Shown here: positions 1-43,364 of the stretch, in pieces
Layout of the letters: the number at the start of each line of letters is the position of its first letter
Numbering within the stretch: position 1 is the first letter of the stretch
Assembly (NCBI GenBank): GCA_016218705.1
Contig: JACRDC010000101.1
Span: 1-43,364 of the forward strand
Direction: 5' to 3'
Length of the DNA: 43,364 nt
Origin: Desulfarculus sp.
GTDB taxonomy: Bacteria > Desulfobacterota > Desulfarculia > Desulfarculales > Desulfarculaceae
Made by a program: the position numbers and the translations under genes
The notes under the pieces: model-generated
Database searches by the model: none
The model's input: only the letters and a program-made list of their open reading frames with translations
What the model was told of the DNA's origin: nothing

Positions 1-1626
1 CTGGCCGTGGGGGGCAAACTGGCCCTGCCGGTGTTCGCCCACGCTGGGGCCGGAACAGACTTCAATGACCTGCACCAGGCCGAGGGCTTAGAGGTCGTGC
101 GCTGCCAGGTGGAAGCTGCCCAGGCCCCAGACACCGTGTCCCAAGCGCCGGACTGGCCAGCCCCAGTGCCTTTCGATAGCTTCCAGGCCGCGCCCCTTCC
201 GGCAGACACCCTACCCGACTGGGCCAAGGACTTCACCCTGGCTGCCGCCGAACATCTCCAGGTGGCACCGGACCTGGTGTTGGCCAACGTGCTGGGGGTG
301 GTGGCCACGGCTTGCGCCGGCAAGCTGTCGGTGGAAGTGAAGCCGGGCTACCGCGAGCCGGTGAACCTCTACATCCTGGCCCCGGCCCCGCCTGCCGAGC
401 GCAAGAGCGCCGCCCAAGCCCTGGCCGTAGGCCCTTTGCTGGCCTGGGAGTCTGAGCAGGCCCAGGCCATGAAGGACACCATCATCACCAAAGCCAGCGA
501 GCGCAAGAGCCAAGAGGCCCTCATTGCCGGCCTAAGAGGCAAGCTGAGCAAGCCGGAGCAATCGGCAAAACGCCAAGAGCTTTTCCAGGAGATAGCTAGC
601 CTGGAAGCCTGCCTGCCAGACGTACCCAAGGCCCCCCGCCTGCTGGCTGATGATTTGACCCCAGAGGCCGCCGCCGTGCTCATGGCCGAACATGGCGAGC
701 GCCTGGGGATTATCTCCGCAGAGGGTGGGCTGTTTGACACCCTGGCCGGGCGCTACTCTGCCGGTGTGCCTAACCTGGATTTGGTGCTCAAGGCCCATGC
801 CGGGGACAGCGTTCGGGTGGACCGCCGCCAAGCCCCGCCAGTAGTGATGCAGGCCCCAGCCTTGACCCTGTGCCTTAGCCCCCAGCCGGAAGTTGTGCGG
901 GGGCTCATGGATAAGCCAGGATTCCGAGGGCGCGGATTGCTGGGGCGCTTCGCCTACGTGCTGCCCCAAAGCCTGCTGGGGCATAGAACCTTTGACGCCC
1001 CGGCCATCCCCGCCAGTGTTCAGCACGCCTATCATGCGGCCATCCATAGGCTGCTGGCCATGACCCACGCTAACGCCATAGACGGCAGGGCCACGCCTCA
1101 CGTTTTGCACCTTTCCGATCATGCCCGCCAGGAATGGCAGGCGTTTGCCAGCGAGGTTGAGCGGAAGCTTGGGGAAGGCGGAGACTTTGAGCACGTCACC
1201 GACTGGGCCGGCAAGCTGCCTGGCCTGGCCGCCCGGCTGGCGGGTTTGTTGCATTGCATGGAGCACCTACCCCAGGCCCCCGGCAAACCCATAAGCCAGC
1301 CCACCATGAGTGCCGCATTGGAACTGGCCGCCGGACTGGTGGGCCATGCCCTGGCTGCCTTCCGCCTCATGGGCGCGGACCCGGACCTAGAGGCCGCCAA
1401 GCAAGCCCTGGCCTGGATTCGCCGCGAGCCGGTTGAACACTTCACCGTTAGGGATTGCCACCGTGCATTACAGGGCCGCTACCCCCGAGCCGCCGAGGTA
1501 CAGGCCGCCTTGAAGGTTTTGGAGGAGCGGGCCTTCATCATTCCCAAGGAACCCACAGCCAAGAGTGGCCCTGGCAGGACGGCCAGCCCTGGATACATCG
1601 TCAACCCCAAGGCGCTGGAGGTGTAG
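1..1626 (+). CDS. TOPRIM/DUF3987-type replication protein, 5'-truncated
   Basis: The reading frame is open from base 1, so the gene begins outside the window; the GTG at 7 is not a convincing start. The first visible residues (GTDFNDLHQAEGLEVV) resemble the end of a TOPRIM primase domain. The next 400 or so resemble DUF3987, a helicase-like domain of phage and plasmid primase proteins, including a degenerate P-loop (PPAERKSA, near residue 130). The inferred role is replication of a mobile element. A coupled small gene starts 2 bases after the stop. The lone primase-type gene next to non-housekeeping genes and a tRNA suggests an integrated element. Family is fairly sure; exact function is not. 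Confidence 0.75.
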   Translation: MAVGGKLALPVFAHAGAGTDFNDLHQAEGLEVVRCQVEAAQAPDTVSQAPDWPAPVPFDSFQAAPLPADTLPDWAKDFTLAAAEHLQVAPDLVLANVLGVVATACAGKLSVEVKPGYREPVNLYILAPAPPAERKSAAQALAVGPLLAWESEQAQAMKDTIITKASERKSQEALIAGLRGKLSKPEQSAKRQELFQEIASLEACLPDVPKAPRLLADDLTPEAAAVLMAEHGERLGIISAEGGLFDTLAGRYSAGVPNLDLVLKAHAGDSVRVDRRQAPPVVMQAPALTLCLSPQPEVVRGLMDKPGFRGRGLLGRFAYVLPQSLLGHRTFDAPAIPASVQHAYHAAIHRLLAMTHANAIDGRATPHVLHLSDHARQEWQAFASEVERKLGEGGDFEHVTDWAGKLPGLAARLAGLLHCMEHLPQAPGKPISQPTMSAALELAAGLVGHALAAFRLMGADPDLEAAKQALAWIRREPVEHFTVRDCHRALQGRYPRAAEVQAALKVLEERAFIIPKEPTAKSGPGRTASPGYIVNPKALEV

Positions 1627-1628
1627 TC

Positions 1629-2012
1629 ATGGCCTGGAGGGACCGCCTGGCCGTGGCCGTGGGCAGGGGGCCGGAACCCAACCCCGGACCCCAAAGCCAT
1701 ATGGACAATATTGACAGATTGACAGAATTCAGCGGGGCGGGGGAATTTTGTCAATTTGTCAATTCTGTCATTAACACTTTACCCCCCCGAATCGAGGATG
1801 CTGCCGGGGTGGGCGAGCCGTTGGAGCCTTTGCTGTCCGAATTCCGCCAGGAGGCGGGAGCCTGTTTCATGCGGCTGGGGGTGGTGGAACTGGCGGTTGA
1901 CCACGGTCTGGCCTGTGGGTTTTGCGCCGGCCAGAGGCGCGGGCCTCAGTGGTGCGACTGGCCGCCCTGCCCGCTCTATGCCCACGTGGCCCGCCAGCGG
2001 GCGCTAAATTGA
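1629..2012 (+). CDS. Small hypothetical protein following the DUF3987 gene
   Basis: 127 residues starting at ATG 1629, with a GGAGGTG ribosome site inside the end of the upstream gene, so the two are probably translationally coupled. A longer frame from 1455 exists but lies inside the upstream gene. The middle (NIDRLTEFSG...FCQFVNSVI) is encoded by a strong DNA inverted repeat. The C-terminal third is Cys/Trp-rich (CGFCAG, WCDWPPCPLY) and could bind metal. I recall similar short proteins behind primase genes on mobile elements, where a repetitive DNA motif rather than the protein is the conserved part. Function unknown. Confidence 0.6.
   Translation: MAWRDRLAVAVGRGPEPNPGPQSHMDNIDRLTEFSGAGEFCQFVNSVINTLPPRIEDAAGVGEPLEPLLSEFRQEAGACFMRLGVVELAVDHGLACGFCAGQRRGPQWCDWPPCPLYAHVARQRALN
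1710..1763. repeat. 21-bp inverted repeat with 12-nt loop inside a CDS
   Basis: Left arm 1710-1730 (ATTGACAG repeated, then AATTC) pairs with right arm 1743-1763 (GAATT, then TTGTCAAT units). In RNA all 21 positions pair, 19 Watson-Crick and 2 G-U. Each arm contains two copies of a TTGACA/TGTCAA unit, and a further copy follows at about 1764-1770. It could be an iteron-like protein-binding site or an RNA structure. It lacks a T-tract and lies in a reading frame, so it is not a simple terminator. Confidence 0.7.
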
Positions 2013-2090
2013 GCGGTGTGTGTGCGGCGGTGGAGTCCATTGTTTTTCTCTATATGTGCCATCGCATTCCAAAATACCAAGGATGAGAAT

Positions 2091-2573
2091 ATGACTCGCA
2101 TGAATGACGTTGAGGTGCAGAGCAGGGTTATCGCCATGAGCGCCGCTGGGTGTAGCAACCGTGAGGTTGCGAGAGAGACAGGCGTTTCGCCTCAGACCGT
2201 GGGCAGGTGGGTCAACAAGCCGGATATCAAAGCCGAAATCGAACGGGTACACCGGGAGCTACTGAAAGGAAGCCTTGATACTGCCCGAGCAAATATCGAA
2301 TATGTGGTTGATAAGTTTAAGCAATATGAGCAAGAAGGCAACAAGGAGTTTGCTGGCCTAAGCCTCAAATATTCGGCGGAGGTGCTGAGGTCTGTTGGTT
2401 GCCTGCCTGCTCACGCGCCGGCTGTAGCCGTTCAGAACATCCTTAGCGCAGACCGGGGCGAGTTGTCCCCTGCCGTCCAGGAAGTGCTGTCCCAGCTTGG
2501 CCGCCGGCTGGCGGGAGCAGACGACGCGATAGACGTTGGAGCCGAGCCCTTGAGGGATGAGGGTGAAGGGTAA
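2091..2573 (+). CDS. Helix-turn-helix protein of the mobile element (terminase-small-subunit-like)
   Basis: 160 residues. ATG 2091 is chosen because AAGGATGAG precedes it; the frame is open further upstream, but those residues look like leader. An N-terminal helix-turn-helix of the Hin/terminase-small type is readable (VIAMSAAGCSNREVARETG followed by VSPQTVGRWVN), with CSNREVA as the first helix and TVGRWV as the recognition helix. The remainder is helical with many Glu/Lys. Base composition is less GC-rich than the chromosomal genes. It could be a phage small terminase, a replication regulator or a transposase-type HTH; nothing nearby decides. Confidence 0.6.
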   Translation: MTRMNDVEVQSRVIAMSAAGCSNREVARETGVSPQTVGRWVNKPDIKAEIERVHRELLKGSLDTARANIEYVVDKFKQYEQEGNKEFAGLSLKYSAEVLRSVGCLPAHAPAVAVQNILSADRGELSPAVQEVLSQLGRRLAGADDAIDVGAEPLRDEGEG

Positions 2574-2582
2574 TTAACCGCC

Positions 2583-3074
2583 CTATTCTTTCTTGATAAG
2601 GGTAAAGAATATTACCCTGTCACCGGAGTCTTTCCTCTTGCAAACACACTCTGATTGGTTATAGCCATCCATCGTGGCCTTATAGCATTCGGCAGCCCAT
2701 ATTTGCCCGCCTCTAGGATGGGACAAAAAGAACGGTGTCTGCCCAATAACTTTCATCTTATCTGGCATGGGACCGGCCCAGACATCCGCGCCTGATGGGG
2801 AAGAATCTATCTTAAGATCAGCAGGGAGGATGTTCCTATTAACAGCAATACCCCTGCTGGCTTTATACTCTTCTTCGGTAATATAGCCCAGGGCTTTAAA
2901 CTTTGTTATACACTGTTCACGGGCTACTAATGCAGTTGGAGCGCCGAGCCATCCCACTCCCATAGTCGAGCAATCTACCAAGTCACCGTTTTGGGGGTTC
3001 ACCATAACCTGGGGGGCCGATACACAGCCCCCCGCCAACAAGCACAGCAGCAAAACCGATGATATTGTTCTCAT
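2583..3074 (-). CDS. PEGA-domain-like lipoprotein
   Basis: 163 residues from ATG 3074, preceded by CAGGAAC at good spacing; an upstream extension of the frame lacks such a site. The N-terminus is a lipoprotein signal (MRTISSVLLLCLLAGGC) with acylated Cys17 predicted. The C-terminal half has a PEGA-like pattern (KIDSSPSGADVWAG, then IGQTPFFLSHP), a small beta domain of surface proteins. Several Cys sit near the end (CYKA, CVC). The gene is clearly AT-richer than the neighbouring chromosome. It converges with the HTH gene, 9 bases apart, and probably belongs to the mobile element as cargo. Substrate or partner unknown. Confidence 0.7.
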   Translation of the reverse strand: MRTISSVLLLCLLAGGCVSAPQVMVNPQNGDLVDCSTMGVGWLGAPTALVAREQCITKFKALGYITEEEYKASRGIAVNRNILPADLKIDSSPSGADVWAGPMPDKMKVIGQTPFFLSHPRGGQIWAAECYKATMDGYNQSECVCKRKDSGDRVIFFTLIKKE

Positions 3075-3373
3075 GAATGTTCCTGTCTCTGGGCAGGCAT
3101 GTGTGGTGGACAGGCCCCCCGAGGCTGGCACAGAAGCCACCCCAAAGGCAAGGGCTATTTTTTGTGGCCAGTGTGTAGAGAGGTTGGAGCAACGGGAGCC
3201 GCCTGGATACCTTACAAACCGGTCCCCCCTGTCCCTACCCCCCGGCGCAAAACATTTCAGCAAAAACTATCAGAGCCACCAGGCAACCAAACATGGCACC
3301 CATGGCTAGGCAGTAGCCTCAACCACGGCCAGGGCCGAGGCCCACCAGAGGGCAAGAGTGCGGCTGCGGTGGC

Positions 3374-3442
3374 GGTGGCACAGCCCCTTCAAGGCCGGTT
3401 GCCCACCCCTTCAAAATAAAAAGTGGCACAGCGGTGGCACAG
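3374..3442. repeat. Direct repeats GTGGCACAG and CCCCTTCAA beside tRNA-Arg
   Basis: The motif GTGGCACAG occurs at 3375-3383, 3423-3431 and 3434-3442, and CCCCTTCAA occurs at 3384-3392 and 3406-3414. They lie in the gene-free stretch 3075-3497, just beyond the tRNA-Arg terminator, where the foreign segment ends. Short direct repeats near a tRNA are compatible with integrase arm-type binding sites of an integrated element, but no integrase is visible here. I see no other gene in 3075-3457. Confidence 0.5.
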
Positions 3443-3457
3443 AATGGGGATGGCAAG

Positions 3458-3489
3458 AAAAAAGGTGTCGGGCGACCAGCCCAACACCT
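3458..3489 (-). terminator. Terminator of tRNA-Arg
   Basis: On the minus strand an 11-bp stem (AGGTGTTGGGC with GCCCGACACCT, one T-G pair) and a 5-nt loop are followed by six T. It begins 9 bases after the tRNA CCA end. This is a textbook intrinsic terminator. Confidence 0.85.
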
Positions 3490-3497
3490 TGAAATCA

Positions 3498-3574
3498 TGG
3501 TGCCCCCGGCGCGATTCGAACGCACGACCTACGGCTTAGGAGGCCGTTGCTCTGTCCTGCTGAGCTACGAGGGC
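3498..3574 (-). tRNA. tRNA-Arg (anticodon CCU)
   Basis: The minus strand folds as a cloverleaf: acceptor GCCCTCG with CGGGGGC, D-arm with AGCTCAGCAGGACAGAGC, anticodon stem ACGGC/GCCGT around loop CTCCTAA (anticodon CCT), and T-loop TTCGAAT. The CCA end is encoded. tRNA-Arg genes are frequent integration sites, which fits the foreign-looking DNA on its 3' side. Confidence 0.95.
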
Positions 3575-3585
3575 TTGGGCTAGGA

Positions 3586-3613
3586 ACTTAACACAGGCAT
3601 GCGCTTCTGCCAA
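3586..3613 (-). promoter_or_regulatory. Sigma-70-type promoter for tRNA-Arg
   Basis: On the minus strand TTGGCA (3608-3613) and TTAAGT (3586-3591) are separated by 16 bases. Initiation would fall a few bases before the mature tRNA 5' end at 3574. Confidence 0.5.
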
Positions 3614-3614
3614 G

Positions 3615-3959
3615 TCAGTGCAGGCTGGGGGGCTTGTCCGGCGCCGGGGAGGGCTGGCCCTGGGGCGCGGACTGGCCGCGCCGGCGCATCTGCATCTCCA
3701 GATAGCCCTTGCTAAAGGGGTAGGGGCCGGCCAGAAAGCGGGGGCAGGGGTAGAGGCCGCAGTCCGCGGAGCAGTGGGCCACCTTGCGCTCCACGGCGCA
3801 TTGCAGGATGGGGCAGGTGCCGCCCAGGAGCCTTAGCTGGGTGGCCAGCTTCTGCTGGGCCTGGGCATGGGTGCCCGGCGCGCAGGGGCCACACTTGCCC
3901 TGGCGAAAAAGCCCGCAGACCAGGCAGTTGATGCCGCAGGCCCCGGTGCCTTCCTGCAT
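3615..3959 (-). CDS. Cys-rich DUF3795-like protein
   Basis: 114 residues from ATG 3959, two bases after the upstream DUF3786 gene ends, so probably co-translated. Nine Cys in a pattern typical of DUF3795-like proteins (CGINCLVCGLF, KCGPCAPG, CPILQCAVE, HCSADC, YPCPRF) suggest metal or Fe-S binding. The C-terminus after about residue 90 is low-complexity and polar. A much longer frame starts at 4118 but lies inside the neighbouring gene and has no start support. The family is common in anaerobes and has no proven reaction. Confidence 0.7.
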   Translation of the reverse strand: MQEGTGACGINCLVCGLFRQGKCGPCAPGTHAQAQQKLATQLRLLGGTCPILQCAVERKVAHCSADCGLYPCPRFLAGPYPFSKGYLEMQMRRRGQSAPQGQPSPAPDKPPSLH

Positions 3960-3961
3960 GC

Positions 3962-4624
3962 TCAGTCCTCCTCGCCGTTGGCCGGGCGGGCCACGGCCAG
4001 CAGGCCCCCCACCAGCAGGTTGGTCAAGGCCCAGAGGCCGTCCAGGGCCAGTTGGTGATGGGCGTGAGCGTCGAGCGCCACCACGGCCCGGGCGCCGAAC
4101 TCCTCGTCCGCCGGCCACAAGAGCACGTACAAGGGCAGCATGGGCAGGCCCGGCACCATGGCCGCCACCTCGGCGGCCCCTGGGTAGGGCTGGCCGCCCA
4201 GGGCCTGGGCCGCCGCCAACAGCCCCTGGGGGTCATGGCCGAAGCGCCGCTCCAGGGCGGCGGTGGCCACGGCGTGGGGGCCGGTGAAGAACAGGGAGCC
4301 GCCGGGCAGCTCCTGGGGGGTTACCAGGCGGCCAGCCGGGGGCACCCCCAGGGCGCGGGCCAGGTGGCTGACCAGCACCAGGCCGGTCTGGAAGCCCAGG
4401 CGCCTGTCCGGCTGGCCGGCCTCAAGGACTCGCCGCGCCGCGACGTCCACCAGGTAAGCGCCGCCCAAGAGGGGCAGGCGCAGAGAGCGCCCCTCCAGTT
4501 CAGCCCCGCAGGCCTGGGCGGCCTCAACCAGGGGCCGGGCGGCCAGGTCGTCCCACAGGGCCTCTGGCAGTTGGTCAGCCCAGCGGAAGAGGGTTATCTC
4601 CTCGGGGTTAGCTGGCTTCGTCAT
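3962..4624 (-). CDS. DUF3786 domain protein
   Basis: 220 residues from ATG 4624, overlapping the end of the carboxyltransferase gene by 17 bases, which implies translational coupling. The sequence has DUF3786 features: a short beta segment (LRLPLLGGAYLVDV), a glycine-rich turn before an FFTGPH motif, and a C-terminal LPLYVLLWPADEEF stretch. DUF3786 proteins occur mainly in anaerobic bacteria and archaea and have no assigned activity. The operon with acetyl-CoA carboxylase and a Cys-rich protein may be chance or may hint at acyl-CoA or C1 metabolism. Confidence 0.75.
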   Translation of the reverse strand: MTKPANPEEITLFRWADQLPEALWDDLAARPLVEAAQACGAELEGRSLRLPLLGGAYLVDVAARRVLEAGQPDRRLGFQTGLVLVSHLARALGVPPAGRLVTPQELPGGSLFFTGPHAVATAALERRFGHDPQGLLAAAQALGGQPYPGAAEVAAMVPGLPMLPLYVLLWPADEEFGARAVVALDAHAHHQLALDGLWALTNLLVGGLLAVARPANGEED

Positions 4625-6506
4625 CGCTGGGGCTGAGCATGCGGTCCACCTTGAGGCGGCGCAGGTAGGGGCGAGGGCCCTTTTTCTTGTCGGGCACCCC
4701 CACGCGGGCGCGGGCGTAGAACTCCAGGTAGCGGGCCACGGCCCGGCGCATCTTGGCCCGGGGCACCACCTCCTGGATGCCGCGTATCTCGCCGTAGTAG
4801 TCGGGCTCGTCCAGGGCGCGGGCCGCCAGGTCCACCAGGGAGTCGGAGCGCACGGCGTCCTCCTGCACCTCGAAACCACGGGCCTTCATCACCCGGGGGC
4901 CGGTGAAGATGACCATGGCCCCCGGCTCGGCCAGGCAGACGTCGCCCAGGGCGGCGTAGGAGGCAATGGCCCCGCCGGTACTGGGGTCGGCCAGGATGGA
5001 GATGAAAGGCAGGCCGGCGGTCTTCATGCGCTGCACGGCGGCCACGGTCTTGTACATCTGCATGAGCGCCACGATGCCCTCGTAGAGGCGGGCGCCGCCC
5101 GAGCAGCACAGGCTGACCAGGGGCCAGCCCTTGCGCAGGGCATACTCCACGGCCAGGCGGAACTTCTCGCCAAAGACCACGCCCATGGAGCCGCCGGCAA
5201 AGGCGAACTCGCTGATGGCCAGCACCGCGGGGTAGCCGTGGATGGTGGCCTGGGCGGTTACCAGCGACTCGGTAAAGGCGGCGCGCTTCTTCTGTTTTTC
5301 CAGGAAGTCGCGGTAGTAGCTGTGGATGTCTTCCTCGGGCAGCAGGTCGTGCACGGTCATGTTGCGGAACAGTTCGTGAAAGGTGCCCGGGTCTGCCAGC
5401 ACGCTTATCCAACCCGAGGCGTCCAGCACGTGGGCGCGGCCGCAGTTCAGGCAGACCTGGTGGTTGCGCAGGTACTCGTCCAGGGGGATGATGGCCCCGC
5501 AGCCCGGGCCGGGGGCGTCCTGACGCTCCTCGCCGCAACGGATATAGGCCTGCCCCGGCTCCAGCAGGCTGCCGTCGCCGTAGGTGTCCTCCACATGGAT
5601 GGAGCCGCTGGGGGCGCTGATGACCTTGATGTCCGGCGGGGCCTTGTGCAGTTGGAACTGCTTCAGGGGGCGCTCGATGAAGCGTTTGAGGTCGTAGAAG
5701 CGCCCCCGCCGCATGACGCCCAGTTCCTCGGAGAGCTCCAGGCGCTTGGCCAGCAGCTTGTCCAGGCTCTTGCGCCCCAGCTCGCGGGCGGTGCTCTTGA
5801 GGTACATCTCGATGTTCTTGGCCAGGCCGTCCACGTCGGTGACCTTCTTGGTGGCGGGGATGATGGTGTCCACCACGTTGAAGTGCCTGAGGTCCTTGCC
5901 CGTGGACTTGCTTATCATCAGCGCGTCCTCGATGCGCGCCGGGTCGCGGAAGATGATGGCGGCCATGGACTCGGCCGGGGCGGTGGCGTAGATGGCGTCC
6001 TCCACCGAGGCCCGGCGGTCGGCCACCTGCAGGGCCAGTGCCCCGCCCGAGCCGCCCTCGCCCAAGACGATGCTGATGGTGCGGATGGGCACGGTGATGT
6101 AGGCCCGGATGAGGTGTGCGATGAAAAAGGCCTGCAATCTCAAGGCGCTGTACATGCTGATGTCGGCGCCGTAGGTATCTATGAAGGAGACCAGCAGGGC
6201 GTCCTCGTGGGGGCCGGTCTCGGATAGCCGGCGCAGGAGCCCCAGCACCTGGGAGTGCTCGTCGGCGTTGAGCATGCCCCAGTTGAGGCGGCCCACGTCC
6301 TGGGCCGAGCGCAGACGGTCGGGGGTGGGCTTCTGCTGGGCCACCACATAGACCAGCCGCTCGCCCAGGTGCCCCTGGCCCATGATGAGCGAGTCGCCCA
6401 CGGACTCGTACTCGCGGAAGTCAGCGAACAGACGCTTGATGACCTCCGAGGACCGGGGCCGGAAGGGGTGGCGGGTACGGGTCTTGAAGACATCAATCAG
6501 CTTCAA
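4608..6506 (-). CDS. Acetyl-CoA carboxylase carboxyltransferase, fused alpha and beta subunits
   Basis: 632 residues. The start is TTG 6504-6506, with GGAG about nine bases upstream. Residues about 1-285 match AccA (glycine-rich GEGGSGGALALQ at 149-160). Residues about 290-605 match AccD: a four-Cys zinc ribbon (Cys324, 336, 352, 355), then the crotonase-fold core with AFAGGSMGVVFGEKF and CSGGARLYEG. The enzyme transfers carboxyl from carboxybiotin to acetyl-CoA, the first step of fatty acid synthesis. In most bacteria these are two genes; here the order is alpha then beta in one chain. An alternative is carboxyltransferase of another acyl-CoA carboxylase, but the split alpha/beta-type sequence favours ACC. 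Confidence 0.9.
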   Translation of the reverse strand: MKLIDVFKTRTRHPFRPRSSEVIKRLFADFREYESVGDSLIMGQGHLGERLVYVVAQQKPTPDRLRSAQDVGRLNWGMLNADEHSQVLGLLRRLSETGPHEDALLVSFIDTYGADISMYSALRLQAFFIAHLIRAYITVPIRTISIVLGEGGSGGALALQVADRRASVEDAIYATAPAESMAAIIFRDPARIEDALMISKSTGKDLRHFNVVDTIIPATKKVTDVDGLAKNIEMYLKSTARELGRKSLDKLLAKRLELSEELGVMRRGRFYDLKRFIERPLKQFQLHKAPPDIKVISAPSGSIHVEDTYGDGSLLEPGQAYIRCGEERQDAPGPGCGAIIPLDEYLRNHQVCLNCGRAHVLDASGWISVLADPGTFHELFRNMTVHDLLPEEDIHSYYRDFLEKQKKRAAFTESLVTAQATIHGYPAVLAISEFAFAGGSMGVVFGEKFRLAVEYALRKGWPLVSLCCSGGARLYEGIVALMQMYKTVAAVQRMKTAGLPFISILADPSTGGAIASYAALGDVCLAEPGAMVIFTGPRVMKARGFEVQEDAVRSDSLVDLAARALDEPDYYGEIRGIQEVVPRAKMRRAVARYLEFYARARVGVPDKKKGPRPYLRRLKVDRMLSPSDDEAS

Positions 6507-6657
6507 GTTAATGCTCCGTTAAGGCCGAAAACCAAGGCGCGGGCCGGTTGCCCCAGCCCGCGAAATCGCCATAATCCTAGTGGAGGGCTGGCCGGGTGTC
6601 AAGCCGACCATAAAAATGGTGATTATCGGGTGGGGTCTTGGCGGGGGGTGAAAAGAC

Positions 6658-6686
6658 TTGCCAGCCCTAACCCCCTCTGTTATATA
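6658..6686 (+). promoter_or_regulatory. Sigma-70-type promoter for tRNA-His
   Basis: TTGCCA (6658-6663), 17-base spacer, TATATA (6681-6686). Transcription would begin near 6693, about 38 bases before the tRNA. The rest of 6507-6730 shows nothing else recognisable. Confidence 0.65.
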
Positions 6687-6730
6687 ACCATGGCACCCCG
6701 CCCGAGGGGATGCGGGTCCTTCCGGCAGGC

Positions 6731-6808
6731 GGTGGCTGTAGCTCAGTAGGTTAGAGCGCCAGGTTGTGGCCCTGGAGGCCGTGGGTTCGAGTCCCATCAG
6801 CCACCCCA
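6731..6808 (+). tRNA. tRNA-His (anticodon GUG)
   Basis: Cloverleaf with acceptor GTGGCTG/CAGCCAC, anticodon stem CCAGG/CCTGG around TTGTGGC (anticodon GTG) and T-loop TTCGAGT. An extra G at 6731 opposite C at 6805 is the G-1 typical of tRNA-His. CCA is encoded at 6806-6808. Confidence 0.96.
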
Positions 6809-6926
6809 CTTCATTCGCAAGAGACAACGACACACCCCGCACAACCATCATCAGGCCCGAGCCAGGCGAACGGCCGCGCACCACCCCGCGTCCCCCTGCC
6901 GGGCCATCCCGCAAGGAGAACATCCC

Positions 6927-7106
6927 ATGGCCAAGGTTACCATCACCATCGAGGACACCACCGAGGGCGGCGTGGAGGTTTCGGCCAACTTCGAGCCCGA
7001 GCTTCCCGAGGACTGGAAGGAAGACGACCTCACCGAGGCCCAGATCTTCGCTCTCATCACCCTGGAGAACATGGACGAGGAGGCCGAGGAGGAGTACAAG
7101 GACTAG
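6927..7106 (+). CDS. Small acidic protein (59 residues)
   Basis: ATG 6927 is preceded by AAGGAGAA at ideal spacing. The product begins MAKVTITIEDTTEGGVEV and ends in a Glu-rich tail (ENMDEEAEEEYKD), with about 20 Asp/Glu and very few basic residues. Third codon positions are strongly G/C, as in real genes here. It lies 118 bases downstream of tRNA-His and is followed by a hairpin. No domain is recognised; the short beta-strand-like start and acidic helix are all that can be seen. Confidence 0.7.
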   Translation: MAKVTITIEDTTEGGVEVSANFEPELPEDWKEDDLTEAQIFALITLENMDEEAEEEYKD

Positions 7107-7189
7107 CCCCGGCTGGTCCGCTCCCCCGGTGGTTGACCCGGCTGGCGGCTCCCAAGGCCGCCGGCAGGGTTTCGTCTTATTGACGACTA

Positions 7190-7224
7190 GGCCGCCCGCC
7201 CCATCCCGGGCGCGGGCGGCCTTT
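7190..7224. terminator. Hairpin between convergent genes
   Basis: Perfect 10-bp stem GGCCGCCCGC/GCGGGCGGCC with 12-nt loop, followed by TTT on the plus strand. It lies between the stops of the small acidic protein gene and the vWA gene, so it could serve both. The T-tract is weak. Confidence 0.55.
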
Positions 7225-7228
7225 GATA

Positions 7229-8506
7229 TCACAGACGAAACTCTATCCGCTGCCCTTCCTTGAGGTCGAACTCCTCCTGGCCGCCCTCCACCTCGATGGT
7301 GTACTTGCCCGGCGGCAGGGCCATGCTGTTGCCCGTGGCGCTGACCTGGCCCACCTGGCGCCCCTGGGCGTCCTTGATGGCGTGGCCGTTGATCTTGGCC
7401 CCCTTCAGGCTCACCACCCCGGGGTTGAGCACCAGCTTCTGACCGGCCTCCAGCTTGATGGGCCAGGTGGCCTGGCCGAAGGTCACCTCGTAGTCGCCGG
7501 GCATCAGGGCCATGGAGGACTTGGTGTTGCTCACCTGGCCCATCTCCTGGCCGGTCTCGGGCTCCAGCACGCGGTTGCCCTGCAAGGCCGCGTGGTTGAC
7601 CGTGAGCACCCCCGGCTCCAGCACCGTGGTCTCGTCGGCCTTGATCTCCACGCCGGACCACAGGGCCTTGCCCACGCTCACGCTGTAGATGCCGGTGGGC
7701 AGCTTGACCGTGTCCTGGACGTGGCTTAGGTCGGCCACCTTCTGGCCGGTCTCGGAGTTGGTCACCTGGTGGCCCATCAGGTCGGCGCCCTTGACCTTGA
7801 GGTGGCCGAAGCCCTTCTTCTTGAGTTGGCGCACCTCGCCGGTCTCCACGGCGCTCATCAGGGTCTTGGCCAACTCCTCGGCGCTGCCGGCGGGGAAGTA
7901 TTTGCCCCCGGCGGCGCGGGCGATGCACTCCAACTGGGCCTTGGTGGCCGCGTCCACGCCCAGGCCCACGGTGTGTATCACCACCTTGTCCACCTCGTGC
8001 AGGGCCTTGGCCGTGGCGCAGGGGTCGCCGGGGCAGGTCTCCTTGCCGTCGCTGACCAGGATGATGACCTTCTCGGCCTGGCCGCCGGCGGGGAAGTCCT
8101 TGGCCGCCAGGCCCAGCACGTAGGTGATGGGCGTGTAGCCCTGGGCGGGCAGGGCCTTGGCCTTGTTGACGATCTGGGCGCCGTTCTGGGCCGCCGGCGC
8201 GAAGCCCTCCAACAACTGGGTGTCCTGGCAGTCGCGCTTGGCCGTGGGCGATTGGTGGCCGTAGGCCCTGAAGGCCAGCATGGTCTCGGCCGGCAGCTTG
8301 GGCACCATGACCTCCACGGCCTGCTTGGCCGCCGCGATGCGGGTCTCGCCCGAGGGCAGGCGGCCCTTCATGCTGCCCGAGCAGTCCAGGACCACCTCCA
8401 CCATCTTGGTTTTGGCGGCGGCCCGGGCCTCCAGGGGCGCCATGGCCAAGAAGACCGTCAGCGCCAAGGCCAGGACCGTGCCCATCATCACGCGCCGCGT
8501 ATGCAT
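7229..8506 (-). CDS. Secreted vWA-domain protein with three C-terminal repeats
   Basis: 425 residues from ATG 8506 (GGAG eight bases upstream). A signal peptide (residues 1-29, VLALALTVFLAMAPLEARA) leads to a von Willebrand A domain with a MIDAS start (VVLDCSGSM) and ILVSDGKETC. It resembles Ca/Mg-binding vWA proteins of the periplasm. From about residue 235 to the end there are three tandem modules of about 63 residues, each built as a beta strand with a G-H/N-x turn, then TGQ or GRQ, then a LPPG(K/I/D)Y hairpin, as in PEGA-like domains. It probably works in protein-protein contact at the envelope. Ligand unknown; no operon partner. Confidence 0.85.
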   Translation of the reverse strand: MHTRRVMMGTVLALALTVFLAMAPLEARAAAKTKMVEVVLDCSGSMKGRLPSGETRIAAAKQAVEVMVPKLPAETMLAFRAYGHQSPTAKRDCQDTQLLEGFAPAAQNGAQIVNKAKALPAQGYTPITYVLGLAAKDFPAGGQAEKVIILVSDGKETCPGDPCATAKALHEVDKVVIHTVGLGVDAATKAQLECIARAAGGKYFPAGSAEELAKTLMSAVETGEVRQLKKKGFGHLKVKGADLMGHQVTNSETGQKVADLSHVQDTVKLPTGIYSVSVGKALWSGVEIKADETTVLEPGVLTVNHAALQGNRVLEPETGQEMGQVSNTKSSMALMPGDYEVTFGQATWPIKLEAGQKLVLNPGVVSLKGAKINGHAIKDAQGRQVGQVSATGNSMALPPGKYTIEVEGGQEEFDLKEGQRIEFRL

Positions 8507-8688
8507 GCTCTTCACTCCAGTGTGGCGTTGAGGCTCAGCCCCCCGAAATTCACAGGTTCCCATCAATTTAGTACAAGCCCCGGGGCAGGCACAAGCGCCG
8601 CCATTTGCCCAGGGCGCCGAGAGCGGGGTTGTGGCAAAATTAAGGCAGGCCGCCAGCCCGCCGGCGGCCATCACCTTGGGGAGCCGCC

Positions 8689-9483
8689 ATGCTGGATGCC
8701 AACGCCGCCCTGATCCGCCTGTTGACCTTCGGGGGTGGGCTGGTTTTCTTCCTGGTCATGGAGATATCGGCCCCCTACCGGCTGGCCACGGTCTCCAAGC
8801 TCCGGCGCTGGGCGGTGAACCTGGGGCTCACGGCCCTCAACACGCTGTTGCTGGCGGCGCTGTTTGGCACCGCCAAGCTGGCCCTGGCCCAGCATGTCAC
8901 CCAAAACAAGTTGGGCCTGCTAAACGTCCACCCGCTGCCCTATGGCCTCAAGCTGCTCATCGCCGTGGCCTTCCTGGACTTCATGCTCTACGTCTGGCAC
9001 CTCTTGAACCACGAGGTGCCGCTTTTGTGGCGCTTCCACCGCGTGCACCACAGCGACTTGAACATGGACGTCTCCACGGCCACCCGCTTCCACATCGGCG
9101 AGCTTTTCATCTCGGCCCTGATAACCCTGGGCCTGATCTACCTCATCGGCGCCGACCCCTTGAGCGTTATCGTCTTCGAGGCCAGCCTGGGGCTCTGCGC
9201 CCAGTTCCAGCACAGTAGCCTCAAGGCGCCGGCCTGGCTGGAGGGCCTGTGGTGGATCCTTTTCGTGCCTCCATCCATGCACCGCATCCACCATTCGGTG
9301 AAGATCAAGGAACGCAACAGCAACTACGGCACCATCTTTTCGCTGTGGGACCGCGCCCTGGGCACCCTGCTGACCCAAGTGGACCAGGCCGGCATCAGGA
9401 TCGGCGTGGGCGGCCACTTCGACGCCGGCAAGCTGGGCCTGGGGCGGCTGTTGGTCATGCCCTTCACTCGCTACGTGCGCTGA
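8689..9483 (+). CDS. Sterol desaturase / fatty acid hydroxylase family membrane protein
   Basis: 264 residues. Hydrophobic segments near residues 10-30, 45-65, 85-105 and 145-160 fit an integral membrane enzyme. The histidine boxes of the di-iron family are present: HLLNH (104-108), HRVHH (117-121), a lone His in FQHSS, and HRIHH (198-202). Members hydroxylate or desaturate lipids with O2 and a reductant. In a presumably anaerobic host the role is open: oxygen-dependent lipid editing during oxic exposure, or another alkyl-oxygen reaction. The downstream rhodanese-ferritin gene is 48 bases away on the same strand. Confidence 0.87.
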   Translation: MLDANAALIRLLTFGGGLVFFLVMEISAPYRLATVSKLRRWAVNLGLTALNTLLLAALFGTAKLALAQHVTQNKLGLLNVHPLPYGLKLLIAVAFLDFMLYVWHLLNHEVPLLWRFHRVHHSDLNMDVSTATRFHIGELFISALITLGLIYLIGADPLSVIVFEASLGLCAQFQHSSLKAPAWLEGLWWILFVPPSMHRIHHSVKIKERNSNYGTIFSLWDRALGTLLTQVDQAGIRIGVGGHFDAGKLGLGRLLVMPFTRYVR

Positions 9484-9531
9484 GACGCAACCAGCGCCAG
9501 TTGTCCACAAGCTAATGAGGAGAACGCCTTC

Positions 9532-10374
9532 ATGATGCTCAAGGCCCTGTTCAGCGCCTCCCGCGACCTGAGCCCCGACCAGGTCCGCAAATTCATGGAG
9601 GCCCGCCGGCCCGATGAATACACCCTCTTGGACGTGCGCCAGCCCGCCGAGTACAAGCGCGGCCACATCCCCGGGGCCAGGCTCATCCCCCTGCCCGACC
9701 TTAGCGAGCGCCTCACGGAGCTGGACCCGAACAAGCCCACCATCGTCTATTGAGCCATGGGCGGGCGCAGCCGGGCGGCTGCGGAAATGCTCAAGCACCG
9801 GGGCTTTGAGGAGGTCTACTCCCTGGCCGGGGGCATCATGGCCTGGGACGGGCTCACGGCGCCCGGCACCGCCACCCAGGGCCTGGGGCTGGTCAGCGGC
9901 AAGGAGGACAAGGCCCGGCTGTTGGTCATCGCCCTGGGCCTGGAGGCCGGCCTGGGCCAGTTCTACCGCCAGGCCGGTGAGCGCTCCGGGAGCCAGCGAG
10001 CCCGCGATCTATGCCAGCGCCTGGCCATGGTGGAGCAGCGCCATTGCGACCAGGTCTACGGCCTGTACCTGTGGGAGAGGCCCGACGGCCCCGGCCAGGA
10101 GGAGCTTGTGGCCCAGTCCCACGACCTGGTGATGGAGGGCGGTGAAAAGGTGGAGCAGGCCTTGGAGAGGCTCTTGCCCCAGGGCTTCGGCGAGCGGGCC
10201 CTGTTGGAGGCGGCCATGGGCATCGAGGCCCAGGCCCTGGACCTGTACCTGCGCATGAGCCATAAGCTGGCCCAGGACCAGGCCCGCCAGGCCCTGCACG
10301 ACCTGGCCCAGGAGGAAAAGGCCCACCTCAAGGCCCTGGGGGCGCTCATGGAGCAGGTCAGCCAGGAGGGCTAG
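9532..10374 (+). CDS. Selenocysteine-containing rhodanese fused to a ferritin-like domain
   Basis: Read as 280 residues from ATG 9532 (GAGGAG upstream), with TGA 9751-9753 read as selenocysteine 74. Residues 1-110 are a rhodanese domain; the TGA sits exactly where the catalytic Cys belongs, in IVY-U-AMGGRS, matching the family loop C-x2-G-x-R-S. The frame continues perfectly after it (MLKHRGFEEVYSLAGGIMAW). Residues about 125-275 form a rubrerythrin/ferritin-like four-helix domain with candidate di-iron ligands Glu138, Glu168/His171, Glu232 and Glu262/His265. The likely role is persulfide or selenium/sulfur transfer coupled to redox or peroxide defence in the cytoplasm. Cys versions of such fusions occur in anaerobes. 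Naive annotation would split or truncate this gene. Confidence 0.85.
9766..9783 (+). promoter_or_regulatory. Bacterial SECIS-like hairpin after in-frame TGA
   Basis: Perfect 7-bp stem CGCAGCC/GGCTGCG with a GGGC loop, starting 12 bases after the TGA at 9751-9753. Bacterial SECIS elements sit directly downstream of the Sec codon, inside the coding region, with G at the start of a small apical loop recognised by SelB. Position and shape fit. Confidence 0.75.
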
Positions 10375-10380
10375 GGGACC

Positions 10381-10409
10381 GGGGCCGGCTGAAGCCGGCG
10401 GCCGGCCCC
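10381..10409. terminator. Hairpin between convergent genes
   Basis: GGGGCCGGC pairs with GCCGGCCCC across an 11-nt loop, between the rhodanese stop and the radical SAM stop. No T-tract, so activity as a terminator is uncertain. Confidence 0.4.
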
Positions 10410-10429
10410 CTGGCCACGCTCCCCGCTGA

Positions 10430-11449
10430 TCACCGGACCATGCGCAGCTTGGGGCACACTCGGCAGCCCGGCGGCGGGGAGCCCCGGCCCAGGCTGTCGC
10501 GGAAGGCCCGGTAGCCGCGCCCGCGCCAGATATCCTCCAGCGATTCCTGGTTGACGTCCCCGAAGCGTTCCTGCCGCCAGGGCCGCATGCCGCCCTCCTG
10601 CCAGGCCAGGGGCCGGGACGTGGATAGGTTGTGGAAGACGCAAGGCATGACCTGCCCCGCCGCGCTGACCACCATGGCCTTGTCCACGTTCTCCGTGCAG
10701 GGTCCCGGCCTCCCCCCCGGCGGGTGGGCCAATTGGTGGTGCCAGGCCAGGCCGGCCTGGGCCGCCTCCTGGGCCGCCGCGTCCAGCATGGCTTCCACCC
10801 TCTGGAACTCGGCCTGGTCCTGGGGCCAGAGGGCCTCGGCGGCCAGTTCGGGGCTGGTGACCAGGTCCAGGGTGCTCACCACCACCGCCGTCACCCCCCG
10901 GTCCTTGAGCAGCCCCGGCAGGCGCGCTACGTCGTCCAGGCGGGAGCGCAGGGCCAGGTAGGCCACGTGGACGGTTGGAAGCTCGCTGCCGGCCCGGGCC
11001 TTGGCCTGGGCTAGGTGCTCCATGGCCCCCAGTACCTGGGTCAGGCTGGTCCCCCGGCGAATCTGGTCATTGCGCTGGTCCACGCCAGCCAGGGACAAGC
11101 CCACCACCTCCAGGCCTTCGGCCACCATGCGCCGGGCCGTCTCGGCGTCCAGCAAGGTGGCGTTGGTGGTGGTCCCCACCCGGCAGCCCTGGCCCCGGGC
11201 CAGGCGGAGCATGCTCCAGAAGTCGGGGTTGAGCAGGGGCTCGCCCCAGCCCTGCAGGTGGACCAGGCGGGCGCGCCTCAGGGAAGGCAGCAAGCGGCGG
11301 AAGGTGTCCAAGTCCATCAGCCGGCCCTGCCAGTCTGGGGCCAGGGTGGCGTGGGGGCAGTAGAGGCAGCGGGCGTTGCAGCGGGAGCTGACCTCCACCT
11401 GCACCCAGTCCCAGGGCCGCCCCCAGCCGCGCGGAAGCCATGCAAGCAT
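10430..11449 (-). CDS. Radical SAM protein with C-terminal SPASM-like cluster region
   Basis: 339 residues. The radical SAM motif is Cys24-x3-Cys28-x2-Cys31 (SSRCNARCLYC), followed by HLQGWGEPLLNPDF, the GGE-like SAM-binding region. The C-terminus has further Cys (PGPCTEN, VMPCVFHN, PPPGCRVCP) arranged like a SPASM auxiliary iron-sulfur domain. Such enzymes act on peptides or small molecules by 5'-deoxyadenosyl radical chemistry. No precursor peptide gene is visible next to it, so the substrate is unknown. It stands alone, downstream of the YeiH-type transporter on the same strand but separated from it by a terminator. Confidence 0.87.
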   Translation of the reverse strand: MLAWLPRGWGRPWDWVQVEVSSRCNARCLYCPHATLAPDWQGRLMDLDTFRRLLPSLRRARLVHLQGWGEPLLNPDFWSMLRLARGQGCRVGTTTNATLLDAETARRMVAEGLEVVGLSLAGVDQRNDQIRRGTSLTQVLGAMEHLAQAKARAGSELPTVHVAYLALRSRLDDVARLPGLLKDRGVTAVVVSTLDLVTSPELAAEALWPQDQAEFQRVEAMLDAAAQEAAQAGLAWHHQLAHPPGGRPGPCTENVDKAMVVSAAGQVMPCVFHNLSTSRPLAWQEGGMRPWRQERFGDVNQESLEDIWRGRGYRAFRDSLGRGSPPPGCRVCPKLRMVR

Positions 11450-11460
11450 GCCGCGTCCTT

Positions 11461-11498
11461 AAATAATAGCCCCCGCCGCCAGGCGGGCAGCGGGGGCT
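11461..11498 (-). terminator. Terminator of the YeiH-family gene
   Basis: On the minus strand AGCCCCCGC pairs with GCGGGGGCT (9 bp), with a smaller inner stem, followed by ATTATTT. It starts 15 bases after the stop. Confidence 0.7.
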
Positions 11499-11512
11499 GG
11501 TGAATGCCGTCC

Positions 11513-13057
11513 CTACATCTTGGGCGGGGGGAACAAGACGCCGCCGAAGATCAGGTAGGCCAGGATTAGGGTCCAGATGATGTTGACACTCTGGGCGATC
11601 ACGAAGGCCACGGCGGGCCGGCCGCCGCCCATCTTGGCCAGGTCGCCGAAGTGGGTCTCCAGGCCGATGCAGGTGAAGGCCAGGGCGAACCACCAGGTGC
11701 GCAGCCCCCCCAGGGGTCCCTTGACCACCTTGATGGTGTCGGGCGAGAGCAGGAAGGAGAAGACCAGGGAGGAGATCATGAAGCCCAGCACGAACTTGGG
11801 GAAGCGGTTCCATATCTCGATGGCCCCGGGCCGCTCGCTCTCGGGCAGGTCGCGGCACTCCTTGTAGGTCCACCAGATGGCCAGGAAGAAGGCCGCGAAG
11901 CCGATGAAGACGTTTTGGCTCATCTTGACGATGACGCCGGTCTTCATGGCGGTTTCGCTTATGAGCGCCCCGGCGGCCACCACCGAGCCGCTGGTGTCCA
12001 GGGTGCCGCCCAGCCAGGCCCCGGCCACCACGTCGGGCATGCCCACCCACTTGGCGATGGCCGGCTGCAAGACCAGCATGGGGATGGCGCAGATCAAGGT
12101 GATGGAGGTGACGTAGCTCATCTTCTTGGGGTCGGCCTTGATGGCCCCGGCGGTGGCGATGGCCGCCGAGACGCCGCAGATGGACACCGCGCTGCTTAGC
12201 AGGGCCGAGAAGTCCTGGTCAATGCCCATCTTTTTATGCGAAAGCCAGTAGCAGAAGTACCAGATGACCGCGATGACCAGGGCGGCTTGGACGATGCCGT
12301 AGATGCCGGCCTGCACGATCTCGCCGAAGAGGATGCCCGTGCCCAGGATGACCAGGCCGGTCTTGATGTAGAACTCGGTCTGCACCGCCGGCTTGAGCCA
12401 CTCGGGCAGGCCCACGACGTTGGAGACGACGAGCCCCAGGGCCAGGCACCACAGAACGTATTCCAGGCCCAGCTCGTTGATCGAGAAGTTGCCGGCGATG
12501 AACTGGGAGACCCAGGCGATGATGAAGACCACCGGGAACCCCACGATGAACTGGCCCGCGCTTTGGCCCAGCAGCACCAGGCCCACCAGGGCCAGGGCGC
12601 CGAAGCCGATGAGCAGATAAAGCGACCACAGCAGGTTTTCGGCGGCGAATATCTTCTCCAGGAGCGCCCCGGAGTTGGAGGAGAGCTTCTTGGTGATCTC
12701 TCCCACCGACTTCTTGAAGTCCTTGTCCTTGACCGGCTTGAGCGCCTCGTCCACCTTCTTGGCCGCGTCGCCCACGGCCTTGCGCTCACCCTTGGCCATG
12801 GCCTGCCGCAAGGCCCCCAGGGCCGTGGCCGCGCCGGCCTCGCCCTTTTGCTCCGAGAGTTTGGCCAGGGCCTCCACTACCGGGGTGTTCTCCTTGACTA
12901 GCCCGGCGAACTCGCCCTCGGTGGTCCACTTGAATTTGGGTGGCTTGACCGTCAGGCCGGCCAAGACCAGGGCAATGATCAGGAAGCCCAACCAGACGGC
13001 CAGCCAGTCCTCCGTCCGGTACAGAATGGATAACCCCTTGTTTTCACCGTTTGCCAT
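11513..13057 (-). CDS. YeiH-family putative sulfate/anion exporter, long form
   Basis: 514 residues from ATG 13057 with a strong GGGAGGTG site. One membrane helix (about 20-37) is followed by a charged Lys/Glu/Ala-rich region (about 45-135, e.g. KKVDEALKPVKDKDFKKSV), then about ten membrane segments. Family features include the long hydrophobic core with GLVILGTGILFGEI, SICGVSAAIATAGAI and GAWLGGTLDTSGSVV. YeiH proteins (PF03601) are about 330-350 residues; the extra N-terminal helix and soluble segment make this an extended form. It could export sulfate or sulfonate-derived sulfite, but family members are poorly characterised. Single gene with its own promoter and terminator. Confidence 0.87.
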   Translation of the reverse strand: MANGENKGLSILYRTEDWLAVWLGFLIIALVLAGLTVKPPKFKWTTEGEFAGLVKENTPVVEALAKLSEQKGEAGAATALGALRQAMAKGERKAVGDAAKKVDEALKPVKDKDFKKSVGEITKKLSSNSGALLEKIFAAENLLWSLYLLIGFGALALVGLVLLGQSAGQFIVGFPVVFIIAWVSQFIAGNFSINELGLEYVLWCLALGLVVSNVVGLPEWLKPAVQTEFYIKTGLVILGTGILFGEIVQAGIYGIVQAALVIAVIWYFCYWLSHKKMGIDQDFSALLSSAVSICGVSAAIATAGAIKADPKKMSYVTSITLICAIPMLVLQPAIAKWVGMPDVVAGAWLGGTLDTSGSVVAAGALISETAMKTGVIVKMSQNVFIGFAAFFLAIWWTYKECRDLPESERPGAIEIWNRFPKFVLGFMISSLVFSFLLSPDTIKVVKGPLGGLRTWWFALAFTCIGLETHFGDLAKMGGGRPAVAFVIAQSVNIIWTLILAYLIFGGVLFPPPKM

Positions 13058-13295
13058 GACCGAGCACCTCCCTCTAGTGATGTCACCAAAGAAGCGGCTC
13101 TGGGCTGGGGTTGGTGGTGAAGGCCCAGGGGTTGGATTTCCCCACCAGGGTCGCGTACCGGAAAAACTTCCCCGCGCAACCTCCTTGTTTGAATCTGCAA
13201 CCATGCCCAATTCCAGGCCAACCGGGCTACTATCACTTGGCTTGCCTGGCCCGCCAGCGGCGCTTGCCTGGCGGGTTACCCCTATACGCAAAAAA

Positions 13296-13325
13296 ATATT
13301 AATCTACTTCTACCGCGCCGGTCAA
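13296..13325 (-). promoter_or_regulatory. Sigma-70-type promoter for the YeiH-family gene
   Basis: On the minus strand TTGACC (13320-13325), 18-base spacer, TAATAT (13296-13301). Transcription from about 13289 gives a leader of about 230 nt containing a stem CCCGCCAG/CTGGCGGG near its 5' end. The remaining 13326-13432, up to the mpl stop, is GC-rich with no gene seen. Confidence 0.6.
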
Positions 13326-13432
13326 CCGAGTTTGCGAGAATGTGAAAATGGCGAAAAGCAGGAGGGAAGCCGCCCGGGCGGGGGGCTCGGGGGCGGGGGC
13401 GCCAGCGCTGGCACCAGGGCGCCTTGGGGGAG

Positions 13433-14902
13433 CTAGGCCCCGCCCAGGCTGGCCAGGAGACGGGCGTGCAGGTTGTCGAAGCCGCCGTTGCTCATCACCA
13501 GGCAGAGGTCGCCGGGGCGCAGTTCCGTAAGCAGGGCCATGAGCAGGGTCTCGCTGTCCTCATAGGCCCGGGCTGGCACCCCGCGCGTTTCCAGGTCGGC
13601 GGCCAGGCGGGCCGAGGAGAAGCGCTCGTCAGGGGGCAAGTCTTGCACGCCCGGAGGCTCGCGCAGGAAGACCAGGTCGGCGCGGTCAAAGGCCAAGGCA
13701 TACTCGGCCTGAAAGAAGGCGCGCTTGCTGGTGTTGGTGCGCGGCTCGAAGACCGCCACCAGCCGCCCCTGCCCGGGGCGCCAGCCCGGCAGGCCGAAGA
13801 GCCGCACGGCGGCCACGGTCTCCTTGACCGCCGTGGGGTGGTGGGCGAAGTCGTCCACCACCACCACGCCGCCGGCCTCTCCGCGTACCTCCTGGCGGCG
13901 GCGCACTCCGCCGAAGCCGGCCTGGAGCGCGGCTGCCCGCGAGGGCTCCAGCCCGGCCGCCACCAGGGCGGCGCAGGCCGCCGTGGTGTTGAGCGCGTTG
14001 TGCTCGCCTGCCAGGGGCGAGAAGAAATCCAGATCCAGGCCGGTTGGCGTGCGCACCAGCAGTTGGGCGCCTCCCTTTGTGGCTGGCCGCGCCGAAACCA
14101 GGCGCCAGGCGCAGTCCTGGCCCTGGCCGTAGGTCAGCACCGGGCAGGGGGCACCGGCCACCCGGGCCAGCACCTCGGGGCTGTCGCCCCAGGCCAGGAT
14201 GACCCCATCGGGTGGCAGGGCGCCCACCAGGAGGTCAAAGGCCCGGCGCACGGCCTGCATGTCGGCGTAGATGTCGGCGTGGTCGAACTCGCAACTGGTC
14301 AGAATGGCGATGCGGGGCCGATAGTGCACGAACTTGGGCCGCTTGTCGAAGAAGGCCGTGTCGTACTCGTCGCCCTCCACCACGAAATGGGGGCCAGCGC
14401 CGTCGGCGAAGTTCTGGCCGCCCTCCAGCATGATGCCGCCCACCAGGAAGCCGGGGTCCAGGCCGCCGCGCATCAGCGCGCTGGCGGCGATGGCCGTGGT
14501 GGTGGTCTTGCCGTGGGTGCCGGCCACCACGATGCTCACGCGCTCTCTTATGAAAAAGCGGGCCAGGGCTTGGGGCAGCGAGAGATAGGGGATGCCGGCC
14601 TGGGCCAGGGCGATCGCCTCGGTGTTGTCGCGGCGGATGACGTTGCCCACGATGACCAGATCGGGACGGGGCTGAAGGTTCTGGGCGGCGTAGCCTTGCG
14701 CCACGGGGATGCTTAAGCCCTCCAGGAAGGTTGACATGGGCGGGTACAGAGGTTGGTCAGAACCACGCACCATCAGGCCCCGCCTTTTTAATGCGCCAGC
14801 CAGCGCCCCCATGGCCACGCCGCCGATGCCCATGAGGTGGACGGAGGAGATATGCTCGGGCGCGGTGTTGAAGGCGGGGTCCAGGGATGGCTGCTGGGTC
14901 AT
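13433..14902 (-). CDS. mpl: UDP-N-acetylmuramate:L-alanyl-gamma-D-glutamyl-meso-DAP ligase
   Basis: 489 residues from ATG 14902. Mur-ligase architecture: N-terminal Rossmann domain (HLMGIGGVAMGALAG), ATP P-loop GTHGKTTT, VEGDEYDTAFFDKRPKF, which is characteristic of Mpl rather than MurC, and FEPRTNTSKR near the C-terminus. Mpl joins recycled murein tripeptide to UDP-MurNAc. It is the last gene of the minus-strand cluster, which also carries an LD-carboxypeptidase and a serine hydrolase, so a wall-recycling role fits. Length is near the usual 450-490. MurC was considered, but the tripeptide-ligase-type motifs and context favour Mpl. Confidence 0.9.
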   Translation of the reverse strand: MTQQPSLDPAFNTAPEHISSVHLMGIGGVAMGALAGALKRRGLMVRGSDQPLYPPMSTFLEGLSIPVAQGYAAQNLQPRPDLVIVGNVIRRDNTEAIALAQAGIPYLSLPQALARFFIRERVSIVVAGTHGKTTTTAIAASALMRGGLDPGFLVGGIMLEGGQNFADGAGPHFVVEGDEYDTAFFDKRPKFVHYRPRIAILTSCEFDHADIYADMQAVRRAFDLLVGALPPDGVILAWGDSPEVLARVAGAPCPVLTYGQGQDCAWRLVSARPATKGGAQLLVRTPTGLDLDFFSPLAGEHNALNTTAACAALVAAGLEPSRAAALQAGFGGVRRRQEVRGEAGGVVVVDDFAHHPTAVKETVAAVRLFGLPGWRPGQGRLVAVFEPRTNTSKRAFFQAEYALAFDRADLVFLREPPGVQDLPPDERFSSARLAADLETRGVPARAYEDSETLLMALLTELRPGDLCLVMSNGGFDNLHARLLASLGGA

Positions 14903-14942
14903 GGCGTCACCGGATGATGTAATGAGGTCATGGCGGTCATCG

Positions 14943-15998
14943 TTAAAACCCCAGTAGCGGCCAGGCCTCCTGATGCACACGCCGGCGGAAGTCCTTGATC
15001 TTCTCGTTGCCGCGCCCCAGGGCCACGCGGTTGGTCAGTAGCACCAGGCCGCGGTTGCTGGCCGGGTGCCACCACAGGCTCACACCGGTGAAGCCCAGGT
15101 GGCCCACGGTGCCGGGGGGAGCGCTTGCGCCGGCCTGGCTCTCGGCGCCGCTGGGGGTGTCGAAGCCAGGGGTGCGGCCTGAGCCAGGCGTGGCGCGGTC
15201 GAGCTCGAAGAGCCGGCGCGCGCGCTCGGCGGGCCAGGGGCCGCCGCCCAGGGCGGCCCGGCACAGGGCGTCCATCACCCGGGCCACCTCCAGGGCTCCG
15301 CCGAATAGCCCGGCGTGGCCAGCCACCCCGCCCAGGCTATAAGCGTTCTCGTCCTCCACCTGGCCGTGGATCAGCGGGCGTCCGGGCAGGGGACCGCAGG
15401 GCGCGATGCGCTCCAAGGGCATGTCCGACCCCTGGGCCAGGGGGAAATAGCGCGGGCCTTCCACCCCCAGGTCGGCGTAGACCCTGGCCAGCAGGGTTTC
15501 CAGGGGCACCCCGGCCAGGCGTTCCAGGATGAGCCCCAGGAGCATGTAGCCCAGGTCGCTGTACAGGGCCTGGTGGCCGGGGGCATGGGCCAGGGGCTCG
15601 TTCATGAGCATGGCCAACAACAGCCCCCGGCGCATGGCCGGCGGGTTGCTGTCCAGCACTTGGTGGAAGGGCTGATAGGGGGCGTAGCCAGCCGCGTGGG
15701 CCAGCAGTTGCTGGATGGTGATGGCCGCCTTGTCCACGGGCACCGGCCGCCCCAAGAGGTCGCCCAGCCTGGCCTTCCAGGGCAGGCGGCCCAGGCAGTT
15801 CTGGTCCAGGGCCATGAGCGCCGTGGCCAGGGGCTTGGTCAGCGAGGCCAGGTCAAACCAGGTGTCGGGTTGGGCCGCGCCGGCGGCGTGCACAAAGGCC
15901 GGGCCGCCGTCCCGCCAGGCCAGGAGCGCCACGGCCGGGGCCACGCCCTGGTTCACGCCCTGGTCCAGGAGTCCGGCCAGGCGGGACCACTCAGGCAA
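14943..15998 (-). CDS. Serine hydrolase of the beta-lactamase/class C fold
   Basis: 351 residues. The start is TTG 15996-15998, overlapping the LD-carboxypeptidase gene by 8 bases. The catalytic S-x-x-K is in DLASLTKPLA, the Tyr motif is YSDLGY, and HLGFTGVSLWW takes the place of the KTG-type third motif. No signal peptide is seen at this start, so it would be cytoplasmic. Relatives include esterases and D-aminopeptidases; location between an LD-carboxypeptidase and Mpl suggests handling of muropeptides, which is inference. A direct role in drug resistance is not indicated. Confidence 0.85.
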   Translation of the reverse strand: MPEWSRLAGLLDQGVNQGVAPAVALLAWRDGGPAFVHAAGAAQPDTWFDLASLTKPLATALMALDQNCLGRLPWKARLGDLLGRPVPVDKAAITIQQLLAHAAGYAPYQPFHQVLDSNPPAMRRGLLLAMLMNEPLAHAPGHQALYSDLGYMLLGLILERLAGVPLETLLARVYADLGVEGPRYFPLAQGSDMPLERIAPCGPLPGRPLIHGQVEDENAYSLGGVAGHAGLFGGALEVARVMDALCRAALGGGPWPAERARRLFELDRATPGSGRTPGFDTPSGAESQAGASAPPGTVGHLGFTGVSLWWHPASNRGLVLLTNRVALGRGNEKIKDFRRRVHQEAWPLLGF

Positions 15999-16926
15999 GG
16001 CCCAGCCCCACGGTCAGCGTGCCGGCCTGGCCGTCAAGCTCGGCCAAGGCGCCCAGGGGCAGCAGGCGGTTGGCGCCGCCGTGGCCAAAGGGCAGGCCCC
16101 CCACTACCGGCACGCCCAGGCCGGCCAGGCGGCGCTCCACGGTGGCGGCCAGCCCCTCTGGCCAGGGGGCCTCCTGGCTGAGCCAGCCCACGGCCACGCC
16201 CGCAACCTGCCCGAAGACGCCGGCCAGCTCCAGTTGGGTCAGCAGGCGGTCCAGGCGGTAGGCGGCCTCGCCGGTGTCCTCCAGGAGGAGGATGGCGCCG
16301 GTGAGCGGCGGGAACCAGGGGGTGCCCAAAAGGTGGCAGAGCAGGGTCAGGTTGCCGCCCAGGAGCGGGCCAACGGCCCGGCCAGTGCGGACGGCGGCGC
16401 CGGCCAGGCTCAGGGGCCAGGGCCGGCGCCCCGCCAGTAGACCGGCCAGGTCGGCGCGGCTGGGCCCGTCCAGGCGGGGCAGTTGGGTCAGCACCGGCCC
16501 GTGCAGGGCCACCAGGCCCTGGCTGGCCAGGGCGTTCAACAGACAGGTGAGGTCGGAGAAGCCCAGCAGGCAGCCGCCAGCCTGCGCGCAGGCCGTCAGG
16601 TCCATGAGCGGCAAGAGCCGGCTGCACCCGAAGCCGCCGCGCACGGCCATGACCAGGCCCAGCCCGGGGTCGGTCAACAGCCTTTGCAGATGGCCGGCGC
16701 GCTCCTGGTCGCCACCAGCGAAGTAGCCGTCGCGGCTGGCCAGTTCCTGGCCGGCGCGCACGGTAAGCCCCGGGGCCAGCTCCTGCAGCGCCGCCAGCCC
16801 GGCCTGGTAGGCCTCGGGCGCGAAGGCCCCGCCTGGCGCCACCAGGCCCAGGGGCTGGCCTGGCCGGGGCCAGCGGGGGGGGCTGGCCAAGGCCGGGGCC
16901 TGGCCGGGTGGCGCGGGGTGGCCCAT
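15991..16926 (-). CDS. LD-carboxypeptidase (peptidase family S66)
   Basis: 311 residues from ATG 16926. S66 signatures: VAPGGAF near the start, VRGGFGCSRLLP, the nucleophile-elbow-like LLGFSDLT, a catalytic Glu in LLLEDTGEAAYRLDRLL and a catalytic His in LPFGHGG. The enzyme removes the terminal D-alanine from murein tetrapeptides (L,D bond), giving the tripeptide that Mpl reuses. Family members recycle murein in the cytoplasm or, as MccF-like forms, cleave peptide-nucleotide antibiotics. The linkage to mpl favours recycling. The first 20 residues are Pro/Ala-rich and could be shorter in reality. Confidence 0.9.
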   Translation of the reverse strand: MGHPAPPGQAPALASPPRWPRPGQPLGLVAPGGAFAPEAYQAGLAALQELAPGLTVRAGQELASRDGYFAGGDQERAGHLQRLLTDPGLGLVMAVRGGFGCSRLLPLMDLTACAQAGGCLLGFSDLTCLLNALASQGLVALHGPVLTQLPRLDGPSRADLAGLLAGRRPWPLSLAGAAVRTGRAVGPLLGGNLTLLCHLLGTPWFPPLTGAILLLEDTGEAAYRLDRLLTQLELAGVFGQVAGVAVGWLSQEAPWPEGLAATVERRLAGLGVPVVGGLPFGHGGANRLLPLGALAELDGQAGTLTVGLGLA

Positions 16927-16941
16927 GAACTTGGCCGGTGC

Positions 16942-17709
<768 letters not shown>

Positions 17710-17713
17710 GTGC

Positions 17714-19096
17714 CTACTTTCCTTCCCCGCTGCCCAGCTCCTTGAGGGCCGTCTGTTTGAGCGCCTGGGCCACGTCGTTCATCAGGTCCTGGTCCAGGGC
17801 CTCCACCATGATGCGCAACAGGGGCTCGGTGCCAGAGTAGCGCACCAGGATGCGGCCGTTCTCGCCCAGGCGCTCCTCATGCTGGCGCATGGCCTTGACC
17901 ATGCCCGGCACCTCGCTGATGGGCGGGCGGCTGCCCACGCGCAGGTTGATGAGCACCTGGGGCATGCGGGTCATGATGCGCTTGAGCTCGCTCAAGGGTT
18001 TGCCGGTGAGCACCATGATGGACAGCACCTGCAGGGCCGAGAGCACGCCGTCGCCGGTGGTGTTGTGGTCCAAAAAGATCAGGTGGCCGCTCTGCTCGCC
18101 GCCCAGGTTGTAGCCGCCCTTGACCATGGCCTCCACCACGTAGCGGTCGCCCACCTTGGTGCGCAAAAGGCGGATGCCCCGGTCGCGCAGGCACAGCTCC
18201 AGGCCCAGGTTGCTCATCACCGTGGCCACCACGGTGGCTTTTTTAAGCGAGCCGCGGCCTATCATGTCGTCGGCGCAGATGGCCATGATCTGGTCGCCGT
18301 CTATGATCTCGCCCTCCTCGTCCACCATAATCAGGCGGTCGCCGTCGCCGTCGAAGGCCACGCCCATGTCGGCCTGGCCACTCTTGACCATTTGTTGGAG
18401 GCGTTCGGGATAAAGCGAGCCCACGCCGGCGTTGATGTTGGTGCCGTCGGGGTCCACGCCGATGAGCTTGAGCTGGGCGCCCAGTTCCGAGAGCACCGCC
18501 GGGGCCACCTTGTAGGTGGCGCCGTTGGCGCAGTCCACCGCGATGGTCAGCCCGTCCAGGGTGTATTCTCCGGGGAAGCTGTTCTTCAAAAAGACGATGT
18601 AGCGGCCCAGGGCGTCGTCAATGCGCTTGGCCTTGCCCACGGCCTGGGCCGTGGGCCGCGGCGCCGTGCCGGTCTGGTCGCGCAGGTTGTTGACGTACTC
18701 CTCGATCTGGGCCTCCATGGCGTCGGGCAACTTGAAGCCGTTCTTGGCGAAAATCTTGATGCCGTTGTCCTGGTAGGGGTTGTGGCTGGCGCTGATGACG
18801 ATGCCGGCGTCGGCGCGCATGTTGCGGGTCAAAAAGGCGATGGCCGGGGTGGGCAGGGGCCCCACCAACAGGGCGTCCACGCCCATGGAGCAGATGCCGG
18901 CCACCAGGGCGTTCTCCAGCATGTAGCCCGAGAGCCGGGTGTCCTTGCCGATCATGATCTTGTGGCGGCTGGAGTGGCTTCGTAGCACGTTGGCCACGCC
19001 CTGGCCGATGCCCATGGCCATCTCCACGGTCATGGGGTGGACGTTGGCCACGCCACGCACGCCGTCGGTGCCGAAGATATTGCGTTGGGTTGGCAT
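17714..19096 (-). CDS. glmM: Phosphoglucosamine mutase
   Basis: 460 residues from ATG 19096. Phosphohexomutase features are all present: FGTDGVRG near the N-terminus, active serine Ser104 in ISASHNP, metal-binding FDGDGDR and the C-terminal [12 protein letters not shown] phosphate-binding loop. It converts glucosamine-6-phosphate to glucosamine-1-phosphate for UDP-GlcNAc. Directly behind cdaA and cdaR, as in Firmicutes, where GlmM binds and restrains the c-di-AMP cyclase. The upstream frame extension inside cdaR is a shadow. Confidence 0.96.
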
Positions 19097-19107
19097 TGCG
19101 ATTCTCT

Positions 19108-19797
19108 CTATTTGGGGGCCTTGCCCGCCGGGGCCGGCGCGGGCGGCGGTTGCTTGCCGGGGCCTATCTTGACCTGGGCCACCACCTCCACCTGGCTGAC
19201 GCGCACGGTGCGGCCAGGGGGCAGCCTGAGCTGCACGGTCTGGTTGAAGCTCTCCTGGCGCTCGGTCAGGTCTATGGGCACGGTCCATATCCAGTCCAGA
19301 TCGCCCAGGTCCTCCTTGCGTCCCCAGACCACCACCTTCTCGGGCTTGAAGGTGACCTCGGCCACCTCGAAGCCGGCCTGGGGGTGGCCGCGGAAGACCG
19401 GGCGCACCTGCACGTCACGGGTGATGCGCTTGGCCAGGGTGAGGGTGAAGCTGCCGGGGCTGATGCGTATGACCCGCACCCCGGGGGGCAGGCGCAGGTC
19501 CTCGGGCAGCACCTGGAAGACGTGCTCGCCCAGGCCCATGCCCGACAGGTCCACCACCTTGACCAGGCGCTCGGAGGCCACCCGGCGGATCAGCGAGCGC
19601 GGCCCGTATATGCGCACGTCCACCTCGCCGGGGTGGTCCTCGACTACCAGTAGCTCAGGCGGCAGGTTGGCGATCTCCACCGCCACCCGCACGCCGATCT
19701 CGCTTTTCTCTTGGCCCACCACGAAGACCCACATGGCCGTGGCGATGGCCAGGGCCAACAGCTTGAGCGACCAGTTGTGGGTGATGCGCTCAAGCAC
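19108..19797 (-). CDS. cdaR: YbbR-domain regulator of diadenylate cyclase (CdaR-like)
   Basis: 229 residues from GTG 19795-19797, overlapping the cdaA end by 8 bases. One membrane helix near the N-terminus ([17 protein letters not shown]) anchors an extracytoplasmic region with two YbbR-type beta domains (about 35-115 and 120-205). A Pro/Ala/Lys tail closes the protein. CdaR modulates CdaA across the membrane in Gram-positive bacteria; the same role is inferred here from synteny. Typical CdaR has more YbbR repeats (up to four), so this is a short version. Confidence 0.88.
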
Positions 19798-20593
19798 TGG
19801 ACTTGCCCCATTTGAACAGCCCGCGCCGGCGGCCCTCGCCCACCTCGAACAGCTCGAAGAGCAGGTTGCGCAGGGCCACGGCGTCCAGGTCGGGGGTGAG
19901 CTTGCCGCCCACGGCCACGCTGACCCGGCCGCGCTCCTCGCTGATGACCACGCAGACCGCGTCGGTTTCCTCGCTCAGGCCCAGGGCGGCGCGGTGGCGG
20001 GTGCCCAGGTGGCGGCCCAGGGCGGGGTTGGCCGACAAGGGCAGCACGCAGCGGGCGGCCAGGATGCGGTCGCCGCTGATAATGACCGCGCCGTCGTGCA
20101 GGGGTCCGCTGGTCTGGAATATCTGGATGAGCAACTCGCGGCTGACCTTGGACTCAATGGGCGTGCCCACCTCCACGTAGTCGCCCAGGCCGATGTGGCG
20201 CTCCAGCACCATCAGGCCGCCGGTCATGCGCGAGGCCAAGCCCACCGCCGTGCGCACCACCTCCTCCAGGGTGGAGGCGGGGTCGCGCTCCGGCCCGAAG
20301 AAGGGGCCGCGCCCCATGCGGGCCAAGGCCCGGCGGATGTCGTTCTGAAAGATGATGATGACCACCAGGATCAGGGAGGACAGGAAGCTGTTGATGATCC
20401 AGTTGATGGTAAGAAGGCCCAGTATCTGGCTGACCACCAGGGTGACGAAGACCACGCCCAGGCCCAAGAGCATGTGCATGGCCCGGGTGCCCTTCACCAA
20501 CAGTATGGTCTGGTAGACCACGAAGGTCACCAGGCCGATGTCCAGGGCATCGCGCCAGGTGATCTGGGTGAAGAGTATCAAAAGGTCGTTCAT
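19790..20593 (-). CDS. cdaA: Diadenylate cyclase, membrane type
   Basis: 267 residues from ATG 20593; its start overlaps the folP stop by ATGA. Three membrane helices (about 15-35, 38-58, 62-82) precede the DisA_N/DAC domain with the DGA motif (167-169, PLHDGAVII) and RHR (199-201, GTRHRAAL), the two hallmark catalytic motifs. It makes c-di-AMP from two ATP, a signal for osmolyte and cell-wall homeostasis. Adjacent cdaR and glmM supply the usual regulators. Confidence 0.95.
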   Translation of the reverse strand: MNDLLILFTQITWRDALDIGLVTFVVYQTILLVKGTRAMHMLLGLGVVFVTLVVSQILGLLTINWIINSFLSSLILVVIIIFQNDIRRALARMGRGPFFGPERDPASTLEEVVRTAVGLASRMTGGLMVLERHIGLGDYVEVGTPIESKVSRELLIQIFQTSGPLHDGAVIISGDRILAARCVLPLSANPALGRHLGTRHRAALGLSEETDAVCVVISEERGRVSVAVGGKLTPDLDAVALRNLLFELFEVGEGRRRGLFKWGKSSA

Positions 20594-21448
20594 GGCCACA
20601 CCGGCGCGGCCATCACCGCGTCCACCACCTGCAACGCCTCCCGGAGGGGGGCCACGTCGTGCACCCGCACCATGTCGGCCCCCAGGGCGGCGCCCAGGGC
20701 ATGGGCGCCCAGGGTGCCCCACAGCCGCTCGCCGGGCTGCTCGCGGCCCGTGAGCTTGCCGATGAAGGCCTTGCGGCTGGCCCCCAACAGCACCGGATAG
20801 CCCAGGGCGGCCAGGGCCGGCAGGTTGCGGATCAGGGCCAAGTTGTGATCCAGCGTCTTGCCGAAGCCGATGCCCGGGTCCACCACGATGGCCTGTCCGT
20901 CCACGCCGGCCGCCAACGCCACCTGGGCCTGGGCGGCCAGGAAGTCCCTCACCTCGGCCACCACGTCCTGGTATTGCGGGTCCACCTGCATGGTACGCGG
21001 GCTGCCCAGCATGTGCATCAGCACCAGGGCCACGCCGCTTCTGGCGCACAGCCCGGCCATGGCCGGGTCGCCCTTGAGGGCGGTGACGTCGTTGACCATG
21101 TCCGCGCCGGCGGCGATGGCCGCCTCGGCCACCGGGGCCTTGTAGGTGTCTATGCTGATGAGCGCGCCCGACCGTTCCTTAAGCTCGCGCACCACCGGCA
21201 GCACCCGGTCCAGCTCCACCTCAAGGGGGGTGGGGTCGGAGCCGGGGCGGGTGGATTCGCCGCCGATGTCCAGGATGGCCGCGCCCTGGCTGGCCAGGGC
21301 CAGGCCCTGCTCCACCGCCGCCTGGCGGTCCACGAACAGCCCGCCGTCGGAGAAGGAGTCGGGGGTGACGTTGACCACCCCCATGATGAGGGTGCCCTCG
21401 CCCAGGGACAGGTGGCCGCCGGGCAGCTTGAGCCGGCGCGGCCCCGGT

Positions 21449-21456
<8 letters not shown>
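20590..21456 (-). CDS. folP: Dihydropteroate synthase
   Basis: 288 residues from GTG 21454-21456, overlapping the ftsH end by 8 bases. Pterin-binding barrel motifs: [51 protein letters not shown] and RVHDV at the C-terminus. It condenses p-aminobenzoate with dihydropterin pyrophosphate in folate synthesis. Family length about 270-290, as here. Methyltransferase relatives of corrinoid systems share the barrel, but these motifs are specific to FolP. Confidence 0.95.
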
Positions 21457-23379
<1,923 letters not shown>

Positions 23380-23383
<4 letters not shown>

Positions 23384-24867
23384 GGGTCATCTCCAGGTTT
23401 CACGGCCATGCCGGTGGCTACGCCGTCTAGGCCCTTGTTCAAAGGGGCATTCTCGAAAAATCTAGTATATGCGGGGGGGTCAATGGTGTCAACGAGCCTG
23501 AGGCGCAACCAGGGACCTTGGGGGTGGTTTTGCTTGGCCCGTCCGGCCAGCGACCAGGGGGCCGCCCACCATAATCCTTTTTGATCCTCGAGCATTACCG
23601 TGCGGGGCCGCCACCAGGCCGGTACCTTGCGGTCCAGGAGCACGCGGCTCAGGCGTTTGGCGCCCGGGGCGCCCAGGGGATGAAAAATCTCGCCCCGCCG
23701 GGGCTGGCGGGCGATTAGCGGCCAGGCCACCGCCTTGGCCGGTAGCCAGGCCTCCGGCCCCCGGGCGGCCAAGAGCGGCGGCCCGGGGCACTCCTCTACC
23801 GTGAGCCAGCCCTGCAAGTGGGGCAGCCACAGCCAGCCCGGGCCGTGCAACTGGGCCTGGAAGGCAGCCGGCGGGCCGGCCCAGTACAGGCGCAGGCACT
23901 GATGCTCCCGGGCCGCCGCCAGGCCGCCGGGCAGGGTCAGCCTGCGCCCCGGGGGGCCATCCCACAGATCGAGCACCTGCTCCACGTGGCCGCTTAGCAG
24001 GTGCTGGCCGGAACCCGTGAGCCGGGCGGCCAGAAAACGCGCCAGCCGCCGCCGGGCCGCCGGGGGCAGGCCCGTCAGGTGGTCAAGCCCCAGGCACAGG
24101 CTGTCGCCCTCCTGGCGGCCGGCCACGCGCCACTGCTCCTGGCACCACCACTGCCAGAAGTCCTCCTCCTGGGCGCAGATATGGGCCAGGCGGCCCAAGG
24201 CCTGGTCAGTGCGGGGGTTTATGGCCTGGCGGGCCAGGGGCAGCACCTGGTGGCGCAGCCGGTTGCGCAAGGGGCCAAGGCCTTGGTTGCTGGGGTCGCT
24301 CCGCCAGGCCTGGCCCAGGCCGCGCAGATAATCGCGCAAATCCTGGCGGCTGGCCTTTAGCAGGGGCCGCCACCAGGGGAGGTCCAAGGGCCGCATGGCC
24401 GCCAGGCCGCTGGGGCCACTGCCGGTGAGCGCCCGGGCCAGCACCGTCTCGGCCTGGTCGTCCAGGCTATGGGCCAGGGCGATGACCTGGGACCCGGCCT
24501 CTTGGGCCATCTCCAAGAGGGCGGCCCGCCGGGCCAGGCGGGCCGCCTCCTCGGGCGCGCGGCCCTTGGCCCGCACCGCCACCCGCCGCGTCAGGAACGG
24601 CAGCCCCAGGGAGGTGGCCAGCTCCCCCACGAAGCGGGCCTCGCCGGCCGAGCCGGGGCGCAGGCCGTGGTCCACGTGGGCCACGCTGAGCAGCCAGCCC
24701 AGGCCCGGGGCCAGGTGGTGCAACAGCCGCAGGAGGGCCACCGAGTCGCCGCCGCCGCTCACCGCCGCCAACAGCCGGCCCGGTCCCGGCGCCAGGCCCA
24801 GGACCTGGCGGCACAGCCCCAAGGCCAGCCCGGGCTTGACGCCCGCCGGAGGGGGTACTAAGCTCAA
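23380..24867 (-). CDS. tilS: tRNA(Ile)-lysidine synthase
   Basis: Taken as 495 residues from TTG 24867; the frame is open to ATG 24900, but that would overlap the divergent MOSC start. The PP-loop ([12 protein letters not shown]) is of the N-type ATP pyrophosphatase, followed by [19 protein letters not shown] and [22 protein letters not shown], typical of TilS; a C-terminal substrate-binding domain ([17 protein letters not shown]) completes it. It modifies C34 of the AUA-reading tRNA-Ile to lysidine, an essential step. First gene of the long minus-strand cluster, coupled to ftsH as in many bacteria. Confidence 0.93.
24836..24864 (+). promoter_or_regulatory. Possible promoter for the MOSC operon
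   Basis: TTGACG (24836-24841), 17-base spacer, TAAGCT (24859-24864), just upstream of the MOSC start and overlapping the 5' end of tilS. The -10 is poor, so this is tentative. Confidence 0.3.
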
Positions 24868-24898
24868 ATCAATGGACCTATCTAGGAAAGCAATCACC

Positions 24899-25369
24899 AT
24901 GCCCCCAGAGCAAGCGGCCGTGGGTCACATCGTATCAGTCAATATTAGTGAAACCAAGGGGGTGCGCAAGACCCCCCTGCCCCAGGGAGAGTTGGCCCCC
25001 GATGTGGGACTCAAGGGCGACGCCCACTCCGGCACCTGGCACCGCCAGTTGTCGCTGTTGGCGCAAGAATCAATAGACTACATGCGCGGCCTGGGCCTGG
25101 ACGTGCATCCCGGGGATTTCGCCGAGAACGTCACCACCCAGGGTCTATCCCTGCACACCCTGCCCATCGGCTCGCGCCTGATGCTGGGCGCGGTGGAGGT
25201 GGAGGTGACCCAGATCGGCAAGGAGTGCCACACCGGCTGCGCCATCCGCCAGCAGGCCGGCGACTGCATCATGCCCCGCCAGGGCATCTTCGCCCGGGTG
25301 CTGAACCCGGGCATGGTGCGCCCCGGCGACCAGGTGCTTCTCAAGCGCCTGGGACCGGGGGAGGGCTAG
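24899..25369 (+). CDS. MOSC-domain protein
   Basis: 156 residues from ATG 24899, with AGGAAAG at good spacing; an earlier in-frame ATG at 24872 has no such site. A single MOSC domain: a beta-barrel start (GHIVSVNISE), LKGDAHSG, the characteristic PGDFAENVTTQG and the conserved Cys in GKECHTGCAIR. MOSC domains bind sulfur or molybdenum cofactor and act in MoCo sulfuration or amidoxime-type reductases. Stand-alone forms near molybdenum genes are common in anaerobes; no MoCo synthesis gene lies in the window. Confidence 0.9.
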   Translation: MPPEQAAVGHIVSVNISETKGVRKTPLPQGELAPDVGLKGDAHSGTWHRQLSLLAQESIDYMRGLGLDVHPGDFAENVTTQGLSLHTLPIGSRLMLGAVEVEVTQIGKECHTGCAIRQQAGDCIMPRQGIFARVLNPGMVRPGDQVLLKRLGPGEG

Positions 25370-25373
25370 GGGC

Positions 25374-25772
25374 GTGAGCCAGTTGCAGCGGCTGGGCGGC
25401 GAGGCCTGCGCCTACTTCCAGCGAGGCCGCTGCACCCGCACCCAAGGCCCCGAGGCCTCGGCCGAGGCCAAGTGCGCCATGCTGGAGGCCCGGCGCAAGG
25501 TGGGCGCCCAGACGCTCGACCGCCTGGAACGCCTCAAGCGCCTGGCCGATCCCGACGACCGCGAGGTGGCCCGCCGGGTGGTGATCCAGAAGAACATCAC
25601 GGCCATCAACCGCATCACCTGTCCGGGCTTCGTGCCGGCCCGGGGCGACGGGCCTTTGTGCGTGCACCAGCACCTGGTCTACTGCCTGCTTTTGCTGCCT
25701 CAGTGCCAGGGCCGCTGCGAGCACTACTGGCGGCGGCGGCAGGAGACCGGGACCTCCCGGGGCCGCTCGTGA
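25374..25772 (+). CDS. Cys-rich protein of unknown function
   Basis: 132 residues from GTG 25374, four bases after the MOSC stop and sharing GTGA with the Nudix gene. Nine Cys and several His are arranged as CAYFQRGRC, KCAML, TCPGF, LCVHQHLVYC and CQGRCEHYW, suggesting a metal or Fe-S site. Between them is a helical Arg/Glu-rich stretch (residues about 38-70). I do not recognise the family. The tight packing with MOSC and Nudix genes argues that it is real and expressed. Confidence 0.75.
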   Translation: MSQLQRLGGEACAYFQRGRCTRTQGPEASAEAKCAMLEARRKVGAQTLDRLERLKRLADPDDREVARRVVIQKNITAINRITCPGFVPARGDGPLCVHQHLVYCLLLLPQCQGRCEHYWRRRQETGTSRGRS

Positions 25773-26251
25773 GGGAGCACCCGGCCCGCCCGGCCCCCGG
25801 CGCCGTGGTGGAGCGCTATCGCAATCCCTTTCCCACCGTGGACGTGGTGATCGAGCTCATGGGCCGGGGTGATCCGCCGCCCATCGTGCTGATAGAGCGC
25901 CGCAACCCTCCCCGGGGCTGGGCCCTGCCCGGCGGCTTCGTGGACTACGGCGAGACCATGGAGTCCGCCGCCCGGCGCGAGGCCCGCGAGGAAACCGGCC
26001 TGGAGGTTGAGCTGCTGGCCCTCTTGGGCGTGTACTCCGACCCCCGGCGGGACCAGCGCCAGCACAATGTCTCGGCGGTCTTCGTGGGCCGGGCAGGGGG
26101 CTCGCCCCAGGCCGGCGACGACGCCGCCGGCCTGGGCCTCTTCAGCGCCGAAGCGCCACCCCGGCCCCTGTGCTTTGACCACGAGCTGATACTGGCCCAC
26201 TACCTGGCCTGGCGCCGGGGGCAGAGGCCGGCGGCGCCGGTGCAGGATTGA
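25769..26251 (+). CDS. Nudix hydrolase
   Basis: 160 residues from GTG 25769-25771, overlapping the preceding stop. The Nudix box runs from GGFVDYGET through ESAARREAREETGLEVE, matching GX5EX7REUXEEXGU. ERRNPPRGWALPGG before it is typical of ADP-ribose or sugar-nucleotide pyrophosphatases. It hydrolyses a nucleoside diphosphate linked to another group; the precise substrate cannot be read. Part of the MOSC to AMMECR1 run. Confidence 0.92.
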   Translation: MREHPARPAPGAVVERYRNPFPTVDVVIELMGRGDPPPIVLIERRNPPRGWALPGGFVDYGETMESAARREAREETGLEVELLALLGVYSDPRRDQRQHNVSAVFVGRAGGSPQAGDDAAGLGLFSAEAPPRPLCFDHELILAHYLAWRRGQRPAAPVQD

Positions 26252-26289
26252 CCGCCTCCCGGCGGGCAACGATAAACCCGGAGACGATC

Positions 26290-26865
26290 ATGGAAGATGA
26301 GCGCGATCTCACCGTGGAGGAGCAGAAGCGGCTGTTGGCCGTGGCCCGCCAGACCATCGAGGCCCTGGTGCGCGGCCAGCGCCCGCCCGCCCAGGCCGCC
26401 GACCTGGAGGCGCTCACCTTCCAACGGGGGGCCTTCGTGACCATCCACCGCCGGGGGCAACTTCGCGGCTGCATCGGCAACTTCACCTCGCCCCACGACC
26501 TCTTGACCACGGTGGGGGAGATGGCCCAGGCCGCCGCCACCCAGGACCCGCGCTTCATGCCCGTGCGGCCCATGGAACTGGACGAGATTGACCTGGAGAT
26601 CAGCGTGCTCTCACCGCTGCGCCCCATCCAGGACGTAAGCGAGATCGAGGTGGGCCGCCACGGCATCTATATCATCGCCCCCCGGGGGCGCGGGGTGCTC
26701 TTGCCCCAAGTGGCCATTGAGCAGGGCTGGGACCGCGACACCTTCCTGGAGCACACCTGTTTGAAGGCCGGCCTCCAGCCCGGCTGCTGGCGCGACCCCC
26801 AGACCCAGGTGCTGATCTTCTCGGCCCAGGTCTTTGGCGAAAAAGACCTCCTGGGCCGGGCCTGA
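26290..26865 (+). CDS. AMMECR1-domain protein (AmmeMemoRadiSam system protein A)
   Basis: 191 residues from ATG 26290 with GGAG upstream. The AMMECR1 fold signature is present: GAFVTIHRRGQLRGCIGNF with invariant LRGCIG, DPRFMPV, the E-I-SVLSPLRPI strand and the GVLLPQVAIEQGWDRDTFLEHTC segment. In many anaerobes this protein is encoded with a Memo-like protein and a radical SAM enzyme (the AmmeMemoRadiSam group); those partners are not adjacent here. Biochemical role unproven. Confidence 0.92.
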   Translation: MEDERDLTVEEQKRLLAVARQTIEALVRGQRPPAQAADLEALTFQRGAFVTIHRRGQLRGCIGNFTSPHDLLTTVGEMAQAAATQDPRFMPVRPMELDEIDLEISVLSPLRPIQDVSEIEVGRHGIYIIAPRGRGVLLPQVAIEQGWDRDTFLEHTCLKAGLQPGCWRDPQTQVLIFSAQVFGEKDLLGRA

Positions 26866-26893
26866 TATCAATATGCAATCAAAGCCATCCATG

Positions 26894-26954
26894 GCCCGCA
26901 TACCTAAAGTTGCGATCAAACTACTCGTTTGATCGCAACTTTAGGTATGCGGGC
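26894..26954. repeat. Long perfect palindrome, copy 1 (28-bp stem, 5-nt loop)
   Basis: 26894-26921 is exactly complementary to 26927-26954, with loop TACTC. The core AGTTGCGATCAAAC/GTTTGATCGCAACT recurs at 43228-43272. It sits between the convergent AMMECR1 and SCP2 genes. It is AT-richer than its surroundings and lacks a long T-tract, so it resembles a mobile or REP-like palindromic unit more than a plain terminator. Confidence 0.95.
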
Positions 26955-26989
26955 GGGCGGCGCCCCAACCATAAGAGGCCATGAATACA

Positions 26990-27055
26990 TTGGGTTACGG
27001 GGAATTACACCCCTGACCCAACCTGTCAACCTGCTGACTGCCCCCCGCGGGGGGC
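26990..27055. terminator. Two further hairpins downstream of the SCP2 gene
   Basis: TTGGGT and GGGG (26990-27002) pair with CCCC and ACCCAA (27010-27021) around an AATTACA loop. GCCCCC pairs with GGGGGC at 27040-27055 just after the SCP2 stop. Neither has a clear T-tract; with copy 1 of the palindrome they fill the 197-base convergent gap. Confidence 0.4.
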
Positions 27056-27062
27056 ACCCCGC

Positions 27063-27476
27063 CTAGGCCTTTATGCCCTTTTCGGCCAGCACCGCAAGGT
27101 AGATGGGCGCGATCATCTTGAGCACCGGCGAGAGCTTCAGCAGCGCCGCCGTGGAGCCCTTGGCCTTGATGCGCCCGGTGGCCATGGCCACCACTGGGTT
27201 GAGCTGGTTGGACCAGGCCTGGTGCCCCACGTCCACCCCGGCCAGGATGGTCACGTCGGGGTGGCCGGAGGGAGCGCCGGCCCCCACCTCTATGGTCTGG
27301 CCCCGGGCGTCCACGTAAAAGGATATCTGGGGGTCGTCCTGGGTGTAGTCAAAATAAACCATTTGCTTTAACTGTCCCATGACGCCGGCGATCTGGGGAT
27401 CGTTCGCCGCCCGGCGGAAGGTCTCCACAAAGGCCTCCACCGCCGAGGACGGGTCACTGAAATACTTGGATTTCAC
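27063..27476 (-). CDS. SCP2 sterol-binding-domain protein
   Basis: 137 residues from GTG 27474-27476, with AAGGATTG upstream. An SCP2-like alpha/beta domain spans most of the chain: helices around SAVEAFVETFRRAAND, strands ISFYVDARG and PDVTILAG, then the hydrophobic C-terminal helices (LLKLSPVLKMIAPIYLAVLAE). SCP2 domains bind lipids or acyl-CoA. It probably serves lipid binding linked to the neighbouring dehydrogenase or acyl-CoA metabolism. Composition before its start (27477-27540) is AT-rich, which may hold the promoter, but I could not fix one. Confidence 0.8.
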   Translation of the reverse strand: MKSKYFSDPSSAVEAFVETFRRAANDPQIAGVMGQLKQMVYFDYTQDDPQISFYVDARGQTIEVGAGAPSGHPDVTILAGVDVGHQAWSNQLNPVVAMATGRIKAKGSTAALLKLSPVLKMIAPIYLAVLAEKGIKA

Positions 27477-27618
27477 AGCACAATCCTTATATTTAATGTT
27501 ATTACTTTAATGCTTTTCCGTTTTACTTTTCTTCTGCCCGCAACCCCCACCAGGAGCCGCCGGCGGTGGTTTAGGGTACTAGCTCCCCCGATCCGTTTAT
27601 GCCCGCCGCGGCTCGCGG

Positions 27619-30279
27619 CTACCAGGCCTGCTCAAAGACCTCGTAGACCTGGCCGGGGTCGGTGACCGGCCGGGGGTTGAAGATGCAGGCCGGGTCGGCC
27701 ACGGCGTGGGCGGCGGCCTCGAACAGGGCCTCCTCGGGCACCCCCAGGTCCCTGAGCCGCCGGGGGTGGCCGACGCGCTCCATCAGGTCATCCACGGCCG
27801 TGGCCGCCGCCAGGGCCGCCTGGGCCTGGTCCATGCCGGCGGTCTCCACCCCCAGGGCCTGGGCGGCCAGGGCCAGGGCCGGGGCGCAAGACTCGGCGTT
27901 GAAGCGCATCACGTGGGGCAGCACCACCCCGCAGGCGCTGCCGTGGGGCACCCCATACAGTGCCCCCACGGTGTGGGCCATGGCGTGGGCCAGGGCCACC
28001 TGGGCGGTGCAGAAGGCCCAGCCGGCCAGGGCGGCGGCCACCTGCATGTGGGAGCGGGCCGCGAGGTCCTGGCCGTTTTCCACGCAGACCGGCAGGTTCT
28101 GGGCGATGAGCCGCAGGGCGTGCAGGGCCAGCCCGTCGCAGACCGGGTTGCTGCGCAGGCTCATCAGGGCCTCCAGGGCGTGGGTCAGGGCGTCCAGGCC
28201 GGTGCCGGCGGTGAGTCCCGGGGGCAGGCCGCGCACGAACTGGGGGTCCAGGATGGCCACCCGGGGAAAGAGGGCGTTCTCCAGGACGTAGACCTTGCGC
28301 CCCACCTGGTGGTTCTTGATGACCGCCACGTTGGTGACCTCGCTGCCGGTGCCCGCCGTGGTGGGCACGGCGATGTGGGGCGTGGCTGGCCGGTTAAGGC
28401 GCAGCACCGCCACGTGGTCAATGGCCTGGCCGCCCTCGCTAAGGAGCACGGCCAGGGCCTTGGCCGTGTCCATGACGCTGCCTCCGCCCACGCTGACCAC
28501 GGCGTCGGCGCCCACTTGCCGGGCCACGGCGGCGGCGGCGTCCACGGTGGCCAGGCTGCTGTCCTGGGGTATGTCCAAGAAGACCCCGGCGCAGTAGCCG
28601 CCCAGGGCCTTCTTGGCCTTCTCCACCAGGCCGGCGGCGGCCACGCCGGGGTCGCTGAGCAATATGGCCCGCTGGCAGCCCAGGGCCTGCATCTCCGCGC
28701 CGATGCTGGCGATTGATCCCTGGCCGCTGTTGAGCTTGGTGGGGCCGGCATATTGGAAGGTGGCGCTGTGGGGGTAGCTGAACATCATCTGGAAGGCCAG
28801 CTTGTTGGCCGGGTCGGCCTCGGCGGCCACGTGCACGCGCTTGATCTGGGTGTACTCGGCCAGGCCGTGATAGCCAAGTTCCCGCCCCACGCCCGACTGC
28901 TTGTAGCCGCCAAAGGGGCAGTAGTCGCCAAAGGCGTGGTAGTCGTTGATCCACATGGTGCCCGTGGCCACGCCGTGGGCTATTGCCTCGGCCCGGGCGA
29001 TGTCCTGGGACCACACCCCCCCGGCCAGGCCGTAGGGGCTGTCGTTGGCGATGGCCACGGCCTCTTCGTCGTCGTGGAAGGGTATGACGCAGACCACCGG
29101 CCCGAAGATCTCCTCGCGGGCGACGCGCATGGAGTTGTTCACCCCGGCGAAGATGGTGGGCTGGTAGTAGTAGCCATCCTCCAGGTCGAAGCGCTCCGGC
29201 CTCTTGCCCCCGCAGACCAGTTCGGCGCCCTCCTGGCGGCCCAGTTGCACATACTGTTCGGTGGTGGCCAGTTGCCCGGCGCTGACCAGGGGGCCCATCT
29301 GGGAGGCCGCGTCCAACTGGTAGGCGATGTGGATATCACCCACCCTCTTGGCCAGGCGCTCCACGAACTGATCGTAGAGCTTGTCCTGCACCAGGATGCG
29401 GGTGCCCGACTCGCAGACCTGGCCGCAGTGGAAGAAGGTGCCAAACAGCCCGCCGTCTATGGCCAGGTTGAGGTCGGCGTCGTCCAGCACGATGTTGGCG
29501 CTCTTGCCGCCCAGTTCCAGGGTCACCTTCTTGACCGTGTCGGCGGCCATCTTCATGATCTCGCGCCCCACCTGGGTGGAGCCGGTGAAGGCGATCTTGT
29601 CCACCATGGGGTGGGTGCACAGCACCTGGCCCAGGGTCTGGCCCGGGCCGGCGATGATGTTCACCACCCCCGGCGGCACCTGGCTCTCGGCCAGGGCCTC
29701 GGCGATGATGAGCGCCGATACCGGCGTATGGCTGGCCGGCTTGAGCACCACGGTGTTGCCCATGATGGCGGCCATGGCGATCTTCCACATGGCCATGCTG
29801 AAGGGGAAGTTCCAGGGGATGATGCCCACGCAGACCCCGATGGGTTCGCGCCTGATGTAGTTGCGCGCTGGGAAGAAGGGGTTGCCCGAGACCGGTATCT
29901 CCTCGCGCCAGGGAAAGTCCCTGGCCGCCAGTTGGGCCAGGTTGCGCACCATGAGGGAACCCAGGAAAACCTCGGTCTTGGTGCGGTTGATGATGCCGCC
30001 CGAGTCCAGGGACTCGAACATGGCCAGGCGCACGGCTTGGCGCAGCACCCGGTCGGCGAAGTCCATCATGATGCGCGCGCGTTTGTCCGGGGCCATGCCG
30101 GACCAGACGCCGCTGTCAAAGGCCCGGCGGGCGGCCTGGATGGCCGCCTCGGCCTCGGCCGGCCCGGCCTGGGCCACCGTGGCGAAGGCCTGCCCGGTGC
30201 CCGGGTCCAGGGTCTCGAAGGCCGCCCCGTCCTGGGCGTCCACGAATTGGCCGTCAATATAGAGCTTGAAATGCTCCAC
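27619..30279 (-). CDS. Bifunctional aldehyde dehydrogenase - iron-type alcohol dehydrogenase fusion
   Basis: 886 residues from GTG 30277-30279, chosen for the strong AAGGAGG site; an upstream extension to 30330 lacks it. Residues about 1-490 are an NAD(P)-dependent hydrolytic aldehyde dehydrogenase: IPWNFPFSMAMWKI, FTGSTQVGREIM, LELGGKSANIV (catalytic Glu) and FHCGQVCESGTR (catalytic Cys). Residues about 505-886 are a group III iron alcohol dehydrogenase: VSVGGGSVMDTAKA, PTTAGTGSEVTNVAVI, a metal His in LTHALEALMS and HAMAHTVGALYGVPHGSACG. It would link alcohol, aldehyde and acid. Unlike AdhE, its aldehyde half is the acid-forming and not the CoA-acylating family. Substrate unknown. Confidence 0.9.
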   Translation of the reverse strand: MEHFKLYIDGQFVDAQDGAAFETLDPGTGQAFATVAQAGPAEAEAAIQAARRAFDSGVWSGMAPDKRARIMMDFADRVLRQAVRLAMFESLDSGGIINRTKTEVFLGSLMVRNLAQLAARDFPWREEIPVSGNPFFPARNYIRREPIGVCVGIIPWNFPFSMAMWKIAMAAIMGNTVVLKPASHTPVSALIIAEALAESQVPPGVVNIIAGPGQTLGQVLCTHPMVDKIAFTGSTQVGREIMKMAADTVKKVTLELGGKSANIVLDDADLNLAIDGGLFGTFFHCGQVCESGTRILVQDKLYDQFVERLAKRVGDIHIAYQLDAASQMGPLVSAGQLATTEQYVQLGRQEGAELVCGGKRPERFDLEDGYYYQPTIFAGVNNSMRVAREEIFGPVVCVIPFHDDEEAVAIANDSPYGLAGGVWSQDIARAEAIAHGVATGTMWINDYHAFGDYCPFGGYKQSGVGRELGYHGLAEYTQIKRVHVAAEADPANKLAFQMMFSYPHSATFQYAGPTKLNSGQGSIASIGAEMQALGCQRAILLSDPGVAAAGLVEKAKKALGGYCAGVFLDIPQDSSLATVDAAAAVARQVGADAVVSVGGGSVMDTAKALAVLLSEGGQAIDHVAVLRLNRPATPHIAVPTTAGTGSEVTNVAVIKNHQVGRKVYVLENALFPRVAILDPQFVRGLPPGLTAGTGLDALTHALEALMSLRSNPVCDGLALHALRLIAQNLPVCVENGQDLAARSHMQVAAALAGWAFCTAQVALAHAMAHTVGALYGVPHGSACGVVLPHVMRFNAESCAPALALAAQALGVETAGMDQAQAALAAATAVDDLMERVGHPRRLRDLGVPEEALFEAAAHAVADPACIFNPRPVTDPGQVYEVFEQAW

Positions 30280-30380
30280 GGAAGCCTCCTTGGTGGGGGG
30301 GCTGGGGCAAAAAACGTCGGCGGGTATCAATGAAATACGCCCAAGGACAGGGCAAAGTCAAGGGCCGGCTGAATATGCCT

Positions 30381-31085
30381 TCAGTCGAAGAGCCCCGGCG
30401 CCCGCGAGGGCCGCCAGGGCTGGGCCAACTCCGGCCCCTCGGCGCCAGCCCGGTTCAAGGCCGGCGAGACGGGGTGGGCCTGCATCAGGTCGGAGGGATA
30501 GGGCCTAAGCAGGCCGGCCAAGGCCGCCGGGCCGTGCTGGGCCGGGTCCAGCCAGAGGGCCTCCTGCTCGGGCAAAAGCAGGGCCGGCATGCGTTCGTGG
30601 ATGGCGCCCACCAGGGCATTGGCCGGCACGGTGACGATGCTGAAACTGAGCAGCTCCGCCTGGCCCGGAGGCTGCCAACGCTCCCACAGGCCGGCCATGG
30701 CAAAGGGGCCGCCTTCAAGCAGGCCAAAGCTGTAGGGCTGCTTGGGGGCGCCGGGGCGCGGCGGGGCCGCCCACTCGTAGAACCCGTCGGCCAGCACCAG
30801 GCAGCGCCGGGAGCGATAGGCACCCCTGAAGGCCGGCTTGGCGGCCAGGGTCTCGGCGCGGGCGTTTATCATCTTGTGGCCCTGGGAGGGATCGGCGGCC
30901 CAGGGGGGCACCAGGCCCCAGCGCATGAGCCTTAAATCCCGCCGCTCCTCCGGGGCCACCACCACCGGCGCCGACTGGCCGGGGGCCAGGTTGTAGCGCG
31001 GGGTCAGGGCGAGCCCCGAGGGCTGAAGGCCGAAGCGGCGCTCCAGGCTGGCCAGGTCCGAGGTCTGGCGATAGCGGCCGCACAT
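30381..31085 (-). CDS. SOS response-associated peptidase family protein (SRAP/YedK/HMCES)
   Basis: 234 residues from ATG 31085. Catalytic Cys2 in MCGRYRQT is exposed after Met removal; NARAET, the glycine-rich ADGFYEW and IHERMPALL complete the SRAP site. These proteins form a thiazolidine cross-link through Cys2 with abasic sites in single-stranded DNA and protect it from error-prone repair. It lies downstream of the phosphogluconolactonase gene, with no visible SOS box. Confidence 0.95.
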   Translation of the reverse strand: MCGRYRQTSDLASLERRFGLQPSGLALTPRYNLAPGQSAPVVVAPEERRDLRLMRWGLVPPWAADPSQGHKMINARAETLAAKPAFRGAYRSRRCLVLADGFYEWAAPPRPGAPKQPYSFGLLEGGPFAMAGLWERWQPPGQAELLSFSIVTVPANALVGAIHERMPALLLPEQEALWLDPAQHGPAALAGLLRPYPSDLMQAHPVSPALNRAGAEGPELAQPWRPSRAPGLFD

Positions 31086-31141
31086 GGGCTGGGCCTCCGT
31101 GGAGGCCGGGCGAGCCCGCCAAGGCCCGCCCGGCCAGGGGA

Positions 31142-31879
31142 TCAGGGTTTCAGGCCGGCGGCGGCCTCCTGGTCCAGGAACCAGAACAGCTCGCCAAAGG
31201 GGCGCAGGCGGCTGGCCGGGGAGGCGGCATGGCCCGAGGCCTCCTGGCCCAGGGCTTTTTGCACGGCCTGGCGCTTGCCGGCGCCAGTCACCGCCACCAC
31301 CACCGTGCGGCCGGCATTGAGCACCGGCCACGTCAGGGTCACCCGCTCCACGGCGGGCTGCACGCCTTCTGGCGGCTGCACCGCCGCCACCCAGCCGCCG
31401 CCCTCGGCCTGGGCCGGGTCCTGGGGAAACAGCGAGGCCAGGTGCCCATCCGGCCCCAGGCCCAGCAGGATGAAGTCAAAGGCCGGCAGCAGGCCCCCGA
31501 AGTGGGTGCGCAACTCGGCCTGGTAGCGGGCCGCCGCCTCCTCGGGCTCGTAGAGGTCCACGGGCACGGGGTGCACCTGGCCGGATTTCAGAGGGGCCTG
31601 CTCCAGCATGATGCGCCGGGCCTGGCCGTAGTTGCTGCCGGGGTGATCGTGGGGCAGGGCGCGCTCGTCGCTAAAGAAGAAATGGCAGGCCTGCCAGGGC
31701 ATTACCTCCAGCAGGGGGGATTGGGCCAAGGCCCGGTAGATGGGCAGCGGCGTGGCGCCGCCGGCCAGGGCCAGGTTGGCCTGGCCATGCTCCACGATGG
31801 CGCGGGCGGCCCGCACGGCCATGAGGGTGGCCGTGGCGCGGGCCAACTCGTCCGCGGTGGCAAAGACTCGTATTCTCAT
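31142..31879 (-). CDS. pgl: 6-phosphogluconolactonase
   Basis: 245 residues from ATG 31879. NagB-like fold with LALAGGATPLPIYRAL, FFFSDERALPHDHPGSNYGQA and FDFILLGLGPDGHLASLFP, all diagnostic of DevB/Pgl. It hydrolyses 6-phosphogluconolactone in the oxidative pentose phosphate pathway. Near transketolase on the same strand, which supports pentose metabolism, although a small secreted-protein gene intervenes. No glucose-6-phosphate dehydrogenase is in the window. Confidence 0.92.
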   Translation of the reverse strand: MRIRVFATADELARATATLMAVRAARAIVEHGQANLALAGGATPLPIYRALAQSPLLEVMPWQACHFFFSDERALPHDHPGSNYGQARRIMLEQAPLKSGQVHPVPVDLYEPEEAAARYQAELRTHFGGLLPAFDFILLGLGPDGHLASLFPQDPAQAEGGGWVAAVQPPEGVQPAVERVTLTWPVLNAGRTVVVAVTGAGKRQAVQKALGQEASGHAASPASRLRPFGELFWFLDQEAAAGLKP

Positions 31880-32004
31880 GGGGCCTAACACCTTGGGCGC
31901 GAGGTATTTCACGGCGGCCCGGCCAGGCCGGCCAGATTCCCCCCTCCGCCGATATAGTAATACCTACTAGGCGGCTCGGCTCGTGGCCAAACGATTATTT
32001 AGGG

Positions 32005-32457
32005 CTAATGGATCGTGGGTGGGCCTGGTTGTTGGGCGGGGGCCTGGTCCAGACGCCGCCAGCCCTGGGGCAACTGGGAGCCCCGGGCCACGAAAAGGGG
32101 TATGCGCTCCCGCCGGCACAGGAGCGCGATGTCTTCCAGGAGCTGCTTCTCCGGCGGGGAGTAGGCGTCGGGGTGGGTGACGACGATCCACACGCCGTGG
32201 CCCTGCACCTGGGGCTCCTGCCTGCGCACATAGGCCAGGAACTCGGCCGTGGACTGCAACACCGGCTGGGCCTTCTCGCGCTGGAGATAGGGGGCGTGAG
32301 CCACCATGAGCCCCCACTTGCGCCCGCCCAGCTCGGCCACCCGCATGGGCAGCATGTGCATGGATATGCCCCGGCCACGCTCCGGGGTAAGGGCCTGGGC
32401 CGGGCCGGCCAGGGCCAGGCCGGCCAAAAGGCATAGCGCCGCGGCGAGCGTTTTCAC
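32005..32457 (-). CDS. Small secreted protein of unknown function
   Basis: 150 residues from GTG 32455-32457, with AGGGGGGT upstream. The signal peptide MKTLAAALCLLAGLALAGPAQA is clear. The mature part is a mixed alpha/beta protein (WGLMVAHAPYLQREK, GVWIVVTHPDAYSPPEKQLLEDIALLCRR, IPLFVARGSQLPQGW) ending in a Pro-rich tail. No family recognised; thioredoxin- or DUF4174-like folds are possible but not supported by a motif. It ends the tkt-linked transcript, or is read from its own start 33 bases after tkt. Confidence 0.75.
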   Translation of the reverse strand: MKTLAAALCLLAGLALAGPAQALTPERGRGISMHMLPMRVAELGGRKWGLMVAHAPYLQREKAQPVLQSTAEFLAYVRRQEPQVQGHGVWIVVTHPDAYSPPEKQLLEDIALLCRRERIPLFVARGSQLPQGWRRLDQAPAQQPGPPTIH

Positions 32458-32490
32458 AATACCCCCCTGATTGTGAAACGGTTGTCCGTT

Positions 32491-34497
32491 CTAGGCCTTG
32501 AGCAGCTCCAGGGCGCGGGCCACCACGTTGTCCACGTCGAACCCGTACTCCTTCATCACCCGGCCCCCGGGGGCCGAGGCGCCGAAGCGGTCCACGCCGA
32601 TCACCGCGCCGTAATCGCCCACCCAGCGCTCCCAGCCCAGGGTGGCCCCGGCCTCGATGGCCAGGCGGGTCTTGATGGCCGGCGGCAGCACCGACTCGCG
32701 GTAGGCCTGGTTCTGCTCGGCGAAGACCTCCCAGGAGGGCATGCTCACCACCCGGCTGGCCACGCCCTGGGCCAGCAGGGCCTCCTGGGCCTTCATCGCC
32801 AGGCTGACCTCGCTGCCCGTGGCCAGCAGGATGATCCGGGGCTGGTCCCCGGAATCGCTGAGCACGTAGGCGCCCTTGGCCACGCCGGCGGCCACGGGGT
32901 AGCGCTCCAGGTCCAGGATGGGCAGGTCCTGGCGGGTGAGCACCAGGGCCGAGGGGCCTTTTCGCTCCAGGGCCAAGGCCCAGCACTGGGCCGTCTCGTT
33001 GGCCTCGGCGGGCCTGAAGACCGTGAAGCCGGGCATGACCCTGAGCGACATGAGCTGCTCCACCGGCTGATGGGTGGGGCCGTCCTCGCCCACGGCCAGG
33101 CTGTCGTGGGTGAAGATGAACAGGCTGTGCAGGCCCATGAGGGCCGCCAGGCGCAGGGCCGGGCGCACGAAGTCGGCGAAGACGAAGAAGGTGGCCCCGT
33201 AGGGGATCACCCCGCCGTGCAGGGCCAGGCCGTTGACCACGGCGCCCATGCCGTGCTCGCGTACCCCGAAGTGGATGTTGCGGCCGCAATCGGCGCCCTG
33301 GCCGCGGGCGTCGCCGCTGCCGGCGATGAGGGTCTTGTTGGAGGGCGCCAGGTCGGCCGAGCCGCCGATCAGATTGGGGATGGCCTGGGCCAGGGCGTTC
33401 AAGACCTTGCCCGAGGCCACCCGGGTGGCCAGGGGCTTGTCCTGGGCGCTGAAGACCGGTAAAGACTGGCGCCAGCCTTGGGGCAGCTTGCCCTTCAGTT
33501 GCAGGGCATAGGCCTGGGCCAGCTCGGGAAAGGCCTGGGCGTAGGCGGCCAGGCGTTCCTGCCATTGGTCCTCCAGGCGGCGGCCACGGGTCAAGGCCTG
33601 GCGCAGGCAGGCGGCGGCCTCGGCGGGCACGTGGAAGGGCTCCTCGGGCCAGGCGAAGCACTGGCGGGTGGCCTGGCAGGCCTCCGGCCCCAGGGGCTCG
33701 CCGTGGGCCGAGGCCGAGTCCTGCTTGGGACTGCCGCAGCCGATGTGGGTGCGCAGCATAATCAGGGAGGGGCGCTGGGTCTCGGCCTTGGCCTGGCCGA
33801 TGGCCTGGTCAATGGCATTGAGGTCGTCGCCGTCGGCCACCGTGAGCACCTGCCAGCCGTAGGCCTCGAAGCGTTTGCCCACGTCCTCGGTGAAGGCCAG
33901 GTCGGTGGGGCCCTCGATGGTGATCTTGTTGTCGTCGTAGAGGTAGATAAGCTTGCCCAGGCCCAGGGTGCCGGCCAGGGAGGCGGCCTCGGCGGCCACG
34001 CCCTCCATGAGGTCGCCGTCGCTGACGATGGCGTAGGTGAAGTGGTTTATCAACTCGTGGCCGGGGCGGTTGAACTGGCCGGCCAGGAAGCGCTCGGCCA
34101 AGGCCATGCCCACGCCCATGCCAAAGCCCTGGCCCAGGGGGCCGGTGGTGGCCTCCACGCCGGGGGCGTGGCCGTACTCGGGGTGGCCGGGGGTCTTGGA
34201 GCCCCACTGGCGGAAGTTCTTGATCTCGTCGAGCGGCAGGTCGTAGCCGGTGAGGTGCAACAGGGAATACAAAAGGGCCGAGCCATGGCCGGCGGAGAGC
34301 ACGAAGCGGTCGCGGCCGGGCCACTGGGGATTTTGCGGGTTGTGGCGCAGGTGGCGCTGCCAGAGCACGTAGGCCATGGAGGCCGCCCCCAGGGGCATGC
34401 CCGGGTGGCCGGACTTGGCCTTTTCCACCATGTCCACCGCCAGCATGCGGATGGAGTTGACGCAAAGCTGGTCCAGGTCTTTGTTAGGCTCGCTCAT
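32491..34497 (-). CDS. tkt: Transketolase
   Basis: 668 residues from ATG 34497. Thiamine-diphosphate site features: [18 protein letters not shown], the GDG motif in [14 protein letters not shown], a pyrimidine-domain [17 protein letters not shown] with the catalytic Glu, [17 protein letters not shown], and [12 protein letters not shown] at the C-terminus. It transfers two-carbon ketol units between pentose and hexose phosphates. Full length (650-690). Part of a pentose-phosphate region with pgl. Confidence 0.96.
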
Positions 34498-34586
34498 GGA
34501 AACCCCCGGCCCGACGGGAAAAAATGAAATAGATTAGCCAACGGCCCATACATCCCCACCACCCCGTGGCGGGGGCCGCCGCCCCA

Positions 34587-34615
34587 ACTATCGGCCAAAC
34601 GGCCCAATTTGGCAA
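34587..34615 (-). promoter_or_regulatory. Possible promoter for tkt
   Basis: On the minus strand TTGCCA (34610-34615), 17-base spacer, GATAGT (34587-34592). It lies about 90 bases upstream of the tkt start. Confidence 0.4.
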
Positions 34616-34635
34616 GCCCGTGGGTGCTGGGTGTC

Positions 34636-35070
34636 CTACTTGCCCTGCCAGAGCATGAGGCCTGTCTCCTGGTCCCAGCCGCGCTCCAGGGGGCGCTCGG
34701 CCTGGTACTCGGCGATCTCGTACTCGCAGGCGAATACCTCGCAGCCCTCGGCCAAATGCCCGCCCAGGGCCTGGCCCTGGGCGTCGCCCAGGGTGACGTG
34801 GGCGTGCACAAAGGGCTTGCCGTCCTTGAGCGAGACGTTGCCCACCAGGGCCAGTATCTCCAGGTCCTGGTTGAAATCCAGGAAGTTGTACACCCGGGCC
34901 GCCTGGTCGTAGTAGCCCACCCGCGCCCTGGTCACGGCCCCGATGGCCTGCACCCGGCCCACCTGGATACCGGCCCCCTGGCAGATATCAGTGAGGGCCT
35001 CCAGGAGGTCGCTGCCCTTGGGCAGCCGGCCCACCAGGACCTTGCCCGTGCTCTTGACTATAACTTCCAT
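34636..35070 (-). CDS. PPC/DUF296-domain protein
   Basis: 144 residues from ATG 35070. The PPC domain is recognised by LPKGSDLLEALTDIC, IGAVTRARVGYYD, LEILALVGNVSLKDG, and HAHVTLGDAQGQALGGHL with its paired His. In plants PPC domains are fused to AT-hooks; bacterial stand-alone forms are trimers with a possible metal site and no proven role. It lies 20 bases downstream of the metallophosphoesterase gene, probably in the same transcript. Confidence 0.9.
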   Translation of the reverse strand: MEVIVKSTGKVLVGRLPKGSDLLEALTDICQGAGIQVGRVQAIGAVTRARVGYYDQAARVYNFLDFNQDLEILALVGNVSLKDGKPFVHAHVTLGDAQGQALGGHLAEGCEVFACEYEIAEYQAERPLERGWDQETGLMLWQGK

Positions 35071-35089
35071 GATCTGTCCTCCCGCAAAA

Positions 35090-36214
35090 CTATGGCGCGC
35101 GCACGATCTCGATGATGGTCACCTCCGGGGGCGCGGCCACGCGCATGGGCGGCCCCCAGGTGCCGGTGCCCCGGTTGGTGTACAGGGCCGAGCCCCGGGC
35201 CAGGCGGTGGAGCCCCTCCTGCATGGGGTAGATGGCCCCGGTGAGGTAGTTGAAGGGATAGACCTGGCCCCGGTGGGTGTGCCCCGACAGTTGCAGGTCA
35301 AACAGCCCCAGGCTCTGGGGCTCCACGGTGGGCCGGTGCTTGAGCAACAGGGTGAAGAGCCCCGGCGGGCCGGACCCCAGGATGGCGGCCTCGTCGGGCG
35401 GCGGGCCGGGGATCACCGGGTCGTCCACCCCGGCCACCCGCAAGGCCCCGGCCACATCCACGGCTTGGTTGCGCAGCACCGTGAAGCCGGCGCGCTCCAG
35501 GAAGGCGATGGCCTGGTCCAGGCCGGCGTAGAGTTCGTGATTGCCGGTGATGGCGTACTTGCCCAAGGGCGGCTGGAGGCCGGCCCACAGCTTGTACAGG
35601 CCGTCCTCCAAAAAGAGATTGCCGTCCACCAAGTCGCCGGTGCTGACCACCAGGTCGGGCCTCTCGGCCTCGATGCGCTCCACGATGCGCCTTAGGCTCC
35701 CCTGGCCGTGGATCAGCCCCAGGTGCACGTCCGAGACCTGAGCGATGACCAGGCGGGGCCGCTCCGGCGGCAGCTTGGAGCTGGTGAGGGTAAGGCGCTC
35801 CAGGGTCAGGGAGCGGGCCTCGATGACCCCGTAGCCGGCGGTGAGCACGGCGGCCAGCAGGGCCAGCCAGGCCAGGGCGCGGCCCAGGCCGGCCGGCGCC
35901 GCCAGCCAGCCCAGGCGGCTGGCCAGCCAGGCCAGCCCCTGGATGAGCCAGGAGATGAGGGCATTGCCAAAGCCCAGGCCGGCCAGCCCCATCCAGCAGT
36001 AGCCAACCCAGGCGAACAACGCGGCGGCCCACTGGGGGCCGTGACCGCGCTCGATGAGACGCGAGGCCACCGGGGACAGGATCATGGCCAAAAAGAACAG
36101 GGCCAGCCAGAGGTTAAAGGCCCGCCCCGCCGGCAGGAGGGGCCGGAAGCGCAGCCAGAGCACGGCGTGCATGCCGCCGTAGATCAAGAAGAAATAGAGC
36201 AGGAACCTGGGCAT
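35090..36214 (-). CDS. Membrane-anchored metallophosphoesterase
   Basis: 374 residues from ATG 36214. The N-terminal 135 residues contain four hydrophobic helices (about 3-18, 35-52, 65-90, 108-128). A calcineurin-like phosphoesterase domain follows: QVSDVHLGLIHG, STGDLVDGN, ITGNHELYAG, FTLLLKHRP and SGHTHRGQVYP, giving the full set of metal ligands. Resembles YaeI/YkuE-type enzymes, some of which act on UDP-diacylglucosamine or related lipids; the actual substrate is unknown. Directly preceded by a possible small gene. Confidence 0.9.
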   Translation of the reverse strand: MPRFLLYFFLIYGGMHAVLWLRFRPLLPAGRAFNLWLALFFLAMILSPVASRLIERGHGPQWAAALFAWVGYCWMGLAGLGFGNALISWLIQGLAWLASRLGWLAAPAGLGRALAWLALLAAVLTAGYGVIEARSLTLERLTLTSSKLPPERPRLVIAQVSDVHLGLIHGQGSLRRIVERIEAERPDLVVSTGDLVDGNLFLEDGLYKLWAGLQPPLGKYAITGNHELYAGLDQAIAFLERAGFTVLRNQAVDVAGALRVAGVDDPVIPGPPPDEAAILGSGPPGLFTLLLKHRPTVEPQSLGLFDLQLSGHTHRGQVYPFNYLTGAIYPMQEGLHRLARGSALYTNRGTGTWGPPMRVAAPPEVTIIEIVRAP

Positions 36215-36217
36215 GGC

Positions 36218-36346
36218 CTACTCCAGGGGCGCCGGGGCCGCGTGATAGGCCAGGGCCACCACCCGGCGGACATATTCCATCTGGTCGGGCGGGGCCATGG
36301 CGTCGTCTCTGATTGCCAGGGGTTGGGGCCGAGTTGCTTCGGCCAT
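36218..36346 (-). CDS. Possible 42-residue protein upstream of the phosphoesterase
   Basis: ATG 36346 opens a 42-codon frame ending 3 bases before the phosphoesterase start, which suggests translational coupling. The product begins MAEATRPQPLAIRDDA and has an amphipathic helix (PDQMEYVRRVVALAYHAA). Only a weak GGGGG ribosome site precedes it. It fills an otherwise empty gap with high G/C third positions. It may be a leader peptide or a short conserved protein. Confidence 0.4.
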   Translation of the reverse strand: MAEATRPQPLAIRDDAMAPPDQMEYVRRVVALAYHAAPAPLE

Positions 36347-36369
36347 TATCCCCCAGGCGGCCCGGCATG

Positions 36370-37284
36370 TCACGCCCGGGGGGCCTCGCGGGTCGAGAGC
36401 CAGCGCAAGGGCAACAGCGCCAGGTAGTAAGGCAGCAGGTAGCAGCCGGCCAGCAGCACGCTAGGGGTGTCCAGGAAGCGGCCGGCGAAGACCAGGGCCA
36501 GCACGTTGTTGATGTAGACCAGGGTCACCTGGCCGGTCAGGGGCTCCAGGCGGCCGCCGGACAGGCGGGTGCAGGCCAGCGCCAGGCCCAGATAGGCCAG
36601 GCCCAGGGCGAAGGCCAGCAGGGTGGCCAGCAGGAATTGCCCAGGCCGCTGAAGCAGGTGGCCGCCAAAGGGCGCGAAGATGGCCGCGCTGAGCATGAAC
36701 ATCAGCCCCAGGGAGACCGGGAAGGCCAAGCGCTCCAGGGGGCGCAGCAGGGCCGGGGCCAGGCGGCGGACAAGCATGAGTAGGGCCAGGGGGCCGAAGA
36801 TCACCAGGGCCAGCAGGCGGAACATGTCCCAGAAGGAGACGGCGATCTCGGCCCCGGCCAAGAGGCGCACCAGGGCCGGCAGGGTCACGGGCAAGAGCAG
36901 GGAGGTGGCCACCACCACCATGAGCACCCGTACCAGGTCGGCGCCCAGCATGGCCGCGAAGAAAGGCCCCGAGACCCCGGCGCTCATGGCGCTCAAGACC
37001 AGCACCGGCAGGGCCCACTCTGGCAACCACCAGGCGGCCAGGCCCCACAGGGCCACCGGCGCCACGACCAGCTTGACCAGGGTCCACAGGGCCACCTCGG
37101 CCAGCACGCCGGGGGCGGGGCGCAGCAGGGCCTTGAGGTCCAGGCGCAAAAAGCTAAGGAACAAGAGGCCCATGAGGAAGTGGACCGTGGCCGGTTGCAG
37201 GGCGCCCGACGGCCCGGGCAGGGCCACCCCGCAGAGCACCCCGCCCAGGGTGACCAGGATCACCAGGATGTCGCGGGTCTGCAT
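36370..37284 (-). CDS. Bile acid:sodium symporter (BASS) family transporter
   Basis: 304 residues from ATG 37284, three bases after the MFS gene. About nine hydrophobic segments cover the chain. The pattern of LSAMSAGVSGPFFAAMLGAD and, near the end, QVTLVYINNVLALVFAGRF recalls the two unwound crossover helices of the BASS/NhaA-like fold. Substrates range from bile acids to organic acids and pantoate; none is indicated here. Co-transcribed with an MFS carrier. Confidence 0.75.
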   Translation of the reverse strand: MQTRDILVILVTLGGVLCGVALPGPSGALQPATVHFLMGLLFLSFLRLDLKALLRPAPGVLAEVALWTLVKLVVAPVALWGLAAWWLPEWALPVLVLSAMSAGVSGPFFAAMLGADLVRVLMVVVATSLLLPVTLPALVRLLAGAEIAVSFWDMFRLLALVIFGPLALLMLVRRLAPALLRPLERLAFPVSLGLMFMLSAAIFAPFGGHLLQRPGQFLLATLLAFALGLAYLGLALACTRLSGGRLEPLTGQVTLVYINNVLALVFAGRFLDTPSVLLAGCYLLPYYLALLPLRWLSTREAPRA

Positions 37285-37287
37285 GAC

Positions 37288-38583
37288 TCAGGCGGCCTCG
37301 CGGCGGGGTGCCAGGGTCTCCTTGAGCAGGAAGGAGGCCGCCAGGGCCAGCACGGCGGCCACCAAAAAGACCGTGAAGGCCCGGCCGTAGCCAGCCGGGC
37401 TGGGCACGCCCTGGACCTTTTCCTGGCCTTGCAGGATCAGGCCCACCACCGGCTGCAACACCGCCCCGCCCGAGAAGGGGAAGAGATTGACCAGGCCGGT
37501 GGCCGTGCCGGCGATGCTCACCGGGAAGAGCTCCTTGGTGGTGGTGAAGGCGATGACCACCACCGAGCTGGTGAAGACCGAGAAGAGCAGGCACCATACG
37601 TAGAGGCCAGCCAGGCTGAAGGCCGTGGGCCAGAAGACCAGGGGCACCACCAGGAGGAGCACCAGCATGGCCGAGCCCACCAGCACCTTCTTGCGCGAGT
37701 GCAGCACCTTGTCCGACAGCCAGGACAGGCCCGGGCTGCCCAGGATCATGCCCACGGCGGCCATGTTGAGCACGCCGCCGGCCTGGGCCTTGGTCAGGCC
37801 GTGGACGTGCATGAGGAAGGGACCGCCCCACAGGCCCACGAAACTGAAGAACATGCCCGAGGTGCAAAAGAACCAGATGGCGATGGGCCAGAAGCGGGGC
37901 TGGGCCAGCACCATCCTCATGCCCGCCCCCAGGCCGATGGACTCGGGGGGCGGGCCACCGGCCTTGGGGGACTCGGCGGCGGGCAGGCCCTTCTCCTCGG
38001 GGCTGTTGCGCACCAAAAACCAGATGGCGACAGCCAGGGCCAGGGTCAGGCCGCCGATGGCCAGGAAGCTGCCCCGCCAGCCCAGGGCGGCGCTCAAGTA
38101 GGCCAGGGGACCAGCGGCGCCCAGCACCCCCAGGCCGCCCACGGCCATCAAGAGGCCCATCATGAAGGCGAACTCCCGCAACCTGAACCAGCGGGTGAGC
38201 ACCTTGATGGTGGGCACGAAGAGCATGGAGACCCCCAGCCCCACCAGCACCCGGGCCGCCGTGGCCGTGGCCACGCTCTCGGCCAGGCCGAAGAAGATGG
38301 AGGCCGCGCCCGCCAGCAAAAAGAAAAGGGTGATGGTGCGGCGCGGCCCCCAGGAGTCGGACAAGAGGCCGGCGGGCAGTTGCATCAGGGCGTAGGGATA
38401 GAAGTAGGCCGAGGCCAACAGGCCCAGCAGGGCCTCGCTGGCCTCCAGATCGCGCATCATGTCCAGGGCCACCACCGCCGGCGAGGTGCGGTGGAAGTAG
38501 ACCAACAGGTAGGCCAGGGCCAGGAGGGCGAAGACCAGCCAGCGGTAGGCCGAGGGCCGCGGCGAGGCGGTGGTGGCGGGCAT
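37288..38583 (-). CDS. MFS transporter
   Basis: 431 residues from ATG 38583. Twelve hydrophobic helices with a charged central loop (residues about 190-215, NSPEEKGLPAAESPK). The MFS signature between helices 2 and 3 is GLLSDSWGPRRTI; YFHRTSPAVVALDMMRDLEAS after helix 1 resembles the anion:cation symporter/NarK-like and hexuronate groups. The upstream frame extension lies in non-coding DNA. Solute unknown; probably works with or beside the BASS carrier. Confidence 0.9.
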   Translation of the reverse strand: MPATTASPRPSAYRWLVFALLALAYLLVYFHRTSPAVVALDMMRDLEASEALLGLLASAYFYPYALMQLPAGLLSDSWGPRRTITLFFLLAGAASIFFGLAESVATATAARVLVGLGVSMLFVPTIKVLTRWFRLREFAFMMGLLMAVGGLGVLGAAGPLAYLSAALGWRGSFLAIGGLTLALAVAIWFLVRNSPEEKGLPAAESPKAGGPPPESIGLGAGMRMVLAQPRFWPIAIWFFCTSGMFFSFVGLWGGPFLMHVHGLTKAQAGGVLNMAAVGMILGSPGLSWLSDKVLHSRKKVLVGSAMLVLLLVVPLVFWPTAFSLAGLYVWCLLFSVFTSSVVVIAFTTTKELFPVSIAGTATGLVNLFPFSGGAVLQPVVGLILQGQEKVQGVPSPAGYGRAFTVFLVAAVLALAASFLLKETLAPRREAA

Positions 38584-38681
38584 GGGCTTCCTCCCCGGGC
38601 GTGGAAGGGCAGGGACCGGTGGCTGGATTGTAGCCCCTGGCGGTCTCCCGAGGCAAGGACGGTGGTTACGGCCTCGGGTGG

Positions 38682-39914
38682 CTACCCCTTTTTGTCCAGG
38701 TCGGCCTTGGCGCCCGCTGATTTCTTGAAGCCCAGGTTCTGCAGGCAGGCGTCCAGGAGCTGCTGGGCGGCGCCGAACTTGGGGTTGATCTCCATGGCCT
38801 GGGTGAGTATCTCGGCGGCCTGTTGCCACTCCTCCATCTCCCAGAAGCAGCGGGCCATGTTGTAGAGCAGATGCTCGTCGCGGGGGTGGAAGTGCAGGGC
38901 CTTCTGATAGAGGCTGATGGCCATGTCGAACTTCTGCTGGCGGCGGTAGGCGATGCCCAGGTGGTTGTAGACGTGGGCCAGCTCGGGGTCAATCTCCAGG
39001 GCGCGCTGATAGTAGCCCTCGGCCTCGGCCAGGAAGCCCTCCTTGACCAGGCTGTCGCCGATGCGGCCCTGCAACTGGGCGTCCTCGGGGGCCTGTTGCA
39101 CCGCCTGGTCGAACAGGCCCAGGGCCTGTTGCAGGCGCTTGAGCTGCAACTCGATCTCGCCCATGTAGAAGAAGAGCACCGCCTGCACCGAGCCGGCTTC
39201 CTTGACCTTCTTGGCCGCGTTGACCGCCCCGGCCAGCACCTTGAGGGCGTCCTCCAGGCGTCCGCAGGACTGGTACACCGAGGCCAGGCCCAGGAAGGCG
39301 CGCAGGGAGTAGGGGTTGGCCTTGAGGGCCGACACGTAGGCCTTCTCGGCCCCCTCCCAATCGCCCAGCTTCTTGAGCACCTTGCCCAGCCCCACCTGGG
39401 CCTCCTCGTCCACCTTGACCGCCAGGGCGGCGCGGTAGGCCTTCTCGGCCAGGTCCAGGTCTCCGGTGCGGATGGCGCCCCGGGCCAGGTCCATCTGGCG
39501 CAGGAACTCCTCCTCCTTCTCGTCAATCAGGGGCGACAGGGCCTGTTCCACCACGTCCAGGAAATCGCTTGGCTTGATGGGCAGATCGGCGAGGGCGGTG
39601 GCGCCCAGTTCCTCGGCCTTTTCCTCGATGTGCTTGTCCTTGGGACTGCGCAGCACCACCACGGGCAGGGAGCGCAGCTTGGGGTCGCGGCGGATCATCT
39701 CCAGCAGTTGCAGGCCGGTGATGGGTTGCAGCTTCCAGTTGGTCACCACCAGGTCGGCCGGCCGCTCGCGCAGCATGTGCATGGCTTCCTCGGCGGTCTT
39801 GGCCGCCCAGATGCGGTGGAACTGCAGGGGCTCCAGGTGTCCCTCCATGGCGTCCGCGGCCACGGTGGTGGAATCAACCAACAGCACACTCATGCGGCGG
39901 TAGGCGTACTTCAA
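38682..39914 (-). CDS. Degenerate receiver domain fused to TPR repeats
   Basis: 410 residues. TTG 39912-39914 is chosen because GGGAG lies six bases upstream; ATG 39893 is an alternative. Residues about 8-125 form a CheY-like receiver, but the phosphoacceptor Asp is Asn (LVVTNWKLQPITG) and the acidic pair at the N-terminus is reduced to VDS; the conserved Lys is kept (DLPIKPSDF). Residues 135-400 carry about seven TPR repeats (e.g. AEGYYQRALEIDPELAHVYN). It probably scaffolds proteins independently of phosphorylation. No kinase gene is nearby. Divergent from the release-factor-like gene. Confidence 0.88.
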   Translation of the reverse strand: MKYAYRRMSVLLVDSTTVAADAMEGHLEPLQFHRIWAAKTAEEAMHMLRERPADLVVTNWKLQPITGLQLLEMIRRDPKLRSLPVVVLRSPKDKHIEEKAEELGATALADLPIKPSDFLDVVEQALSPLIDEKEEEFLRQMDLARGAIRTGDLDLAEKAYRAALAVKVDEEAQVGLGKVLKKLGDWEGAEKAYVSALKANPYSLRAFLGLASVYQSCGRLEDALKVLAGAVNAAKKVKEAGSVQAVLFFYMGEIELQLKRLQQALGLFDQAVQQAPEDAQLQGRIGDSLVKEGFLAEAEGYYQRALEIDPELAHVYNHLGIAYRRQQKFDMAISLYQKALHFHPRDEHLLYNMARCFWEMEEWQQAAEILTQAMEINPKFGAAQQLLDACLQNLGFKKSAGAKADLDKKG

Positions 39915-39953
39915 GGGGCGCTCCCTGGCACGAAAGGTTTGCGGAATCTTATC

Positions 39954-39981
39954 AATATACCGGCAACCCCGCCGGACACAA
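39954..39981 (-). promoter_or_regulatory. Sigma-70-type promoter for the receiver-TPR gene
   Basis: On the minus strand TTGTGT (39976-39981), 16-base spacer, TATATT (39954-39959), placing the start of transcription about 33 bases before the TTG codon. The rest of the 306-base divergent region (to 40220) has no gene; an AT-rich TATTTTGAAAATA palindrome near 40060 is the only other visible signal. Confidence 0.5.
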
Positions 39982-40220
39982 GTGGTCAGTGGCCCTGCCC
40001 GCCCGGCGTGGCCAAGCCGAGAGGCCGCCCCGGTCCTTGACCGCGCCCCCCGGGGAGGCTTATTTTGAAAATAGGACACGGGATTATCCCCGGCCACCCC
40101 CTTGGGAGTAGCCATGGCCCGTCCCCCCGGCCGACACAGCCAGCCCAGACCCTTGCCATCCCCGCCCATACCCGCGCGGCCCGCCGGCCGCGCCACCGCC
40201 CAATGTCAGCGGAGGAACCC

Positions 40221-41348
40221 ATGATTGACAGCGTGGTCTTGCGTCGCTTGGCCGAACTGGACACCCGTCCCCATTCCACCTTGAGCCTGTACCTGGCCCT
40301 GGACCAGCCCCGGGACACCCGGCTGCTGTCCCTGGGGCAGATGCTGCGGCGCAAAGAGCAGCAAATCGCCGGCAACGGCGGGGCCGAGGCCTGGAAGGCC
40401 CTGGCCCCTGACCAGGAGAAGGCCACCCGTTACGTGGAGGAACTGCCCGTGGGTCCCCACCGGGGCCTGGCCCTGTTCAGTTGCGCGGCCAAGGAGTTTT
40501 TCGAGGCCTTCACCCTGCCGGTGAGCGTGCCTGATCTGTTGGAGGTGGGCACCTCGCCCTACATACGCCCCCTGACCGCCCTGGCCAGCGACCACTGCCG
40601 GGCGCTGATCGTGCTCCTGGACCGGCGCAAGGCCCGCTTCTTCGAGGTCTTCCTAGGGCTGGTCCAGGAGTTGCCCCAACTGGAGACCATCAACCCCGCC
40701 CAGCCCGGCCAGCGCGACGGCGACCAGGGCCGCGCCGGCGACAGCGGCCTGTCACGCAAGGCCGAGGAGGCCCTGGGGCACTACTACAAGCAGATCGTGC
40801 AGCGCCTGCGCGATCAGTTCGCGGACCGCAAATGCCAGCAGCTTTTGTTGGCCGGCTCGCGGGTGCGGGTGGAGCATTTCCTGCCCCATCTGCACCCCTA
40901 CCTGGCCCAGAACCTGGCCGGCACCATGATCTGCGACGTGGGCGCTCCGGTCAGCCAGGTGGCCGAGGAGGCGGCCAAGGCCCAGGTGCTGGCCAGCCGC
41001 CAGCGTCAGGAGCGCTGCCTGGCCAACCTGGCCGACAACCTGGGACCCGGCGGCCAGGCCGCCACCGGGCTCAACCAGGTGCTGGCCGCCCTGCACGACG
41101 GCCGGGTGCACACCCTCTTGGTGCGCCGGGGCTTCACCCAGGAGGGCTGGTCCTGCCCGGCCTGCGGCCGCCTGCGCTCCGAGACCGGAGACTGCCCCCT
41201 GTGCGGCGCGGCCATGACCCGGGCCGACGACGTGGTCAACCTGGCCCTGGCCAAGGCCCTGGACTCGGGCGCGGCCCTGGAGCAGGTGGAGGGGGCCTCG
41301 GCCCTGGACCAGATGGGAGGCATCGCGGCCCTCTTGCGCTACGCCTGA
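40221..41348 (+). CDS. Bacterial eRF1-like (baeRF/Vms1-type) protein with zinc ribbon
   Basis: 375 residues from ATG 40221, preceded by GGAGGA. The N-terminal domain (LSLYLALDQPRDTR...LFSCAAKEFFEAFTLPV) and the central domain (ALIVLLDRRKARFFEVFLG) match archaeo-eukaryotic release-factor-like proteins of bacteria. A C-terminal four-Cys zinc ribbon (CPACGRLRSETGDCPLCG) follows an L7Ae-like segment. Such proteins are proposed to act in ribosome rescue or translational stress; the GGQ motif of true release factors is not present. An ordinary eRF1 role is therefore unlikely. Followed by a strong terminator. Confidence 0.75.
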   Translation: MIDSVVLRRLAELDTRPHSTLSLYLALDQPRDTRLLSLGQMLRRKEQQIAGNGGAEAWKALAPDQEKATRYVEELPVGPHRGLALFSCAAKEFFEAFTLPVSVPDLLEVGTSPYIRPLTALASDHCRALIVLLDRRKARFFEVFLGLVQELPQLETINPAQPGQRDGDQGRAGDSGLSRKAEEALGHYYKQIVQRLRDQFADRKCQQLLLAGSRVRVEHFLPHLHPYLAQNLAGTMICDVGAPVSQVAEEAAKAQVLASRQRQERCLANLADNLGPGGQAATGLNQVLAALHDGRVHTLLVRRGFTQEGWSCPACGRLRSETGDCPLCGAAMTRADDVVNLALAKALDSGAALEQVEGASALDQMGGIAALLRYA

Positions 41349-41398
41349 CAACCGCCGCGCGCACCCTGGCCCCTTGAGGCGATAACCGCAAGCGAGAC

Positions 41399-41432
41399 AA
41401 AACGGGCGGGGTTTACCCCTGCCCGTTTTTTT
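41399..41432 (+). terminator. Terminator of the baeRF gene
   Basis: AAAACGGGC pairs with GCCCGTTTT, with an inner GGGG/CCCC stem, followed by a run of seven T (41426-41432). Strong intrinsic terminator, 50 bases after the stop. Confidence 0.9.
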
Positions 41433-41449
41433 GCCCCTACGCCAGACCC

Positions 41450-41479
41450 TTGACAGGCGCGCGCCACCCCAGGCATACT
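41450..41479 (+). promoter_or_regulatory. Promoter of the merR-acyl-CoA dehydrogenase operon
   Basis: TTGACA (41450-41455), 18-base spacer, CATACT (41474-41479); alternative -10 hexamers one to two bases on give the 19-20-base spacing typical of MerR-controlled promoters. Confidence 0.55.
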
Positions 41480-41483
41480 TTAC

Positions 41484-41495
41484 GTTGACGTCAAC
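41484..41495. promoter_or_regulatory. Perfect 12-bp palindrome GTTGACGTCAAC, probable operator
   Basis: GTTGACGTCAAC is a perfect inverted repeat just after the -10 region and 13 bases before the regulator start. This position suits autoregulation by the MerR protein encoded immediately downstream. Confidence 0.6.
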
Positions 41496-41507
41496 TGGAA
41501 GAAAGCC

Positions 41508-41933
41508 ATGGGCCAGGCCCCTCCGCCACCCCACTTCACCATCTCCGAACTGGCCAGCGAGCTGGACATCAGCACCCGCACCATCCGCTTCTACGAGGAA
41601 AAGGGCCTATTAAGCCCCCGCCGTTCCCCGGGCAACCAGCGCCTGTACACCCGCCGCGACCGCGCCCGCCTCAAGCTGATCCTGCGCGGCAAGCGCTTCG
41701 GCTACAGCCTCGGCCAGATCGCCGAGATGATTGGCATGGCCGAGGTGGACCTGGACGAGGCCGAGCAGATACGGCGCAGCCTGGCCTACGGCGAGGAGAA
41801 GCTGCAAGAGATCGCCCAGCGCCTGGAGGAGCTGCGCCTAATGGAGCAGGACATCCTGGCGGTGCGGCAAAGGCTCGTTGACCGCCTGGCCCAGCTGCAA
41901 CTTGGCTCTTCCCATCCCCCAAACGAGGACTAG
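41508..41933 (+). CDS. MerR-family transcription regulator
   Basis: 141 residues from ATG 41508, with GGAAGAAAG upstream. The winged helix-turn-helix is typical (FTISELASELDISTRTIRFYEEKGLL, then RLYTRRDRARLKLILRGKRFGYSLGQI), followed by a dimerisation coiled coil (YGEEKLQEIAQRLEELRLMEQDI). There are no Cys, so it senses no metal by the CueR mode; its type resembles LiuR-like regulators of acyl-CoA degradation. The acyl-CoA dehydrogenase gene starts 1 base after its stop, suggesting it senses an acyl-CoA or related metabolite. Confidence 0.92.
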   Translation: MGQAPPPPHFTISELASELDISTRTIRFYEEKGLLSPRRSPGNQRLYTRRDRARLKLILRGKRFGYSLGQIAEMIGMAEVDLDEAEQIRRSLAYGEEKLQEIAQRLEELRLMEQDILAVRQRLVDRLAQLQLGSSHPPNED

Positions 41934-41934
41934 C

Positions 41935-43179
41935 ATGTTCGATTTTCTGTTGAACAAGGAGCAACTGGCCCTGCGCGATGAGGTGCGCGAGCTGGTCAAC
42001 TGGGTGCCCCGCCAGATGATCCTGGACATGGACCAGGACAAGATACAGTTCCCCAAGGAGTTCCTCCAGGAGGCCGGGCGCCGGGGCCTCATGGGCTGCC
42101 GCTACCCCCGCCAGTGGGGGGGCCGGGGCCTGGACTGGGTTAGCACCTGCATGGTCATGGAGGAGGTGGGGGTGCTGGGCTACATCTTCGCCTGCGTCTT
42201 CGGGGTGGGGGCCGAGCTGGTCTGCGACGCCATCATCCTGCACGGCACGGACGCGCAGAAGGAGCGCTACGTCAAGCCGCTCCTCAGGGGCGAAATCTTC
42301 GCCGCCGAGTGCCTCACCGAGCCCCGGGGAGGCAGCGACTTCTTCGGCACCACCACCCAGGCCGTGGACATGGGCGGCCACTACCTGCTCACGGGCCAGA
42401 AGCGCTTTATCGTGGGGGCGGAGGGGGCCGACTTTTTCCTGGTCTACGCCCGCACCGATCCGGCGGCCCCGCCCCACAAGGGGCTCAGTTGCTTCATCGT
42501 GGACCGGGGGCCGGGGGTGACCACCAAGTACCTCTACGGCCTCATGGGCTGCCGGGGCGGCGGGGCCGGGCGCATTGTCTTCCAGGACGTGAGGGTGCCC
42601 AAGCAAAACCTGCTGGGCAAGCTCAACGGGGCGGTGGAGGTCTTCAACACCATGATGATACCCGAGCGCCTGGGCACCGCGGCCATGACCATCGGCGCCG
42701 CCCGCCCGGCCTTGGAGGTGGCCACCGGCTACACCAGCCGGCGCAAGGCCTTCGGTCAGGTCATCAGCCAGTTCCAGGGCGTGAGCTTCCAGGTGGGCCA
42801 AGCGGCCCTCTTGCTGGACCAGGCCCGGGCCAGCGTCTACGTCACCGCGCGGGGCGTGGACGCGGGTCTGGGGCCCACCCAGACCCGGCGCCTGGTCAGC
42901 CAGACCAAGAAGTTCGTCACCGAGTCCTGCCAGCAGGCGGCCCACCACGCCATGCAGGTCATGGGCGGCATCGGCTACACCAACGTCTATCCCGTGGAGC
43001 GCATCGTGCGCGATTTGCGCCTGGCCTCCATCTGGACAGGCACCAACGAGGTGATGAGCATGATCGTGGCCAGCGAGTGGTACCGCGAATACGCCGCCGG
43101 CCGGGCTGCCGGCGGCCAGCGCGACTGCGAGGCCGACGCGGTGGGCGCCGATGAGGTTGAGGAAAAGGTCTACGAGTAG
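41935..43179 (+). CDS. Acyl-CoA dehydrogenase
   Basis: 414 residues from ATG 41935, with GAGGA upstream inside the end of merR. Full acyl-CoA dehydrogenase domains: N-terminal helices (LNKEQLALRDEVRELVNW), mid beta domain (AAECLTEPRGGSDFFGTTTQAVD, LTGQKRFIVGAEGADFFLVYART) and C-terminal helical domain (TSRRKAFGQVISQFQ, MQVMGGIGYTN, ERIVRDLRLASIWTGTNEVM). FAD-dependent oxidation of an acyl-CoA is expected. The catalytic base position is occupied by the WTGTNEV region as in short- and medium-chain enzymes. The substrate is not readable; an ETF pair would accept electrons. Confidence 0.93.
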   Translation: MFDFLLNKEQLALRDEVRELVNWVPRQMILDMDQDKIQFPKEFLQEAGRRGLMGCRYPRQWGGRGLDWVSTCMVMEEVGVLGYIFACVFGVGAELVCDAIILHGTDAQKERYVKPLLRGEIFAAECLTEPRGGSDFFGTTTQAVDMGGHYLLTGQKRFIVGAEGADFFLVYARTDPAAPPHKGLSCFIVDRGPGVTTKYLYGLMGCRGGGAGRIVFQDVRVPKQNLLGKLNGAVEVFNTMMIPERLGTAAMTIGAARPALEVATGYTSRRKAFGQVISQFQGVSFQVGQAALLLDQARASVYVTARGVDAGLGPTQTRRLVSQTKKFVTESCQQAAHHAMQVMGGIGYTNVYPVERIVRDLRLASIWTGTNEVMSMIVASEWYREYAAGRAAGGQRDCEADAVGADEVEEKVYE

Positions 43180-43227
43180 GGGCCGGCGCCGTTAAGGCCG
43201 CCGGTAACACCATGGGAGAGGCGGCTT

Positions 43228-43272
43228 ATACCAAGTTGCGATCAAACGAGTAGTTTGATCGCAACTTGGTAT
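43228..43272. repeat. Long perfect palindrome, copy 2 (20-bp stem, 5-nt loop)
   Basis: 43228-43247 is exactly complementary to 43253-43272, with loop GAGTA, the reverse complement of the loop in copy 1 (26894-26954). The core is the same, but two bases are missing from each arm next to ATACC, keeping the palindrome perfect. The right flank (TATGCGGGC) matches copy 1; the left flank has diverged. It follows the acyl-CoA dehydrogenase gene by 48 bases. Confidence 0.95.
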
Positions 43273-43287
43273 GCGGGCCAAGAACCA

Positions 43288-43314
43288 CCCCAAAAAAGCC
43301 GCGCTTTTTTGGGG
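43288..43314. terminator. Bidirectional-looking terminator
   Basis: Perfect 12-bp stem CCCCAAAAAAGC/GCTTTTTTGGGG with a CGC loop. The A6/T6 arms make it usable on either strand. It ends the merR-acyl-CoA dehydrogenase transcript. Confidence 0.7.
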
Positions 43315-43332
43315 ACCCCGGTGGATGGCCCG

Positions 43333-43352
43333 CCGGGCGCGAAAGCGCCCGG
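43333..43352. repeat. 8-bp hairpin with GAAA tetraloop
   Basis: CCGGGCGC pairs with GCGCCCGG around GAAA, a stable GNRA loop. It is 18 bases beyond the terminator; it may belong to the next transcript or to an RNA not complete in the window. Confidence 0.6.
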
Positions 43353-43364
43353 GAGGCCGGGCAA

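Follow-up and report, generated by a model that had tools for sequence, protein, structure and literature searches.

A candidate selenoprotein in Desulfarculus joining a rhodanese to a rubrerythrin-type di-iron domain

Does the TGA at positions 9751-9753 of the window (the whole stretch of DNA analysed, 43,364 nt) end a rhodanese gene, or does it encode selenocysteine (Sec)? On the forward strand, the gene at 9532-10374 starts with ATG, is preceded by a likely ribosome-binding site read directly from the sequence (AGGAGA, 9518-9523) and, with the TGA read through, extends to a TAG stop at 10372-10374, giving a rhodanese and ferritin-like protein of 280 aa with homologues of equal length. The first-pass annotation had placed the TGA at the catalytic position of a rhodanese with the frame continuing beyond it, and this is what the 280-residue frame holds, the codon corresponding to U74 inside the motif IVYUAMGGRS. 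Residues 14-106 (9571-9849) match the Pfam Rhodanese domain PF00581 (4e-24; 85.4 bits against a cut-off of 22.2), an assignment shared by AlphaFold2 and VIA-align 2, with residue 74 at the nucleophile position in the active-site loop. Residues 123-280 (9898-10371) were assigned to a ferritin-like (rubrerythrin-type) di-iron domain from Pfam (PF02915 Rubrerythrin, residues 224-278, 5e-6), the structure model and ligand conservation. Rhodanese and Rubrerythrin were the only Pfam matches, and no rubredoxin domain was found in the 280-aa protein.

A rival reading is that the UGA is an ordinary stop, so that the locus holds either a shortened rhodanese plus a distinct ferritin-like protein or a gene in decay. 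Equally long open frames are not unusual behind a TGA in the GC-rich window, where 41 of 953 TGA triplets (4.3%) precede at least 206 open codons, and an ATG at 9757 could begin a 205-aa frame. We confirmed the 7-bp hairpin described in the first-pass annotation as starting 12 bases past the TGA (CGCAGCC-GGGC-GGCUGCG, 9766-9783, forward strand). Its GGGC loop (9773-9776) lies 19 nt past the UGA, the fold reaches -14.0 kcal/mol over 27 nt, and stem length, loop and spacing all fit the constraints published for bacterial SECIS elements (PMC13188914). Rfam gave nothing relevant at the hairpin site. A 55-nt fold of the window sequence was not significant against dinucleotide shuffles (z = -1.09), and among synonymous recodings the region ranked at percentile 6.75; for these reasons single-sequence folding was rejected as proof of a SECIS element. 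The window sequence by itself makes a weak case for Sec, and it is comparison across the family that lifts the case far above chance.

A profile derived from the fusion matched 112 of the 395 genomes of the phylum, and these matches combined with a search for relatives gave 103 distinct homologues, including a few that are fragments or have one domain only. Aligning homologues, as the first-pass annotation had proposed, showed UGA at the exact codon in 36 and UGC/UGU in 67, with no other codon at the catalytic position among the 103. That 36 homologues across many families keep the UGA with the flanking protein sequence intact, and that all the remaining ones have Cys at this codon, argues against an ordinary stop. 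A sequencing error at 9751-9753, named in the first-pass annotation as a possible undoing of its proposal, can in practice be dismissed, as UGA is also present in independent genomes. These include the closest named relative, a Desulfarculus sp. metagenome-assembled genome (89% identity). The scan of named genomes returned three loci only, and among plasmid records every match was partial and spanned less than 80% of the query. In a tree of 99 proteins, computed after masking the catalytic column, the Sec/Cys state requires 16 changes, at least 11 of them on supported branches, and the family is thus well suited to studying why some lineages retain selenocysteine and others lose it. Within one genus, for example, one genome has the Sec form together with selB (G410) and another has the Cys form with selB not found (G339), a contrast that looks like loss of Sec plus its machinery.

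The peptide encoded after the UGA is conserved, so tuning of the hairpin falls mainly to the selection among synonymous codons. At Ala codon +9, the rare synonymous choice GCU, which completes the 3´ arm of the stem, is used in 28 of 34 Sec copies versus 5 of 61 Cys copies (Fisher 2e-13), the background for GCU elsewhere within the same genes being ~9%. At the Ala codons on either side, +8 and +10, the difference between Sec and Cys copies was not significant. Within the stem, the GCU codon contributes a U that pairs with the A of a 5´-arm serine codon, AGC, and this pairing is present in 28 of 35 Sec copies versus 8 of 67 Cys copies; of the six Sec copies that use a different Ala codon at +9, five have an alternative perfect stem of the GAGCC/GGCUC kind. 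The stem accompanies Sec by ~7 to 0 in phylogenetically independent pairs (median sign-test p 0.016), and the mean folding z against synonymous recodings is -1.65 for Sec and -0.41 for Cys copies (p 7e-8, relatedness ignored). Such a synonymous stem, specific to Sec copies, is a further point against an ordinary stop, and the Sec-only codon cleanly marks a bacterial SECIS element.

The window genome (4.2 Mb, 99% complete) was also searched for selA, selB, selC and selD, the check suggested at the outset, and all four were found, with selB and selD above their cut-offs and the tRNA-Sec having the anticodon TCA. The selD gene (L018, G000:C43:50566-51486) itself carries an in-frame TGA, and therefore SelD is probably a selenoprotein in this genome too. 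We detected selB in 36 of 36 other genomes carrying Sec copies. Its presence was rejected as a discriminator between Sec and Cys, since it is also found in 63 of 64 genomes with Cys copies and in 353 of 395 genomes of the phylum. Taken with the family evidence, the internal stop is almost certainly read as selenocysteine, and we have high confidence that SelB with Sec-tRNA-Sec decodes the UGA, directed by the hairpin within the coding region, to insert the rhodanese nucleophile Sec74; an ordinary stop is highly improbable. The result adds a well-supported two-domain selenoprotein family whose members would be cut in two or shortened by standard gene callers. We also noted a single-domain rhodanese of 118 residues with UGA at the same site (L043); its genome (G090) carries two selB genes.

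What kind of protein results was examined with AlphaFold2. A first model (pLDDT 65.8) was superseded by a second, built from four sequences (the window protein and related loci; pLDDT 75.2, pTM 0.75), on which the structural conclusions rest. In the predicted fold, a four-helix bundle accompanies the rhodanese domain; the top VIA-align 2 match was 3tp9 for the rhodanese part (Z 17.1, rmsd 2.0, 96 residues) and 2fzf for the bundle (Z 18.0, rmsd 2.8, 154 residues). The first-pass annotation had described the ferritin-like domain as complete, and all six predicted di-iron ligands (E138, E168, H171, E232, E262 and H265) are indeed present and are kept in 97-99 of the 99 aligned rows. The modelled bundle and the six ligands place the domain in the ferritin-like di-iron superfamily. 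No further conserved Cys column was found among the 99 rows, and therefore the protein has no conserved resolving thiol of its own. We are confident that the product combines one rhodanese domain, in which Sec is the sole conserved nucleophile, with a di-iron domain of the rubrerythrin type.

Several known systems resemble parts of this protein. Selenoprotein rhodaneses have been catalogued in five forms (PMC13188914), all with Sec at the rhodanese nucleophile as here. The UxxG pattern of forms 2 (MBM9537886.1) and 4 (MCY3690685.1) agrees with U-A-M-G in the window protein, and with this pattern in common they may be identical to it or related; no ferritin-like or rubrerythrin partner is described for forms 1-5. 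TsoB, a rhodanese/DsbD fusion-like protein (NF045694), is likewise a rhodanese-fusion selenoprotein, but its partner and motif (UxxxxU) differ, and the window protein reaches 23 bits where the cut-off is 805. A rhodanese is also joined to a redox enzyme in persulfide dioxygenase-rhodanese fusions (5ve3-5ve5) and in NADH persulfide reductase/CoADR-RHD (3nta, 3icr), to which the rhodanese part is ~30-42% identical (Foldseek, first model; the persulfide reductase match recurs with the second model in VIA-align 2). The window protein differs from these in having Sec in its rhodanese and a rubrerythrin-type di-iron domain as the partner. Its four-helix bundle and E/ExxH/E/ExxH ligands are shared with rubrerythrin and ferritin-like di-iron proteins (2fzf, 1vjx and the encapsulated ferritin 5n5e), whereas here a Sec/Cys rhodanese is N-terminal and the rubredoxin domain with Cys-bound iron of a canonical rubrerythrin is absent. 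No fitting NCBIfam model was found for the window protein and no mention of a rhodanese-rubrerythrin fusion was found in the searchable literature, which suggests that, while selenoprotein rhodaneses are already known, the fusion of a Sec rhodanese to a ferritin-like domain is apparently undescribed there.

The genes around the homologues offer some guidance on function. A TIGR03169-like flavoprotein is encoded on the same strand at 21 of 97 loci (13 upstream, 8 downstream). TIGR03169 is named for the SelD-fused NADH-dehydrogenase-like module, and the commonest SelD fusions carry an NADH-dehydrogenase-like N-terminal domain (PMC4561486); the flavoprotein neighbours score under the TIGR03169 cut-off. 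This neighbour shows 13 changes on the tree, is as frequent beside Cys as beside Sec copies and is absent from the window locus, with none above the cut-off in the window genome. A role for it as a disulfide reductase is unsupported, as the flavoproteins have no conserved CxxC and their only fully conserved Cys lies within a GGGDC motif. Peroxide-related neighbours are few: at one locus (L153) a divergently oriented PerR homologue lies near a frame that resembles catalase by inspection and is likely to be one, and an AhpC motif is found among the neighbours at another (L100).

Sulfane-sulfur, selenium or peroxide chemistry is plausible for the fusion protein, and the neighbouring genes lend plausibility to sulfur or selenium transfer coupled to peroxide or oxygen defence. 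The mechanism we tentatively favour, at somewhat below an even chance, is reduction of peroxide or oxygen at the di-iron site with the rhodanese in rubredoxin's place. Sec74 would accept sulfane sulfur or become oxidised, would hand electrons or chalcogen to the di-iron site, where hydrogen peroxide or oxygen would be reduced, and would be reset by an external thiol or NAD(P)H-flavoprotein donor, the rhodanese Sec thus taking the role that rubredoxin has in an ordinary rubrerythrin. We favour this scheme because of the same-strand flavoprotein at 21 loci and the PerR homologue and catalase-like frame at L153. Counting against it, the flavoprotein is missing at the window locus, is without a conserved CxxC and shows no preference for Sec copies, and the peroxide neighbours are sparse. 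The full account, a natural selenoprotein with two fused domains and a Sec-to-di-iron mechanism, is on balance probable. A bolder reading is possible but doubtful: a rubrerythrin-like peroxidase, or an enzyme handling persulfides, that depends on selenium because the Sec-rhodanese takes over from rubredoxin as electron or sulfur relay to the di-iron site, with an NAD(P)H flavoprotein of the SelD-associated family supplying it in some lineages. If true, this relay would be a new electron route joining selenium, sulfane sulfur and oxygen defence. If the domains cooperate, the protein would link sulfane sulfur or selenium chemistry with di-iron peroxide reduction.

Two other functions were weighed. 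The Sec-rhodanese might be a carrier whose perselenide or persulfide feeds SelD or another acceptor, the ferritin-like domain being iron-sensing or structural. A selenium-bound rhodanese is known, according to literature cited in PMC5877670, the flavoprotein at 21 loci is related to the SelD-fused module, and one Cys homologue (L136, G333:C5) lies <3 kb from selB. Yet the flavoprotein falls short of the TIGR03169 cut-off, co-occurrence with selB is uninformative given how widespread selB is in the phylum, and retention of the di-iron ligands in nearly all copies suggests real iron chemistry, leaving a carrier unlikely. Less likely still, the rhodanese could deliver persulfide to be oxidised with oxygen by the di-iron domain, as in persulfide dioxygenase-rhodanese fusions. 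Those fusions and NADH persulfide reductase are among the closest solved rhodanese domains, but the iron domain differs from that of the dioxygenase fusions, no sulfur-oxidation genes stood out among the neighbours, and the hosts, like organisms of the phylum (Desulfobacterota) generally, are mostly anaerobes.

Finally, directly upstream in the window, a fatty-acid-hydroxylase family gene (OlsE-like; 8689-9483, forward strand; PF04116, 4e-28) likely shares a transcript with the selenoprotein gene, and such a lipid hydroxylase gene is found directly upstream at 16 of 97 loci, the window included. Its TGA stop (9481-9483) is in frame with the rhodanese start, with no stop between them (9481-9531). 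A longer fusion by readthrough of this UGA was set aside, since the rhodanese gene comes with a ribosome-binding site and an ATG of its own, and in a relative (L031) the junction is out of frame; the shared frame is probably due to chance. On the other side, the adjoining convergent gene (10433-11404, minus strand) encodes a radical SAM/SPASM protein that is nearest to tungsten-cofactor maturase models, though far under their cut-offs.
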